Source of the DNA: Stentor roeselii
Taxonomy: Eukaryota; Ciliophora; Heterotrichea; Heterotrichida; Stentoridae
Direction: 5' to 3'
Length of the DNA: 64,000 nucleotides
Assembly (NCBI GenBank): GCA_006503475.1
Contig: RSEH01000025.1
Span: forward strand, 62,001 to 126,000
Part shown: in pieces, positions 1 to 64,000 of the stretch
Position numbering within the stretch: position 1 is the stretch's first letter
Layout: each line of letters begins with the position of its first letter
Notes under the pieces: generated by a model
Seen by the model: the letters and a program-made list of their open reading frames with translations, nothing else
What the model was told of the DNA's origin: nothing
The model's database searches: none
Translations under genes and position numbers: made by a program

Positions 1-1290
1 CTAGAATGCCAAATCTGTTTCATCCCATATTCACCCTCATCCAAACTCATCTTATCCTGCGGCCATTCTCTTTGCAGATCCTGTTTCACTCAATACTTAT
101 CCGAGTCAATCAGCGAAGGTTCCTGCCTATTATCCAAATGTCCAATTCCCAGTTGTTCAACTCACATTCCTCCAAATCTTTTCCAATCCCTAGTCAGTCC
201 CCAGGACTATTCAAAATACTTGAAAATCCTTCTTCATTCATTCACCGAAGGCCGAGAAGAAGTGAAATGGTGTCCAGGTCCTGACTGTGAAAACGCTGTT
301 TTAATATCAAAAAAACTGAAAAGTCCTGAAATAAAATGCAAATGTGGACATTTTTGGTGTTTTTTCTGCACCAAAGAGTCTCACCGGCCACTCACCTGTG
401 ACCTGCTCAACAAATGGGAAGCCCGGGGGCTTAGTGACGGATGTGATCAGTGGATTCTAGCAAATACGAAAAATTGCCCGAAATGCAAGAATTTTATTGA
501 AAAGAACTTGGGATGCATGCATATGACTTGTAAATGCGGACATCATTTCTGCTGGCTTTGCCTTGGGGACTGGGCAGAACATGGAAATCACACTGGAGGA
601 TATTATAGCTGTAATAAGTTTGATCAAAACAGAGCTCAAGGCAAGTATATGGACGATGAGGTCAAAAGGCTTAAAGCTACTTTTGAGATTAGAAGATTCG
701 AGCATTATTATTCCAGGTATGCTAATCATAAAGCGTCGTTAAAACGTGCAGCTTATCAAAAGGAAATCATTCAAAAACAAATAGAAAAAGTATTAAAAAA
801 GGTTAATTTAACTGAAGGGTTTTCCTTTGTTTTGCAAGCTGCTGAAATTATTTATAGCTCTAAAAAAACTCTTGCTTTTACTTATCCTGTAGGTTTTTTT
901 TTGAATTCAAAGAAAAAAATACAGTTTTTTGAGTTTATTCAAGGAGAACTGGAGAAAAATGTTATTATTCTTGAACAACTTTTAGATGAAAATTTTGATG
1001 ATTTTTTGGAGGTTGTTGATGGGGCCTGGGTGTTAAATCACAGATATTTAGGGTATCAGAATAAGGTCATTGATTTAATGCAGACTATTCAGAGGCACTT
1101 CAATGAATGCGTTGTTCAAATCGAGTCTGGATTCCCTGAAGTTCAAAGTGGAGGAGATGATGACGAGAATATATTCGAAGGACAAGATTTAGAAGATCTT
1201 AAGTTTTGGGTGTGCAGTGCCTGCACATTCTCAAATAATGTCATCGATGATAACTGCGCTGCTTGCAAATCAAGAAGATTAAGGCTCTAG
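1..1290 (+). CDS. RBR-type (Ariadne-like) E3 ubiquitin ligase, 5' partial
   Basis: RING-between-RING ligase that takes ubiquitin from an E2 onto its own cysteine and then onto a substrate. The frame is open from base 1 to the TAG at 1288-1290 (429 residues visible), so the N-terminus lies off the left edge. In order: RING1 (CQIC near residue 3, SCGH, CRSC, KCPIPSC), an IBR with paired Cys from about residue 91, RING2 with CPKC and GCMHMTC whose first Cys (residue 172) matches the catalytic Cys of HHARI/ARIH1, an Ariadne-like helical part, and a C-terminal RanBP2-type zinc finger (WVCSACTF...CAACKSRR). Plant Ariadne ligases have the same tail. Two paralogues lie at the right end of the window on the other strand. 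There is no ATG for the family N-terminus in the visible part. Confidence 0.93.
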   Translation, partial: LECQICFIPYSPSSKLILSCGHSLCRSCFTQYLSESISEGSCLLSKCPIPSCSTHIPPNLFQSLVSPQDYSKYLKILLHSFTEGREEVKWCPGPDCENAVLISKKLKSPEIKCKCGHFWCFFCTKESHRPLTCDLLNKWEARGLSDGCDQWILANTKNCPKCKNFIEKNLGCMHMTCKCGHHFCWLCLGDWAEHGNHTGGYYSCNKFDQNRAQGKYMDDEVKRLKATFEIRRFEHYYSRYANHKASLKRAAYQKEIIQKQIEKVLKKVNLTEGFSFVLQAAEIIYSSKKTLAFTYPVGFFLNSKKKIQFFEFIQGELEKNVIILEQLLDENFDDFLEVVDGAWVLNHRYLGYQNKVIDLMQTIQRHFNECVVQIESGFPEVQSGGDDDENIFEGQDLEDLKFWVCSACTFSNNVIDDNCAACKSRRLRL

Positions 1291-1370
1291 AAATAAAATA
1301 ATGAAAACTCAACCATTTTTAATTCTTCCTACAATGATTAGAATTTTTTTCATAACCTTTGAAATAATTA

Positions 1371-2330
1371 ATGGGAAACAATGAATCACTTGTCGATATC
1401 GACCCAGAGATCTTATCATCAACACAGTTAGTTGGTTCTTACATTCAAAAGCGCAGTTCATTGAACTACCAGATAAACCAGTTAAAACTTGCTCTTAACA
1501 CAAAGAAAACCTGCATCGAGACCAAAAAACTTCGAGACCTAAAAGCGAAAAACTCTTCATTAGTCGTTGAAATCAAGAACTCAGAGAAACTCCTTGAAAA
1601 GATTCGTCAAAAAAAATACATCAAATACAGAGATAAAGACCTTTCCATGTACGTCTCTCATTTTCTCAGCTTTCTTCAAAAAAAACGTAAAATTTTCTTA
1701 TCAGTTTCTGAAGAACTAGATGAAGAAAGCAAAAATTTCGAAAAACAATCGAATTACATGAATGATCGACAAGCTTACCTGAACCATCTAAATGAAAAAT
1801 CAGAGAAACTCACTGAAAAACTGAAAAAAAATAGTCATCTTTACTCGAAACTAAAGGAAACTTCTAGTGTTGTTGATGAACTTAAATCTAAATTCAATGT
1901 TTCTCAGGAAAAAAGAAAGGAAATCAGTGAAAAACATTCAAAACTTGCAGCGAGAAGAAGATTGAAAAGAAGACAAACTCTTTTCATTCCTAAACTTCCG
2001 ACTAATGCTGTCATGCTTAGGTCGAAACTTTTACTGAAACTTGAATTAAAGAAACAGATCAATGAGTTGATGGCTGACCAGTCACTTCATATTCAACAAC
2101 AAAATGAGGTAAGGGAAGAGTTGGAACAAGAAGCTCTTAAAACTGAAGATCGGGAAGTATTGGAAAATTTAACTTCTAGTAAAAAAGTACTTCAGAGTAA
2201 AATTTTTAAGTATCGATCGGAATTGGAACTGTTTTCTAGCAGTCCTATTCCTCCTAGTCCTATTTTGAAAGATATTGAGGATTCTTTGCATACTGATATG
2301 GATATGAGTTCTGATAGTGAGGATGTTTGA
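1371..2330 (+). CDS. Coiled-coil protein, possible N-myristoylation
   Basis: I do not recognise the family. The 319-residue product is charged and almost entirely helical and coiled-coil in character, rich in Lys, Glu, Leu and Ser, with a basic patch (RRRLKRRQ) near residue 200 and a Ser/Pro-rich acidic end (SSSPIPPSP, then DMDMSSDSEDV). It begins MGNNES, which fits the N-myristoylation rule of Gly at 2 and Ser/Thr at 6, so membrane attachment is possible. The start is the first ATG after the preceding TAG, 80 bp downstream of the RBR gene on the same strand. The gene ends in TGA, useful evidence that TGA is a stop here. Confidence 0.8.
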   Translation: MGNNESLVDIDPEILSSTQLVGSYIQKRSSLNYQINQLKLALNTKKTCIETKKLRDLKAKNSSLVVEIKNSEKLLEKIRQKKYIKYRDKDLSMYVSHFLSFLQKKRKIFLSVSEELDEESKNFEKQSNYMNDRQAYLNHLNEKSEKLTEKLKKNSHLYSKLKETSSVVDELKSKFNVSQEKRKEISEKHSKLAARRRLKRRQTLFIPKLPTNAVMLRSKLLLKLELKKQINELMADQSLHIQQQNEVREELEQEALKTEDREVLENLTSSKKVLQSKIFKYRSELELFSSSPIPPSPILKDIEDSLHTDMDMSSDSEDV

Positions 2331-2405
2331 TGATTAGGTTTAATAAAATAAGAAGGTGAAGATGAGTGGGAGGTGAAGTCGATATAGTTAAATTCTTTAT
2401 ATCCC

Positions 2406-3461
2406 TTAGTTAACCACATTGACTCGACTCCAAAACCTAGTAGACGAGTCTTTAGACCCAGTAGCCAACAAATGTCCAAGTGGATGCCAGGCAACATCAC
2501 GAATAACTCCAGCATGAGCATTCATAATAAACTCAGCAGCATCATCATACCCAGTGATCCAAAACCCTAGACTTCCATCAAACCCTCCACTAACAAACAA
2601 CTCTTCATGAAAAGGATGCCAAGCAAGACTACTGACTTCCTTCTGATGTCTTTTGAAAACCTGAAACTCAGTCATAGTCCTCAAGTCATAAAGTTTAATA
2701 AGAGTGTCTTTCGATCCTGTAAGCAAAAAGTTTCCATTAATGCTCCACTTGACTTTAGTAACAGCGTTATTATGTGCATGAACATTGCAAAGCTCTCTCG
2801 AACTTTTCGGGTCCCAAAGCTTGACAAGTGAGTCTTTGCTTCCAGTGGCGATCAAAGACTTATAAGGATGCCAATCAGCACATTTGACATCCCATCCATG
2901 TCCACTCAGTTCCCGTTCAATGCTCATATTAGAAAAATCCCAGATTTTCGCTAGTTTATCATCTGAACAAGACACAAATTTAATACCGTCACCCGGAGAA
3001 AACGCGAGGTCTCGAACTGACTCGTCATGTCCATGAACCTGTTTCAAGTTCTTCATGTTATTCTTAGAAACAATGATATTTCCTTTACTGTCTCCACTGA
3101 TCATGAACTGATAGTTCCTAGTCCATTTCATTGCTCGAATTCCAGAATTATGTCCTTGAATCAAACTTTCATACTTAAAAGTAATTCCACTCCAAAGTAA
3201 AAATTCGCCTGAGTCACATCCAATAATAACTCGTTTTCCATGATTAGTCCATTGAACTGAAAAAACAGGAGAAGGTTTTTTGTTCTTAAATGAACAGACC
3301 AAGTTCCTACAAATCGCAGACTGAGGCATTGATTCAGCGAAAGTAGGAAGTGGCCGGTTGTAAGAGTTGAGATACGGGCGAGAGTGAATGTAAGAGACCA
3401 GCGCTGGATGAGGCTCGATGATTTTTCGGTCGCCTTTTTTGTCGTCGTCCTGCATCATCAT
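2406..3461 (-). CDS. WDR33: Pfs2/WDR33-like WD40 subunit of the cleavage and polyadenylation factor
   Basis: A 351-residue WD40 propeller matching Pfs2 (yeast) and WDR33 (animals), the CPSF subunit that helps read the polyadenylation signal in pre-mRNA 3'-end formation. Family signatures include the N-terminal RRLV-like segment (CRNLVCSF), GCDSGEFLLWSGITF, the GHNSGIRAMKW repeat, GHGWDVKCADWHP, TGSKDSLVKLWDP, the HPFHEELFVSGGFDGS repeat and the terminal HPLGHLLATGSKDSSTRFW. It is about the size of the WDR33 propeller alone, so the long collagen-like and Pro-rich tail of metazoan WDR33 is absent, as in compact Pfs2. The protein begins MMMQDDD; if the outermost ATG is used, only 5 bp separate it from the divergent aminopeptidase start. 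Confidence 0.92.
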   Translation of the reverse strand: MMMQDDDKKGDRKIIEPHPALVSYIHSRPYLNSYNRPLPTFAESMPQSAICRNLVCSFKNKKPSPVFSVQWTNHGKRVIIGCDSGEFLLWSGITFKYESLIQGHNSGIRAMKWTRNYQFMISGDSKGNIIVSKNNMKNLKQVHGHDESVRDLAFSPGDGIKFVSCSDDKLAKIWDFSNMSIERELSGHGWDVKCADWHPYKSLIATGSKDSLVKLWDPKSSRELCNVHAHNNAVTKVKWSINGNFLLTGSKDTLIKLYDLRTMTEFQVFKRHQKEVSSLAWHPFHEELFVSGGFDGSLGFWITGYDDAAEFIMNAHAGVIRDVAWHPLGHLLATGSKDSSTRFWSRVNVVN

Positions 3462-3466
3462 TATTA

Positions 3467-4393
3467 ATGGCGTTTAAGAGGTTCAAGTCAGCTGCAGGTC
3501 TTTTTAAGCTTCAGAGAGAAGGAGAGTTTTCTGTTAAACCTCATCATTTGATACCTGATTTTATTCCTAAACCGTTTTATTTTAAGACTAGGGGCCAGGC
3601 ACAGTATAGTTCTACTTTTCAAGGAGATGTTGTCAGGTATGATGAGGGGAGTATTGAGAAGATTAGAAAAGCTTGTAAAATCGCGGCTTTGGCACTTCAA
3701 GTCGGGTTGAAAGCTGCTGTATCTGGAAATTCTACGGAAGATGTCGATAAGGTTGTTCATGAGTTTATTGTTAGTCAGGGAGCTTATCCTAGTGGAGTTT
3801 TTTATATGGGATTTCCTAAGAGCTTGTGCACTAGTGTTAATGAAATTGTTTGTCATGGGATTCCAAATAATCGAAAACTTGAGAATGGCGATATTGTTAA
3901 TTTGGATGTTACTGCTTTTATTGATGGGGTTTATGGAGATAATAGTGATATGGTCATGATTGGATCATCGCATCCTCCTGGAGTTAAAAAGCTGGTTGAT
4001 GTTAGCAGATCTGCTGTTTGGCAAGCGATTAAAATTTGTAAACCAGGAACTCCAGTCAATATGATTGGAAAGGTAATTGAAGAATATGTAAACTCTCATG
4101 GATACGCAGTATGCAAAGAGTTTATCGGCCATGGAATAGGTACAGGAATGCATATGCCACCGCCAGTGATCCACAACATAAACAACATTACTACACTAAT
4201 GGAGCCAGGAATGGTATTCACAATCGAGCCAATAGTGATGGAAAACCCAAAATACGACCTGGCCATCTGGGATGACAATTGGACGATTACAGACATTACA
4301 GGAGGGCTGTCCTCTCAATATGAGCACACTGTATTGATTACAAAAGATGGCGTGGAGGTGCTGACTGATTTGACTCAAACAAATTCTAAATAA
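3467..4393 (+). CDS. METAP1D: Type 1 methionine aminopeptidase, METAP1D-like
   Basis: Metal-dependent protease that removes initiator Met from nascent proteins. The 308 residues carry the expected metal ligands: Asp in NLDVT, Asp in GDNSDM, His in GHGIG, Glu in FTIEPI and Glu in YEHTVL, plus the CTSVNEIVCHGIP strand typical of the family. The best resemblance is to the mitochondrial METAP1D (no N-terminal MYND zinc fingers, FPKSLCTSVNE context). The first 40 residues (MAFKRFKSAAGLFKLQREG) are basic and lack acids until Glu18, so a mitochondrial presequence is plausible, though inferred. GDNSDM replaces the usual GDxSET, keeping the metal-binding Asp. It is divergently arranged with the WD40 gene. 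Confidence 0.92.
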   Translation: MAFKRFKSAAGLFKLQREGEFSVKPHHLIPDFIPKPFYFKTRGQAQYSSTFQGDVVRYDEGSIEKIRKACKIAALALQVGLKAAVSGNSTEDVDKVVHEFIVSQGAYPSGVFYMGFPKSLCTSVNEIVCHGIPNNRKLENGDIVNLDVTAFIDGVYGDNSDMVMIGSSHPPGVKKLVDVSRSAVWQAIKICKPGTPVNMIGKVIEEYVNSHGYAVCKEFIGHGIGTGMHMPPPVIHNINNITTLMEPGMVFTIEPIVMENPKYDLAIWDDNWTITDITGGLSSQYEHTVLITKDGVEVLTDLTQTNSK

Positions 4394-4406
4394 TTATCGA
4401 TTATAT

Positions 4407-4522
4407 TATCAATGAATTTAGATGTCCCTTAAGTATTTCGTTTTTATCAATGAATTTAGATGACTATTAAGTATTTTCGTTTTTATTATGAATATAGAGG
4501 TACCTTTAGTATTTTCGTTTTG
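4407..4522 (+). repeat. Three imperfect tandem copies of a 38-39 bp unit
   Basis: Copies begin near 4407, 4445 and 4484. Each holds a core like ATCAATGAATTTAGATG, then TTAAGTATTTTCG followed by a run of T. Copies 1 and 2 are nearly identical; copy 3 is diverged (TATGAATATAGAGG, then TTTAGTATTTTCG). The array starts 14 bp past the aminopeptidase stop, at the left border of the large gene-poor stretch, so it may lie in that gene's 3' untranslated region. Confidence 0.75.
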
Positions 4523-7500
4523 ATATAGCTGTATTGATATTTGAAGTTTGTTAAAAATATTTGATAATAGATATATTGCTGAAGAATTAAATTTTAAATA
4601 TATGATTTTTTATAATTCAATACAGCTATCTGCTTGATATTGAATCCTTGAATGCTTGCTAGTTAATAATATTAAGAAATAGTTCCCTATTAATTCTAAA
4701 TTTTTAAGATTGCAGGTATTCTATGTATTTTGTTTTGTATTAATTTTACGGTCTGTGACTGTTGAAGATAATAATCTTTCTGTTGTATAAATTAATTAGT
4801 ATGCAATTGAATTTAATTACTTTTTTACACTGAAACATAAACTGAAGGATTCGTATTAGGTTCAGAAAAATTAATCTTGACATTTCAGTATTAGTCAATT
4901 ATTAATAAACCTTAAATCATAAACTTTACTGTGATGATTCTCTTATATATAATCTCAAGGATATTAACAATCATCCAGTTCATTTAAAACTTTATCTTGT
5001 GTTAGCATTTTTATGAATAATATGGATTAATTTATAAAACTAATTAGCTATCGATTAAAATTTCTAGTGTTTTCAGACATAAAATGTAGGTGATTTAGGA
5101 AACTTATAGACACACAAATGAGAGAACTTTCAATTATTTTATAGACTGAAAAATATCCAATTTGATTAGAATATATTTCTTCAATTTTTGTGTATAAAAA
5201 TCTAAGATTAGAATCTATAGATTTCAAATTTCTTCTAAAATGTTTACTCTGTAAATTAGTCAAAGTTTGATTGAATGGGTTAAATTCTGATAATCCCTTC
5301 CTTTATATGATAAATTTTAATAACTAAAAGAAATTTTATCTTTTAATTATATGGTTATCGATTAAAAGAATGAATATAATCCTTCATGAATTAAGAAATT
5401 ATATTTTCATAGAAATTAATTAGATAAACCTTCAATCATTTAAATTTAATAATTTGAAGATCTTAAGAATTTATTAATCATTTCAGATATTATTATCTAT
5501 TATTCATTTAATGTTAATAGGATTCTATTGTGAAGGGCTGTATTTACTTGGACAGTTCAAGATTATTAAAGTTGTTAGAAATTTTATAAAATGCATTACG
5601 AAAGTTATAAACTATTCTTCAAGCTGCCTTTCGAAAATAGAGCACTTATTCTAGCAGGTGGGTATTAAAGATACTAAATAAAATTTTGAAATTTCCAAAA
5701 ATTCACTATATATATTCATAGAAAAAGTCAAGAATAAACTACTGATTTTATTTGGGGCGTTAATTACTAATACACAAACTTTATTTTTAGGAACTATTCT
5801 GGCCTAAAAAAATAGATTTTCGATTATAATTATGGATATTGGTGTAGAGTAAGATAATTTATTATTTCTGGCAGATTAAGCCAATTGATGAAGGCCTAGT
5901 AAATGAATTTAAACTAAACAAGAATTCAAGGCTTTTTGGCAGGTTTAACTTAATCTTAACTGATTAGAGTATTATTGAAAGAGATAATCTATAATTTATG
6001 TTATTGTTAATCTAATGGATGATAGAATCATTAATTTTTAAGATTTATTTCATATAAATACAAAGAGTATTTTTTTAATCAACCATACCTCAAATGATTG
6101 AGTCTTTCAATAATAATCCATCTATCTCTTAGGAGAAATCTCTGACCGATCTAATTATAGAATATTTTGAAGAAAATGGTTTATAAGATCAAATTAACAT
6201 ATTAAAAATATTAGCATCTTCGGAAATGGTAATGAGAGTGGGCTCATGCTAAGATATACAATGCGAACACAAAATAGGTTAAACTTTAACAATTAAATTG
6301 ATCTAAAAGAATTCAGTATCTAATTATGAGTTTACATGATAAATATCAATTTCCAATGACTTAGAAGAAACATAGTAAAATAATCAAAACTTTTTGAGTG
6401 GAATTAGATGTATCAAGTAATCCTTAAATGTTACAAAATATTCAATAATTTATACCAAATTAAAGCAACTTATTCAGACGCTAAAACTTTTTGCTGAAAG
6501 GAAAATAGCGCACTGCATGCCCTCTCTGTTTAAACTACATTTTAATTTAAATACAAGTGAATATCGACAAAAATTTAACAAGCCAGATCTAAAATTTCTT
6601 CAAATACATTCTATGTTGTTAAATTTTATTTATATACATCCAAAAATTCTTAACCCTTTCAGCTCCAAGAATTTTAGGATATTCTTTTTTAAAACTCTTT
6701 AATTCACTTTTATCATAAATTAATTTTTTTTCATCAGAAACTCTATTTTTTTTCAAATTAAAATTGATAATGCATACTTTCTACAATTTCATGCTGCGTA
6801 TAAACGACAATTATAGTTCATAATCATCATTGAATTATCTAGTAAATTGGATCAATAAATTTTCAAGTGGCCATGAAAGACTATAGCTCGAATAAAATAG
6901 ACATTCCTTGCATATTCAAATACAGAATGAATCTCGATAAAGTCTGCTTTTACAGTGATAATCATTAAAAATTAAAGTTAGTTTAACATAAATAGTTTAG
7001 AATTCGAAAGTGAATCAATACACCATATTTTAAGTTAGTTAATTTACTTAAGCAATAAATAGTCTATAAATCTTCTATAAATATCTAGAAATTTCCAGAG
7101 GTTGTAAAAACAACACTCTGGGGTTTCTAGGTTAATAATTAAAGATTCATAAATATGTATTAATAATCGATCATATTTATGATCAATATTATAAGAAATT
7201 TAAACTTGAAAATTTGATCTGTGAATTGTATTTAAAGTTTGTATTTCATTCAGAAAATCAGGAAGTCATATATTCTGAACTTTTTCACATGTTTTTCCAT
7301 GTAACGCTAGCATTTCAACTGGCTAAATAGAGTATACAGTAATTTTTTTCTGGTTTAAAGATAAATTTTCCAGTATTTAATATATTAATATTTGAAGATT
7401 GTAAAATAAGAGGCTTCAATTATATTTAGAAGCATCATGAGCTTTAAAATTATGCTTCCGGGAGGGGTAAGAGTAGTTAAAAAGTGACAATTAATAATAT

Positions 7501-7959
7501 TGTGTTAGGAGCTGTAGCAAATGTACTGGAGATGGACTTTGTAGACATCTTGATTTTATCACATCGGTATATTTATAGGCACCGTGGTTTTAAAGATCTT
7601 AAAAACTTTAGTGAAAATAGAAAACTTCGGCCTATTTTGACTGCTGTCCAAGTTTTCTTCATTAAGGTTAAGTTCTAAAAGAATCATTTTAGTTTAATAT
7701 TCTTAATCAGATTAGACCTAAACTCTAAAATATTTACTCATCTCAATTAATATTCACATGAATAATCAAATCCTAAAATAGCCTAAATCTTTCAAATTTT
7801 TTAATATTTAACCTGATCCTTTGTGAAAATAAATAACTTAAAATATTAATTCCAACAAACACTCATATCCTAAATCCAAGTTCAAATAAAACCCAGTCTA
7901 AATCAAAGACTCACCACTAAAACTTTTCGAAAATTTTTAAATAAAGACAATCATAAAAA
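4523..7959. other. Gene-poor AT-rich stretch of about 3.4 kb
   Basis: This is by far the longest interval without a convincing gene. No ATG-started frame longer than about 61 codons lies in it and I recognise no domain, tRNA or snRNA. Two protein-like fragments start only at GTG or TTG: 7484-7678 on the plus strand and 5048-5263 on the minus strand. One plus frame between about 5746 and 6876 holds only one TGA but many TAA and TAG, and GAA triplets favour that frame (see findings). It may be decayed genes, regulatory DNA or retained germline-type sequence; I cannot decide. Confidence 0.6.
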
Positions 7960-9222
7960 ATGAAACCTTTCCAGCCTCACTCACCTTCAACTATCTTCCT
8001 GCTAACATACGCAGCGATGACTTTCCGAAGGTCAGCTCTCGAGATCTGGTCACTATCAAAGTCCCACATCGAGCAAGACTTGAACTTCACAAGTGTTATC
8101 CTTGGGACTCTTGACACATCTTATCTTTTGAGTTACGCCTTCGGAGAGTACATCAACGGGTACCTATGCGATTTGATAGGTGAAAGTAAGATAATGAGTC
8201 TAGGTCTGCTAAGTGCAGGAATTTGTTTAATAACCGTGACTTTCAACTAGATGGCAGTTCTTTCCTACATCCACGTGGGATACGTGGTCCTTTTTATCAT
8301 CCTCTGGCTGATCGAAGGCTATTCCCACTCAGCAGTAACAATTAAAAAGGTATTCCCAGGGGGTATGTCTCTAATGAATTCTTACTACCCGGCAAGTAAA
8401 CGAGGAAAAGTCATGGGCCTCTGGGGTTCAGCAGCCTCTGCCGGGAACTTGTTAGGAATAGTCTTATACACCTCTTTAGAAGAAGAACTTCACCTGCCCT
8501 GGACAGAGACTCTCGCCTTATCAGGAGCTTTGATTATTTTTATCGCAGTTGCAATAATAATAGTCTTTCGAGAAACTTTCACTTCTTCACATCTTCTAAA
8601 AAACCCTTCAAACCCTTCTCAACCAAAACGAGCAGGTTTTTTCGAGGCTTGGAAAGTAAAAGGTCTCTTGATTTACACAATGGCTTACACATGTTGCAAG
8701 TTCATGAATTACGCTTGGATGATGTGGCTTCCTTATTACCTTGAAACTGCAGTTGGAGTGAAACATTTTTACATCGGGCTTTCAACGGCAGGTTATGAAA
8801 TCGGCTCAGTCTTAGGGACCTTCGGCGGGGGGTGGGTGTCGGACTTGATACATTCCAGGGTCAAAACAGTTCAAGTCATGCTAAGCTTCGTTTGTCCTCT
8901 GAGCCTTTTACTCTGGTTCACTGATAAAGACTCTCCTGTAGTTATTGTTCTGATTTGTTTCGGCTTGGGAGTTTCAGTCGCTGGGGTTTGTTATTTAGTC
9001 AACTCTTGCGCAGCTGCTGATATTTCAGCCTCAGGGACACAAATCGGAGCCATTTCTGGATTGATGGATGGAGTTGCAAGCCTTATTACTGGAGGGGGCA
9101 TCTTTTTTATTGGCTTTGTGCAGAGGTTTTCATGGGCTTGGGTTTTTTTAGCCATTTGTGTCGCTGACTTGACTGCTATTGGACTTGTCGGCTTTGTTAG
9201 TGTGAAGAAAGCGAAGGGATAG
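7960..9222 (+). CDS. Major facilitator transporter, SLC37 (sugar-phosphate exchanger)-like, with 15-nt intron
   Basis: Twelve-helix MFS protein resembling SLC37/GlpT organophosphate:phosphate antiporters. N-terminal features fit the family: the FRRSAL segment at the position of the SLC37 SRKS motif, then LGTLDTSYLLSYAFGEYI (compare LGLLDTxFLxSYA) and, after the second intron candidate, RGKVMGLWGSAASAGN. The frame is broken by TAG at 8248-8250, exactly the end of a 15-nt intron (8236-8250); removing it joins ...CLIT to MAVLSY in frame. A second, stop-free 15-mer with the same motif lies at 8335-8349; removing it would give HSAVFPGG, closer to the family's QSxxWP region. About 415 residues with one intron removed, 410 with both. 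It ends 1 bp before the stop codon of the convergent minus-strand gene. Confidence 0.88.
8236..8250 (+). other. Intron, 15 nt, in the SLC37-like gene
   Basis: GTGACTTTCAACTAG. It contains the only in-frame stop of an otherwise continuous transporter, has A at position 10, and is the only one of the placed introns starting GTG rather than GTA. Confidence 0.88.
8335..8349 (+). other. Candidate stop-free 15-nt intron in the SLC37-like gene
   Basis: GTAACAATTAAAAAG has the GTAA start, A at position 10 and AG end of the proven introns, but no in-frame stop forces its removal. Removal brings HSAV next to FPGGM, a spacing closer to SLC37 proteins. Confidence 0.55.
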
Positions 9223-9223
9223 A

Positions 9224-9604
9224 TCATATATTAAATAAGTTCTCTAAGGAATATTTGGATGACTTTGGCTTGTTTCTTATTCGTAGTTTCTTTATCTCGT
9301 AGTGGCAGCCTACGTGGATATTACTTTCTTTTAGAAGGGATAAGGAACGGGTTTTTAGTGTTTCTTCTAGTGAGAAAATTGGTGAGAAACTGCAGGATGA
9401 ACTGGATGACTTGAAGGCCTTTTTTTTTGAGGGAGGCACTGCGGGACGAGACTCGAGAACTGGATTTAGGTCTAATGACAACTGACTGGAGGCTTTAGTG
9501 GATACTGTTAAGTTTAGATCTTTTGAGATTGCTTTGTAGATTAAGTACTCGGTTGTTATTAAAAGTAACTGGGCCACCTTCCCATCAGTAGAGTGTCTCT
9601 CCAT
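9224..9604 (-). CDS. Small hypothetical protein downstream of XPB
   Basis: A 126-codon frame starting ATG only 17 bp after the XPB stop on the same strand and ending 1 bp from the convergent transporter stop. I do not recognise it. The first 40 residues look like one or two amphipathic helices (DGKVAQLLLITTEYLIYKAI), the middle is Ser-rich, the end is basic. The helix and the later SLEETLK segment faintly recall histone-fold proteins such as TAF10, but this is too weak to name. A 15-mer at 9310-9324 (GTAATATCCACGTAG on the minus strand) fits the intron motif without an in-frame stop; removal gives a 121-residue product. Confidence 0.6.
   Translation of the reverse strand: MERHSTDGKVAQLLLITTEYLIYKAISKDLNLTVSTKASSQLSLDLNPVLESRPAVPPSKKKAFKSSSSSCSFSPIFSLEETLKTRSLSLLKESNIHVGCHYEIKKLRIRNKPKSSKYSLENLFNI
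9310..9324 (-). other. Candidate stop-free 15-nt intron
   Basis: Reads GTAATATCCACGTAG on the minus strand, with A at position 10. Removal keeps the frame and turns ESNIHVGCHYE into ESCHYE. There is no homologue to test it against. Confidence 0.5.
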
Positions 9605-9621
9605 TTATACCCCCAAGATAA

Positions 9622-11730
9622 TTATTTCTTAAGTAATCTATATCTTTGAGCAAACAACTTATTCCTAGGGCGATCGATCTGAATCCCTCTAGTAGAACTA
9701 CCTGAAGTACTGGACACATTTCCCTGGTGCTTCTTAGTATTTTCAGGAGTAATATCATCCGGATCAGACAAGTTTTCATCTTCACACTTCCGATTAAAAA
9801 CATTATCCAGCAATTTTTTCTGTTCTTCCTTCGAATAAAACCTAAGATCTTTATGTTCTCTAATCTCCTCATTCAAGCTCATGACCCTAAAAGCATATCC
9901 CTGGTCAACCAAGAACATCTGTCGTTTATCAGCGTATCTCATTTCAAGCGTGTCCTGCGAGACCAAAGAGTAAAAATAAGCATTGAAGTCATTTTCTGAA
10001 CTATTCGTCTTGGGCCTTAAAATTCTTCCAAGTCTCTGAGCTTCTTGTCTTCTGGACCCAAAATGCGAGGATATCTGAATAATCACATTCGCTCCGGGGA
10101 GGTCGATTGAAGTGTCGCCGACTTTAGAGACTAATATTGTATTATGTGTTTCTTTGTTTTGAAAATTGAAAAGAATGTCGATTCTTTCCTTGTGAGGCGT
10201 GCTTCCACAGATCATTGGAAGGTTGAATTTTTCTTTGTAAAGTTCGAGGACGAAGAGATTATCAGAAAAAATAATGATTTTGTCACCCATTTTTTCATGT
10301 TTTCTGACAAGATATTCACATGTCATAAGTTTATTTGGATTCGCCACATATAACAAGATCTTTTTGTCAGAGTTTTTAGGGTCTAGGTACTCCTGGAAAA
10401 ATTCAGCAGTCATCGGACACCAAACTTCAATACATTCAACTTTAGCAATAAATCCATTCGCTTGCAACTCAAGCCAATTAGCTTCATAAAGTTTAGGTCC
10501 AATCAAAAAGTTCAAGTCATCGATTTTATTATCTTCCCTGACAAGTGTAGCAGTGAGTCCTAACTTGCAATGACTTTTCATATCAAAAATGACTCTTCTA
10601 AACACATCAGCAGGTACAACTTGAACTTCATCCATGACAAGTAATCCCCACTCAACTTCCTTCATTTTATTATACATCTCTTCATTTTCCGGGCGTCTTT
10701 TTCCAGTGAATCCCATCATCGAATAAGTTGAAATAACAATGCAAGGTTTTACGTTATTTTCAATCAAATCAGTTTTATTCGATGTGAAACAAAATATTTG
10801 TTTAGGGTCAATAGTTGACCAAAGTTCCAGTTGTCTTTTCCACTGATCAACCGCGACACAACTAGTACACAAAATAATAGCGCGCTTCTTAACAGTGCAA
10901 ATAGCAGTGATGCCCACAAGAGTCTTCCCCGAGCCACAAGGCAAGACAATCACTCCAGACCGAGCACGTCCATTGCTAAACATTTTGCTCAAACTTTTTT
11001 CCTGATAAGGCCGAATATGCGTACTCGGCTTCAAATCAATTTCAAGCTTCGGGTTGAAGTCATCAGCGAAGAAGTCATATTCTTCAATCAATGGAAAGTT
11101 CTGGTCTTGACAGTCTTTTCGCACCTGTTCAATCAAGTCACTTGAAATCGGCATGCTTTCCAAGTTGTCTCCAATTTCAGGATTTTCACCGTCCATGAGT
11201 TTGTTCATCTCTTCATTGATGTCTTCGACGTGGTTTTCAGTGACGTCCATTTTTACTCCGATTGCTGCGTTTTTGGCATTTCGGACACTTTCGATCTTTT
11301 CCAGGTCTTTCAAAACGCCTTCATAGGCGGTTTCGATGAAGTAAAGGTTGTTTCGGAGGACGAGCTTCGCTCGTCCACATTGGGCTGTACTGTCGTTTAT
11401 GAAGGAAATCACCTCCTCGGGAAGACAGATTAACTTGTTGTAGCTTTGAAGGACTGAGATTATGTAGTCTGGCTCTAGTTTGACTGAGACTGCCGCGTAG
11501 AGAGAGTAACGGGTTAATTCGTACTCGTGGATGTTCTCTGGACGGGATCTCGGCTCTGATATCGCGATGAGGAAATCAGTCACTTGCAGGTAGTTGGAAC
11601 ATGAGGACTGTAAGAAAATGTGACGATTCGGACACACCCAGATTGGCTTCTCGAGATGGTCGTCTTTTAGAGAAAAGTTTGAATAGTCGAAGCTGAAAAG
11701 TGAGGATATTTCATTTGAGGATTTAAGCAT
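9622..11730 (-). CDS. ERCC3: XPB/Ssl2 DNA helicase-translocase subunit of TFIIH
   Basis: The 702-residue TFIIH ATPase used in promoter opening and nucleotide excision repair. Order: N-terminal XPB domain (about 30-150), Walker A GSGKT (266-270), Walker B region VMDEVQVVPA (367-370 is DEVQ), LGLTATLVRED with the XPB RED motif, IGPKLYEANW, helicase C with KVGDTSIDLPGANV, ISSHFGSRRQEAQRLGRILR and FLVDQGYAF. The RAD25-type sequence is very well conserved. The odd point is DEVQ where XPB proteins normally have DEVH. Length is a little below yeast and human XPB (782 in human), mainly because the N- and C-terminal tails are short. Its ATG lies 22 bp from the divergent Arf GEF gene. Confidence 0.96.
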   Translation of the reverse strand: MLKSSNEISSLFSFDYSNFSLKDDHLEKPIWVCPNRHIFLQSSCSNYLQVTDFLIAISEPRSRPENIHEYELTRYSLYAAVSVKLEPDYIISVLQSYNKLICLPEEVISFINDSTAQCGRAKLVLRNNLYFIETAYEGVLKDLEKIESVRNAKNAAIGVKMDVTENHVEDINEEMNKLMDGENPEIGDNLESMPISSDLIEQVRKDCQDQNFPLIEEYDFFADDFNPKLEIDLKPSTHIRPYQEKSLSKMFSNGRARSGVIVLPCGSGKTLVGITAICTVKKRAIILCTSCVAVDQWKRQLELWSTIDPKQIFCFTSNKTDLIENNVKPCIVISTYSMMGFTGKRRPENEEMYNKMKEVEWGLLVMDEVQVVPADVFRRVIFDMKSHCKLGLTATLVREDNKIDDLNFLIGPKLYEANWLELQANGFIAKVECIEVWCPMTAEFFQEYLDPKNSDKKILLYVANPNKLMTCEYLVRKHEKMGDKIIIFSDNLFVLELYKEKFNLPMICGSTPHKERIDILFNFQNKETHNTILVSKVGDTSIDLPGANVIIQISSHFGSRRQEAQRLGRILRPKTNSSENDFNAYFYSLVSQDTLEMRYADKRQMFLVDQGYAFRVMSLNEEIREHKDLRFYSKEEQKKLLDNVFNRKCEDENLSDPDDITPENTKKHQGNVSSTSGSSTRGIQIDRPRNKLFAQRYRLLKK

Positions 11731-11752
11731 AGATACAATATTATATTAAGGA

Positions 11753-13294
11753 ATGGGAAACTCTCCAGTTAATACCATGTCTTATCACGAGACCGGCAAA
11801 TGCAGTTTATTTCATAGCTGCTCTAGTTTAACCGAGCTGGACGTAGACGAGCTGGCTATTCACCGAGAAATCGGAGTTCCTCGCGGGCGTATCTGCACTG
11901 AAGCAATGCGGTTCATGGATTCCAACAGTAAGGCTCTTTTATTTGCAGCTATGAGTCCTAACCCAGAACTGGTTCGGCGATATTTGTCTTATGGAGCCAG
12001 TCCTGATACTTACGACCAGAACCGGACTAGTCCTCTTCACATTGCATGCCGAGAAGGGAGTATGGAAGTAGTTAAGGAGCTCATAAGTCATCGATGCAAT
12101 TTGAGTATCGCTGATTGTGCTGGATGGACTTCTTTGCATATTGCAAGTCATCGAGGTCATAGTGATATTGTAGAGTTTTTGCTTGCTTGTGGAGCTGAAG
12201 CTACTTCTGTTAATTCTCATGGTCAGACACCTTTTGACCTGGCACGGGACTACTCTACTAAAAAGAAATTCATCAAGTACTGGGGCGTCCAAGACGTTCA
12301 ATGTGATAATGAAGGAAGAGACAAACGTCCTCTAACACCCTACAGTCAAGAGTCAAGCGTCACAAGTGACCTCTGGATGAAATTCGGCAAGATCAGCTAT
12401 ATAAGCAGCTACAAGTACCTCGAAGAAACCCTAAAAAACATTTACAACAACGACTTCAAAAAAGGACTATCAATGTTAGTAATCGCAGGAATAATCGATC
12501 AAAACCCTTCAAGCATCGCAAGATTTTTACATGAAAATCAAAAACTAAACCCTGCAAAAATCGGTGAAACATTAGGAGAACCCAGTGATTTTTTCCGAGA
12601 AGTTTGCAAAGAATACATGAATTTAATCGAGATTGAGCATCACAACCTTCTAGATTCTTTATCAAGAGTATTAAGACTAGTGAAGTTGCCAAAAGGACTT
12701 CTTTCAGACCAGATAATAAGCATTTTCGCTCAAAGGTTCTTCAGAATAGACGGGCCTTTCAATTCAATAGATTCAGTCCATCATCTGGTATTCAACATCA
12801 TCAACCTTAACTACCAAGTCCATACTTTGCAAGAAGAACCCAGCAAAGAAGAGTTTTTCTTAAAAAACAAAGGAATGCATGACGGAGGAGATTTTCCTGA
12901 GAAGTACCTGACGTGGATCTATGAAAGTGTCTTGACAGAGCCTCTTGATGCAGTTTTTTATCAACAAATCGCGCCAGTCTTTGAAGAAGTCCTGCATAGT
13001 GGCTACTTGAAGTACAAAATTGGAAATGACTGGAAAGAAAAGTACTTTATTTTCAATTCTGGCACTCTTTGGTGTTTCAAGTCATCAACTCAAATCACTC
13101 CTAATGGGTTCTTACCTTTCAAGAGTAACAAAGTCAAAGTCAAGGGAAAGTTTTTTTCTATATCTGGAGATGTCGTGTTTTGGAAGATCAATGCTGATGG
13201 CGCTGCCTGTCTCCAGAGGTATAAGGAAATTTTGTTTAAGATGGACAGTCCTGATGCTTGGATTGGTGGGTTTCAAAGTCTGATCAGAACCTAG
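11753..13294 (+). CDS. Arf guanine nucleotide exchange factor: ankyrin repeats, Sec7 and PH
   Basis: A 513-residue protein with about three ankyrin repeats (roughly 60-160; TSPLHIACREGSMEVVKELI, GWTSLHIASHRGHSDIVEFLL), a Sec7 domain (roughly 225-405; FLHENQKLNPAKIGETLGE with the catalytic glutamate finger, FAQRFFRIDG, FNIINLNYQVH, FFLKNKGMHDGGDFPEKYL) and a C-terminal PH domain (from about 415; SGYLKYKIGNDWKEKYFIF). Sec7 loads Arf GTPases with GTP at membranes; the PH domain probably binds phosphoinositide. Sec7-PH is the cytohesin order; ankyrin repeats in front are unusual. It begins MGNSPV, where the residue at position 6 does not favour myristoylation. Confidence 0.92.
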   Translation: MGNSPVNTMSYHETGKCSLFHSCSSLTELDVDELAIHREIGVPRGRICTEAMRFMDSNSKALLFAAMSPNPELVRRYLSYGASPDTYDQNRTSPLHIACREGSMEVVKELISHRCNLSIADCAGWTSLHIASHRGHSDIVEFLLACGAEATSVNSHGQTPFDLARDYSTKKKFIKYWGVQDVQCDNEGRDKRPLTPYSQESSVTSDLWMKFGKISYISSYKYLEETLKNIYNNDFKKGLSMLVIAGIIDQNPSSIARFLHENQKLNPAKIGETLGEPSDFFREVCKEYMNLIEIEHHNLLDSLSRVLRLVKLPKGLLSDQIISIFAQRFFRIDGPFNSIDSVHHLVFNIINLNYQVHTLQEEPSKEEFFLKNKGMHDGGDFPEKYLTWIYESVLTEPLDAVFYQQIAPVFEEVLHSGYLKYKIGNDWKEKYFIFNSGTLWCFKSSTQITPNGFLPFKSNKVKVKGKFFSISGDVVFWKINADGAACLQRYKEILFKMDSPDAWIGGFQSLIRT

Positions 13295-13529
13295 AAGTTT
13301 GAAAAGAGATTAAGTTGTTGATGAATAAGATAATTGTATAAGTCGATTTTAAGGATTGGAAACTCTTCATTATCATTTTTTGAAAAAGTTTCAAGAATAG
13401 CGAAAGATTTTTGATCATCAAAAGAAAATTCAGGCTGATATAAAGATTAGCTAATAACTTAATACTTGATATTTAAAATAATCTTTTGCTTTAGATCTTG
13501 TCTTTATTTCAAACTATTCGAATTTAAAA

Positions 13530-15176
13530 ATGAACAACACGAACTCTCCTTACAGCATGCTTGCCACTCACGTGAATGACTTACGAAGAATGTGGTTTCA
13601 AGAGCATGAAAAAAACAAAAAACTCAAAGAAAAACTGCGAGAATTCAAAATTCTGATGAAAAACATCCAGTCCCACATCCTTCTCAACGAGTCATTCACC
13701 GAAGAGTCAAATTTGAGTCTTCTGGAAATTCGAGACTTTTCCAATCAATCAACACTCGAGCAAACGTCCAGTCCCAACCTTTTCCAATCCCAACTCGCTA
13801 AAGTCGTTTCAAACCTTTTTATGAAAGTTATGCGGGAGTCTTTTAATTCTCTCCAATCTTCAAAAATGTTGCAAAAAAAGACCCGCCTGTTAATTTTTCT
13901 GTTGAATCTTCAGAAAATCTTCCAAAATCATGAAATTCTTCACAAAAGTCATGCGATTCGTTGTCTTCAGCCTTTTTTTCAAAGATCTTCAAAAATCTTT
14001 AAAATTTTTCAATCAACTTCAGGACTTTTTTTTCGATTAAAACGATTTTCTTTTGAAGAATTTAAAAAAAAAACTTTGAATTTGAACTCAGTTGACTCTG
14101 AAAGGAAAAAAATTGACCTGGGTGTTAATGAAACTTCTCCTCCTAATTTTAAGGAGTACTTTGGAAGGCAGATTGAAAATAGTCTTGAAGAATTCAAGAG
14201 CTTCTCTGATAGTTGCTTTGGAGGCTTTGAACAGGCAAGAAATAAACTCAACTTTCAATTTGATATTGAAAAAAATAAGAGAATTATCAAAAACCCGAAA
14301 TTTTTGAACTTTATGCAGATCTTTAGAGAAAAAATCATCGAAAAAAAAAATTTTGCCTTTCAGGCTGTTTTGTTTTGGTTTGAAAATTCGATTTGTTATC
14401 AAGAAGGAGTTAAACTTTTAGTTGAAATTTTACAGAAAGTTGTAAAAAGAAAGTCGAAAATAGAGGCTTTAGTAGCTATTGGAAATTGTACGAGGATTAA
14501 AAAAATGGTTTTAAGGGTTTTTGAGTTGATTTTATACAAAATTGCTAATCGAGTCTCAAAAGATTATTTTAAAAAGTTGATTTACTGTAAATATAAGAAC
14601 TTCAATTCCCGTGCTTTAAAAAGACTAGAAACTCTACTCAAGAAATCCTTCAAAAAATCATTCAACCTGTGGAAAAACCCAAAAAAACCTCTATTTTTCA
14701 ACAGTACTCTCTTCAACTCTTACATCTCTCTTCACAAACTTTCCGAATTCCCCAAAAAATACACCACAAGACTGAAACGCGAGACTTTTTTAAACATAGT
14801 AAAAACAATAAACCAAGAAATTTCATTAACCTGCCTCCAGTTAACAACCCTTTCAAAAGCATCTCAATTATTAAAAATATTCACAATGCGAAGACTCTTC
14901 AAATCATTTGAAACCTGGAAAAATCTCGAAAATTTCGAAAAACTCTCAAAACTAACTCGATCAAAAAAAATGGTAAAACTCTTGGCAGACAGTGCCTTAC
15001 AAATAATTTCAATCGCCTTCAGGTCCTGGCAATACTCAATCTATTCCCAAATCAACTTTTCAGATCAAAACAAAGAAAACTACTACAAAAAGTCCTTAAA
15101 TTTCAATCTACTCACCCAGCCCCGACCTTCTAAGAAGCCTTTACAAATTCTGAATAATTCTTATAATAATCTCTAA
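13530..15176 (+). CDS. Helical W-repeat protein (Sfi1-like character)
   Basis: A 548-residue very basic helical protein, rich in Phe, Lys, Leu and Ser. A short N-terminal coiled coil (WFQEHEKNKKLKEKLREF) is followed by irregular helical units; the later ones carry an aromatic-x-x-Trp pattern (FKKSFNLWKN, LFKSFETWKN, IAFRSWQY). Such units recall the centrin-binding repeats of Sfi1, but match strength is low and the function is inferred. The same style of units forms the C-terminal half of the two RCC1-like genes at 24699 and 42913. Its TAA (15174-15176) overlaps the stop codon of the convergent RING gene. Confidence 0.75.
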   Translation: MNNTNSPYSMLATHVNDLRRMWFQEHEKNKKLKEKLREFKILMKNIQSHILLNESFTEESNLSLLEIRDFSNQSTLEQTSSPNLFQSQLAKVVSNLFMKVMRESFNSLQSSKMLQKKTRLLIFLLNLQKIFQNHEILHKSHAIRCLQPFFQRSSKIFKIFQSTSGLFFRLKRFSFEEFKKKTLNLNSVDSERKKIDLGVNETSPPNFKEYFGRQIENSLEEFKSFSDSCFGGFEQARNKLNFQFDIEKNKRIIKNPKFLNFMQIFREKIIEKKNFAFQAVLFWFENSICYQEGVKLLVEILQKVVKRKSKIEALVAIGNCTRIKKMVLRVFELILYKIANRVSKDYFKKLIYCKYKNFNSRALKRLETLLKKSFKKSFNLWKNPKKPLFFNSTLFNSYISLHKLSEFPKKYTTRLKRETFLNIVKTINQEISLTCLQLTTLSKASQLLKIFTMRRLFKSFETWKNLENFEKLSKLTRSKKMVKLLADSALQIISIAFRSWQYSIYSQINFSDQNKENYYKKSLNFNLLTQPRPSKKPLQILNNSYNNL

Positions 15177-15943
15177 TCATTCATCCTATCACTAAAGTTT
15201 TTTTTACAATTAGGACAAGAAGCTTTTTTCAGTAACCACTGGTCAATGCAGGGTAAATGAAACTTATGAGAACAACTCGTGATTCTGATACGTTCGCCAT
15301 TTTGAAAGTTGAGAAGGCAGATCGAGCAAAGGTTATCATCAGTGGATGAATAGTCCCCGATAGTAATCCGGCTGATATCAAGCGGTGTCATTCCTTGGGA
15401 GTCATGAACAAGACTAGGAGCTTCTTGTCCTTCATACTGGTCAAGAAGCAAAACGTATTCTCTTTCCCTTTCACTTCTCTGAATGAAGTCAATTAAAGAA
15501 TAAGAAATATAAGTCGCATATCCAACAATCCAAGAGTAAATCACGATAAACCACATACAAATAAACCAACTCACTTGTTCATCAAAGCAGTTAGGCACTA
15601 GTTTCGCTTCAGCGAACCAGAAAGTCCCAAGAATAGCCAACACGAGCAATGTTGGAAAAAGGAGAAAGACGGTGACAAGAGTAAATATCAGAGATCCTGG
15701 ACAAAACAACTGGCTTCGGAACTCGTCAACGACTTGTCTTAAAAAAAGAACTTCTGCAAGTTTAAACGTGGGAAGTAAAGAAATCGTGAATAGAAGCCAG
15801 ATGTCGATGCTCATCGGACAAGCACTGAGTATCTGTTACTCGCTGTTCCAAGGTCCGAGAAGGACTGAGATGTAAGTGTATCCCACCATGATTAGAAGGA
15901 CGTAGTCTGGACTGGCTAGAATTTACAATGAAAGTCTTGACAT
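15173..15943 (-). CDS. Multi-pass membrane RING-H2 E3 ubiquitin ligase, two 15-nt introns
   Basis: Coding parts: 15927-15943, 15840-15911 and 15173-15824 on the minus strand, 246 residues. Taking the nearest ATG (15814) would lose two exons: introns at 15912-15926 and 15825-15839 both have the canonical 15-nt form, and their removal gives MSRLSFPDYVLLIMVGYTYI..., a continuous membrane segment. Several hydrophobic helices follow, then a cytosolic tail with a C3H2C3 RING-H2 near the end (CSICLLNF, CSHKFHLPC, CPNCKKNF). It should recruit an E2 and ubiquitinate proteins at an internal membrane. It starts 12 bp after the PP2C stop on the same strand, and its stop overlaps the convergent gene by 3-4 bp. 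Confidence 0.9.
15825..15839 (-). other. Intron, 15 nt, in the RING-H2 gene
   Basis: GTAACAGATACTCAG on the minus strand, A at position 10. Removal joins GPWNS to DACPMSIDIW in frame; the intron holds an in-frame TAA. Confidence 0.88.
15912..15926 (-). other. Intron, 15 nt, in the RING-H2 gene
   Basis: GTAAATTCTAGCCAG on the minus strand, A at position 10. It joins the 17-nt first exon (MSRLS plus two bases) to FPDYVLLI in frame. Confidence 0.82.
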
Positions 15944-15955
15944 TTAGATTATTTT

Positions 15956-17179
15956 CTAACCTAAGTGCTTCAGAGGTTTTGTGTAACGACGAAGGGCGTC
16001 ACCTGACATGCTCCCGTATAAACTTTCATGTTCTTTTGAGAAGTCTATCACTATCACGGAAATGTCGTCTATTACTACTCCTTCGGATTGCACGTGGTAT
16101 AACCAACGATATCTGCATTCTTCTGATAACATTCGAGCTATTGTTGAGTTCTTGTTGTTTGATGGATAGTCATTGTACTCAAGGTCTGTGCACTTGTCTT
16201 TTAACATTTCGATGAAGTTTAGAACTTCGAGGTTGTCCATTACGTCCCATATTCCATCAGAAGCTATAACTATGTATTGGTCCAAATTAGAGTACATTGA
16301 AAAATACCTATACTCAGGAGTTCCTAAAATCCCATACTTCTTTCCAAGTCTATCGCCAATAGACCTAGTCATCGACAAGGCAGATTCAGCATCAGGTAAA
16401 ATAACCCTACAATGTCCATCAGGACTAAATCCATCTTTAAACCTTTCAATATGTCCTCCAGCCTGTTTAATCCTAACAGACTCTTCCGCATTATCAGGTT
16501 TCTGATCAATAGTCAAAGGAATGGGTTTAAGCATTCGTTGAACAGTATAATTTCTCGCATTAGGATTACGATATTTGTTCATCGGAAAAATCGAGTCATT
16601 CAAAGTTCCTAAAATCGCTCTGGAGTCGCCGATGCACCCAGAGTGAATAGAATTTTCACTGATAAAAATTAAAATCCCAGTAGAACCTGACAAGTCACAG
16701 TTAATCGCACTTTCCTTCACAGCCTTGTCACAATCTTCAAGAGCCTGGACCACAGCGACTTTTGGGTTATGTACGAAGTCCTGAAAATGAGAAATAACGA
16801 AATTTGACACGAAATTCACGCAAAACTCTGAAATTGAATGACCTTCGTAGCCATGTCCATCGAAAAGCATGCAAAATAAAGTGCCTTCAGTAGCTAAAAC
16901 ATGAAAATTGTCCTGGCAAATTTTGTTTTCTACTCCTTTAGGGTCTTGTCCAGGTAGTAAACAAGCAGAAATTTTCATAAAGCGAGGACCGACTTGGTGC
17001 TTCTGGATGATCTGTTTCAATGGAGCCTTAAGGGAAAATTCCAGGATGTTCTTGCCAAGCATGGAGCCGACAGCTGATATATTTGTTAATTTCAGCCTTT
17101 GGAACGATTGGTACTCGTAAACTAGTTAAGACTTACTCTGTGAGTTCTGGTCTTGAGATTTCCCGTGACAACAGCCCAT
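15956..17179 (-). CDS. PP2C-type protein phosphatase with MGCC N-terminus encoded by a 43-nt first exon
   Basis: Metal-dependent Ser/Thr phosphatase, 402 residues, coding parts 17137-17179 and 15956-17121. The internal ATG at 17062 would give a shorter protein, but a 15-nt intron at 17122-17136 links an upstream ATG in frame. The added residues start MGCCHGKS, a strong dual-acylation signal (myristate on Gly2, palmitate on Cys3/4), so the enzyme is probably membrane-bound. PP2C motifs are intact: QDNFHV, LFDGHGYEGH, SGSTG, IGDSRAIL, MTRSIGDRLG, ASDGIWD and DDISVIVID. An insertion sits around MNKYRNPNARNYT. A second PP2C with a similar N-terminus lies at 20723-21907. Confidence 0.93.
17122..17136 (-). 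other. Intron, 15 nt, in the first PP2C gene
   Basis: GTAAGTCTTAACTAG on the minus strand, A at position 10. It joins MGCCHGKSQDQNSQ to IYEYQSFQRL; in-frame stops within it otherwise close the upstream exon. Confidence 0.88.
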
Positions 17180-17290
17180 GTTAACTAGAATATTTAATCA
17201 TCCATTAATTCACTCCTGGAATTTTTATGTGGTTCTTTAAATTCACTGAAAAATAATCAACTTTACATTTCTTTTTTAGTCTTCAGGTAA

Positions 17291-18421
17291 ATGGAAGAAA
17301 ATCTTAAAGAACTTATCAACAAAGTCCATCCAAACGAAAGCGAAAAGTTTGAAGGTATCGAAGATCTCTGCTTGACTTGGAAGTACCTCCAAGCCTCTTC
17401 TCCAAACCCTCAGCTAATCCGTTTATTCTACCGAAACCTGAAGCATCGAAGTATAAAACCATCAGCTTCTCTTTGCATGGTTCATGGTTTTGCTGAACAT
17501 TCCGGAAAACTTTTAAATGTTGCGAGTTATTTCGCCTTAAGAGGCTTTGAAGTGCATTTGATAGACCTGAGGAGCTTCGGGTATTCAGGAGGAGCACGAT
17601 GTGGGCATGATTTGCTTCAATTTCAAAGCGATATTAAAGTACTTCTAGACCAGGCCCGCAGTGATCTTCCTTGTTTTTTATACGGCCACAGCATGGGCGG
17701 CATGTTGGTGACAACGATTTTAATAAACAACCCTCAACTCAGCTTGTCAGGCGCTTTGATCTCGGCGCCTTTGTATGAGTCCAGCAGTGCCGAGGTGGAC
17801 ATAGTGAAAGAAAACCTGTTTCATTCAGTGGCCGAAGTGATGAGTGAAGGTCTTTTTAATTCTTACATTGCTCCAGGGTGTTTAAGCCGAGATGATCAGT
17901 TTTTGAAAGGAGTTTTCGATGATAGAAAACTTATGCCGTTCTTTGGACCGAAACTTGGAGTCAGTCTTTTGGATCATATGAAGTGGGTCTTGAAAGCTGC
18001 TGGAAAACTGAAACATCCGGTCGGCTTTTTTCATGGAAATGATGATACTTTAACTTTCGCCAAAACTACCAAGTTTGTTCATGATCAAGCATGTAGCAAT
18101 GATAAAACTTTTCATGTTATTCCTGATGCTGGACATGAACCTCATCATGATATTTATAGAGACTCTTTTATTCCTAAACTTTTTCAATGGGCACAAGTCA
18201 GGGCTAAGGCACTTCCTTTTGGAAAAGTTTATAATTTCAAAGTAGGACTCGCTGGAATGCCGAGTACTTCCAAATGGCCGCGACTCGTGCTTTACTTTTT
18301 TATCGTTGTTTATCTGGTAATTGCTTTTAAAGTGAAAATTCAGCTAAATCCTGTGAAATGCTTGAAAATAATGAAAATCTTTTCAATGATTTTCTGGCCG
18401 ATGAAGATAGTGACTGGTTAA
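17291..18421 (+). CDS. Alpha/beta hydrolase, monoglyceride-lipase-like, with C-terminal membrane segment
   Basis: A serine hydrolase of the monoacylglycerol lipase group (Hydrolase_4 fold), 376 residues. The oxyanion segment MVHGFAEHSGK matches HGxxEHSGRY of MAGL, the nucleophile elbow is GHSMGG, the acid is probably in HGNDDTL and the catalytic His in DAGHEPHHD. Unlike soluble MAGL it ends with a hydrophobic stretch (LVLYFFIVVYLVIAF) and a short basic hydrophobic tail, suggesting a tail anchor. It would cleave monoglycerides or similar esters at a membrane; the substrate is inferred. It is divergent from the PP2C gene (111 bp between starts) and convergent with the coiled-coil gene 15 bp downstream. 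Confidence 0.9.
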   Translation: MEENLKELINKVHPNESEKFEGIEDLCLTWKYLQASSPNPQLIRLFYRNLKHRSIKPSASLCMVHGFAEHSGKLLNVASYFALRGFEVHLIDLRSFGYSGGARCGHDLLQFQSDIKVLLDQARSDLPCFLYGHSMGGMLVTTILINNPQLSLSGALISAPLYESSSAEVDIVKENLFHSVAEVMSEGLFNSYIAPGCLSRDDQFLKGVFDDRKLMPFFGPKLGVSLLDHMKWVLKAAGKLKHPVGFFHGNDDTLTFAKTTKFVHDQACSNDKTFHVIPDAGHEPHHDIYRDSFIPKLFQWAQVRAKALPFGKVYNFKVGLAGMPSTSKWPRLVLYFFIVVYLVIAFKVKIQLNPVKCLKIMKIFSMIFWPMKIVTG

Positions 18422-18436
18422 CTAATTACTATTTAC

Positions 18437-19711
18437 TTACCTTCCAGAAATCTTTTTGTATATCGAAGTCAAATAAGAAGCGTTTAGTTGCTGTTCGATC
18501 CAAGTGTGCCATTTGTGGAAAGGAATCTGATTTTTCACTGCTGTTTGGTATAAAGACTTCGGGGATACTGTGCAGATGGTGTCGATGTAAACTGAATTCA
18601 ACTTCATTGCCTGGGTCGCCAAAAAGAAGTACTCTTCACATGGGGACTTCCTTGGAGCCTTTCCGAAGACTTGCCAATCGTCTTGCTTATGGACTCCTAA
18701 TGTCCTCGGGGTCATTTTAAACGATTTCATCAGGTCAACGCTCATTGATTTTCTCAGATCGTAGAAAGGAAGAGTTTTTTTCATCAGGCTTTCAACTGGC
18801 TCCGGGAAATGCATTTCAGAGTCATCAAGTTCTTCAAGTTCTAGCTTCAGACTCGCGTTTTTTGTGTGAGGAGCTGGCTTGGTTGGCACTGATGAAGCCA
18901 TTTGGAGCATCTCGATTTCTTCTGATTGACTTTCAGTTATTTGGATTAACTCCTGGTTCTTTTTGTACTGCTCGTCGTAAAGATGCTCAAGTTCCTCTTT
19001 TGATGAAATTTCTTCATTTAGTGAAAGTTGAAGATTTTTTATGGTTTCTTCGAGTTTTTTTTGAGTCTTTTCGAAGGTTTTCAGTTTTTTTAAATAATCG
19101 TCGAGATGAGTTTCAAGTGTTTTTATTGTTTTTTCAGATTCTTGGAGTTTTTGATCTGAAATCTTGTACTTTTTTTCTAATTCAATTTTAATCCCTGTTT
19201 AGGTGTTACGGAGGAGATTTTCGTAGTCCTTCGTGAATTTTTCCTTAATTTCTGAAATATCGGCTTCGTGTTTTTCGATACTGATGGTCTCACTCTCTTC
19301 TTCTCTTACTTTTTTAGAGGTGGATATATACTGAGTACTGTCAAGTATCGAGTTGACTTCTTTATATTTTTCTTCACTAATCTCAAGTTCTTCAGTGAGT
19401 CTTGAAATATCTTCGACAAGTCTTTTATTTTCAAAGTTTTTATCTTTTAATTGATTTTCAAGACTTTCCTTCTCATTCATCAAGACATCATTATTTTCAG
19501 CTAAAACTTTGGCAATACCAATGCATGCCTGAAGGTCATTTTCTCTTTGATTAATATGATTAATCGCGTCCTGCAGTTCATCAAGAGGGTTGCTTTTATG
19601 AGAAATCTTTTTAAGCCTTCTTTCAATATAAGGCTGTTCAAGTTCATCAGACAACGAAGAAAGAATACCGAGTAACTTAGAAGAGTCAGGTGCATTATTA
19701 GTTCTCTCCAT
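18437..19711 (-). CDS. Coiled-coil protein with a CC1-box-like segment (dynein-adaptor-like), one 15-nt intron
   Basis: Coding parts 19210-19711 and 18437-19194 on the minus strand, 419 residues. The two frames on either side of TAA are one gene: removal of the 15-nt intron at 19195-19209 joins ENLLR to IKIELEKKYK. Nearly the whole protein is coiled coil. Residues 59-78 (DLQACIGIAKVLAENNDVL) match the CC1 box of BICD, TRAK/HAP1 and Spindly-type dynein adaptors (A-x-x-G-x-x-L-L-x-x-N), which binds dynein light intermediate chain. The last 150 residues are less helical (FPEPVESLMKKTLPFYDLRK, SPCEEYFFLATQA) and could be a cargo or membrane module. Adaptor function is inferred from this one motif plus the coiled coil. 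Confidence 0.85.
19195..19209 (-). other. Intron, 15 nt, in the coiled-coil adaptor-like gene
   Basis: GTAACACCTAAACAG on the minus strand, A at position 10, containing the in-frame TAA that splits the two halves. Confidence 0.92.
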
Positions 19712-19737
19712 TTTCCTATCTAAATTAATACATTATC

Positions 19738-20595
19738 TTAGTAGTCCCTGCCAATGAAGCCCATTGCGAATTCAAAGCCGAGTACAAGTGCGACGTTAAG
19801 TGGAAAAGCTCGAAGAATGCAGGTGTTGTAACCTTTGAACAGCTGACGAAAACCATCTTCTTTAATAGTTTTCACAAAGCAATCAACCCCATTTTTAAAC
19901 TTGGGGTTCGCAAGGGAATCAGCTTGAATTCTTGATTTAATAGTGTCGACTGGGTAGATAACAGTCCAATACGCAATCCCAGCTAATCCTCCTGAAAGCA
20001 TAATGATGGAAAAATGTCTTTTTTCTGTATTTTCTTGACCACCGAATAACACCCTGGGTGCTATTTGATAAGTGGAGAAATAAGCAGCATCTCCAATAAC
20101 ATCTCGTGTTAAAGTGAGTAGAAGTCCTCGATAAAAACCAAAAAACCCTCCGGTCCTCAAAAGTTCGATAAAACATTCTCGAGTACTCAGAAACTTCTGA
20201 TTATTCGATGTCTGAAGACGAATACGAATCGCCTCGGTTGGTGAGGAGATCAGAGAAGTCGCCACGCCTGAATATACTCCACATAGGGCGTGCTCTGCAC
20301 CTGTCAGTGGTTCAGTTCGATCTTTCATCATTCGACTTTTAGAGTTTTCTACTACTCCGAAAGAAATTGAATTTCCGAAGCAGTTTCCGATGATAGACAC
20401 GCCGCATCCTTTCCATAAGGTCAGCAGTCCTTCATATTTTACGATTTGTTTCAAAACTGAAAAATCATTTCCTCCAGAATTCTGGAGACGCACTTTTATC
20501 ATATCAAAAGGCTGGGAAACGAACACGCCACAGGCGCCTGAAAATGCGCCTGCAATGAAACTTCCCGGCTCTGGAAACATGGAAATTCCTGACAT
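19738..20595 (-). CDS. Mitochondrial carrier family (SLC25) transporter
   Basis: A 285-residue inner-membrane carrier with three tandem two-helix repeats. Each carries a form of the family signature PxDxxKxRxQ: QPFDMIKVRLQ, SPTEAIRIRLQ and YPVDTIKSRIQ. The second repeat has E for the usual D. The end of repeat 3 (RAFPLNVALVLGFEF) resembles the carnitine/acylcarnitine and SLC25A45/47/48 group, which move carnitine esters or basic amino-acid derivatives; I infer only the broad subgroup. It lies 26 bp after the start of the adaptor-like gene in the same orientation, in a run of four minus-strand genes. Confidence 0.92.
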   Translation of the reverse strand: MSGISMFPEPGSFIAGAFSGACGVFVSQPFDMIKVRLQNSGGNDFSVLKQIVKYEGLLTLWKGCGVSIIGNCFGNSISFGVVENSKSRMMKDRTEPLTGAEHALCGVYSGVATSLISSPTEAIRIRLQTSNNQKFLSTRECFIELLRTGGFFGFYRGLLLTLTRDVIGDAAYFSTYQIAPRVLFGGQENTEKRHFSIIMLSGGLAGIAYWTVIYPVDTIKSRIQADSLANPKFKNGVDCFVKTIKEDGFRQLFKGYNTCILRAFPLNVALVLGFEFAMGFIGRDY

Positions 20596-20722
20596 TTGAT
20601 TATTAATGATTGTGAATGTGTGACGTCATTTCGATGACGGGTAAAGATGAAAATTTTGAATATATGGACAGGTTTTTGAAGATTTTATTAGATTTTTTAA
20701 ATAATTTGGTTTGATTATTTAT

Positions 20723-21907
20723 TCAATTTGATTGAACTGTTTCAGGATGCATTTTTTTGAAATAAGCAACTATTACTGTGATATCATCGACTAAATCATC
20801 CTCAGCTGAAAGCCACTTTGACCAGGCCAAGGCTGAGAGACGACTCGTTGCTTCTTTTGCGTCGTTTGAAGAACTTACAATTCTGACAGCTTCTTGGTTA
20901 GATATGAACTCCCAGATACCGTCAGTTGCAAGAATTATGAACTCGTCGTTTTCAGTTAGATCATAAACCATTGTGTCTGGAACACTTACTATTCCGATGT
21001 TTTGAGAGACTAGGTCACCTATGGCCCTGGTGATGCTTATACCTGGATACTCTTTTCCTTTGAAGTATACCCTGCTGGGTCCTCCAGGCAAGGATCTGAT
21101 CTGTCCTCCAGCTGTTTCAACCCTCGACCTCTCTTTCGAAGACTCAGGCCGGTGATCTTGAGTAAGTTGAACCGGAATAATTTCTTCATCAGTTCTCTTC
21201 CCAATAACTGCTCGAGAGTCTCCAACATGTCCTAAATAAAGCTTTTGAGATCTTTTCAATACCATCGAGCACGTTGATCCTGACATGTTGATATCGAAAT
21301 CAGCTGAGTTCGAGGCACTAACACGAATAAGGTTTGAGTGACTTTGGACGAAACACTCTCTAAAAGCCTTGCAAGGGTCTTCTTGCCAGTTCACATTTCC
21401 CAGAAGTAACTTTGGCAGGTCTTTTTGAAGATAGTCTGAAACCTTATGCCCGAAAATCCCGTGACCGTCGAAGACTGAGAAGAGCAAGTCGCTCTGGTCG
21501 AGGATTATCAGAAAATTGTCTTGGTTTGGAATCTGTTTTGTACCTTTTTTGCAAGATGTCCACATTTCGCACCTTTTTAAAAAAGTTTCCTTGTTTTCTT
21601 CCCCTGTTAACCTTGTTGGCTTTTCCTCGTAGGGCTGCTGTGCACCTGAAAGTGTACTTTCGAGGATTGTTAAGTTTTTCACGTCCATGAATGAACCTTG
21701 GTGGAAACCGATTTCTTTTATTTCTTGATTTTCTAATTCAGTGGTTTTAAGGGATGGGTTTCCAGGATTATTAGGTTCTGTATGTGCCTTATTCATATTC
21801 GAAATGTGTTCAGCTAAAGTGAGATGTCGATCAAGTTTCCTAACATTAGTTTGTAAAACTTTAATACTAGAAACTTCGCTCGATCCATTACAGTGGCAAC
21901 TTCCCAT
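20723..21907 (-). CDS. PP2C-type protein phosphatase with MGSC N-terminus
   Basis: A 394-residue PP2C. It begins MGSCHCNGSS, a likely myristoylation plus palmitoylation signal, then about 100 poorly conserved residues before the catalytic core: NQDNFLI, SVFDGHGIFGH, GSTCSMVL, GHVGDSRAVIG, ITRAIGDLVSQ, LATDGIWEF and DDITVIVAYF. All metal-binding Asp positions are present. A paralogue lies 3.5 kb away (15956-17179), also acylated at its start but with a different internal insertion. Both probably oppose kinases such as the acylated CDPK at 46039-47505 at membranes; that pairing is inferred. Confidence 0.93.
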   Translation of the reverse strand: MGSCHCNGSSEVSSIKVLQTNVRKLDRHLTLAEHISNMNKAHTEPNNPGNPSLKTTELENQEIKEIGFHQGSFMDVKNLTILESTLSGAQQPYEEKPTRLTGEENKETFLKRCEMWTSCKKGTKQIPNQDNFLIILDQSDLLFSVFDGHGIFGHKVSDYLQKDLPKLLLGNVNWQEDPCKAFRECFVQSHSNLIRVSASNSADFDINMSGSTCSMVLKRSQKLYLGHVGDSRAVIGKRTDEEIIPVQLTQDHRPESSKERSRVETAGGQIRSLPGGPSRVYFKGKEYPGISITRAIGDLVSQNIGIVSVPDTMVYDLTENDEFIILATDGIWEFISNQEAVRIVSSSNDAKEATSRLSALAWSKWLSAEDDLVDDITVIVAYFKKMHPETVQSN

Positions 21908-21963
21908 TTATCACTCATTATTATCAACCATATAGTTTAACGTAAGGATTACAATAAGTTGAA

Positions 21964-23031
21964 TTAGCAACTAGTTTTATAAAGCGCCAGCATTCTTTCA
22001 GCCATTCCAAGAGTTTTAACTTTCCACATTTTCAGTTGTTTATGAAGATCCGCACATTTTTCCTCATAAAATTGAACAGTTTTGCTAAGTTCCTGATTTT
22101 GCACAACTAAACCTTGAATATTTTCTGGTTTTTCTTTAAAAGTTTCTTTACCCGATTCAGTCTCCGTATTTCTTTTTATCAGTTTTTCCAATTTTTTAAC
22201 CTTTTGTTTATAATGAGCGATTTCCGCTTGGCATTCCACCCTAATCTGTTCACAAGATCTTTCATTCATAACTTTTACTTCATCGATAAGACTTTTGTAT
22301 TCATTTTCAGCGATTTCTCTTCTTTTTCTCTCCTTTTCTAAAAGACTTCTGCAATTTTCAAGTTCATTTTCCTTCTGCCTGAATTCATTAGATTTTTTTT
22401 CAGCCTGCACAAGTTTTTCCTCTAACAACTTAACAATAACATCATTATCCTTCACCTTGCCCTTCAGCATTTCATTTTCATTGACCACTTCAAAAAGCCT
22501 GGCTTCACATTTTCTCAGTTTTTCTTCTACTTCGAAAACAATCCCCTTAAAATTTTCCCTAATTGCATCATTTTCAGCTTCAAATCTGAGAAGTTTTTCA
22601 GTCATCGCTGAAATGTTTTCTTTTAAGTTTTTTACTTCAATAGCGTGTTTTTCTTGAAAGAGCTGCAACTGTCTTGTGTAAAGTTCCTGAGTTAAAAGTG
22701 AAGACTGTATCGAGACCTTCTGGTCAAAATGGGCGGTCGAGGAGTCTAGTTTCAAGGGAGAAGCAGGTAATGCTGAAGTGTTACAAGACAAAAACGGTTT
22801 TTCTTTCTTCCTTGCATTGATTTTATTTTGTATCTCTTCAATCTTATCATCAAAAATCGATGAATGTTTATTTTTAGTAGTCTGACATCGAAGATTAACA
22901 AGATTTTCACCTTTTTTCCATGATTTTATCTCATTTTGAATCGAGTCACATTCTTGTCCAGCAAGTTCAAGAATTTTTTTCCTAAGTTCCTTTTGTTCTT
23001 GCGGTTCAAGAACAATTTCACTTTCTGACAT
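21964..23031 (-). CDS. Long coiled-coil protein
   Basis: A 355-residue protein of unknown family. From about residue 100 to the end it is continuous coiled coil (LQLFQEKHAIEVKNLKENI and many similar heptads), Lys/Glu-rich; the first 100 residues are less regular with a Ser/Pro patch (LPASPLKLDSS). Structural, basal-body or axonemal roles are typical for such proteins in ciliates but nothing here decides. Its ATG is 36 bp from the divergent gene at 23068. The frame is uninterrupted. Confidence 0.8.
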   Translation of the reverse strand: MSESEIVLEPQEQKELRKKILELAGQECDSIQNEIKSWKKGENLVNLRCQTTKNKHSSIFDDKIEEIQNKINARKKEKPFLSCNTSALPASPLKLDSSTAHFDQKVSIQSSLLTQELYTRQLQLFQEKHAIEVKNLKENISAMTEKLLRFEAENDAIRENFKGIVFEVEEKLRKCEARLFEVVNENEMLKGKVKDNDVIVKLLEEKLVQAEKKSNEFRQKENELENCRSLLEKERKRREIAENEYKSLIDEVKVMNERSCEQIRVECQAEIAHYKQKVKKLEKLIKRNTETESGKETFKEKPENIQGLVVQNQELSKTVQFYEEKCADLHKQLKMWKVKTLGMAERMLALYKTSC

Positions 23032-23067
23032 GATGATTATTTAAACCTGGGTCCTTGGTGATTATAA

Positions 23068-23670
23068 ATGGAAGACTTGATACTCAACTCTTTACTGAGA
23101 CTCTCGAAACAAGTCACTCCCAAAAGGGAGACGTTTCCTTTGCCCAGGGCTGAATGGGCGAATGACCTGCGGAATTCAGACCCTGGAATGAGCTTCAGTA
23201 CTTATTACTTACTTGACAGTCCCAATGCTTCTCTTTCACCTATTCGACCTGCATTGAGGACTAGTTCCAGTGTCTCAACAAGCGCTTTTTCACCTGTAAA
23301 AAAAATCAACTTTTCACCTGTCAAGCAACTGGAAAAGTTTTCCTTTCAGAAAAGAAACTCAGGGGACCCTTCAACTGAACCTTCCAGAAGAATCACGGAA
23401 CCGGAAAGTGAAATAAAAAAATTTGTTGATAATGGGAAAAAAGGAAATAAGAAAAGTCATCGCCAGGGAAAGTCTTTCGATGCAAGTTGCTTGAAAGTAT
23501 TAAAATGTAGAAAGAATGAAAAAAGTAAGAAAGTTGATGAAAAAACTGAGAAATTTGAAAAAAATCAGGATTATATCGTAAAAAATTTAAAGATTGAACT
23601 TGATAGACTCAAAGCGGAACTCGCTGTGAGTCAGCAAAAGTTGAAAAAATTGCAAGAATGTAAAAATTAG
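23068..23670 (+). CDS. Hypothetical basic protein with C-terminal coiled coil
   Basis: A 200-residue protein I do not recognise. The N-terminal two thirds is disordered, rich in Ser, Pro and Lys, with repeated SPV-K signatures (FSPVKKINFSPVKQLEKF) that look like Cdk-type phosphosites; the last 40 residues form a coiled coil (NLKIELDRLKAELAVSQQKL). It shares a short divergent promoter with the coiled-coil gene to its left, so the two may be co-expressed. Confidence 0.72.
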   Translation: MEDLILNSLLRLSKQVTPKRETFPLPRAEWANDLRNSDPGMSFSTYYLLDSPNASLSPIRPALRTSSSVSTSAFSPVKKINFSPVKQLEKFSFQKRNSGDPSTEPSRRITEPESEIKKFVDNGKKGNKKSHRQGKSFDASCLKVLKCRKNEKSKKVDEKTEKFEKNQDYIVKNLKIELDRLKAELAVSQQKLKKLQECKN

Positions 23671-23760
23671 TTATATAAATGTTAGAATAGTTTAGATTAT
23701 TTGTTGAAAGCATCGCTGTCTATCAACTAATACTTTTACTATCATTATGAATTATTTTTA

Positions 23761-24540
23761 TTATTCTTGCTGAATCATGGTAATTTCTGAATGTTTCTTA
23801 TTTTTTGTTTCTACTTCTTTACCTGAGGTCTCAACCAGTGAGTGATCTCTGGACCTGTTCATTTTAGCGAAAACATGTTCGTAAGTCGTGATTCCTTTAA
23901 TTTTAATCCAAATGTGGAAGATAAGCAAATTAACTGACAAGAGAAAACTAATTCCACAGCAAATGCCTAAGACAACAATTTCAGCTATCCATGCTGCATC
24001 GTTTTCAAAGGACCTGATGTGTCTTTTCGTGTCAAGTTCCAATGGAGGGTTTTCCAAAGTGTAGTCCATTAAAACAACGATAACTGTGGAAAGCACAGCA
24101 GAAGAATTGATCACCAGACAAACAACAGACAAAATGAAACATTTATAGTTTTTCTTTCCAACACAATTATTAATCCATTTGCAATGATGATCAAAACCAT
24201 CAGCACATCGATCACATTTTCCACAATGTTTACTTTGAATGAATCTAGAAGATTTGCAGATAGAACAATAAGAACAATCTTTATTGTTATCAACTTTTAT
24301 ACCTAAAGTACTCAAAGTGTCTGTAGGGTTGATAAATGTTGAGAAAAATCCGAATAAGACCAGAAAGGTGAATGATAAGTGAAACATGGGTCCGTAAAAC
24401 ACCTGATTATTGATTACTTGCCACTTGAAGGGAAGAATTGGAGCGATTGCTATTTCATTGAGGATAAGCTGCACTACAATGAACACCCACAGAGCTTTTT
24501 GTAAGAGATGGAAAGGGCGGATCAGTCCATGTTTTCTCAT
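23761..24540 (-). CDS. DHHC-type protein S-acyltransferase
   Basis: A 259-residue four-pass membrane enzyme that attaches palmitate to cysteines. The cysteine-rich domain [21 protein letters not shown]...[12 protein letters not shown] is intact including the DHHC active site, and the downstream TTxE motif is present (GITTYEHVF). Two hydrophobic helices lie before the domain and two after it. It is a natural enzyme for substrates such as the MGC-type phosphatase and kinase in this window, though that is only an inference. A stop-free 15-mer at 24403-24417 fits the intron motif; removing it would shorten [10 protein letters not shown] to WQVFY. Confidence 0.93.
24403..24417 (-). other. Candidate stop-free 15-nt intron in the DHHC gene
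   Basis: GTAATCAATAATCAG on the minus strand fits the GTAA...A10...AG rule and falls exactly between codons in the poorly conserved loop between helices 1 and 2. No in-frame stop proves it. Confidence 0.5.
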
Positions 24541-24698
24541 GATTTATTAATAATTATTTCTTTAGAGGTCATTCTTTATAAATTGTCTTTCAACTAATTT
24601 TCCATTTTTAAACATCTCCTTCGTATTGACAAGTCTTCAAAAACCTCTAAATTACCAGTTTTCTGAATTCTTATTCTTTTTCGAATTTTATTATTTTA

Positions 24699-27185
24699 AT
24701 GAAAATCAGCAGACTCGCTATTTCCTCAGTTCCAGAAGTTCAAAGAGGAAATGAGAGTTTTTTGAATTATATCCTTCCTTGCAAAGAAGCGATTTTGGAC
24801 TTTTATTCAGATAGAGAGTTTACTTTGATTGTTTCAAGTTCTGGAGATGTTTGGGTCATCGGCAATTTTTTCCAAGAAACTGAGAATCCTTTTGAGTATC
24901 GTTCTTTAGGTTTTAAGCTGAGTGTTCAGATGATAACCAGCAATGGAACCTGTGCATTGATGCTAACCAACCAAGGTAAGGTCTTCGGTATGGGAAGTTC
25001 AAGATTTGGAATATTGGAGGCGGAGACCTGTTCAAGTCCAGTTCAAATTTCGATATTAAGTCTAAAGAAAGTAGTTCAATTTTCGATATCGAGCACCTAC
25101 GCCGGGTGCGTTGATGAACAAGGAAGTTCTTTCATCTGGGGCACATTTGAGACTTTGGAACTTTTTCAATCATTTCATCAGATAAACGACGCTAAATCGT
25201 TTACTTGTAAAGAACTTTGCACTCGTGATGATTTTTTTGTGCTTTGCACAGACGGAGGGTTTGTTTATTACTCAGGAAGTCTGGGCAACCATAGAAGACC
25301 TGCAAGTAAAGAACTTGTAACATTCGCTGAACTAGAAGACTTATGCATTGTTCAGGTCACTGCAAGTGAATCGTTTGTCGCAGTAAGAAATGAAAACAAT
25401 GAAATTTTTGCTTTTGACGCTTGTCATCAACTGATTAAAGTTAACACCTTGGGACCTGTGGATTGCATCATGGCGAATAAAGACCAACTTATTGCTTTTG
25501 GACCTGAGTATCTGCAGAGATGGTCGAATGAAGGCCAGAGAAAGTCTTTGAAAGCCACTTGTCCTATGAAGGACTGGATTACTAAAGTGCTAAAAATCAA
25601 CGAAAAGTTCGAAGTCGTGAAGGTTAAAGCTATGAATCACATCTATGGACTTGTTTTTAACTCTGAAACTTATGAAAAAATTGAAGGAGTTTTTGTGAAT
25701 GTTCTTTCTAATGAAGGAAATATCTGCAAAAAAAACTGGGAAATTGAATCGAAAGGCTTTAAAATTCTTTTTAAAGTTTTTCAAAAAATACAGAAAAAAA
25801 AAGCTTGTTTCGCTTTTAATAAAATTTTTCAGGTTTTTGAACAGAAACTGTCGATGAGACTTATCATCAATCATTCTAAACTTCCTTATTCAATCCTTGA
25901 AATTTTTCATAAACAATGCAACAGATGCTTGATGACTGCCTTTCTTTCTATCAAAAATGAAATCGCTGATCAGGACTTAGCTGCTCGGGAAAGAATTAAA
26001 CGAATTCGAGCTGCTAACAAGTTGAAACAAGAAAAAGTTTTAAGTCTTTTCAAAGTAATTCTTGAGATTCACTCGCGAAACTCTTTTAAAATGATGAAGA
26101 TTTCGTTTCAGGTCCTGGGAATAAACAAAGAAATCTCTAACCTGAAAAGAAAAAAGGTTTTAAGTCTTTTCAGCTGGTTTCGTATGCATGTTTTATCGAC
26201 TTACACCCTGAAATGGCGAAAAACCACAAATAACTCCTTAAGAGGACTAGAAAGAATCCTTATCTGGTTAAAAAAAATGAAAACCAAAAGAAAAAAAGAA
26301 AGTTTTTCACTGATTTCTTCTCGAGCCACCTTCAAAGTTTACCTAAATGCAAAAAAATTTATCTTCATGCAAAGGTTAAGCAAGTCATTTCATTCAAAAA
26401 GTACCAGAATTTCTTTTAACATCTGGAAAGCAGTTCATTTAAAACAAAAGGCTCAAGTCGAAAGAGAGTTCAAAAAACATCAACTTTCAATAAAACTCGG
26501 ATGCAAGTTTTTATTCCCAGTCATCGAGTTTTACCTTTCAAACTACTGGTCAATCTTCAAGCTGAACTCCTCAGTGCAGGTAAAGTCTCGTTACAAGCAT
26601 TTCGCTCAGTTCATTCATTACTTTATCAAGAAAAAAATGGTAGGCTTTTGGGCTGTCAGCTTTCTTCGCATCTCTGGAGTTTCTGCTAGTTTATCCATCA
26701 GTCCAGAAGACTCACAAATTTCAAGAGCTTCAGTGAAAGAAGAGTCAAACTACGCGAATTCCTCTTTGGTCAGTTCCCTTAACACCCTGATTGACTCTCA
26801 TAAGAAAAAAATCAGTTCTTGTGTGAATTCTCCGAAAGTTCCGAAATTGATTCTTAATCATTCTGCTACTAAAGCGAAAGTTTCAATTTCTTTGTCAACT
26901 TTTAGACCACCTTGGAAACCTGCTTCTAATCCGAACTCGAGAGGGAATACTCCGAAAAGTGGAAAACGAAAACAGGAATTTGGATGTCAAACTAATCGAT
27001 GTTTGAGAAGTTTGAATATTTTACCTAGTTATAAACCGAAATTTATTGAAAAAAAAGAAACGAGGTTGTCGAAAAGTGAGAAAATTAGAGTGGAGTTGGG
27101 GGGTTATAATTTTCAGAAGGCAATTGATTCGATTGTGTTTCGATTGAAATTTACGAGTTTTACATATATTAAATTTTATAGCTAG
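24699..27185 (+). CDS. RCC1-like propeller fused to W-repeat helical region
   Basis: An 828-residue protein. The first 300 residues read as a degenerate RCC1-type beta-propeller (blades such as VSSSGDVWVIGNF, MLTNQGKVFGMGSSRFG, VDEQGSSFIWGTF, LCTDGGFVYYSG). The next 350 residues are basic helices with repeated F-x-x-F/W cores (KVLSLFKVILEIHSRNSFKM, VLSLFSWFRMHV, ISFNIWKAV), similar to Sfi1-type centrin-binding repeats; the final 150 are disordered with Ser/Lys. A second gene with the same architecture is at 42913-45288 and a third protein with the helical part alone at 13530-15176. Regulatory or cortical roles are inferred. Confidence 0.8.
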   Translation: MKISRLAISSVPEVQRGNESFLNYILPCKEAILDFYSDREFTLIVSSSGDVWVIGNFFQETENPFEYRSLGFKLSVQMITSNGTCALMLTNQGKVFGMGSSRFGILEAETCSSPVQISILSLKKVVQFSISSTYAGCVDEQGSSFIWGTFETLELFQSFHQINDAKSFTCKELCTRDDFFVLCTDGGFVYYSGSLGNHRRPASKELVTFAELEDLCIVQVTASESFVAVRNENNEIFAFDACHQLIKVNTLGPVDCIMANKDQLIAFGPEYLQRWSNEGQRKSLKATCPMKDWITKVLKINEKFEVVKVKAMNHIYGLVFNSETYEKIEGVFVNVLSNEGNICKKNWEIESKGFKILFKVFQKIQKKKACFAFNKIFQVFEQKLSMRLIINHSKLPYSILEIFHKQCNRCLMTAFLSIKNEIADQDLAARERIKRIRAANKLKQEKVLSLFKVILEIHSRNSFKMMKISFQVLGINKEISNLKRKKVLSLFSWFRMHVLSTYTLKWRKTTNNSLRGLERILIWLKKMKTKRKKESFSLISSRATFKVYLNAKKFIFMQRLSKSFHSKSTRISFNIWKAVHLKQKAQVEREFKKHQLSIKLGCKFLFPVIEFYLSNYWSIFKLNSSVQVKSRYKHFAQFIHYFIKKKMVGFWAVSFLRISGVSASLSISPEDSQISRASVKEESNYANSSLVSSLNTLIDSHKKKISSCVNSPKVPKLILNHSATKAKVSISLSTFRPPWKPASNPNSRGNTPKSGKRKQEFGCQTNRCLRSLNILPSYKPKFIEKKETRLSKSEKIRVELGGYNFQKAIDSIVFRLKFTSFTYIKFYS

Positions 27186-27209
27186 TGTTAAAAATATTAT
27201 TATTTTAAA

Positions 27210-29018
27210 CTAACTGAAAAGCTGTTGATGAATATTTTGAGGAAGTTGGCTAGTCCCAAGTTTATTCCAAGCTTTCTTAACCCTCTTAAGTAATTTCTGA
27301 TCATTCGCATCAATAAGGCTGATAGTGATTTGAATAAGTAGCTCAAAATCTTTTTTCCTAACAGCATTGTTAATATCCTCTCTACCAAACTGATTTTCAA
27401 TGATTCCTTCCCTACTGCTTTCCATTTCTTCAAACTCCCTATAAAACTTGTTAATATCATATTCACTGTTCTTCTTATCCTTATACATCTCTCCAGTTTC
27501 GCCAGAGTTGAAAGGATTAGTTTGTCGTTCTCCTAAAAACAACTTCAAAACTCCAAGTTTCAACAAAATCCTTCTCTTAATCGGGTTAAACAAGATCTGT
27601 TCCTTCCACCTTCGATTAACGACCCTAACCAAAAGGCCGTAGTCTCTTTCAAGTTTAAAACTAGGCAGCAAGGTCTCATCTTCCACTTGTTCTCTCAAAA
27701 AGCTAAGAATATCAAGTTGTTCCATGACAGTGAACTGAAGAGGATGTTTTTCTTTCGAGAGTAGCTGATAATGATTCACAAGAATTTCTTCCATTTTAAC
27801 AATCGGCTCTTTTCTCACGAAATGAAAGTTGGTCATCGATTTTAAAGTCAATATCATCTTTTGACTGTTCCTCAAGTCATCAAGTAAGAATCGATATGCG
27901 ACTGCGAGTTGTTTAATGCTTTCGATGCCGACATCCCAGTTGAGTCTGAACATTGCGATCATTAAAATGATGATAAATCCCATAATCAAGCCAACTATGT
28001 TAATCACCATCAGGATGTTTACCAAGTTACTGTCAGCCATTGTCTGAGAATCGTATTTTGAAGCTTTTAAATAACCGATGAAATAGTTTGCAGTTATCAG
28101 CCACATGCAAAAGGCGTAGAAAAGACTGGAACTTAAGCAACGGTAGGATGGAAGAACTGTTATGTATAAGCTGAAAGTGCCGGAAATTATAACTAAAATC
28201 AGCATTTTATAGTCGTTGTCTTGGTTTAAAGCGCCGTGAATGATTACCATTGAAAGGACGAAGACGTAGTAGACGACCCGATGGTATACTCGTAAATAGG
28301 TGCTTCTGTAGGAACTAAATAGGTAAAGTTTTTCTGTGAGCCAAGCTGAACTTATACCTAGGAGATACTCCATTTCTTTTAGTCTAAGGAACTCCTCGTA
28401 TGCATCTGCATTTGTAGTGACCACCTTTTTAGTAACATGAACAATCAAATAAAACGGGTAAGCCACTAAATACCCCCCAATGACAGCCAACGTTAAAATC
28501 GAAACAACAATCTGACTTCCACTGGGCTGACAATCTCCATACTGACACAAAGCCGCAGGAATAGTTCCAAGAGCGACAGGAAGGTAAAAAATATGCACAA
28601 TTTTGAAGTAAATCCTCTGAAACTGCACTCGACTAAGCACAGAAAGATTGAAGACAAACCTAAAAAGCAAGTAAATGGATCCCATCGCTGCAGCAAACAT
28701 GATCCAAGCGCCCGAATAAATCAGTCGGTTTACCGAGTCGTCCATCACATCATCGAATAAGTAGGTCCCAATGTCAACCAACGACAGAATGCTCAGAAGC
28801 GACTCTTTATACATTCCTTGCCAGCGAAGAGGCCAAGACTCGTAGTTGCACGCGAACATAAAACTAAAAAGCTGAACTGTTTGAAAGGCGATGTTGATCT
28901 TTTCAGTCCAAAAATGAGAAATTGTGATCAGCTGACATTTACGCTGTTTCTGGCCGAAGTCGAAAAGTAACTTGTAGATCTCCAGTGATTCTTTATCTTT
29001 CGGTTTTGTTGCTGACAT
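27210..29018 (-). CDS. Polytopic membrane protein with cytosolic C-terminal region
   Basis: A 602-residue protein with about ten hydrophobic segments between residues 45 and 370 (TVQLFSFMFACNY, LLILVIISGTFSLYITVLPS, IVGLIMGFIIILMIAMF), followed by about 230 mostly helical, charged residues. The pattern resembles the membrane module at the end of giant Cys-rich ciliate surface proteins, but here it starts at MSATKPKDKESL without an extracellular part or signal peptide. Not otherwise recognised. It is convergent with the RCC1-like gene (24 bp gap). Confidence 0.8.
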   Translation of the reverse strand: MSATKPKDKESLEIYKLLFDFGQKQRKCQLITISHFWTEKINIAFQTVQLFSFMFACNYESWPLRWQGMYKESLLSILSLVDIGTYLFDDVMDDSVNRLIYSGAWIMFAAAMGSIYLLFRFVFNLSVLSRVQFQRIYFKIVHIFYLPVALGTIPAALCQYGDCQPSGSQIVVSILTLAVIGGYLVAYPFYLIVHVTKKVVTTNADAYEEFLRLKEMEYLLGISSAWLTEKLYLFSSYRSTYLRVYHRVVYYVFVLSMVIIHGALNQDNDYKMLILVIISGTFSLYITVLPSYRCLSSSLFYAFCMWLITANYFIGYLKASKYDSQTMADSNLVNILMVINIVGLIMGFIIILMIAMFRLNWDVGIESIKQLAVAYRFLLDDLRNSQKMILTLKSMTNFHFVRKEPIVKMEEILVNHYQLLSKEKHPLQFTVMEQLDILSFLREQVEDETLLPSFKLERDYGLLVRVVNRRWKEQILFNPIKRRILLKLGVLKLFLGERQTNPFNSGETGEMYKDKKNSEYDINKFYREFEEMESSREGIIENQFGREDINNAVRKKDFELLIQITISLIDANDQKLLKRVKKAWNKLGTSQLPQNIHQQLFS

Positions 29019-29302
29019 TTTTATTATTTGTGGGCTTTGAATGTTTTTACTTTGGATTAGTTAAGATGGGTTTCGTGTTGGTTTTAGTGATTTTTTATGG
29101 GGTTTCTTTTTAGGCTCGGTGGTGGATTTTAGGGAATGTTAGTGATTTTAATGTTGATAGAAATTTTTTATTGAAGTTTATTTTATGATTGGTGAATGGT
29201 GAGCATTTTCATTATTTGGCTATTGTTCTTGATTTCTGTTTTGGATATTTTTGAAGAAAATCTTTAACTATTTAAGATTATATTCATCGCTCTGTAACTA
29301 TT

Positions 29303-29629
29303 TTAATGACTAGTCATCAAACTAGCCCCACAACTAGTGCAAATAATATCTTCCCTCATATCTTTTTTTCCCATCCCGATCTTCTTGGTTCCACTCTTAA
29401 AAGCTGCAACTCTAAAGACTTTCAAATTATTCTGTTCATTAAAACTAGTAAATCCATTACTCAAGTACTCTCCAGAGATGACATGTTCTCCTTTAACCCA
29501 ATTAAGAACATTAACAATCACAATAAAAATTGTAAGAATTCCAATAAAAATCGCAACAATGATATCATAAACCTTGACATCAATTCCCAATATTCTATGG
29601 GTCATTTCCCAGACTTCATTTTTATTCAT
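29303..29629 (-). CDS. Small single-pass membrane protein
   Basis: A 108-residue frame, ATG-started, with one strong membrane helix at about residues 23-42 (IIVAIFIGILTIFIVIVNVL) and a C-terminal CTSC pair near the end. No family recognised. It lies 33 bp after the stop of the... next upstream minus-strand gene (Tctex-type light chain) in tandem with it. Confidence 0.6.
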   Translation of the reverse strand: MNKNEVWEMTHRILGIDVKVYDIIVAIFIGILTIFIVIVNVLNWVKGEHVISGEYLSNGFTSFNEQNNLKVFRVAAFKSGTKKIGMGKKDMREDIICTSCGASLMTSH

Positions 29630-29662
29630 GTATTATTAACTCGAATCTTAATGAATTACTTG

Positions 29663-29992
29663 CTATATGGACTTAGGTAATGCATATACAATCACAATAA
29701 AGTCCATTGTTTTGTTTGATGAGTGAATAGTAAAGCCACTGTCCGATTGACTGTCCCACAAACAATAAGAGTTAAGACTCATCCCTGCATCGCCTTTGGG
29801 AATCATGAAAGCATTGCAGCAGTACTTGAAAAATTCATTGTAACTTTTCAGCTCTTTCACCACGTCGTCTGTTATTTGAGAGATCCATGACTGCCCTTCT
29901 TCTAAGTTGTATTCTTTTGAGAGGTATGGGTCGACTATCTTACCTACTAGCTGGTGGATCTCGTTTTTCTTTGAAGAAAGGCTCTGCTTCAT
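29663..29992 (-). CDS. DYNLT: Tctex-type dynein light chain
   Basis: A 109-residue Tctex-1/DYNLT protein, the usual family size. Family landmarks: WISQITDDVVKELK (helix 2), FKYCCNAFMIPKGDAGMSLN (first strands), CLWDSQSDSGFTIHSSNKTM and the terminal FIVIVYALPKSI strand, which pairs in the dimer. It binds dynein intermediate chain in cytoplasmic or axonemal dyneins. Its promoter is shared with the divergent kinase gene. Confidence 0.9.
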   Translation of the reverse strand: MKQSLSSKKNEIHQLVGKIVDPYLSKEYNLEEGQSWISQITDDVVKELKSYNEFFKYCCNAFMIPKGDAGMSLNSYCLWDSQSDSGFTIHSSNKTMDFIVIVYALPKSI

Positions 29993-30283
29993 ATTTTATT
30001 TTTGGGAAATTTGAGTATGGAGTAATTTAGAGATTTTATAGGTTGATTTTTAGAGAGGTGTTCAATTGGAAGGAGAATGGAAGGTCAGGTGGAAATTTAA
30101 ATTTGAGATGTTTTGGGATTTTGGTTTGAAGAGGTTGGATTTAAGTTGTAATCTCAACTTCCTCCAAATCACTAAAATAACCAATATCCTAAACTATAAT
30201 CTTTCATCATAAATAGTCAAATTTCAATCTCCTCTGAAACCCTTCTAAACCATCTACAAATTCTAAATCTAAACCCCAAATAA
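29993..30283. promoter_or_regulatory. Divergent promoter with switch in strand composition
   Basis: The interval separates the Tctex light chain (minus) from the two-kinase gene (plus). From about 30001 to 30150 the plus strand is G-rich and C-poor; from about 30155 to 30283 it is C-rich and G-poor. The switch coincides with an inverted repeat, AAGTTG at 30143-30148 and CAACTT at 30155-30160 with a 6-nt spacer. On each gene's own sense strand the flank is therefore C-rich and G-poor, as upstream of many genes here. Confidence 0.6.
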
Positions 30284-33200
30284 ATGTTAACCCAAGGGCA
30301 AAAGCTTCCATTTCCATCATGCGAAGTTCAAGTCTCAAGCCACTTGAAATCAACATCAACCTGTTCCTACTACAAAAGTTCATCAACCAGCAACTCATGG
30401 ATGTTAAAAGCGATTCCATCATCAACTCCTCACCTTCAAGAGCTTCAATTCCAAGAATTCACAAACACAAGACTAGTCGGTCCAGACGCTCACATAATTC
30501 CTTTACTCGACCAAGTAACCCTTTCATCATGCAAGGTCTTTTTATTCGAATACCAAGAAAACGGCAACTTAAAATCATTCTTAAAAAACAAGAAGCTGAC
30601 TGAAGACCAAGCTTTATTCATCTTCAAAGAAATCCTTCTGGCAGTGATAAAAGTCGGTGATAACGGAGTCGTTCATCGAGACATTCACGCTCGAAACGTG
30701 TGGATTGACAAGGACTTCAATTTCAAGTTAAGTGGTTTTGAAAGGTCTTTAAGAATAGATGACCCGAGACAGATCAACGTCAAGATGAACTGCTTGAAAC
30801 TCACTCACCCTGACATGCGCCCGCCTGACCTTGAAGAAGGTCTGGAGATTGGAAAAGTTGATGTTTGGGGCCTGGGGTGTTTTTTATTTTACCTTTTGTA
30901 TCGAAGCACTCCTTTTGCTGAAGGTGCAAATAATAACACCTCGGCTTTTGTTTTAGAAATACTTTCTGCGTGTTTACAACCGGACCCTGCTGAAAGGCCA
31001 TTGCCCAGGAAGGTGCTTAATATGATCAGCAATCGTGGAGTACCCAGCTGGAATCAGCTTGTTTCTGATACTGATCAACCTGCAAGTGCTTCGAAGTATT
31101 CGGCTTTTCATTGTGTTGATAATTTGATTAACGAGTCTACTGAACCTCCTGATTTGTTTTATTTGCAACAGGTTTCTTTTGATAATTGGACTCGACCTTC
31201 ACGTGTTCCTGATGTTTTTGATAGGCTTGGGAATAGATTGCAGGGAATTAGTGTTTGTGACTTGAAGGTTCTTATTGTTATTCATAGACTCATGCTTTCG
31301 GGACCACATGAAATTTTGTGTCCTGCTTTGGCTCAAGTCTTGGAAAAAGTACTGAAAATGTGGACGAATAATGTGAAAAATCAGAAAGATGCTTATTTTT
31401 GTGAATTTAATAATGGATTGATTAGACAGGTCACCAGGAATCTAATAGAAAAAGTCCGTTTTCACATGCGAACAAAAACCAGCTGTAACTGGAAAAGTCA
31501 AATACTTGCAAGTGACTTTCAAGAAATAATCTCATACCTAGCAAAAGTGGTAAGAATCTGTGAAGGTCTAACAATGGGAATGGACATTCTTCCTCAAATA
31601 AACAGTTTCCTAGCAATGCAACTAGTAGAAGAATGTCAACGTCTAATGATGTGCATAAAGCCTCTAGACCGAAACAACGACCTTCAATCATTCAACTCGC
31701 GTCTGACATCTTTATCCTTCGAGGCCCCAGCTCCAGTAAAGCGAGAAAAGTTCTCAACAGGAAGAATCGTGCTTGCAAGTCCCCGAAGCCAGCGTCCAAA
31801 CGACATGGACCTGTCATCATTCAAGCCAGGACCAAGCCTTTCAAGCTCTCCAAAACACTCAGACCTTCCAAGTCCTCCAATGATTCCTTCATCAAACTAC
31901 CCTCAACTACCGAACCTTATAATGCCCTCTCCTCGTTCTCAAGTCCCAGACGACACCCGCTTTAATCCCATAGAAATTTCTGAAAAATTCTCTAAAAGTG
32001 CAGTAAATTTTTCAATTAACTCCAAAGAAACACCTCCTCCAGTCCAGTCTGATTTATCTGACCTGATCGACCTGGACTTTCCAATCAAAGTTCAAGTGAA
32101 AAAAGCTGAAATCCAGAAATCTACACCTGTAAAAGAAGAAGTTTCAATGAATCTTTTAAGGAACAACTCGCCAGTCGTCAGTAAAGTCGATGTGAAATCC
32201 GCGAATATCCCTAAAGACCTGAAAGTAGAGGCTTTAGACCCAGTTCCTCAAAGACACATTCGAAACTCAAGCAGTGGAAGTCGAGAAAGTCGTGAATCAG
32301 TTCATCGCTCTGACGGAGCACCTGGAAAAAGACCTGCACTTCCAGCCTACCCCCAAGCGCGGGTTGGAGGTAATCAAATTCCAATCACTCCAGTTTTACT
32401 TCCTGCATTTGCGCCTCGTCCAGTTCGACAGAACCGCGAAGCGAAAGTTTTAGAAATTGATAAAAGGTGGATCATTGGAAAGACTGACATAAAACTCGGC
32501 CCGGTACTTGGCGAAGGTGCAAGTTGCACGGTTTATAAAGGAGAGTATAAAAGAACACCCGTCGCTGTCAAGATCATGATGGGCACTTATGCTGGGCAGA
32601 ACATTGTGCAGGAGTTTCAAAGGGAAGTCACTGCCATGATTTCTTTGAGACATCCAAATTTGGTGTTGTTTATGGGCGCCAGTGTCGACCCGCAGATGAT
32701 GATTGTCTCGGAATTCTGCAGAGGTGAATCGCTTTTCAAACTTTTACATGAAAAAAAACAGATTCATTTGTCGTGGAGTCAAAAGTTTAAAATGATTTTG
32801 GATATTGCTAGAGGAATGCTTTATCTTCATGAAGCACAACCACCTATTCTTCATCGTGATTTGAAAAGTTTGAATTTGTTGTTGATGGATGCTGTTACTG
32901 GAATTAATGATTTTATTTTGGTTAAAGTTACGGATTTTGGAATTGCGAGGATCTTGGATGAAGTTACTGCTAAGATGACCATGCAAGTCGGTACATGCCA
33001 CTGGATGGCTCCAGAGGTAATAAACAGCGAGCCCTACTCCTTAGCAGCAGACATCTATTCCTTCGGTATAGTCCTCTGGGAGATCGCAGCCCGTGAAACT
33101 CCATACAAAAACATAATGCCAATCGAGATCCCAGTGCGAGTTCTAAAAGGTGAAAGACCAGACCTAAACCAAATCGGTCCAGCAGTTCCAGGGCCCATAA

Positions 33201-33304
33201 AAGACCTAATCCGTCATTGTTGGGACCAAAACCCAAGATCCCGTCCTACATTCCGTCGAATAATCGAAGAACTAGAGCAAATTCAAGGACAAGTTGACTT
33301 TTAG
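30284..33304 (+). CDS. Two-kinase protein: NAK-like pseudokinase, ANTH-like domain, clathrin box, TKL (Raf-like) kinase
   Basis: 1006 residues. Residues about 10-250 look like a NAK/AAK1-type kinase fold: Lys42 and HRD (131-133) are kept, but the DFG motif is SGF (150-152) and the Gly loop is absent, so it is probably inactive. Residues about 305-455 resemble an ANTH domain (DRLGNRL...DLKVLIVIHRLMLSGP). A disordered Ser/Pro linker follows with a clathrin-box match LIDLD (594-598). Residues about 728-1000 are an intact TKL kinase: GEGASCTV, AVK (Lys763), HRDLKSLN (857), DFG (884-886), MAPE and WDQNPRSRPTF. NAK kinases and ANTH proteins both serve clathrin endocytosis; the fusion to a Raf-like kinase is unusual. 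A 15-mer at 33017-33031 mimics an intron but encodes the conserved VINSE after MAPE. Confidence 0.9.
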   Translation: MLTQGQKLPFPSCEVQVSSHLKSTSTCSYYKSSSTSNSWMLKAIPSSTPHLQELQFQEFTNTRLVGPDAHIIPLLDQVTLSSCKVFLFEYQENGNLKSFLKNKKLTEDQALFIFKEILLAVIKVGDNGVVHRDIHARNVWIDKDFNFKLSGFERSLRIDDPRQINVKMNCLKLTHPDMRPPDLEEGLEIGKVDVWGLGCFLFYLLYRSTPFAEGANNNTSAFVLEILSACLQPDPAERPLPRKVLNMISNRGVPSWNQLVSDTDQPASASKYSAFHCVDNLINESTEPPDLFYLQQVSFDNWTRPSRVPDVFDRLGNRLQGISVCDLKVLIVIHRLMLSGPHEILCPALAQVLEKVLKMWTNNVKNQKDAYFCEFNNGLIRQVTRNLIEKVRFHMRTKTSCNWKSQILASDFQEIISYLAKVVRICEGLTMGMDILPQINSFLAMQLVEECQRLMMCIKPLDRNNDLQSFNSRLTSLSFEAPAPVKREKFSTGRIVLASPRSQRPNDMDLSSFKPGPSLSSSPKHSDLPSPPMIPSSNYPQLPNLIMPSPRSQVPDDTRFNPIEISEKFSKSAVNFSINSKETPPPVQSDLSDLIDLDFPIKVQVKKAEIQKSTPVKEEVSMNLLRNNSPVVSKVDVKSANIPKDLKVEALDPVPQRHIRNSSSGSRESRESVHRSDGAPGKRPALPAYPQARVGGNQIPITPVLLPAFAPRPVRQNREAKVLEIDKRWIIGKTDIKLGPVLGEGASCTVYKGEYKRTPVAVKIMMGTYAGQNIVQEFQREVTAMISLRHPNLVLFMGASVDPQMMIVSEFCRGESLFKLLHEKKQIHLSWSQKFKMILDIARGMLYLHEAQPPILHRDLKSLNLLLMDAVTGINDFILVKVTDFGIARILDEVTAKMTMQVGTCHWMAPEVINSEPYSLAADIYSFGIVLWEIAARETPYKNIMPIEIPVRVLKGERPDLNQIGPAVPGPIKDLIRHCWDQNPRSRPTFRRIIEELEQIQGQVDF

Positions 33305-33317
33305 GTTATTTAAATAA

Positions 33318-34130
33318 ATGGTAAGTCCCAAATAGCCTCAAAACGAGTACATCGAGCTTTTCCAGAAACGCGAAGGAGAAAGATTTGACACTTCAGTCAA
33401 AAAGTAACACCCAGCCAGGCGCAAACGAGAAGCTCGAGAAGCTCATGAGACCTCGACCAAGGCTCAGAGTCTTCGAGGACTCAAGGCAAAGATCTTCAAC
33501 AAGCAGAAGTACACAGAAAAGGCTCATATGAGGAAACTTCTCAAGGCTCATGACGGGTCAGCTGTGAATACCACTGACAAGTCAGCAGTACCTGAAGGAG
33601 CTGTTCCAAGTTACCTACTTGACCGTGAAGGATCAAATAAGACGAAAGTCTTAAGCAACATGGTCAAACAGAAGAGAAAAGAAAAGGCTGGGAAATGGAG
33701 TGTCCCTATTCCTAAAGTCAAACCGATGACTGATGAGGAAATGTTTCAGGTTGTTAAAAGTGGAAAAAGGCAGAAGAAGGTATGGAAGAGGATTATTAAT
33801 AAAGCTTGCTTTGTTGGGGAAAATTTCGTGAGAAAGCCTCCGAAGATGGAAAGATATATCAGGCCTACTGGAATGAGATTTAAAAAAGCTCATGTGACTC
33901 ACCCTGAGTTGCAGACGACTTTTTACTTGGATATCATCGGGGTGAAAAAGAACCCACAGAGCAGTCTTTATACAACTTTAGGAGTCATTACAAGAGGAAC
34001 TGTCATTGAAGTCAATGTTTCTGACCTCGGACTTGTCACTCAAGGTGGAAAAGTCGTCTGGGGAAAGTACGCTCAGGTCACGAATAACCCGGAAAACGAC
34101 GGGTGTATCAATGCGGTCTTGTTAGTTTAG
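33318..34130 (+). CDS. NSA2: NSA2-like ribosome biogenesis factor, two 15-nt introns
   Basis: NSA2 (TINP1) acts in 60S pre-ribosome maturation in the nucleolus. Coding parts 33318-33320, 33336-33403 and 33419-34130 give 260 residues, the size of yeast NSA2. The first exon is only the ATG; the first intron (33321-33335) follows it directly. Splicing yields [19 protein letters not shown], then [11 protein letters not shown] and LRGLKAKIF, matching the near-invariant NSA2 N-terminus (MPQNEYIE...). The C-terminal part ([55 protein letters not shown]) is also highly conserved. An ATG at 33528 would miss the first exons. It starts 13 bp after the kinase stop. Confidence 0.96.
33321..33335 (+). other. 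Intron, 15 nt, immediately after the NSA2 start codon
   Basis: GTAAGTCCCAAATAG, A at position 10. Its removal converts M-stop to MPQNEYIE, the conserved NSA2 start. Confidence 0.96.
33404..33418 (+). other. Intron, 15 nt, in NSA2
   Basis: GTAACACCCAGCCAG, A at position 10. It holds an in-frame TAA; removal restores [11 protein letters not shown] of the family. Confidence 0.96.
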
Positions 34131-34147
34131 TTAAGAGGATATTAAAA

Positions 34148-35272
34148 ATGAAAGGGCTGAAAAAAATCAAGAACCTTAAAAACACTTGTTATATCAACTC
34201 TGTTGTTCAACTTGTCGCTCATATTCAACCGATTTTCAAAAAACTTTGCCAGGATTACGACTCTGAAATGATTGAAGATAACTCGTAAGAATCATTTAGG
34301 TTACTTAAAAGGTTTGCTGAACTTTTAACTTTAATTTACAAGGAAGATGAAGAAATGATTATTCCTGAAAATTTCGTTCAGAGCATTTATGAGAATTTCA
34401 AGTACTTTCCACCTAAAACTCAACAAGATGCGCAGGAGTTTTTGACAGTGTTTTTAGATAAGCTGGACTCGGAAATTGCTTCGAATTTCAAAGAAGTTGG
34501 CTTTGTTCAGAAGTTGTTTCAAGGGCAGTACACTTATTTAAATAAGTGCAATGATTGTGGATATGAATCTCAAAATATAGACTTTTTCAGTCAGTTGAAT
34601 CTTTCCATCAGTGACTTGAATGTTATGAGTGAGGAGTTTTTTACAGAGGAAGAAAGTGAAATTATCAACAACCCGAATGGCATTCAGAAGATTTTCAGTT
34701 ATCTTAAACAGAAAACAACGAAGAAAAGTGTCAATCTCAGTGTTTATGATTGTTTAAAGTTCTTTTTTGGTCATCAGGAAATTGAAAAGTTCTGTGAAGT
34801 TTGTGCGAATATGGCTTTTCACTCGACTCACATTCAAATCAACTCACTTCCTGATTATCTTTTGATTAGTTTCAAGAGGTTTAAGTATAACTATTGGAGT
34901 AGCAAGATTTCTGAACAGGTTTATTTGAGTAAGGATTTAGAATTTAAGATACTTGACCCGAATATTGATCAAGAAAGTGATTATGTCTTAACTGCTGTTA
35001 TCGAGCACTCTGGATTCGCTTTTCAAGGACATTATAAGATCTACTTGAATCTGAATAACACCTGGTGGGTTTTAGATGATAAAAGTGTTTACCAGACTGA
35101 TTTCGCAACTGTCTTTCGATCTCAAGCTTATATCTCTCTGTATACTCGCAGAAAGGCCTGGGATGATTCAATTGCTTCGAGTCTAACTGATCGAGTCTCA
35201 CCTCAGTTAAATCTAGATTTTAAAGAAAAGAATTTAGATACAGCAACATGCTTTTCATTCAAAATGCCCTGA
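34148..35272 (+). CDS. Ubiquitin-specific protease (USP/C19), one 15-nt intron
   Basis: A compact 369-residue deubiquitinase, coding parts 34148-34284 and 34300-35272. The start at 34148 puts MKGLKKIKNLKNTCYINSVVQ at the N-terminus, the USP Cys box (GLxNLGNTCYMNSxLQ; active Cys about residue 14); an upstream frame start at 34103 would overlap NSA2. Further features: FVQSIYENFKYFPPKTQQDAQEFL (Gln/Asp box), a CxxC zinc ribbon (CNDCGYES and CEVCANMA), and the His box VIEHSGFAFQGHYKIYL followed by WWVLDDKSV. Only the catalytic domain is present. It lies 17 bp downstream of NSA2. Confidence 0.94.
34285..34299 (+). other. Intron, 15 nt, in the USP gene
   Basis: GTAAGAATCATTTAG, A at position 10, with an in-frame TAA; removal rejoins the Cys-box exon to the catalytic domain. 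Confidence 0.93.
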
Positions 35273-35547
35273 TAATAGAATAATAGTTGATATAAATTCC
35301 GATCGCCAACTCACCTAATCAACTTCCATTAATCCACTTCAATTTTCCACTTCCATATCACAATCAACACAACCACTCCATGTTTAACTCTAACTCCCCA
35401 AAATCCTAATCCAAACAAACCTAAATCAAAAAACCCCAGATTCAATAAATTTTCCAATAAACATCTCAAAATCATCCTCCTAACATTAAATTAAAATCAT
35501 TCCTGTTACCCGATCACCTCCTTTCCGATCGCTACAAATTTAAAAAA

Positions 35548-36333
35548 ATGCTTACATCTTCCCTTCTCCTCGACTTAAAGTCAAACGACAGCATCGCGAC
35601 AGCCTTCAACGAATTTCGGGCGAAGTCTTCAATGAGTAAAATTTCTTTAAACCCAGATTCAACAAGGTCGAAATCGAAAGACAAGCTCAAAACTTCGAGG
35701 TCGGGGGCGGACATCGGTTTAGAAGTGACGCAGCTGTCTAAGAACAACAAGTACTTAGAAGAAAAAGTCATCGGGACTATGCTTTCAATCAAGAAACTCA
35801 AAAATATCTCAAAAGAACTCAAATCCAAAGAGTCAGAAATTGAGAACCTGCAGAAAGAAGTCCATAAGTCAGAAGAAGAAGTCGTCAAAAAACGGAAAAA
35901 GCTGAACTGGTTCGAAGATACTTTAAACGCGCTTTACACACACTGCACTAATAATGATGATGATGGAATCGCAAGGGTTTTTCATTTGACGAAAAACAGA
36001 AAACTTAAAATGAAGTCACCCAGGAAATCTTTAAGCATTGAAGAGTTTAATTTAAAGTCGATTAGCAAGGCACAGTGTAAAAGTACGAAAAATTTGAATA
36101 CGAAAAGTCCTTATGACTCGAATGCCAAGGTGTTAACGATTTCTGGGAAGAAGTTAAAGAAAAACTCGAAATTAAGTACCAGGGTGCAAGCTTTTACACC
36201 TTCTATTAAGTTGAAGAGCATCGAAAAGAATGAGGTCAAGAGTAACTTAATTGGGCTTAAACTTGAACAACTTCTCAGAAGGACCAAAAATATTTTAGAA
36301 ATACTTTCGCTTAATAAAGTTCATAATACTTAA
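35548..36333 (+). CDS. Hypothetical basic protein with coiled coil
   Basis: 261 residues, ATG-started, not recognised. A central coiled coil (about 65-120; NNKYLEEKVIGTMLSIKKLKN, KSKESEIENLQKEVHKSEEE) is flanked by Lys/Ser-rich disordered segments with SPRK-type sites. It follows a 275-bp C-rich, G-poor flank and precedes a sparse 400-bp interval. Confidence 0.7.
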   Translation: MLTSSLLLDLKSNDSIATAFNEFRAKSSMSKISLNPDSTRSKSKDKLKTSRSGADIGLEVTQLSKNNKYLEEKVIGTMLSIKKLKNISKELKSKESEIENLQKEVHKSEEEVVKKRKKLNWFEDTLNALYTHCTNNDDDGIARVFHLTKNRKLKMKSPRKSLSIEEFNLKSISKAQCKSTKNLNTKSPYDSNAKVLTISGKKLKKNSKLSTRVQAFTPSIKLKSIEKNEVKSNLIGLKLEQLLRRTKNILEILSLNKVHNT

Positions 36334-36478
36334 GTTTTGTTAGCCCTTTACAATTTAAAAATTTGTCAAATATGGAATATATAAAAAGTCGCGGTTCACA
36401 GCCCACCAAGCAAAGTCAACAAATCAATTCTGAAAATATTTGAAGGTTTGATGAAAAACTATGGAAAAAACATTTTTT

Positions 36479-36682
36479 TTAAGAAATTTTCAGAAAATTC
36501 ATCGTTTTTCTTGCAAAACGGCGAAAATTTTCACCACCTTTTTTATTGTATTCCTTAGCGTCGGAGCCTGAAGATGTAAAGATCATTATTTTCTGATACT
36601 TTAAACCTAAACCTCTAATAATAAATTCCATCCAGTCCACCCTAAATCCTTTTAAACAATAAAGGCCAATTTGAATTATCAT
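36479..36682 (-). CDS. Possible small protein, 67 residues
   Basis: An ATG-started frame on the minus strand inside the 399-bp interval between two plus-strand genes. The composition looks coding (MIIQIGLYCLKGFRVDWMEF, then GSDAKEYNKKGGENFRRFARK) but I recognise no family and cannot exclude a chance frame. Its start would be divergent from the Myb gene with 50 bp between them. The rest of the interval (36334-36478) holds a TATAAAAA-like stretch at about 36380 and a run of eight T at 36473-36480. Confidence 0.35.
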   Translation of the reverse strand: MIIQIGLYCLKGFRVDWMEFIIRGLGLKYQKIMIFTSSGSDAKEYNKKGGENFRRFARKTMNFLKIS

Positions 36683-36732
36683 CAATTCTTTAAAGTTCTT
36701 AATATTACATTTGCTGTAAGATCAGTTATAAT

Positions 36733-37317
36733 ATGAAACTTGTTCCCGATACCAGCCCTCAGCAGGATTTGATAGAAACTTTAAAAATCACCCTCGAGAC
36801 GCAGGAAATAATCGAGCTCAACCACAAGCCTGATAAGCCCCGGAACTATCGTTATTGGACTCTAGAGGAAGATGAAAAGCTTTCAGGCCTTGCAAGGGAC
36901 CTGAATTACGACTGGCGGAAAATCACCCAATTTTTTCCATCGAGAAATTCTTCAGAAGTCGAACAGCGGTGGAGGCAAAGGATCGATCCTTCAACTAAAA
37001 AGACTTCTTGGTCCAAAGAAGAGGATATTGTCCTTGAGTCCATGTATCAGAAATTTGGAGGCAAATGGAAAATTATTGCAAATTATCTTCCTGGAAGACT
37101 TCCTAGCAGTATTAAAAACAGGTTCTATGGAAAAATTCATAAGCAAATCGTGAATCAGAAAAATGAAATGAAGGTCTTGGATGATAAGAAAAGTTTAATT
37201 GATGAGGATGAGTTGCTTGATAGTTTGCTTGACTTGTCGGATAATGAAGAGTCTTGTTCGAAAAGAACGGATTGCATTAATGAACTTTGCATTGACAAGA
37301 CTTTGCAGGATAATTAG
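36733..37317 (+). CDS. Myb-type (R2R3-like) DNA-binding protein
   Basis: 194 residues with two adjacent Myb/SANT repeats, about 37-90 and 91-140. Repeat one: YWTLEEDEKLSGLARDLNYDWRKI...VEQRWRQRIDP. Repeat two: SWSKEEDIVLESMYQKFGGKWKII...LPSSIKNRFYGKI. Tryptophan spacing and the SxIKNRFYGK recognition helix fit c-Myb-type DNA binding; such two-repeat proteins are common in ciliates. The acidic tail (SLIDEDELLDSLLDLSDNEE) could activate transcription. It acts in the nucleus, target unknown. Confidence 0.9.
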   Translation: MKLVPDTSPQQDLIETLKITLETQEIIELNHKPDKPRNYRYWTLEEDEKLSGLARDLNYDWRKITQFFPSRNSSEVEQRWRQRIDPSTKKTSWSKEEDIVLESMYQKFGGKWKIIANYLPGRLPSSIKNRFYGKIHKQIVNQKNEMKVLDDKKSLIDEDELLDSLLDLSDNEESCSKRTDCINELCIDKTLQDN

Positions 37318-37616
37318 ATAGTTTAGTCATTCATTAGAAGGTAAAAATGATTATAATAGAGGCTGATTATTTTCATAGTGAATTATTTTGGAATGTAGAA
37401 TTGTAAAATAAGACTTCATTATTTTATTTATAAATAATTTGAAAATAAATCTTGGTAGCTAGAATTTTAGGGATAATTATTTTTCTGTTTTTTTAGTTGT
37501 TGTTTCAATCTATTTTTTTAACATTTTGAGATGGATTCATGGATGATTCACTTACAATTTTTAATTGAGTTCAATACATCTTGTTTAACTACAGAATTAG
37601 GTATTTTTTAAAATGA
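37318..37616. other. AT-rich intergenic region
   Basis: About 300 bp between the Myb gene and the next plus-strand gene. I see no frame or RNA in it. No upstream exon that would supply an in-frame ATG for the next gene could be found here with a 15- or 16-nt intron. Confidence 0.5.
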
Positions 37617-39194
37617 TTGAATAAATTGAACATCAAAAAGCCAATATCGTTAGCAATTCTAGAGCAATACTTTTCATCAATTTGCTCCAGTTTATCAAAA
37701 GGGGAGATAGACGCATCACTACTCTCAAAGTCAGAACCCATGAAAGAAGTTCTAAAAGACTGCCTCTCCGCAATTCACGACCTATCCCTTGAAATCTACA
37801 TCCTAATGAGTTCCAGTCTAAAAGACATCGATTACATTCAAAAGACATCAGACATGCGATTCAGTTCAGTCCTAATAAACAAGCTTCTAAAGATAGCAGT
37901 GATGATCGAAGACAACAGGTACCGATCAACAAGCGAGCCAGCCTTTCAAGGATTTACTCACAGCGAAGCAGATGAAGACTCAAAAGACTTGGGACAAGAG
38001 CTTGAAGTGCGAGTTTCGCGAATAACAGCGCGAATCTTAAACATCTGGAAGAAAATCGTGACTCCTCAGAAAGAATCTGGCATAATTTGTTGTTGTTTCT
38101 TGCTTTTGTACTGTGAAGTTGATAAATCGATTCAAATTTCACATTCGCTTCGGGTTAAATACGACCGAGCAGTTAATTTGATGAGAGAATACTCAGCAAA
38201 TCCAGGGTATGTCGTGACAGTTGTAAGGAAAACGAGAGATTATATTGAAAAAGAACAGATTTCTCCAGAGATCATCAGAAGAATTCATGAAGCGCTCGGA
38301 AAGACGACATATGACCAGGTTAGGAATATGGATAATACTTTTACAGCACTTGCTTTATATGAACTGGTCTTGTTTGCTACTAAGTTTTTCCAGGATCTCT
38401 ACAAAAAAAGATATGGGTTCGATGTTTTTGATAGAAACTTGCTCGAACCTCTTAGAAAACCGGTTAATTTATCAGGAAAAACTTTTGGGATCTCACAGTC
38501 TGAAAACTTTGGAATTGTTTTGAGTGTTGATAGTCCAAGACCCAGTACCTCCAGGTCACCCTTAAAGCGACCCAGTCTGAACCCCTTGCCCTTGAAATCC
38601 CTATCAATGACTCAATCACCAGTAAAACTAAGAATTTCTTCAACCGCAAGGGCTGAAAGCAAAGAAAAATTTAAACCTGCCACTGCTTTTTTAATGATAA
38701 GTCCTCAAAAAACCCCTTCCAAGACAAGGGTCTTCAAATCAGGTCTTAAGTCGGTTTCCCCTGTGAAAAAAACTCGAAAAGAGGAAAGATTCAGTCTTGA
38801 GTCACGTTTTCTCCCTTCTCAGCCCAGCAGCAGGTCAAGCAACAGTCTAAGCCCCAGGAAAAACAACGGCCTGGAGAAGAGCGAAACCGTTGATCACAGT
38901 GACCTTCTAGAAGAAATGCAGTATCAACAATTTATTGAAGAAAAGTTCAGAAATTTCTTAGTTTCCAAACTAAACGACTTCGAATTCGACGATTCCATTG
39001 AAAACAGAATCAAAAACGAAGAAAAAGTCTTCAAAAATCGAGAAGTTTGGATGAAAGAATTCGAATCAAAAATAGGAGCTATTCGGTTTAACGCGATAAA
39101 AAAACTCGGAGATGAAAAAAGATTCACAGCAGAAATGATCAGGGCTCAAAAACAACTAGAACTGATGGAAAAGCGTATAAAGCCTTATCAGTAA
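37617..39194 (+). CDS. Hypothetical helical protein with Ser/Pro-rich middle; start uncertain
   Basis: About 525 codons, family not recognised. The N-terminal 290 residues are helical (IHDLSLEIYILMSSSLKDI, YELVLFATKFFQDLYKKRYG) and look like a folded domain; residues about 295-420 are disordered with many SP sites (SPRPSTSRSPLKRPSLNP); the C-terminus is coiled coil (MIRAQKQLELMEKRI). The first codon after the in-frame TGA is TTG at 37617. The first in-frame ATG is at 37740 (residue 42), yet residues 2-41 look coding. An ATG at 37613 lies one base out of frame. Either translation starts at 37740, or a small indel or an unusual intron hides the true start. Confidence 0.75.
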   Translation: MNKLNIKKPISLAILEQYFSSICSSLSKGEIDASLLSKSEPMKEVLKDCLSAIHDLSLEIYILMSSSLKDIDYIQKTSDMRFSSVLINKLLKIAVMIEDNRYRSTSEPAFQGFTHSEADEDSKDLGQELEVRVSRITARILNIWKKIVTPQKESGIICCCFLLLYCEVDKSIQISHSLRVKYDRAVNLMREYSANPGYVVTVVRKTRDYIEKEQISPEIIRRIHEALGKTTYDQVRNMDNTFTALALYELVLFATKFFQDLYKKRYGFDVFDRNLLEPLRKPVNLSGKTFGISQSENFGIVLSVDSPRPSTSRSPLKRPSLNPLPLKSLSMTQSPVKLRISSTARAESKEKFKPATAFLMISPQKTPSKTRVFKSGLKSVSPVKKTRKEERFSLESRFLPSQPSSRSSNSLSPRKNNGLEKSETVDHSDLLEEMQYQQFIEEKFRNFLVSKLNDFEFDDSIENRIKNEEKVFKNREVWMKEFESKIGAIRFNAIKKLGDEKRFTAEMIRAQKQLELMEKRIKPYQ

Positions 39195-39288
39195 ATTCTT
39201 AATCATAAAGTCTAATAATCTATCAATAAATAAAATCTTCAACAACCAAAAAATTCAAGTTCGAGGCTAATCCGACCTTTACAATAAA

Positions 39289-39873
39289 ATGGAAAACGAA
39301 AACCAAGCACCGAACTACAAGCCAGGCCTCGAAGGAATTCTGCGCCGTTCAAGCCACCCAGTTGCCCTAATATTTCATTACCTATTCAAGATCATGGCAC
39401 TTATCTCATTCATATTCTTAGACCTTCTGATAGACGACACAATAGTCAACTTTATTATCACCCTTCTTCTCTGCTGCGCTGATTTTTGGGCTGTTCAAAA
39501 TGTCACAGGTCGCTTGTTAGTCGCTCTTCGATGGCGAAATAAAGTAGAAGATGATGGAACCGAACGATGGGTCTATGAAAGCTTGAATGAAAAACATGAA
39601 AATAATAAAGTTGACAGCTGGGGCTTCTGGCTTGGGCTTTATGCTTATGTCGCGGTCTGGGGACTTATGCTACTTGCCTCACTCATCTCACTCAGTCCTT
39701 TTGATGTAAAGTTTAGCTAGATCATTGAAGTTCTTGTCTGTCTAGGACTTGGAGCAGTCAATTTGTATGGATTTACTATGTGTAGAAAAGACTATTTGCA
39801 GAAAATTAGTGGAGCCATCTCGGTTGGGACTGCATTAGGAGGGTTTAAAGCAGGAGCTGATATTAAGATTTAG
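39289..39873 (+). CDS. TVP23: TVP23/FAM18-like Golgi membrane protein, one 15-nt intron
   Basis: A 189-residue four-helix protein of the TVP23 family (yeast Tvp23 is 199 residues), resident in the late Golgi and involved in membrane traffic. Coding parts 39289-39705 and 39721-39873. Landmarks: SSHPVALIFHYLFKIMALIS, LLLCCADFWAVQNVTGRLLVALRWRN (the family's most conserved segment), WVYESLNEK and, after the intron, GLGAVNLYGFTMCRKD. Removal of the intron at 39706-39720, which carries the in-frame TAG, supplies the last helix and the conserved end (GGFKAGADIKI). Confidence 0.95.
39706..39720 (+). other. Intron, 15 nt, in TVP23
   Basis: GTAAAGTTTAGCTAG, A at position 10; the TAG at its end is the in-frame stop otherwise truncating TVP23 before its last helix. 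Confidence 0.94.
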
Positions 39874-40060
39874 GATAGGCTGGATAAATTTTTTTGGGAA
39901 TTGAGATTTCGAAGTGGAATGGAGGAAAGGGTTGATTTTGAATTTTTAGATTAGAATAAAATTTAGGGGATTTTGGGATTTTTAGGATGGTGAAAGTGAT
40001 GATTTAATATGGATAAACCTAGTTCTATACCTAAATTTAAAATATTTCATTATAAAAACG

Positions 40061-40972
40061 ATGGCTGAAACCACATCTGAGGATATCAAAGACCTTCAAG
40101 ATTCCCAGCCAAAAGAATGTCCACATGTTCTTATATCATTAAGACCAAAACCCCAATCAGAAGAAATCGAAGATTCTCCGATTCCCTTCACCGACGTTTT
40201 TGAAAGTATTTATCAAAGACAACAAGCTCTCGGAAGCAAGCTCTCAACCCTCAGAATGACCCACAAGGCAAACATAATCAGCCAAATGCGCCAAGTTCCA
40301 GAAATAAACGAAAACTCTCGAAAAATCGCTGAAAACCTAAACCAAGACCTTGAAAAACTGCTTGAATCTCCTTCAACAAAAACCAAAGAAAACTCTAAAT
40401 CTTCTAAAAAGGTTTCAAAGTTAGGAAAAAAATCGAAAACCCTGAAAAAGCCAAAAGGTTTGAAGCCAAAAAAGGGAAAAAAGACGAAATATGATTCAAT
40501 TTTAAGCAGTCCGATGTCTTCAGAACTTTTTAAACATAGCAGAAGTCTTGACTTTCTTTCACTGCCCGTCAGTCCTCAGAAGTCGCCGAAGAGTGTCGTC
40601 GACAGGGTCCAGTGCTGGAAAGAAGAGCGTGACAAGCGACTTGCTGATAAAAAACGTGAGAAGGACATCAGTGATATGCTGGAATGCACTTTCACGCCGT
40701 ATCTTATCAGCAGGTCAGAGGTTAATGATACTGGAAGTGTCATTACTAAAAGTAAGTCGCGATTTTCATTTAGAACTGCTAGTCCTTCTAAGTGTATGAG
40801 TCCTTTACCTGAGTATCCTTCAAAAGTAGCGCTGTTTAGTTGCTTGTATTCTCAGATATCTCCGGTCAAGGTTACTATCGCCTACGATTCAGGCTACAAC
40901 CAAAAAGACTTCCTCTCCCGTGCCAAGCCGATGGCTTGTTACCAGCTGGATAATTCAGATGATAGTTTTTAA
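40061..40972 (+). CDS. Hypothetical basic, low-complexity protein
   Basis: 303 residues, not recognised. A Lys-rich centre (LKKPKGLKPKKGKKTK) lies between an acidic start and a C-terminal half with repeated SP sites (LPVSPQKSPKSV, SPSKCMSPLPEYPSK). The segment VQCWKEERDKRLADKKREK...LECTFTPYLISRSE resembles the ECTFTPxI-type motif common in ciliate and trypanosome cytoskeletal proteins, where F-x-P-x repeats mark microtubule-associated families; that is only suggestive. It ends 12 bp before the next plus-strand gene. Confidence 0.72.
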   Translation: MAETTSEDIKDLQDSQPKECPHVLISLRPKPQSEEIEDSPIPFTDVFESIYQRQQALGSKLSTLRMTHKANIISQMRQVPEINENSRKIAENLNQDLEKLLESPSTKTKENSKSSKKVSKLGKKSKTLKKPKGLKPKKGKKTKYDSILSSPMSSELFKHSRSLDFLSLPVSPQKSPKSVVDRVQCWKEERDKRLADKKREKDISDMLECTFTPYLISRSEVNDTGSVITKSKSRFSFRTASPSKCMSPLPEYPSKVALFSCLYSQISPVKVTIAYDSGYNQKDFLSRAKPMACYQLDNSDDSF

Positions 40973-40984
40973 ACATCTATTAAA

Positions 40985-41944
40985 ATGGATCAAAGATTTT
41001 CTAAAGCCCAGCAAGAAGCGAAAGAATACGTCGAGCTTCACAACCTCGAAAAGATGATCGGAGAGATGTTAAACGCTTTAGTTTATGCGAAGGATCCAAA
41101 TCCCACCATTTTCATGATCAAGTACCTTGCGAATAGAACGAATTCTGATGACTTGGAAAAAAATTTCATCTTTCTAGGAGAAGTCCATGCACCTAAACCA
41201 GCAGAAAATTTGATTGCTTCGAAGGAATCAGAAGAAATAAAAGACCAGACTGAGCATAAGACTAAAGATACTCCAAGTGTTCATATTCCTCAGCCTTCCT
41301 TACAACATGACTTGCCTGATAAGAGTTCCAAAATAGAACAGAATGAAAATGAACGTAAAGATGAAAAAAATCTTGAAGGGCATGAAGAAACTACTACAAA
41401 TCAACCTGCTTTGGAAAGTACTAAGAAAAATGAGGTTGAGGAGGATAAGCATATGAAAGGAAATGTTGAAAGCCATCATTCAACTGGAAATAATGATGAT
41501 CTTCAAGATCTGGAAGAAAAAAAGAAAGTGAAGGAAGCGAAAAGGAAGATGAAAGAAGATAAAAAAGTTGCTGAAGAAACAAGGATTGAAGAAGAAAAAA
41601 AAGCTGAAGAACTAAAAAGACTTGAAGAAGAAAAATTACAAGCGAAAGCAGCCCGTAAAAAAGCGAAGGAAGAAAAGAAAAAAGCTGAAGAGGATAAAAA
41701 GACTGCAGATGAAAAATTGGCTGAAGTTCAATCAAAACCAGTAGAAGTAAAAACCGAAGAACACAAAACTCATGACACCGAAAAACCTGAAGAAATTAAA
41801 GAACCTCCTGTTGAAGACCAGACCTCAGAAAATCCTAACCCAACCAAACATGACTCAATAACCCATGAGCCTGGAGACCCTTCTGTAGAAACTCCTCAAG
41901 AAACTAAACCAAATCCAGAAGAATCTCACAAACAATCAGAATAA
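40985..41944 (+). CDS. RIIa/Dpy-30-like docking domain protein with Lys/Glu-rich tail
   Basis: 319 residues. Residues about 8-50 (AKEYVELHNLEKMIGEMLNA...NPTIFMIKYLAN) resemble the dimerization/docking helices of PKA regulatory subunits and Dpy-30 (helix, then P-x-x-F-x-x-x-Y/F-L). The rest is low complexity: a long Lys/Glu/Ala-rich single-helix-like region (about 170-245) and an acidic, Pro/Thr-rich end. Such proteins dock to AKAP-type helices, for example in cilia. A clear paralogue for the docking part lies tail to tail 22 bp away. Confidence 0.82.
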   Translation: MDQRFSKAQQEAKEYVELHNLEKMIGEMLNALVYAKDPNPTIFMIKYLANRTNSDDLEKNFIFLGEVHAPKPAENLIASKESEEIKDQTEHKTKDTPSVHIPQPSLQHDLPDKSSKIEQNENERKDEKNLEGHEETTTNQPALESTKKNEVEEDKHMKGNVESHHSTGNNDDLQDLEEKKKVKEAKRKMKEDKKVAEETRIEEEKKAEELKRLEEEKLQAKAARKKAKEEKKKAEEDKKTADEKLAEVQSKPVEVKTEEHKTHDTEKPEEIKEPPVEDQTSENPNPTKHDSITHEPGDPSVETPQETKPNPEESHKQSE

Positions 41945-41966
41945 TTCTAAGTAAAATTCTTAAAGT

Positions 41967-42668
41967 TCAACCTTCACTCTGACTATCTTCATCTCTTTCA
42001 AAGCTTTCTGAGCTTTTTGAGCTGACTGAACTTTTTGAACTTGATTTTTTTTCTTCTGGGTGGGGAATTATAGGGATTGATTTATCTGTTTCAGTGGTAT
42101 TATGAGTTTCTTTCGATATGTTTGGAGGATTTGATTGATTTTCGGGGTTTTTTTCGGGGTTTTGACTCTCGATGCTGGGTGAGCTTTTAGAACTTACAGA
42201 ACTTTTTGGACTTTTCTTGTGATTGGTGTTAGTTTCTTTAGAATCTTCTTTTGTTCGAGGTTGGTCATCTTTGGAAATTCCTTCTGACAATTGTATTTTC
42301 TTTGATTTTTTTCTTTTCTCACTGTCAGAAGAAGAACTCGAGCTGCTAGACTTTTTTACTTTCCCCTTAGTGTCTATAACACCCACTTCTTTGTTGTTTT
42401 CAGACGGTTGAGAAATAGTTCCAGGCTTATAAGATTCATGATTTAATCCAGATGATTTCTCACTTTGAGCCTTGATTAAAATTCCAGAAGCCTTTTGTTC
42501 AGATTCCGAGAGTTTAGACGCAAGAAACTTGATCATGAAAATTGTTGGATGCTCACATTTGTTGTAAATCAAAGAGTTGAGCATTTCATTGAGAATCTTA
42601 TCAAGCTTGTGCTTATCAACATATTCCTTAGCTTCTATTTGAGATTTTGATAGTTTCTGAGCACTCAT
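41967..42668 (-). CDS. RIIa/Dpy-30-like docking domain protein with Ser-rich tail
   Basis: 233 residues, paralogue of the gene ending at 41944. The docking helices (AKEYVDKHKLDKILNEMLNS...HPTIFMIKFLAS) are about two thirds identical to its neighbour. The tail differs: Ser/Lys-rich with runs such as KKSSSSSSSSDSEKRKKSKK and repeated SSKSS near the end, likely heavily phosphorylated and disordered. The convergent arrangement suggests an inverted local duplication in which only the docking domain stayed conserved. Confidence 0.82.
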   Translation of the reverse strand: MSAQKLSKSQIEAKEYVDKHKLDKILNEMLNSLIYNKCEHPTIFMIKFLASKLSESEQKASGILIKAQSEKSSGLNHESYKPGTISQPSENNKEVGVIDTKGKVKKSSSSSSSSDSEKRKKSKKIQLSEGISKDDQPRTKEDSKETNTNHKKSPKSSVSSKSSPSIESQNPEKNPENQSNPPNISKETHNTTETDKSIPIIPHPEEKKSSSKSSVSSKSSESFERDEDSQSEG

Positions 42669-42912
42669 TAGTTTATTACTATGAAAACGATAAATAATCA
42701 GCTAATTTAAATCTAGAGAAAAAAGAAACCTTCCAAATTCTCCAGTATTTTAAGTTACCAAAGCCATCAACTCTTCAAAATCTCTTAAACCCCTTCACCA
42801 CTCACCTAAAAATCCCAAAATCACGCTAAAACCTTCTAAAAATCATCACTTTTCCCTCCAAACTCGATCAAAACTAAAATTTTTATCAGGAAAATTTTCA
42901 AAAATTAAATAA

Positions 42913-45288
42913 ATGGAATCCTTCGCTTTCTGGGAAAACTTTCAAGACCTGCACCCTTTACGTCTTCAGTTAAAATCTCCAGTTCATTCATCTTCAGCTT
43001 TAAAAGATTCTCTTCTTCTTCTGACAGAGGATTCTTTAATCAACCAGGTTCGAAATTCATCAAAACTTGTCCATATGAGCTTCCGTGAGTCGATTCAATT
43101 AATAACAGCAAACCTTTCCTTGGTCTACCTGTTGTCAGACAAGGGCCAGGTCTGGGCTTACGGTTCAGATGATTTGAATTCAGGCTTATTTTGCTCGGAA
43201 TCTTTTTTTTCATCATCGGTTCCTGTCAAAATACCGCACTTTGAAGACTGTCCCTTGTCGAAGCTCTCCTTGTCGAGATGTCATGCTGCTGGCATCTCTA
43301 ATGCTGGAGCGCTTCTTACTTGGGGAACAGGGCAAAACGGCGAATTGGGTGATGTCAAAATTCAAACTTCGATGCCGAAACCTGTAGAAAAAGCTGGATT
43401 TTTTAAATCGAGTGATGTCGCTTGTGGAAATAACTTTACTGCTGTTTGCACGGAAGCTGGGTTTTTGTTTTTTTTTGGGAAAAAAAAGAATTGTGATAAA
43501 TGTAAGAAATCGTCTTCTTTTCCGTGTACTGTTGATGAACTGCAGAATGATTTTGTTAATCGGATTTTTCCTTATAATGAAGAACTTGTCACAATCAACG
43601 ACCTAGGCGATGCAAAAATCTTGACCAAATGTTTTTGTGTTAATATTTTGCCTTGCAAGTCTAAAATCTCTGAAATTGTGAGTTTTGAAGGAGGAATGGC
43701 AGCTTTGGCATCAGATAAAAAAATGGTCTTTCTTTGGAAAAAGACTACAAAAGGTTGGATCACAGAAAATTTTTTAGTTCATTTCGGAGACATCATGAAA
43801 ATTTCACAAGTTCCAGGTAAAAGTATTGGAATCTTCGGAAAAGGTTTGAAATCAAAAAGTCTGAGAAGAGTTCGTGACTCAAACTTAATGGATTGCAGCT
43901 TCCGAAGCGCAACAGACTTAGAGAGAGTATCTTTTGAAGAGATTGTGAGTACTATGGGGTTCAAAGGCAAGATCTACTCTATGGATCAGGGAAAGATTTT
44001 CACATGTATTGAGAAGGTTTATGCGAAATTGATTAAAGTGGTCATGCAGTCAATCTGGAAGCATTCATACGGTTTAAGGATTTCCAGAACTTCAAGAAAC
44101 ATCGTATCAGCCCCTTTCAAATTAGAAAAAACCATCCAAATAGTAGTCAATCGCGAGCTATTAGAAGTTTTTACTCGTCTTAAAAAATGTCCAAAGAAGC
44201 AGCTCTCTTCCTTCATAACTCTATCTAATCGATTCGTCACAGTTAGTGTCGAAAAACACTGGAATCTGTGGAGTTCTCTAACAGCAGGATACAGAAAAGC
44301 TAGAAATATTTACAAACCTCTTCAACAACGAAGTGCAGGATTGTTAATCGGTACATTATTAACCAATTTTTCCTGTACTTTTATGCGTTTTTCATTCAAC
44401 CTACTAAAGACAAAGCCCCAAGAACTAAAAAATCTTTCAAAAAATGCCTTTTTCAACTTTTTCCTGGTAATTTCGAAGTGTTTAGAAAAATCAAGAATCA
44501 AATCATTAATGAGAGGTTTCCATAAACTAGAAAGTCAAATTTTTACTCACATTTCAAAGAAAAGTTCATTATCAATAGGTTCAAGTCATCCGATAGAAGT
44601 GCTTCCGAGTTACTCGACCAAAGGCCTGACTCAGCCGAATTCTCTGAGTCAAAGTTTCATGATTGACTCAGAGGCTTCGAATCATAACAAGTCCTTCAAG
44701 AAAAAGTGCGACTTAAGACCTCCGAAATATACTCCTTCTCATAAGATGTCAAATGGAAACCTTCCTTATTTTGAACACCTTTCTCCAAATAGCGATCTTA
44801 GTCCTGAACTTAAGTCACCTAGTCTTCGATCACAGATGTCGAAAAAAATGGCTCAAAAATCGTTTCAACCTGGAAAATTAAATTCTGTTACGGAAAGAAC
44901 ACTCAAGGCTTCTGGATCACAAACTTCTAGGAAATCTGGAAAGGAATCGAGGAAAATTCTCAGTTCTAATGATCCTCTTAGTCCTAAAGTTTTTATTAAA
45001 GTTGTGGAAGAACAGAAGTCGAGGAAATCTGGACAAAAAAGCATGGAAGTTCATACTTTTGCTTTTATTCAGAAAATTAACTCGCTTGACAATTTTTTGA
45101 AAAAAGTAGCAAGTCGTGTAATAAAAGACTATTTATCCTCAATCCTATTCATCCAAGAGGCAAAACCAAAAGTAGTCTCCTGGAAAACCAAGATGTTTTC
45201 ACTCGCTTTCAACAAGTTCTTCCGAGTTTTCACCCTCCTAACAAAAAGGCGAAAATCCTTTGCACTGACCCATCTAAAATCATCATAA
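42913..45288 (+). CDS. RCC1-like propeller fused to W-repeat helical region, second copy
   Basis: 791 residues with the architecture of the 24699 gene. Residues about 60-330 are RCC1-like blades, here better preserved: LLSDKGQVWAYGSDDLNSG, ISNAGALLTWGTGQNGELGD (the classic RCC1 repeat core), VCTEAGFLFFFGKKKNCDKC. Then come basic helices with F/W cores (RFVTVSVEKHWNLWSSLT, TFMRFSFNLLKTK, NAFFNFFLVISKCLEK), a Ser-rich disordered segment (about 560-720) and a last helical unit (KMFSLAFNKFFRVFTLLTKR). An insertion CDKCKK in the propeller could bind metal. The function is unknown; the shared design with the other copy argues for a lineage-specific family. Confidence 0.82.
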   Translation: MESFAFWENFQDLHPLRLQLKSPVHSSSALKDSLLLLTEDSLINQVRNSSKLVHMSFRESIQLITANLSLVYLLSDKGQVWAYGSDDLNSGLFCSESFFSSSVPVKIPHFEDCPLSKLSLSRCHAAGISNAGALLTWGTGQNGELGDVKIQTSMPKPVEKAGFFKSSDVACGNNFTAVCTEAGFLFFFGKKKNCDKCKKSSSFPCTVDELQNDFVNRIFPYNEELVTINDLGDAKILTKCFCVNILPCKSKISEIVSFEGGMAALASDKKMVFLWKKTTKGWITENFLVHFGDIMKISQVPGKSIGIFGKGLKSKSLRRVRDSNLMDCSFRSATDLERVSFEEIVSTMGFKGKIYSMDQGKIFTCIEKVYAKLIKVVMQSIWKHSYGLRISRTSRNIVSAPFKLEKTIQIVVNRELLEVFTRLKKCPKKQLSSFITLSNRFVTVSVEKHWNLWSSLTAGYRKARNIYKPLQQRSAGLLIGTLLTNFSCTFMRFSFNLLKTKPQELKNLSKNAFFNFFLVISKCLEKSRIKSLMRGFHKLESQIFTHISKKSSLSIGSSHPIEVLPSYSTKGLTQPNSLSQSFMIDSEASNHNKSFKKKCDLRPPKYTPSHKMSNGNLPYFEHLSPNSDLSPELKSPSLRSQMSKKMAQKSFQPGKLNSVTERTLKASGSQTSRKSGKESRKILSSNDPLSPKVFIKVVEEQKSRKSGQKSMEVHTFAFIQKINSLDNFLKKVASRVIKDYLSSILFIQEAKPKVVSWKTKMFSLAFNKFFRVFTLLTKRRKSFALTHLKSS

Positions 45289-45314
45289 CTTTGAAAATAA
45301 TAACTTTAACTAAC

Positions 45315-45845
45315 CTAAATGGTGAATTCAAACTTGTCTGAGTTGTGTTTTTGGAATTCCAGCTTGTTGATATTCGTGAAAGACTTGATCAATTGGCCAA
45401 TTTGCAATGTCGAAGATTTATCTGCTTGTTTTATCCAAACTGCGATTTTGTATCGTTTTTTCATTCGAATGGCGAGTTCTGCGCCACAAATGAACTCTGA
45501 TAATTCTTGACATGTCTGGCCTATCAAGCAAAGAGAGATCCGTGTCCAAGTTTCATCTACTTTTGAGATGTCTGGCATGAGAATCCAACGTCCTCCTCCT
45601 GCATTCATCGAGTCTTCCCATTCAGGTTTGATTGAGTCTCTGAATAGGTAAATGTCCCCTGTTTCATTCGTCATGTCACTTGCTGGTCGCATGTTGTTGT
45701 GAACCTGCCAAAACGACTCTGCTACGGTAAAGGTCGTGATTGTTGTCAGCCGATCTTCCCATTCTTTTACACTTTTTTCGTGCACGTTTGACGTTCTCTG
45801 CTTTGTCACGTAAAGTGTCCATGGGCTCTGAAGATCGTGCTCCAT
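45315..45845 (-). CDS. EIF4E: Translation initiation factor eIF4E (cap-binding)
   Basis: 176 residues, close to the eIF4E core. Cap-stacking tryptophans are present: Trp29 (VKEWED, matching human Trp56) and Trp76 with Glu77 (IKPEWEDS, matching Trp102-Glu103); Trp137 (IAVWIK) matches Trp166. Other landmarks: SPWTLYV at the start, VAESFWQVHNNM (dorsal eIF4G-binding helix region), GGRWIL and LCLIGQ. It binds the mRNA 5' cap and recruits eIF4G. The N-terminal extension seen in many eIF4Es is nearly absent. It is convergent with the RCC1-like gene (26 bp gap). Confidence 0.92.
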   Translation of the reverse strand: MEHDLQSPWTLYVTKQRTSNVHEKSVKEWEDRLTTITTFTVAESFWQVHNNMRPASDMTNETGDIYLFRDSIKPEWEDSMNAGGGRWILMPDISKVDETWTRISLCLIGQTCQELSEFICGAELAIRMKKRYKIAVWIKQADKSSTLQIGQLIKSFTNINKLEFQKHNSDKFEFTI

Positions 45846-46038
45846 TAGGATAGGCAGAAATATAAATGGAGCAATGGACCAAGTGAACTTTAAACATTAG
45901 AATACTAAACATTAAGAAGAAGGGTAAAACTATTGTATAACTACCGCCATTTACATAAGGTAAATCAGTTTAATATTATTAGAACTTCAATTAAATTATT
46001 ATTCCAAGAAAATATGAAAATAATATTTTAGTCAAATA

Positions 46039-47505
46039 TTAACATTTTGAAAGAACAATATCCTGAAACTCCTGCAAATCAATTTCGCCATCACCATTTT
46101 GATCAACAAGCTGAATAATTTCTTGCCAAACTCCTTCATCACTTTCAAAATCCCCTTGCAAGACCTGTTTCAACTCATCAGCAGAGATAGTTCCACTATT
46201 ATCTCTATCAAACATGCGAAAAGCCTGTTTTAAATTTTCATTACTCAGAACTTTCCGAGCATCAAGATTAGCTTTCAAGAATTCAGAGTAATCAATAAAT
46301 CCATTATTATCAGTGTCAACTTCTTTCATGATTCTTTCAGCTTCTTTAGTAGCTTCTTCAATACCCATGGTAAGAGAGTACTGATCAATGAGTTCTTGAA
46401 TACTGAGCTTTCCATCTCCATTTTTATCAATAGTTTTGAAAACTTCTCTTAAAATCCTTGTTTCTTTCAGTGATATGCACTGGGTGGTAATAAATGTATG
46501 AACCGCATCACGCAGTTTGTTAGTTGAATGAAAAGTTTGAAGTTTCGATAAAACCCCTACCAAGATGTCGCCATTGCATAAAGGTCTGAATGTCTTCAGG
46601 TCTACCCACTTATGACTGAGGGCTTCTTCAGCAGTTAATCGTGTATCATAGTCACAAATAAGATTTTTTATAAATTCTATCGCTTCTGGAGAGACCTTAT
46701 TCCAGATTTCATTTGGAAAACTGAGGTTGCAAGGTGAGACCCTCGATGTGATCTCAGCGTCGCTATTCCCTGGAAAAGGTGGAGCTCCTGACAACAGAAT
46801 ATAAAGAATAACCCCAGCACTCCAAATATCAGCTTTGGTATCATATTCTCCATTAATAACTTCAGGTGCAATATAATAAGGAGTTCCAATCATTCCAGAA
46901 ATTTTTTTATTATCAGTCATGACAGAAGTTCCAAAGTCAATAATTTTGATATTAAGCACATCATGTTGTTCTTCCAACAAAATATTTTCAGGTTTCAAGT
47001 CTCGATGAATAATGCTCTTGCTGTGCATGTAAGCCAAAGCCGAAAAAATCTGATGCATGATTTGCGCTGCATGGATTTCATTGAAGTTCTTTCGTTTGAT
47101 GATTTCTCCGAATAACTCGCCTCCACTGCAGTACTCCATCACGATGTACAAACGCCGAGAGTCTTCGAAGAACTCGTAAATTCGAATGATGTTCGGATGG
47201 TCGAGGGACTTTAAAATGGTTATTTCGGAGATTAGGTTTGAACGCTTTAGCTCTGACTGGTAAAGCTGCTTTTTGAATATTTTTACTGCTCGACTTTCAC
47301 CGTTGTCTCGATGGTAACAAAGACGGACCTCGCCGTAGGTGCCTGTTCCGAGAATTGCACCGATTCGGTAGACTTCTTGAAACTTTAACTCGTTTTCACA
47401 TACGAATAGACCGGGTTGTACTATTATTTGTTTCACTGAAGATATTTTGTTGGTTGATTCGGAATTTATCACTTTTCGTGTTGTTCGGGCGATTGAACAA
47501 CCCAT
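46039..47505 (-). CDS. Calcium-dependent protein kinase (CDPK)
   Basis: 488 residues with the standard CDPK layout: acylated start MGCSIART (Gly2, Cys3), kinase domain about 45-310 (GTGTYGEVRL, AVKIFKK, HRDLKPENILLE, DFGTSVMTDN, GTPYYIAPEV), an autoinhibitory junction, and four EF-hands with complete loops: DKNGDGKLSIQE, DTDNNGFIDYSE, DRDNSGTISADE, DQNGDGEIDLQE. It couples Ca2+ to Ser/Thr phosphorylation, probably at a membrane. Well known from ciliates, plants and apicomplexans. The two PP2Cs with similar acyl signals are plausible antagonists (inference). Confidence 0.96.
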   Translation of the reverse strand: MGCSIARTTRKVINSESTNKISSVKQIIVQPGLFVCENELKFQEVYRIGAILGTGTYGEVRLCYHRDNGESRAVKIFKKQLYQSELKRSNLISEITILKSLDHPNIIRIYEFFEDSRRLYIVMEYCSGGELFGEIIKRKNFNEIHAAQIMHQIFSALAYMHSKSIIHRDLKPENILLEEQHDVLNIKIIDFGTSVMTDNKKISGMIGTPYYIAPEVINGEYDTKADIWSAGVILYILLSGAPPFPGNSDAEITSRVSPCNLSFPNEIWNKVSPEAIEFIKNLICDYDTRLTAEEALSHKWVDLKTFRPLCNGDILVGVLSKLQTFHSTNKLRDAVHTFITTQCISLKETRILREVFKTIDKNGDGKLSIQELIDQYSLTMGIEEATKEAERIMKEVDTDNNGFIDYSEFLKANLDARKVLSNENLKQAFRMFDRDNSGTISADELKQVLQGDFESDEGVWQEIIQLVDQNGDGEIDLQEFQDIVLSKC

Positions 47506-47793
47506 TGTTTATTAGAGCGATTTCAAGGTTTTACAGAGTATTGAAGGTATTTGAGGATTGATTAGGTATTTGAATGTTTTAGGAATTAAATCAGGGAATA
47601 TGTTACAAATATTTTTTTTTGTGAAAGGAAATTTTTGATGAGTTAAATTTTCTATTGTTTTTTATTGTATCTTGATATTTTATAATAATTTTATTGAAAG
47701 AAAAGCAGATTTATAAGTTTCTGAAAATTACCTGTATAAAAATTTATCTACTATGGCTTATTGGAATATTTTCTATAAATATAGACATTTATA

Positions 47794-48846
47794 ATGGAAA
47801 ATCAAGAGAATCAAATCACATGCAGAACCGAATTCAAAGAAATAATCTTTAACAACCCTCACAATTTCAACTACGCTGCAGGTTTTTCCAAAGACAGCTT
47901 AATACTGGTTTTTGCGATAGGTATCTATGAGTTATTCGCTCGGTTCAAGAATAAACCATTATCCAACTGTCTCAAGCCCTTAAAGTTCGAGCTTGATAAA
48001 CTTTCGAATAAAGCAAAAAATGAGTACCCAGACCAAGCATCTATAATCGACTTTTACATGCTTTTTCTCCAAGAAATTGAAAAATTCCAAGATTCGGTAA
48101 CAGCTTTCAAATACTTACTTGCAAACACTATCTTGCAACAACAAAATTATGTTCAAATGGCAGGAATCGGCTTCAGGTTGATGGTTTCCATGTTATTTGA
48201 AAACAAGCCAGATTACAAAGCCATGATTCAATGTGGGACTGACCTAACGAAAATAAAAGGATTGATTTTGTATAACATTTGCCAAACTTTTTGTATTCAG
48301 GTAGAAGTTTATGATGAGCATGAAAAGGAAATTCATAAGGGGGCAAAGATTGGAGAATTTCCGATTTTGAATTTATTTACTTGGAATTCCAATTATTATT
48401 TGCTTTACAATCAGAGTATGATAGGTGAATGGAATGGAATTCCGATACCTGATCATGATTTAGATAAACCGCCTTTCAAACTTCAGAGAAATACACATGC
48501 TCCTATTCAATCTCAGCCTGCACCTGTTCAACCTCAAATGAATCCACTTTCAGTGATGAACTTCAATGATACAAATGGAGTCTTAAAGCAATTGGTTGTC
48601 AAGCTATCTGAAGAATTACTTAGCCAAAACACATTTTCTGAACAATTTTCAGATTTTGTTAGTCTTTGTGTTAAGCATAACCAAGAAGTTGGCACCATTA
48701 GGACTCTTCAGAAGTTTATCAATCCATTCAAAGAGCAAACTAATAAAAAAATTGTAGTAGCTGAGCCTGATTCTTCAGATATTTTGATGGAATCAAGGAT
48801 TAGCATAGAAAGAAGTGCTAGAAACTTGAACTCTTATAGGAAATAA
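47794..48846 (+). CDS. Otubain-like (peptidase C65) fold lacking the catalytic Cys and His
   Basis: 350 residues. Residues about 25-215 follow otubain segment by segment: LILVFAIGIYELFARF at the place of CFYRAxGFxxLExLL, IIDFYMLFLQEIEKF (otubain IEDFHNTFMDLIEQV), YVQMAGIGFRLMVS (YLVVYLRLLTS), then LILYNICQTFCIQVEVYDEH (IIALAQALSVSIQVEYMD) and FTWNSNYYLLYNQ (VYLLYRPGHYDILY). The active-site GNC is KDS (33-35) and the terminal GHYDILY is replaced by SMIGEW, so a deubiquitinase activity is unlikely. The C-terminal third (Pro/Gln-rich, then helical) is not recognised. The assignment is by eye and moderate. Confidence 0.72.
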   Translation: MENQENQITCRTEFKEIIFNNPHNFNYAAGFSKDSLILVFAIGIYELFARFKNKPLSNCLKPLKFELDKLSNKAKNEYPDQASIIDFYMLFLQEIEKFQDSVTAFKYLLANTILQQQNYVQMAGIGFRLMVSMLFENKPDYKAMIQCGTDLTKIKGLILYNICQTFCIQVEVYDEHEKEIHKGAKIGEFPILNLFTWNSNYYLLYNQSMIGEWNGIPIPDHDLDKPPFKLQRNTHAPIQSQPAPVQPQMNPLSVMNFNDTNGVLKQLVVKLSEELLSQNTFSEQFSDFVSLCVKHNQEVGTIRTLQKFINPFKEQTNKKIVVAEPDSSDILMESRISIERSARNLNSYRK

Positions 48847-49137
48847 TAAATTATTAGTTTAAGCATAATTAAATGATCTTCTTATATTAACCTCCACAAA
48901 TTATGTAATTCATCATTAATGCAAATATTATGATAATGAGATAATTACTTTTTTCGTCTTTTTTTACACTTTTCTATTTTTGAGGTTTTTTATAATATTT
49001 CTCATTTTTGAGCTCTTATTGATATTTTTGTTTATTTGAGGACTTTAAACTATTTAAGGGTCTGAAAATGTTCCTTTATGCAAGAAAACTTGATTGCATT
49101 TTAATCTGATTAATTCATTTACTAAAAACGACTAAAT

Positions 49138-49995
49138 ATGAGTTATCTAGTTCAAGACTTAGAACAGTTCGCCTCAACTTACTACTCTGACAATAACAGC
49201 GAAATCATCAAGCAATACATTTCTCTAAAATCTTATCTTCAGAAGCACCAAGACCAGGAAAACATTCTTTCCTCAAATCCCGAGTTCCTTCTTTTCGATG
49301 AAGAATTCAAAGCTATTCAAGATCAAACTTCTTACCTGTTGCGTTCCAACTGGTCAGATGTTGTTAAAACTCCTGATTTATCGATACAAACGAGTAGAAG
49401 TGAGAATGAATTCCTCACAAAATTGAGATTCACAGTCAATGCAAGTCCTTTACAAGTTTTTTCAGTTCTTTATGAAAATGATTTGGTCGGTGAATGGATG
49501 AAAACTATGAAGTCTTCTAAGACTCTGAGAAAAATAAGCAAGTTCAGAAAAGTTATTCAAAATTTTTATAAACTTCCATGGCCCCTTGTGAACCGTCACA
49601 GTATTTTAAATGTTCGATATCTTTTGATGCCTGAACTACATTCGATCTTGGTCTTAAGCTATACTCCACAAGATCATATGATAAACCCAGTAAACTTCGA
49701 TAAATACATCGAGATGGTCCTTCCCTCAGCATCAGCCTGGCTGAAGTGCATCGGGGATCAAAGCGAGCTAACAATAATAATCCAAGCAAACAAATACATC
49801 GTAACCTCCACTTAGAATGCAATCCCATCATGGATAGTAAACTTCCTAATCAGCAGTTCATTCAAAGAAATAGTAAAAGACTTCCAGTTACTTTTCCCCG
49901 TCTTTTCCGAGTCCAAATACGAAGAAGCATTAAAAGCAGACATCGAAGGAGTCTACTCAGAAGTATCAAAACAAATGGGAATAAAACCTAATTAA
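49138..49995 (+). CDS. START-domain lipid-binding protein, one 15-nt intron
   Basis: 280 residues, coding parts 49138-49800 and 49816-49995. After an N-terminal helical segment of about 95 residues comes a START-like domain: FTVNASPLQVFSVLYENDLVGEW (helix after strand 1), NFYKLPWPLVNRHSI (the PWPxxxRD-type loop of PCTP/StAR relatives), VLSYTP, and past the intron a long C-terminal helix closing the pocket (SWIVNFLISSSFKEIVKDF). It should bind a lipid or sterol in the cytosol; ligand unknown. The intron at 49801-49815 contains the TAG that otherwise removes the last helix. Confidence 0.88.
49801..49815 (+). other. Intron, 15 nt, in the START gene
   Basis: GTAACCTCCACTTAG, A at position 10; removal joins NKYI to NAIPSWIVNFL in frame. 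Confidence 0.92.
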
Positions 49996-50017
49996 ACCTT
50001 TTTCAGTACTATCCCAC

Positions 50018-52075
50018 CTACAAGTCAATCATCATTTTCGCCTTCAAAGCAACATCAAAAGCGTAAAACTCGACAAATCCACTGACATCAGGAGCGACAG
50101 CAGCCTTCAAATATCCAAAAAGTTGAAAAGCCTCAGGTCTGAAATTGATAATTTCATCAACATCCTCATCTCTAAACAACGCCCTGAACATCGGCGTGGA
50201 AAGAGTCGAGTCTTTATCTGAATTCGGTCTAAGTCGATCAACTCCTCTTTGCAAGTCATAACTTCCACTCACTTCAAATCGAACATCAGCATCAAAATCA
50301 TGAGAAAGTTTATTTTCCAGTCTTTTCCAAAAGTTTTCTCCTCCTTGTGACCTTTGCTTGACTATCCTTGCACAAGCGATGCGAACGTTGACAGTTTTAT
50401 CTTCACATAAAGCTTCGAATTCTTCTCCATAAACTTCAGGAAAATTTAAAAGACTATGAAGTTGACCGCATGCAGAAATAAATGAAAGTCTTTCAGTCCA
50501 ACTTCCAGAAGACAAGTCTCTAAACTCAACAAGAACTTGATGAGAAGAGTCTTGAGCCAAAAAAACGATTTTTCCAAGAACGATAGAAGCGGCTTCTCTG
50601 ATTTTACTCACCTTGTCAGCTAGAAGACTCATTACAATCGGGTAAAAGTCATTTAAAACAACTGATAACTGAAAAAGGTCAACAAGGTCCTTCAACTGCT
50701 CAGCAACTGAAAGTCGAATTCGCCAATTTCCGGAAAACTTATGAAGAACTTTCAGGAATTTCACAAAAGACCCTCTTTTTTCAAGAGTTATTCTTGATAA
50801 GAACCTGGAAAGACCGTTTAAAGCAAGTTGCTTAGTTGCTGCATTTTCACTGAAAACGTTTTCATAGATCCCTGTGAGTTCTTCAGAAGCCAGGCTTATT
50901 CCCAAGATTTTCGCGATTTCATGAAAACCGAGTAATAAAGATTTCTTAGCTTTCAAGTCCGCTTCTTTTAAAATAGTTAAAAAGCCAGGTCTCAAAGTTT
51001 CCCATCTCATTTTTCCAAGTTTTTCCAGAACAGCTGGAAAATAATACGAGAAGTGAAATTGAAACTCGCCTTTATTACTGGAGTTGCTGGAAAGTGCTAA
51101 AAAAGCTTCGACCATTTCTTCTGGAACTGTTACTTTACAGTTGTAGATGCAGGGTCCAAGTTGAAGCCAGATGCACTGCTTCACGTTGTTTGACTTGTCC
51201 TTGAGAAGGTCGAGGAAAAGAGCGAGGACGAATAAGTTCTTGCTGGTGTCCTTCAGACCTTCGAATAACTCGCAGATGTTCTCAGCGCAAGCCTTGCGAA
51301 CCCCCCAGATGCTGTCTTTAACAAGGTCTCTAAAGGTGAAAAGCAGTTTATCAACAGAAGCTGGATTTTGAATAGTGTTGCAAAGTCTTGGAACACATTC
51401 AGCTACAGCTTTTCTGACTTTCACTACATTTTCAGTCGCAAGCATCATCGCTTCTTTCATGATAAAACATTCACAAACGTCTGAATCGACTAAAGGTATC
51501 AAAGACTTGAGAGTTGTAAGTGCTTTTATCCTGGTTTCTTCTTCATCGTCATGCAAAATCCTTAAAATTAAAGTCAAAATGCATCTTGCTCGATCTTCAC
51601 TGTTAAGACTCTCTGCGATTATCAATGAAGACCCACAAGCTGCTTTCAGGATTTCTTGATTCTTGTCTTCTAACATTGAGTCTAAAAGAGGAATTAAAAT
51701 TGAAAGGACTGAGTCGTAATGGTTGAAGTCTTTAATCAAGGTCTTTGAAAGAGGACCGAGTTGAGATGCGAGTTCGATTCGCACTTCGACTGAATCTTTC
51801 ATCTAAATTTGGATTACAAGCTTTTCGAGACTTGAAAAGAGGTAGTTTAAGTTACTTGAACCTAACATTTGCATTAGATCTTCGAGATCTTTGGAGAATT
51901 TCACTCTTTCGCTTTGCTCTGATGATTGGATGTAGGAAGATATCTTGAAGATTGCATAGTCGATTGAACGGTCACCGGTTTTTTTTAGGAAGTGGCAGAG
52001 ACCTGGACCGTTTATGTCGTCTTTGTCCAGGTAGGAGATTGACTCGATTATACTCGCACCTCCTGGAAATTCCAT
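50018..52075 (-). CDS. PPP4R1: HEAT-repeat phosphatase regulatory subunit, PPP4R1-like, one 15-nt intron
   Basis: 680 residues, coding parts 51818-52075 and 50018-51802. Two frames meet at a stop followed directly by ATG; the 15-nt intron at 51803-51817 unites them (SSLEKL joined to MKDSVEVRIEL). The product is a string of HEAT repeats. The segment DLVKDSIWGVRKACAENICEL followed by FLDLLKDKSN...QLGPCI closely follows PPP4R1 (DPVWGVRKACAE..., LGPFI), the regulatory A-like subunit of protein phosphatase 4, rather than PP2A-A. It would scaffold the PP4 catalytic subunit. It converges with the START gene (22 bp gap). Confidence 0.9.
51803..51817 (-). other. Intron, 15 nt, in the PPP4R1-like gene
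   Basis: GTAATCCAAATTTAG on the minus strand, A at position 10. It ends right before an ATG, which mimics a separate downstream gene start. Confidence 0.93.
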
Positions 52076-53984
52076 TTTTTTTGAGATGATTTAGGTTTTT
52101 TGGGGAATTTTTAGATGGGGTTTAGAGGGTTTTGGTAGGGGATTGGTGGAGGGAGATGGCATGGATGGTAATATTGACTTTTTTTGGATTGAGATAGGTT
52201 ATTCAATATTATGGAAAGATTTAATTTTTAGTTTAGTTAATTGATTTATCTTACACCTGAAAACTAGAAAAAAATCACAAATAGGCTTAGACAATTGCAT
52301 AGGCTTTATCATTTAGTGAAATTTAAATTTTTACTTTAGTAAAATGAAGGTATATAATTATTCAATAGTTTATTTCAAAAAATATTTTGGATAATTTTTT
52401 TTTAATATTTTTAAGTTCTTTGATTTATTAATTTGGATAATTTTATTCAAAATTTACATTATAGATATTTTTAATCTACTTATCATATCTTAGAATTATT
52501 TATTGAATTAATTAAATTATAAGTATATCTTTGTTGAAAAACTAGTTAAATTATTTTGTAAACTATTTTTGAATCAAATAATTTTCTTATTATTTTAAAA
52601 TTTTATCTTAAGATAAACCCTAATAAAAATTAATTCTTGAAAAAATGCTCTAATTATTTAATTTAAGAATCATAACGAAAATACTTTGAATACTAATTAA
52701 GTCTCAAAATCTTTTTTTAATTTCTCAATAATCAACTTAATCTTTCTTATGTAATCTATACCAAACTTTGCGCCGATATCCTATAAAAATAACTTAATAA
52801 TATTTTTCTTCATATGCATGGACAGTTCATAAAGTTAATGTTGCAAATTAGTATTAATTTTGTTTAATTCTTCAGCAGAGTGGTCTGGATATCTATATGA
52901 TATGGAGACTCAATCTTGATAGCTCCCTAGAATGAACTTGCTGATATTGAGAATATTAAATTCCAGAAGCTTAAAAAACTTTTTTAATCACTTAGTATCA
53001 CTTAAAAATGCTAAATTTTCATAAGTCAACTGCTTAAGTTCAAAGACACTTTAGCACTTCGATTAATAAGGTTGCTTACAATTTAAATAAGTTCATTTAG
53101 TTTAGGTTAGGTGATTCTTTAAAATAAATTTCAATTGCTTTTGAGTCATTTTCCTCTTAGGATTTGGGAGCCTAAAATCCTTGATGTTGATGAAGGACAT
53201 AATTCAGTAAATATTTTATTTGAAATACTGAGTTTATACCCCGGCTGGTTCTAGATATTTTTATCTCCAAACAAAAGTTTCTCTAGGGTTAAAACTGCAA
53301 ATCAATCACCTGATGGAATTATTTTATGGATTGACCATCTAAATAGCATGATCTTCACTTTTCACAAGTTTACTTACATTATTATGGTTGAAATAATCTG
53401 TTAGATTTGTTCTCTCAAGGTAACATCAAAGCACAGGAAAGGTACCTAAAGTTTAAGCTAAAGAATATTCAAGTCAAGAATAAGAATGAGTGAGACCTAT
53501 ATTCCTCAAGTAATCCCGAAAAAGAGCCCAGGTCCCAAAGATTATACGATTAACTGTAAACTACATTTACCACTTTGATAATTCAAAATCCATAAATTAC
53601 TATCATTTATTCAAGCACCTATTATGAATAATGAAAATTATGAAACATTGGCGAAAGCTAATTAGAATAATATGTGGGAAAATATTACAAATTTAATGTG
53701 ATAGAATAAAAATTGAGACTTGCACTGATATTATCTTTATATATAAACAAATAATATTACTTTAAATGATAAAATATTTCTAAAATATTATTGAATGATT
53801 AGAAATTCAACTTTTCTCCTGAAATTCTCTCTACAACACAAACCCCAAAAATCATCTAAACTAAAATTAACAACCTTTCAATCTTTCCCAAAATAAATCC
53901 ATAAATCTCCTAAAATCAATCCCTCCTCAATCCTTCCCTAACCCCCTTCATCTCAAATTAAACCTCTCTAAAACTTCAATTATA
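52076..53984. other. Gene-poor AT-rich stretch of 1.9 kb
   Basis: Between two divergent genes. The first 130 bp (52076-52200) are G-rich on the plus strand, the last 170 bp (about 53815-53984) C-rich and G-poor, the usual upstream signature of the two flanking genes. The 1.6 kb between holds no ATG-started frame of note, no tRNA and no repeat that I can see. One frame has few TGA codons, but GAA triplets do not favour it clearly, so I call nothing. Confidence 0.6.
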
Positions 53985-55160
53985 ATGTCAGTTAAGCTTC
54001 ACATGAAAGACCGTCTAAAAGAAATTCTCCAAACTCCAAAAGAAGACCGAAGCGATTCCGACCTTTCCGACCTAGCCGACTTAGTAGGAGTAACATCTAA
54101 TCAGGACCTAAAGCTCTTCGAAGACTTTAAATATTCCCCAAAATTCAAGTCAATCTGTTCACTTCTCTCCTTCCGCTCCTTCGGGATAAAGCAGCGAATT
54201 TACACAGAAGGTGAAGAAGGCGACTGTTTTTATTTAATCCTCTCAGGAAGGGTCGGTATTTACATAAACACTAACAAAGACGGTAAAATTCGTCTAAACA
54301 ACATCGCAGAGCTGAAAGAAGGAGACTGCTTCGGCGAGTCTGCCCTTTTATACGGCGCCAAGCACAAGTCTTCAGCGATCACCACCACAAACGTCGAGGT
54401 GATGACCTTGAAAAAGTCTGACTACGACGCAGAATTTAAAGGCGATGAAGGCCTAATCCAGAAAAAAATCCTGAAATTCTTCAAAAAACAGCCGATTTTT
54501 TCAAGGATTCCAGAAGAAAAACTTGAATTTATCGTGAAAAAGACAAAACGTGGGGTGGAATATAAAACTAATGATGTCATCTGTAAACAGTCCTCACTTG
54601 CTGATGCTTTTTTCTTTCTCGCGAAAGGCAGGGCGAAGATTTTAAAACGAGTGGATTTTAAAAGGTCGAATAAAGTTTTAGTGGCGCCAACAGCGAGGGA
54701 TTATGAGTATAAGTCTTATGAAAGTAAACTTATCGACTTGGAAGAAGTCTCTAAAGGCTCCATGATCGGCGCTTTTGAAGCTTTGAGGAACATGCCTTAT
54801 CAAACTTCAGTCATCTGCTCCATGCCCTGCCTGGTCTACAAGGTTTCCCTGCAAGACTTAAGACTTCTTGATTTTTTTGAAACTCAAGGAATGGTATCTT
54901 CAACTTTATCCCCTCCGAACGATTCAGAAATCAGAAACAAGTACTTAAATGATACTTTGTGGAACTCTTATCGGAATAACTTCGTCGATAGTGTCAGAAA
55001 AGAAAAGAAATTTAAAGAAAGGTTCAACTTTCGCATGCCGCCTTTGAATTGGTATAAAGGAAGAAGTATCACACCTGAAAATGTTTTTGGAATGCCGAAA
55101 ACGCATCTTCGACTCACGACGATTGACAAGCTGATACCGGTCTCTAGGTCGGAAATTTAA
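53985..55160 (+). CDS. Cyclic-nucleotide-binding-domain protein, no kinase
   Basis: 391 residues with one clear and one degenerate cNMP-binding domain. The first (about 45-150) has the strand-loop KQRIYTEGEEGDCFYLILSGRVGIY and the phosphate cassette GDCFGESALLYGAKHKSSA, in which the conserved Arg is replaced by Lys. The second (about 165-300) keeps the fold (FSRIPEEKLEFIVKKTKR, DAFFFLAKGRAKIL, GSMIGAFEALRN) but lacks the Arg. Architecture fits the CRIS1/CNBD2-type ciliary proteins rather than PKA regulatory subunits, as no inhibitor site or docking domain is seen. A 15-mer at 54090-54104 fits the intron motif but is stop-free. Confidence 0.88.
   Translation: MSVKLHMKDRLKEILQTPKEDRSDSDLSDLADLVGVTSNQDLKLFEDFKYSPKFKSICSLLSFRSFGIKQRIYTEGEEGDCFYLILSGRVGIYINTNKDGKIRLNNIAELKEGDCFGESALLYGAKHKSSAITTTNVEVMTLKKSDYDAEFKGDEGLIQKKILKFFKKQPIFSRIPEEKLEFIVKKTKRGVEYKTNDVICKQSSLADAFFFLAKGRAKILKRVDFKRSNKVLVAPTARDYEYKSYESKLIDLEEVSKGSMIGAFEALRNMPYQTSVICSMPCLVYKVSLQDLRLLDFFETQGMVSSTLSPPNDSEIRNKYLNDTLWNSYRNNFVDSVRKEKKFKERFNFRMPPLNWYKGRSITPENVFGMPKTHLRLTTIDKLIPVSRSEI
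54090..54104 (+). other. Candidate stop-free 15-nt intron in the cNMP-binding gene
   Basis: GTAACATCTAATCAG with A at position 10, exactly between codons; removal would join DLVG to DLKLFEDF. Unproven. Confidence 0.45.
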
Positions 55161-55177
55161 AGTTAATTATGTATTTT

Positions 55178-55870
55178 TTAGCAGTCGCTTCGCTTCTTAC
55201 GGAAGGCCTGCTGGCGAAGAGAGGCTATTGCTCTTTGGTTCTCTTCGATTGCTTTCATCATGAAGGTCTGCTTGTCGCTTATGTCTTTTAGCATTAGAAG
55301 GATGCTTTCACAGACTTTTGATGAGTTTTCTGACTCGAAACTTGCTTCTAGGCTTTGTTCTCGTGAGGAGGCACGGAACTTTGGTTCTGATCTTTTACTA
55401 AACTGTGAAAGTTCAGTCATAAACTTATCAACCTCATCTCTAAGTCCAGTTCTTTTCGGCGAAGGTTCAAAGTGACTATTTCCTTCAGGTAAAGATTCAA
55501 TGATTTTAATAAGTCGATTTCTAGGGCCAATAGGAATTTTCATATCAATTAGATCCTCCTTGGTGAGAAAAGGAAGGTCCGCGAAAGTCAGCTGATTTTC
55601 CAGAAAATAAGAAACATATTGTTCAAAGCCATTCGAAACCAAAAAGTCTTCAAGTGAATCGTCACGCTTTTGAGAAGGTGTCCGAATTCTGGTCTCTTTG
55701 CAGGTATCTGACAGAATGGAAGAGTTTGAAGGCTTCAAAGGACTTCTCATGTTTGAAGCTATTTGGTTTATTCGTTGTTTAATCAGCAATAACTTCGGAT
55801 CTCGAGACGGTGACGAGTTTCTTGGAGCTGTCTTGTATCTTGGCTTGGTCTGGATGCGGGAAGATGACAT
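55178..55870 (-). CDS. SAM-domain protein
   Basis: 230 residues. A sterile alpha motif lies at about 71-127 (LEDFLVSNGFEQYVSYFLEN, FADLPFLTKEDLIDMKIP, GPRNRLIKIIESL), with the usual five-helix spacing. Before it is a basic, Ser/Pro-rich tail, after it a coiled-coil-like C-terminus (SILLMLKDISDKQTFMMKAI). SAM domains oligomerise or bind partners; in ciliates many sit in cytoskeletal scaffolds. It converges with the cNMP-binding gene, 17 bp apart. Confidence 0.88.
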   Translation of the reverse strand: MSSSRIQTKPRYKTAPRNSSPSRDPKLLLIKQRINQIASNMRSPLKPSNSSILSDTCKETRIRTPSQKRDDSLEDFLVSNGFEQYVSYFLENQLTFADLPFLTKEDLIDMKIPIGPRNRLIKIIESLPEGNSHFEPSPKRTGLRDEVDKFMTELSQFSKRSEPKFRASSREQSLEASFESENSSKVCESILLMLKDISDKQTFMMKAIEENQRAIASLRQQAFRKKRSDC

Positions 55871-56098
55871 TTTTTATTTTTGAATATTAAGAATTTGTTA
55901 TTCGCGTGGTTTAGTTGAGAATGTTTTAAAGATTTAAGGAGAATTTTTTAGGTTTCAAGAAAATATTAGAAAAATTCATTTTCAGATAATATTCAATTAT
56001 TGAAAATATTAAGGATAGAAAAAAATCAAAGAAAGGCGAATTATGATCTCTTAAAACTAAAATTGATATAATTCAAAAGCCATTCGCCTAATCATCTA

Positions 56099-56956
56099 TT
56101 AAAATAAAACCCCAGTCACTATATTAAAATCTCTACAACCTCTCCAAAGGTACTTCAACCGATCAGCCCTTTCAGGGTTAGTCGTGGCAGGTTTATTAAC
56201 AAACAAAGCCCCATAAGTATCATGATAATGATTAGGAATCTGATCAACTTTTTTAAGTCCTCGAGGTTTTTCCTCAGCAGAATCATGACAATCCTCATTA
56301 AAAAACTGTATATTCGGATTCGGTCTTGTATGTCTTGCAATGTTATCAGCCCTGAGTTTTTTCCTGATTTCAACAACCTGTTCATTTCCCTTCACAAACC
56401 CAGCACTTTTCGAAGTAGCTCTTTTCGGAACCTCAACTCCAAGAATAGCTTCTCGATACTCATTAGAAAGAATTCTATTCTTTTTAGTTTCCCTGATTTT
56501 CTCATGTTTAAGTTTCAAGTACTCTAAATTTCTATGTTTTTCAGCTTCAAATAACTGTTTTCTCTTTGAAGGAGGAATGACTTTGCTTAGTTCTTTCAAG
56601 TCCTTTTCCCTTAAATGTTCGATTGAAGCCAATTGGGTTGTTACTTGGTCTAGGTTTAGTTTAGGAGGGGAATAAGGGTTGGTTGATGAGTGGATCAATG
56701 TATTTCCGCAACGCTTTTCGAAGGACTGGACTGGAGGCTGTGTTCTTGGCAAAGTTAAAAATGCGGCGCTTGGTCGAATAGAGCTGTTGGCTGACATCAC
56801 TTGTAACTGCTGAGGAAGGGTTGAAGACTCGGTCGGCAACTTTGATTGAAAGAGTTTCTCGCCCCATGCTGATGCTAAAAAACTGTCGAGATGTTTGACG
56901 TCCCAGGTTGAACCTCTTAGGCTCACTCCTGGTTTATTGTGAAATTCTGGGTTCAT
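56099..56956 (-). CDS. Hypothetical protein
   Basis: 285 residues from the ATG at 56956 (MNPEFHNKPGVSLRGSTWD). The open frame runs further upstream to 57091, but only from TTG and over the true first exon of the divergent USP gene, so I prefer 56956. No family recognised. Features: a central charged helix (KQLFEAEKHRNLEYLKLKHE) and a compact end (NHYHDTYGALFVNKPATTNP, then LKYLWRGCRDFNIVTG) that looks conserved. It is divergent from the USP gene with 52 bp between starts. Confidence 0.75.
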   Translation of the reverse strand: MNPEFHNKPGVSLRGSTWDVKHLDSFLASAWGEKLFQSKLPTESSTLPQQLQVMSANSSIRPSAAFLTLPRTQPPVQSFEKRCGNTLIHSSTNPYSPPKLNLDQVTTQLASIEHLREKDLKELSKVIPPSKRKQLFEAEKHRNLEYLKLKHEKIRETKKNRILSNEYREAILGVEVPKRATSKSAGFVKGNEQVVEIRKKLRADNIARHTRPNPNIQFFNEDCHDSAEEKPRGLKKVDQIPNHYHDTYGALFVNKPATTNPERADRLKYLWRGCRDFNIVTGVLF

Positions 56957-57008
56957 TTTATTTATTAGTGATTTTGAATCTTTTGGTAGAGGTTTATTTA
57001 AATTTTTT

Positions 57009-59003
57009 ATGAATGGAAAATACTCGATAACTAGACATTCAGTGCTGAAGCAGCCAGTAATTGACAGGACACAAGTTGTCGGATTTTCCAACCACTGGGG
57101 TGAATCAAACTGTTTTTTGAATGCAGCTCTTCAAGTATTGTAACCTCTACACAGATACCATTTGGATTCCTTCCAACGAGAAATTCTCGACTGGAGGTGG
57201 TGCAAGTGTTCTCAATCACACTACTGTCTAACCTGCGGTCTTCAACAGATATTCGAAGACTACTCAGCCTCTCAGTCATCTCGTTCATCTCTACCAATCG
57301 ACATATCAAAACTTCGCAAAGAGCTTTCAACAGTTTTTTCCAAAACAGATCAATTCATGTTAAACCGTCCAGCAGACAGCATGGAAGCCCTCAACGCGTT
57401 GCTGGTCTTTTGCCATGGAAGTCGAGTAAGCCAAGTGACAGACCCTTCAAACTGCGACTGTCGACCGAAGTGTCCTGCCCATTCAACTTTCGAACTTGTT
57501 GTCGAAGAGACCCAGACCTGTGCCTGTGGGGCTCAGGGTGTTAACAGATGGGACTACAGCACCTTCTGGCATCATCTTTATATTAATGAAGTTTTTGAAG
57601 AACTTAGCGAATCTACTTCAGAAGCTTTACTCGTTGTTGATGAAAGCGAAGTCGAAACTTGTGTTGAACTTTCTAATGTTCTTAAAACTGAAGGAAGACT
57701 GCCTGAGTACTTGAGGATGTTGTGGGAAAATACGAGGTACCCTACATGTCCGAAAGACTGTAAAAATCCTGACTCTACGAAACATTTGACTTTACTTTCA
57801 ACTCCAAAGGTTTTTATTCTTAGCTTGATTTGGAAGGATTTTCGTCCGAAACTTTTAAAGATTCTTCAAGTTTTTTCGAGTATTTCTTGTTCTTTGTCGC
57901 AAGATTCAGTTTTTGCGACGAAGTTTTCATCTGTTTTTACTTTGAAAGCAATGATTTTGTATGGGTCAGGACATTATATTTGTGTGATAAGGACGAAAGA
58001 AGACACTTGGAATAAAATCGATGATGAGTACTCGAAAAATATTGCATCTTGGAAAGAACTGGTAAATGATCTGGTCAAGTCCTGGTTTTACCCTGTGGGT
58101 CTTTTTTACGAGAAATCATTAAAAGGCAGGAATTTCGACATCTCGCCACAAGACTGGATTTCACTTGAAAGAAAAGTCCTGAATGGTCAAAAGTCCCCCA
58201 CTGCCAAAAACGATGAATCTGAATGGACATGTCAATGCGGGTCTCAAAATCATTCACTTTGGAAAGTCTGCAAAGACTGCAGCAGGATCAGGGAAGGTGT
58301 TAAAGGCTGGTCTTGTCCTTCCTGCACTTTTATCAATGAAAACAGTGAAATTTATTGTGAAGCTTGTGGAAGTATTAAAACAGGTCAACTTTCTGAATGT
58401 AAAAAATGCAAAAAACTTAAAAAAACACCTTATGATGAATGCGCTTGTTCAAAAACTTGTAGAATTTGTGGAGGACATAAAAATTGCAGAATTTGCTTAA
58501 CTGGCTTCGAGTGCAGAGTCTGCAAAGAATTCATCCCGAAAGATGAAGTTGGATTTTGTTATAAATGCAAAAATCGCTCTAGAGACTCAAAATGTGAAAA
58601 GTGTGGAAATGCTTTACCTAAGAAAAATATGATCTGTGCTCCTTGTTTAGATCTGCTTTGGAAATGTAGAAGATGCTTTAAGTTTAATTTTCCGGAATCT
58701 TTTGTGTGTGATGGAATTTCTTGTTATGGGAAAAGGGAAGATGTGGCTTTGCAGGGAACTTCGAGGGATAAAAGAGAGAGGTTCAAGGGAAACTGTGTTG
58801 GATGCGGGGTTAAACAGAAGGAATTTTTAATGACTTGTCTCAATTGTAAAGTGAAAAGTTCATTTGAGAACTGTAAGTTTTGTTCTGTTCCTTGTCGGAA
58901 GGATTTGTGTGAGAATTGTGTGCAAGAGACGATGAAATGTCTCATTTGCCACAAAAAGTATTTTTTTCATGACTCAGGATGTCCTTACTGTAAGTTAAGT
59001 TAA
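57009..59003 (+). CDS. USP-type deubiquitinase with zinc-finger tail, one 15-nt intron
   Basis: 659 residues, coding parts 57009-57139 and 57155-59003. The intron at 57140-57154 lies inside the Cys box: WGESNCFLNAALQVL is joined to YHLDSFQREI. The ATG at 57009 gives MNGKYSITRHSVLKQPV before it. The N-terminal 340 residues follow the divergent USP53/54-like (C19) group, with NCFLNAALQ (Cys), a MEAL segment where others have AAEC, and the His box GSGHYICVIR. The C-terminal half is zinc-finger-rich: a CxC-type finger and RanBP2-type fingers (WTCQCGSQN...CKDC, WSCPSCTFINENSEIYCEACGS), then many CxxC pairs. Such fingers often bind ubiquitin. The conserved Asp/Asn triad partner is not obvious, so activity is uncertain. 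Confidence 0.9.
57140..57154 (+). other. Intron, 15 nt, in the zinc-finger USP gene
   Basis: GTAACCTCTACACAG, A at position 10, with an in-frame TAA directly after the Cys box. Confidence 0.94.
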
Positions 59004-59131
59004 TAGAGTAGGTAACACATCTAATCAAGGAATTTTTTTTAACAATATATGAATAATTTGGTATAATTCATTAGTTTTAATGATTTTCATTCAATTTATT
59101 TAAGATTTGATAAGTAAGGTCTAAGTACTAT

Positions 59132-60049
59132 CTAAAGATTAGGTTTAGAGGCGTGTCTTGCTTGCTTAACATTCTTCGGCTTCTCATCAACATCTGAGTC
59201 CTCTTTCTTTTTTTCCTCCTTCGGCCGTTCAATAACATTTTTCTGTAACTTACTCACAGTATTCTTCAATTCCTTGATTTTCAAGATTTTCAGCTGTAAG
59301 TCTTCATCTTTCCTAACAATTTTTTCCTTAATAGCATCTTCCTCTTGTTTCAAAGCATTTAAATTAGCTTGAGCCTCTGCAACAATTCTTTTCGCTTTTC
59401 CTTCTTCAGTCTTAATAGAAATTTTGATCATATCAATTTTTTTATTGAGTTCTTTTATTTCATCATCAGGTTCTTTGCTTTTCTTTTCCTCAGTCTGTTT
59501 CGGTTTCTTTTCCCTAAGTTTTTCTTTAAGCAGAACCATTTTTTCATGATCCTGTTTCCAAAGCTGTTCTTCACTTTTAATCTTCGCAGCGATTTTTTTG
59601 TATTCATCCCTTGTCCTCCTGATCTCATCTTCCAGTTCTCTTCTTTTCTCACTCGTAAGTTGTCCCTGATTCATTTCTTCAAAGCCTTTTCCTTGATTTT
59701 CCAGGATTTTTTCCAGTAGTTTTTGTTCCTTTTGAGCATCTTTCAGCTGAGCCTTTAAAAATTTTATTTCATTTTCTAAAGTCGCGTTGTCTTCTTCGTG
59801 GCCGTTTGATGACTGGGACTTAAGCGAGTCTCTTTCTTTTTTCAGTTTCTGTAGTTTTTTATGAAGAGCTTTAATGGTCTCGTCTTCATGATCTTCACTG
59901 AAGTTGGGACGTTTACTTTGGACTTCTGCGTTTTTTTGTGAAGAAATCGCTTGATTTAATGATTTTTTTATGGTGCTGAGTTCAGATTTAAGTTTATCAT
60001 TCTGTTGTTTGAGCTTTTTCACAGCGGTTTTAGCGTCGACTTGTTCCAT
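59132..60049 (-). CDS. Coiled-coil protein
   Basis: 305 residues, continuous Lys/Glu-rich coiled coil from residue 5 to about 280 (AVKKLKQQNDKLKSELSTIK, LKKERDSLKSQ, RRELEDEIRRTRDEYKKI), ending in a basic tail. No specific family recognised. Its start is 58 bp from the divergent gene at 60108. Confidence 0.8.
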   Translation of the reverse strand: MEQVDAKTAVKKLKQQNDKLKSELSTIKKSLNQAISSQKNAEVQSKRPNFSEDHEDETIKALHKKLQKLKKERDSLKSQSSNGHEEDNATLENEIKFLKAQLKDAQKEQKLLEKILENQGKGFEEMNQGQLTSEKRRELEDEIRRTRDEYKKIAAKIKSEEQLWKQDHEKMVLLKEKLREKKPKQTEEKKSKEPDDEIKELNKKIDMIKISIKTEEGKAKRIVAEAQANLNALKQEEDAIKEKIVRKDEDLQLKILKIKELKNTVSKLQKNVIERPKEEKKKEDSDVDEKPKNVKQARHASKPNL

Positions 60050-60107
60050 TTTTGTATGAAGGTGTTAAAGGTGATGATGGGACTGATGTTTTTGTCTTTT
60101 AATAAAA

Positions 60108-60773
60108 ATGAGGAAGTTTTCTCCTGATTGTCGGAACTTTGGCGGCCGAAAAGTGATAAGTGACCAGTACCGGGTACATCATGAGATCCTTTCAAATGCG
60201 AAGGCGACTTTAAAGACCAGGTTGCCTTTACCGGTTTCCAGCAACAAGCTGAACATGCAGAAGTCTTCTGAAGGTTTTCACGTCACGAAAGCGAATAAAA
60301 GTCTTTTGTCTGAACACCTGCTGAACATAAAACATATGAAAAGAAGGATCAAGTCTATTGGAAGTGTAAGTTTTAAGCAGTATAATGAAAGGAAGAAGAA
60401 CCCTTTTGATCCTATTACTCATCCTGTCGTCTTTTTTCGTAGTGGAAGAGAAGGAGACGACCCTACTTTAAACAAAAGGTTTATTCATAAAAGTGTCAAG
60501 CCGCCGAAGGTAAATGAAGTTTATTCCACTAATGAAAGAAGGGTCGAGACTTCTTCAGATGTTCAAATCGAAGTCCCTTTTATTGAGTCTTTTGAAAAAA
60601 ACCCTGGAAAAGCTTTAAAAATAAAACTTTTAGAAGTGATCGTTAACAACAGAATCTATAAAGAAATCGACATTCAGGAACTTTTTAAGGTCACTAGAGA
60701 GACTAATTCTCATCTAGATTCAGCTCAAGTGGAAAAAGCGATAAATTTAGCTTATAAGGAGTTAAATTGTTAA
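60108..60773 (+). CDS. Hypothetical basic protein
   Basis: 221 residues, not recognised. The N-terminal part is basic (MRKFSPDCRNFGGRKVISDQ, KHMKRRIKSIGS), the C-terminal 55 residues form two predicted helices (KIKLLEVIVNNRIYKEIDIQ and LDSAQVEKAINLAYKEL) that look like a small conserved domain. A stop-free 15-mer at 60366-60380 fits the intron motif; removing it would join SIGS to YNERKK. It converges with the RBR gene, 25 bp apart. Confidence 0.75.
   Translation: MRKFSPDCRNFGGRKVISDQYRVHHEILSNAKATLKTRLPLPVSSNKLNMQKSSEGFHVTKANKSLLSEHLLNIKHMKRRIKSIGSVSFKQYNERKKNPFDPITHPVVFFRSGREGDDPTLNKRFIHKSVKPPKVNEVYSTNERRVETSSDVQIEVPFIESFEKNPGKALKIKLLEVIVNNRIYKEIDIQELFKVTRETNSHLDSAQVEKAINLAYKELNC
60366..60380 (+). 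other. Candidate stop-free 15-nt intron
   Basis: GTAAGTTTTAAGCAG, A at position 10, exactly between codons. No homologue known to test it. Confidence 0.45.
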
Positions 60774-60798
60774 TATTAGTTAAGAATTATCTTTTATC

Positions 60799-62400
60799 TT
60801 ATTTAGCTAAGGAACTAATGTTTAATCTCCTCGATCCACATGCGATGCAGTTTTCAAGATTCAAAGCATTAGCTAAAGTGCATGCAGCGCAAATCCAAAC
60901 TCCAGTAAAATCCAAGTTATTAACTCCATAAGTCTCACTTCCAATTTTTCCTTTATCTTGAACATCAGGAAAGCCAGTTTCAATCTGAGTCAAGCATTCA
61001 TCAAAGTAATTTTTCACAATACTTACCAAGCTAAGTACTTTAATTCGATAATCCCAAAATTCCTGACCCATTTCTAACCTTCCAGAAGAATCATTAAGAT
61101 ATCTTTCAAGTTTATTCTCAAGTAGTCCTTCAAGTTTAAGTACGTTGTTTTCAAGTTCTCCTTGAATAAACTCGAAAAACTCGAGCTTACTTGATGATTC
61201 TAAGAAGTATCCAAAGGCATAAGTGTAGGTTAAAGCGAGTTTTGACCTGTAAACCAATTCGTGAGCTTCAACTCGAAATTCAAGACTCATTGATTCACAT
61301 ATAATGCGTTGAATGGCTTCAAATTCATTTCTGGAGAACTCTACTGCTGCTTGAGCCAGTTTCAATGAACTTTTATGATTAAGATATCTGTCATAATAAT
61401 GTTTGAACCTTCTGATTTCAAATGAAGCCTTCTGTTGTGCTTTTTCCTTATCAGAAAACACACCTTTTTGCCTTTGATCTTTAAATTTATTACATTCATA
61501 AACACTTCCTTCACAATGAAGTTTCCAGTCTCCAAGACAAAGCCAACAGAATTCATATTTGCACTTGCAAGTCATATGCATGCATCCTAAATTTTTCTCA
61601 ATCGGATTTTTACATTTAGGACAAGTTTTAGTATTTGCCAAAAGCCAAAGTTGACTATCATCACTTTTCAATTTATTATTCCATCTGGTCAAAAGTTCAC
61701 AAGTCAAAGGTCGATGAGTTTCATTTCCACATCCAAAGCACCAAGAATATCCACATTTACAAATTATTTCTCTTGCTTTTCTTTTAGGGTAAATCGCTGC
61801 ATTCGTACATCCCGATGCAGGACACCATTTAACGTCTTTTTGACTGTCAACGAAAGAATTGAAGATGAACCTTTTGTACTTCTCGAAGACTGGACCTTTT
61901 ACTAGAGTCTCGAAGTGAGACTGAGGGACGAGGATTTGACAGTCGGGCATCGGACACTTGGTGAAAATCGACTCGATTCCTTGGTTGATTGACTCGGTTA
62001 AGTAGTTTTTGTAGCAGGCTTTGCATAAATAGTGCCCACAGTCCATTCCAATCATTTGGTATCCAGGGTGTTGTAAGTAACAACTTGGGCAGATTGTTGA
62101 TTCGTTTGATGAAAGAGTTTTAGAGATTTGACGAATAAGACCGGGAAGTTCAAGCTCGGAATTTAAAAGTTTTTCTATTACTTCGGATGGGTTCCAGTTG
62201 TTTTGGATCAATAAAACTGCCGCTTGCCTGTACTCTAAGTCGAATTCTTCTGATAGCTTTTGGATTGCTTGGGATTGGCGAGATTTTATGTCACGCTCTT
62301 CGAGGACTTCGTATGAGATTCCTTTTGTTAGCTCTGGAGGAGCTGATAAGTAATCTTCGCAGTCGTCATCATAGTCACTCCATTCATCCGAATCTGTCAT
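60799..62400 (-). CDS. RBR-type (Ariadne-like) E3 ubiquitin ligase, complete
   Basis: 533 residues, the only complete RBR gene here. Order: acidic N-terminus (SDEWSDYDDDCEDY, as in ARIH1), a UBA-like helical domain (about 45-92; RQAAVLLIQNNWNPSEVIEKLL), RING1 (CPSC at 104-107, CGHYLCKAC), IBR (WCPASGC, CKCGYSWCFGC), RING2 (CPKCKNPIEKNLGCMHMTC; catalytic Cys273), Ariadne-like helices and a RanBP2-type zinc finger at the end (WICAACTLANALNLENCIAC). It is followed on the same strand by a close paralogue at 62602. The start is the first ATG of the frame. Confidence 0.95.
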   Translation of the reverse strand: MTDSDEWSDYDDDCEDYLSAPPELTKGISYEVLEERDIKSRQSQAIQKLSEEFDLEYRQAAVLLIQNNWNPSEVIEKLLNSELELPGLIRQISKTLSSNESTICPSCYLQHPGYQMIGMDCGHYLCKACYKNYLTESINQGIESIFTKCPMPDCQILVPQSHFETLVKGPVFEKYKRFIFNSFVDSQKDVKWCPASGCTNAAIYPKRKAREIICKCGYSWCFGCGNETHRPLTCELLTRWNNKLKSDDSQLWLLANTKTCPKCKNPIEKNLGCMHMTCKCKYEFCWLCLGDWKLHCEGSVYECNKFKDQRQKGVFSDKEKAQQKASFEIRRFKHYYDRYLNHKSSLKLAQAAVEFSRNEFEAIQRIICESMSLEFRVEAHELVYRSKLALTYTYAFGYFLESSSKLEFFEFIQGELENNVLKLEGLLENKLERYLNDSSGRLEMGQEFWDYRIKVLSLVSIVKNYFDECLTQIETGFPDVQDKGKIGSETYGVNNLDFTGVWICAACTLANALNLENCIACGSRRLNISSLAK

Positions 62401-62601
62401 GTTTTATTGGATGATTAGTTGAGTGTGAGTTAATAGATTAGATTAGAATTACTGTTATTTTTGAATTGTGGCAGATTTATTTATATGGGTGAGGATGAAG
62501 TAGGAATCATTTTTGATTTTTCATTGTTTGCATCATAATGAGAAAATATAGCTAAATTTCATATATTAATTTATTATTGAATTTGAACGTAATCTTTATG
62601 C

Positions 62602-64000
62602 TTAATTAAGATCTAATCTTCTTGATCCACATGAAACGCATGTATCATTATTTGTGCTATTCTCCCTATTGCAAGCCATACAATGCCAGACTTTTAAAAA
62701 GTTCAAATCGAACTTTCTCATACAATCTTTTCCAAGTTGTTTCTCATCGAAAACATCAGGTAGCCCATTTTCAATTTGAGTTAAGCAATGATCAAAATAT
62801 TTCTTAAGTACAAGAGTCATATCAACTACAATCATTCTAAAGTTCAAAAATTTTGAATTGATTTTATAAAATCCATCTTCATCAAGAAGAGATTTATCCA
62901 GATCATAATTCAATTTTTCGTCAAGCTTAATCATATTGCTTTCAAGTTCCCCTTGAATAAACTCGAAAAACCACTGCTTATTGATTGATTCCAAAAAATA
63001 TCCATAGGCATAAGTATAGCTCAAAGCTAATTTAGACCTATAAACAAGTTCACAAGCCTCTAAGTAAAAATCTAAAACTTGCCCTTCAGATACTTGGCCA
63101 TAAATTTTACTGATGACTTCTTTCGATGAAGATATTTTTGACTGAGCAGCTTTCATTGACGTTTTATGGTTTAAGTACCTGTCATAATAATGAGAAAACT
63201 TCTTTAATTCATTTGCAGCTTTTAACTTCTCTATTTCTTTTTCTGTGTACTTTCCTTGTTTCCTTTCTTCTTGATATTTGTTGCAAGAATAAGCAGTCTG
63301 ACCATTATGGTTTTTCCAATCCCCGAAGCAGAGCCAGCAGAACTCGTATCCACATTTGCAAGTCATGTGCATGCATCCTTCGTTTTTTTCAATGGAGTTA
63401 CTGCATTTTGGACAAGGTTTTGTATTTGCTAAGAGCCAAAGTTGGTTATCATCCTTTTTTAGTTTGTTGATCCATTGAGTAAGAAGATCACAACTGAGAG
63501 GTCGATGAGTCTCATTTCCACATCCAAAACACCAAGAATAACCACACTTACAAATAATTTCTCTAGCTTTCCTTTTAGGATAAAAAGCTGCATTAGTACA
63601 TCCAGAATTTGGACACCATTTGACGTCTTTTTGATTGTCAACGTAAGAATTGAAGATAAACCGTTTATATTTCTCATAAAGTGGACCTTTGATGAGCTTC
63701 TTGAAGTGAGATTGAGGGACAATTATTCCACATTCAGGGATTGGACATTTTGTGAAAATTGACTCGACTCCCTGGTTGATTGACTCAGTTAAATAGCTTT
63801 TATAGCAATTTTTACATAAAAAGTGTTCACAGTCTAAACAAATAAGTTTATTCCCATTGAAATCAGAGTAGCAACTTGGGCATGATCTGATTTCATCAGG
63901 TGAAAGTGATTTGGATTGAGTATGGCACAAAACTGGTAAACCTATCGTTGAATCAAGTATTTTTTCTATCACTTGATGAGGGTTCCAGTCATTTTGAATC
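62602..64000 (-). CDS. RBR-type (Ariadne-like) E3 ubiquitin ligase, 5' partial
   Basis: Visible part about 466 residues, running off the right edge. No ATG is needed inside the window: the frame continues to base 64000, and its end (QNDWNPHQVIEKILD) matches the UBA-like segment of the neighbour (QNNWNPSEVIEKLL). RING1, IBR and RING2 are intact (CPSCYSDF, CKNCYKSY, WCPNSGC, CPKCSNSIEKNEGCMHMTC), as is the C-terminal zinc finger (WHCMACNRENSTNNDTCVSCGSRR). It is much closer to the 60799 gene than to the left-end copy, so the pair is a younger tandem duplication. Confidence 0.94.
   Translation of the reverse strand, partial: IQNDWNPHQVIEKILDSTIGLPVLCHTQSKSLSPDEIRSCPSCYSDFNGNKLICLDCEHFLCKNCYKSYLTESINQGVESIFTKCPIPECGIIVPQSHFKKLIKGPLYEKYKRFIFNSYVDNQKDVKWCPNSGCTNAAFYPKRKAREIICKCGYSWCFGCGNETHRPLSCDLLTQWINKLKKDDNQLWLLANTKPCPKCSNSIEKNEGCMHMTCKCGYEFCWLCFGDWKNHNGQTAYSCNKYQEERKQGKYTEKEIEKLKAANELKKFSHYYDRYLNHKTSMKAAQSKISSSKEVISKIYGQVSEGQVLDFYLEACELVYRSKLALSYTYAYGYFLESINKQWFFEFIQGELESNMIKLDEKLNYDLDKSLLDEDGFYKINSKFLNFRMIVVDMTLVLKKYFDHCLTQIENGLPDVFDEKQLGKDCMRKFDLNFLKVWHCMACNRENSTNNDTCVSCGSRRLDLN

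Follow-up and report, generated by a model that had tools for sequence, protein, structure and literature searches.

Several described systems come close to the protein considered here, each in one of its parts. Kinases of the NAK family (GAK, AAK1, BIKE and STK16) possess a helix in the activation segment, the canonical PIP2 motif of ANTH domains is K-A-T...P-K-x-K-H, and tandem kinases of the JAK and GCN2 types have a pseudokinase placed N-terminal to an active kinase in a single chain. Reiff and Marshall are reported to have described in a 2017 preprint (bioRxiv 168187) a Stentor kinome with novel domain architectures, which may already include the combination of pseudokinase, ANTH-like domain and tyrosine kinase-like (TKL) kinase that is our subject. 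Stentor is a model of regeneration and cell patterning with a greatly expanded kinome (PMC9371601). Among the papers listed in literature searches, none presents a kinase-ANTH or pseudokinase-ANTH-TKL protein in its title or the opening of its abstract. Compared within its own genome and with a prokaryote collection, in which no relatives of the ANTH-like segment were found, this combination is best read as a new, lineage-specific architecture.

The gene lies in a 64,000-nucleotide stretch of the Stentor roeselii genome (44.4 Mb, standard code, introns of 15 nt), referred to below as the window. It occupies positions 30284..33304 of the + strand as one intronless open frame of 1006 amino acids, ending with the stop TAG at 33302-33304, and its start is corroborated by paralogue N-termini that align with M1. 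A NAK-like pseudokinase, an ANTH-like domain, a linker and a TKL kinase follow one another in this frame. The preliminary description had placed a pseudokinase, an ANTH-like domain, a clathrin box and an active TKL kinase in one protein; both kinase folds hold up and the ANTH kinship proves remote, while the clathrin box barely rises above chance.

The first domain (residues ~18-250; 30335..31033, + strand) is a degenerate kinase, matched by Pfam Pkinase over residues 25-224 (E 1.8e-21 in a scan limited to residues 1-475) and by kinases of the PDB in phmmer from E 4.8e-13. Its designation as a pseudokinase is supported by the family alignment, where its loop is free of glycine, as had been proposed, and where the triplet at the DFG position is G151-F152-E153 (30734..30742, + strand), so that the Mg-binding Asp is replaced by Gly; the SGF given earlier for this site was thus right about the lost Asp and one residue off in register. 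The active catalytic core of NAK type, with its Gly loop and DFG, is absent. The domain is nevertheless less degenerate than had been held, since K42, the beta-3 lysine (30407..30409, + strand), E58, the HRD at 131-133 (30674..30682, + strand) and N138 are all present, a set of HRD, Lys, Glu and catalytic-loop Asn that, among the alignment table's 16 fused members, is complete in this protein only. This set is what favors a dual kinase, whose first domain would still be catalytic or bind nucleotide through a non-canonical metal site. Given the Gly at the DFG Asp, the glycine-free loop and the loss of even the HRD Asp in the nearest paralogue, C27, we regard that reading as very doubtful. Across the family, the HRD Asp of the first domain survives in two of 17 aligned members, the window's included, and the DFG Asp is missing in 19 of 20 (17 counted from the alignment table; C176, C2c and C2e by eye), whereas the beta-3 Lys is kept in 14, the alpha-C Glu in 16 and one Arg in all of the 17 aligned. 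Because these residues persist where the DFG Asp does not, the fold seems to have been retained after catalysis was lost. An intact first-domain DFG, named beforehand as a finding that would speak against the proposal, was found in one of the 20, the unfused C437, which does not thereby make the window domain active; given this DFG, our own reading is that the window pseudokinase may derive from a possibly active kinase-ANTH protein.

The likeness of the first domain to NAK kinases, proposed from the outset, is supported by trees, although these compare kinases of the same genome, contain long branches and include a single NAK reference, L043. This is the one clear NAK kinase of the genome, each of its 13 PDB matches with E<=1e-20 being GAK, AAK1, BIKE or STK16. 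Six first domains of the 20 members, that of the window among them, group with L043 at 100/97, as do those of the window and C27 alone at 98/96; C437 alone joins L043 at 93/85, a grouping not starred and flagged as one where long branches meet. Database searches count against it: no NAK kinase appears among the matches listed (60 of 1471) for the window first domain in phmmer against the PDB, and PDB searches with single family members place other kinases above or beside NAK. That the first domain arose by duplication of the TKL domain is disfavored, if not crushingly, when the six first domains are forced together with seven clear TKL rows (p-AU 0.02). Another version of this test (p-AU 1.2e-6) is not relied on, L051 and L062 among its forced TKL rows falling with other kinases.

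The ANTH-like domain (residues ~270-475; 31091..31708, + strand) is matched by Pfam ANTH over residues 285-400. The match scores 20.4 bits in the full-length protein, short of the 21.5-bit cut-off, 21.7 bits and so marginally above it when residues 1-475 are scanned alone, and 23.3 bits at the window segment in a six-frame search of the genome, where five places exceed the cut-off: two CALM-type proteins and three family members, including the window's. Three of 17 family members are matched at E<=0.01, and the unfused C176 has no match at E<=0.001. A family profile searched against the PDB returned seven matches (E<=10). Entries for Sla2 take the first three places, the best at E 1e-4, and the fifth is a STAM2 chain. 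The same profile found no significant match in the genome's own CALM-type ANTH proteins by hhalign (probability 0.5%, E 0.11) or in its CALM-type proteins by hmmsearch (best E 0.2), and phmmer with the window segment alone drew two unrelated weak matches and no ANTH from the PDB. Within the family, ANTH-like sequences are 11-38% identical to the window's. Single-sequence AlphaFold2 models of residues 1-480 and 270-480, in which residues ~270-475 form an all-helical stretch of about 200 residues, are of no confidence (mean pLDDT 35 and 38). These models, the weak scores and the insignificant CALM-type matches would suit some other superhelix (VHS, HEAT or an unrelated one) that resembles ANTH by chance, but the genome-wide Pfam matches fall only here and in CALM-type proteins and an ANTH domain ranks first in the PDB profile search, which make such a chance resemblance unlikely. 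The likeness to ANTH thus appears to be more than chance, yet remote. The lipid binding once associated with it fares less well, the canonical PIP2 motif being missing from all 20 family members and found in the two CALM-type ANTH proteins that the genome encodes.

A Ser/Pro-rich, low-complexity linker of ~246 residues (476-721; 31709..32446, + strand; delimited by eye) leads to the TKL kinase. It does contain the reported clathrin-box-like LIDLD at residues 594-598 (32063..32077, + strand), for which the evidence is weak: in 1000 shuffles of the linker, a strict match arose in 3.3% of draws and a loose one in 8.6%, and the closest paralogue, C27, lacks the box. For the pattern L-phi-x-phi-[DE], three of 18 linkers or tails (those of 17 fused genes and C437) have a match, two of them in neighbouring paralogues, with a pooled P of 0.015 strict and 0.103 loose. 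DPF/W, NPF and FxDxF motifs occur in none of the 18 and nowhere in C2e or C176. With so weak a clathrin box and no PIP2 motif in the family, the assertion that everything in the middle of the protein indicates clathrin-coated membranes was too strong.

The C-terminal domain (residues 737-997; 32492..33274, + strand; E 1.5e-71) bears the complete motifs GEGASCTV, VAVK, HRD (857-859; 32852..32860, + strand), DFG (884-886; 32933..32941, + strand) and APE, and from these looks like a working kinase. Its best PDB matches are CTR1 (E 1.3e-51), TNNI3K (E 4.9e-45) and B-Raf (E 4.1e-44), with MLK also near, and because these are its nearest solved structures the label of a Raf-like TKL kinase is correct. 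Both catalytic Asp residues are retained in 15 of 18 family TKL domains (17 from the alignment table and C2e separately); those of C2c and C2e are degenerate too, and that of C429a lacks the HRD Asp. A degenerate kinase N-terminal to a TKL kinase so often equipped with both Asp residues recalls the JAK arrangement. The pseudokinase would then bind the TKL kinase and restrain it in cis, and the ANTH-like part, unconnected with clathrin coats, would serve mainly as a rigid helical spacer or as a platform for dimerisation or protein binding. The missing PIP2 motif, the lack of most endocytic short motifs and the strong divergence of the ANTH-like sequences agree with this. The apparent NAK descent of the first domain does not, the long linker of the window protein would loosen contact in cis, and the kinase/ANTH-like pair also occurs without a TKL kinase, in C437 and C176, which suggests that the pair has a role beyond gating one. 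We regard a JAK-like tandem as a substantial possibility, although not a probable one.

The gene does not stand alone, as the genome contains 17 other fused genes and two unfused kinase plus ANTH-like relatives. The same domain order recurs in at least 18 fused genes, the window's included; C437, whose kinase has the intact DFG, and C176 have the first-domain/ANTH-like part only. Between the window protein and C27, identity is 32% and 38% in the N-terminal domains and 60% in the TKL kinase, and the N-terminal domains are the less similar in four of five pairs compared. This, together with the impaired TKL domains of C2c, C2e and C429a, could reflect a relaxed, lineage-specific duplication in which the N-terminal part drifts and the TKL kinase alone matters. 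That account seems to us improbable, for a long open N-terminal region is kept in 18 genes, the unfused relatives retain just this part, and in the closest pair, C92a and C92b, conservation is highest in the first domain (71% identity against 58% for TKL, with dN/dS near 0.2). For each of the three domains of this pair dN/dS is under 1 (0.17/0.90, 0.32/1.04 and 0.28/0.96). As to how the fusion arose, a free TKL tree requires three label changes; the "other" rows of that tree were chosen for matching the window protein less strongly, and 14 of the 21 form one clade that is perhaps not TKL. A tree that forces 17 family TKL domains together (without C2e, whose branch is very long) is not rejected, with p-AU 0.54. 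The N-terminal tree places the unfused C176 among fused genes, and forcing the fused genes together is borderline, at p-AU 0.043. On these results, a single fusion with later loss of the TKL kinase in C176 and several fusions are both possible.

The reading we prefer, at somewhat less than an even chance, is that a pseudokinase of NAK descent and an ANTH-like adaptor place the TKL kinase at membrane-coat machinery and gate it. The sequence itself shows the domain order, the intact catalytic residues of the TKL kinase, a first domain that has lost its DFG Asp and Gly loop and is akin to NAK by tree, the remote ANTH kinship and the family expansion; a location at coats, a gating role for the pseudokinase and any substrate are inferred. 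The gene belongs to a lineage-expanded family that joins a TKL kinase (Raf/CTR1-like, MAPKKK-type) to a pseudokinase/ANTH-like module, and this module would be an adaptor and protein-docking unit that positions the active kinase. Its docking site may be endocytic or other membrane-coat machinery, or a cargo, receptor or actin linker found there, and the module would also gate the TKL kinase, local binding releasing or concentrating its activity. That the gene, one of some 20 related ones, joins an apparently working signalling kinase to a dead kinase and a domain like those of endocytic coat proteins suggests that the signalling kinase may be tethered to the machinery of membrane traffic. A bolder version, possible but on the unlikely side, is that in a heterotrich ciliate an ancestral NAK-ANTH endocytic kinase resembling C437 became a dead coat adaptor, was fused to a Raf-like kinase and expanded to 18 genes. 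These would form a coat-borne TKL signalling family, with differing pseudokinase-ANTH modules directing the kinases to distinct membrane sites in a giant patterned cell. If true, clathrin-adaptor biology would be tied directly to Raf-like kinase signalling within one polypeptide, and the family would offer a natural series from kinase to scaffold, beginning with an unfused member whose DFG is complete and passing through an unfused pseudokinase and the fused ones to doubly degenerate members. Stentor is an organism where the kinase-to-scaffold question could be tested.

Set beside the known systems, the family resembles NAK kinases in the grouping of six first domains with the NAK kinase of the genome and in the CDFGSA stretch of C437, which is like the CDFGSC of L043; the window first domain differs in having neither the DFG Asp nor a Gly loop and in being fused to ANTH-like and TKL domains. 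With CALM/AP180 and Sla2/HIP1R it shares an ANTH-like unit of ~200 residues that scores about the Pfam cut-off and for which the Sla2 ANTH tops the PDB profile search, whereas the CALM-type proteins of the genome have the PIP2 motif (two of two, against 0 of 20 in the family) and, in the tails of L036 and L037, DPF/NPF motifs foreign to the 18 family linkers and tails. Like CTR1, TNNI3K, Raf and MLK, the window protein ends in a complete TKL kinase, but its N-terminal regulatory module would be a pseudokinase with an ANTH-like unit; three other TKL-like kinases of the genome carry, by eye, RCC1-like, ankyrin-like or leucine-rich repeats. As in the JAK and GCN2 tandems, a pseudokinase precedes a kinase with intact motifs, yet here the two kinase domains seem to descend from separate kinase groups (p-AU 0.02) and an ANTH-like domain stands between them.

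The window gene (30284-33304, forward strand) is a single unbroken frame whose translation spans 1006 codons, and in the frame translated from the opposite strand of this interval stops are numerous. Residues 737-997 form a complete kinase domain (Pfam, E 1.5e-71) that among solved structures comes closest to TKL kinases (CTR1, E 1.3e-51; TNNI3K, 4.9e-45; B-Raf, 4.1e-44), with MLK4, Raf-1 and one entry bearing the name EGFR also among the best 60 of its 104 PDB matches; from its sequence, this kinase is very likely active. Flanking frames scanned with Pfam encode ordinary-looking RCC1-like, S8e/NSA2-type, ubiquitin hydrolase and Myb proteins, two of the adjacent frames scanned having no Pfam match, and a 616-aa frame (27213-29060, reverse strand) with a multi-spanning membrane look by eye matches no Pfam family at E<=0.001. 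The NSA2-like gene (33318-34130) has two 15-nt introns, the first of which, gtaagtcccaaatag, lies directly 3' of the start codon, between ATG and CCT, and of 33 frames with 250 codons or more, 3 stop at TGA. Stentor is described in PMC9505925 as using the standard code and having introns of 15-16 nt, which makes it or a closely related heterotrich the probable source of the window.

Queries of the 44.4 Mb assembly with the window protein and its relatives, combined with frame reading, gave at least 18 genes with the order first kinase domain, ANTH-like region and TKL kinase, and at least two unfused genes (C437 and C176) with the first two domains and no TKL kinase, both counts being lower bounds because the searches score best candidates only. 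Fused members occur singly on contigs C170 (the window gene), C27, C511, C179, C69, C178, C515 and C116, twice on C92, three times in tandem on C429 (7990-16717; loci L027, L035) and five times, in two clusters, on C2 (110080-143181; L032, L044, L029); the C429 and C2 groups suggest local duplication. C2c carries its first domain in one frame and the remainder in another; the two overlap and are left unjoined here. Both catalytic aspartates are kept in 15 of the 18 family TKL domains, the exceptions being C429a, C2c and C2e, and by eye both kinase domains of C2e (L044, C2:135264-137786) are degenerate, with HLN and GFN in the first and HMN and NYS in the TKL domain. Other kinases seen by eye include a TKL-like one joined to RCC1-like repeats (L010, C203:31360-32145 plus upstream sequence) and Aurora-like domains preceded by a Cys/His-rich, MYND-zinc-finger-like start (L065 on C104, L066 on C123, L068 on C98), although in L065 Pfam finds no MYND at E<=0.001; the same kind of start precedes a kinase on the reverse strand of L003, adjoining the C511 family gene.

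The first kinase domain of the window protein (Pfam Pkinase at 25-224, E 1.8e-21, residues 1-475 scanned alone) retains K42, E58, H131-R132-D133 and N138 in the alignment to paralogues, and its loop is glycine-free. The preliminary description placed SGF at the DFG position, one residue off since G151-F152-E153 aligns with D-F-G of C437, but the Mg-binding aspartate is truly lost. Among 20 first domains (17 from the alignment table; C176, C2c and C2e by eye from frames), the DFG aspartate persists only in C437, and the HRD aspartate in the window protein and C437. As to origin, L043 is a NAK kinase, since GAK, AAK1, BIKE and STK16 account for all 13 of its PDB matches at E<=1e-20, and against its own genome its score falls from 639 to 80 bits at the next-best match. 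Among 32 kinase domains of the genome placed in one tree, six first domains of the family cluster with L043 at 100/97, and the link holds at 98/96 with the window and C27 proteins as sole members beside 43 other rows; with C437 as sole member it stands at 93/85, unstarred, and the program warns of meeting long branches. Grouping with TKL domains is disfavoured, the constraint joining the six to seven clear TKL domains giving p-AU 0.02 (another value, 1.2e-6, came from a set including two mislabelled rows). Against a NAK origin, GCN2, PLK and others outrank AAK1 for a profile of 17 first domains; no NAK kinase is among the best 60 PDB matches listed for the window domain, and those listed for C437 intersperse GAK, BIKE and AAK1 with Aurora, PDK1 and MARK.

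Pfam places ANTH at residues 285-400 with 21.7 bits against a cut-off of 21.5 when residues 1-475 are scanned alone, and with 20.4 bits, under the cut-off, on the whole protein. Across the genome ANTH matches five places above cut-off, two being CALM-type proteins and three family members (C511, 26.4 bits; the window gene, 23.3; C27, 23.0). A profile of 17 family regions gave seven matches up to E 10 among all PDB chains, the top three being Sla2 entries (E 1e-4, 1.2e-4 and 0.32) and the fifth a STAM2 chain, whose VHS domain belongs to the same superfamily as ANTH; the remaining three are unrelated. Counting against ANTH, only 3 of 17 family members match the Pfam model at E<=0.01; direct comparison with the CALM-type proteins of the genome gave no significant match, both of those proteins carry the canonical lipid motif, which none of 20 family members has, and single-sequence structure models, though helical in this region, carry no confidence.

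The clathrin box proposed in the preliminary description, LIDLD at residues 594-598, does match the strict pattern; shuffling the window linker yields such a match in 3.3% of draws, and a match to the loose pattern in 8.6%. Across the linkers or tails of 17 fused genes and C437, 18 in all, the strict match occurs in three (pooled P 0.015 strict, 0.103 loose), two of these matches coming from the neighbouring paralogues C178 and C515. In C27, the closest paralogue, the 42-residue linker has no clathrin-box match. One strict match, at frame residue 484 of C2e, was left uncounted, being taken as within or at the end of the ANTH-like region. DPF/W, NPF and FxDxF are absent from all 18 linkers or tails and from the entire C2e and C176 sequences.

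C92a and C92b, 71% identical in the first domain, 51% in the ANTH-like region and 58% in the TKL domain, have dN/dS (NG86) of 0.17/0.90, 0.32/1.04 and 0.28/0.96 in that order, so that all three domains appear to be kept by selection; four other pairs are too diverged, and for most of their domains dS is saturated or could not be calculated. The free TKL tree requires three changes for the family TKL domains, yet a single clade comprising 17 of them, all but C2e, is not rejected (p-AU 0.54), compatible with a single origin. In the N-terminal tree unfused C176 falls among fused genes, and constraining the 17 fused genes together gives p-AU 0.043.

Most likely the first two domains, pseudokinase and ANTH-like region, derive from a NAK-ANTH kinase resembling C437 and form an adaptor that would now position and gate the TKL kinase. 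The ancestry of the two makes a placement of that kinase at clathrin coats plausible, although no specific binding feature is well supported. The main alternative is a JAK-like tandem, in which the ANTH-like part would be a spacer or docking surface. As judged by titles and abstract openings, none of the open-licence papers listed in literature searches describes this domain order, and the title of a 2017 Stentor kinome preprint reportedly announces novel domain architectures.
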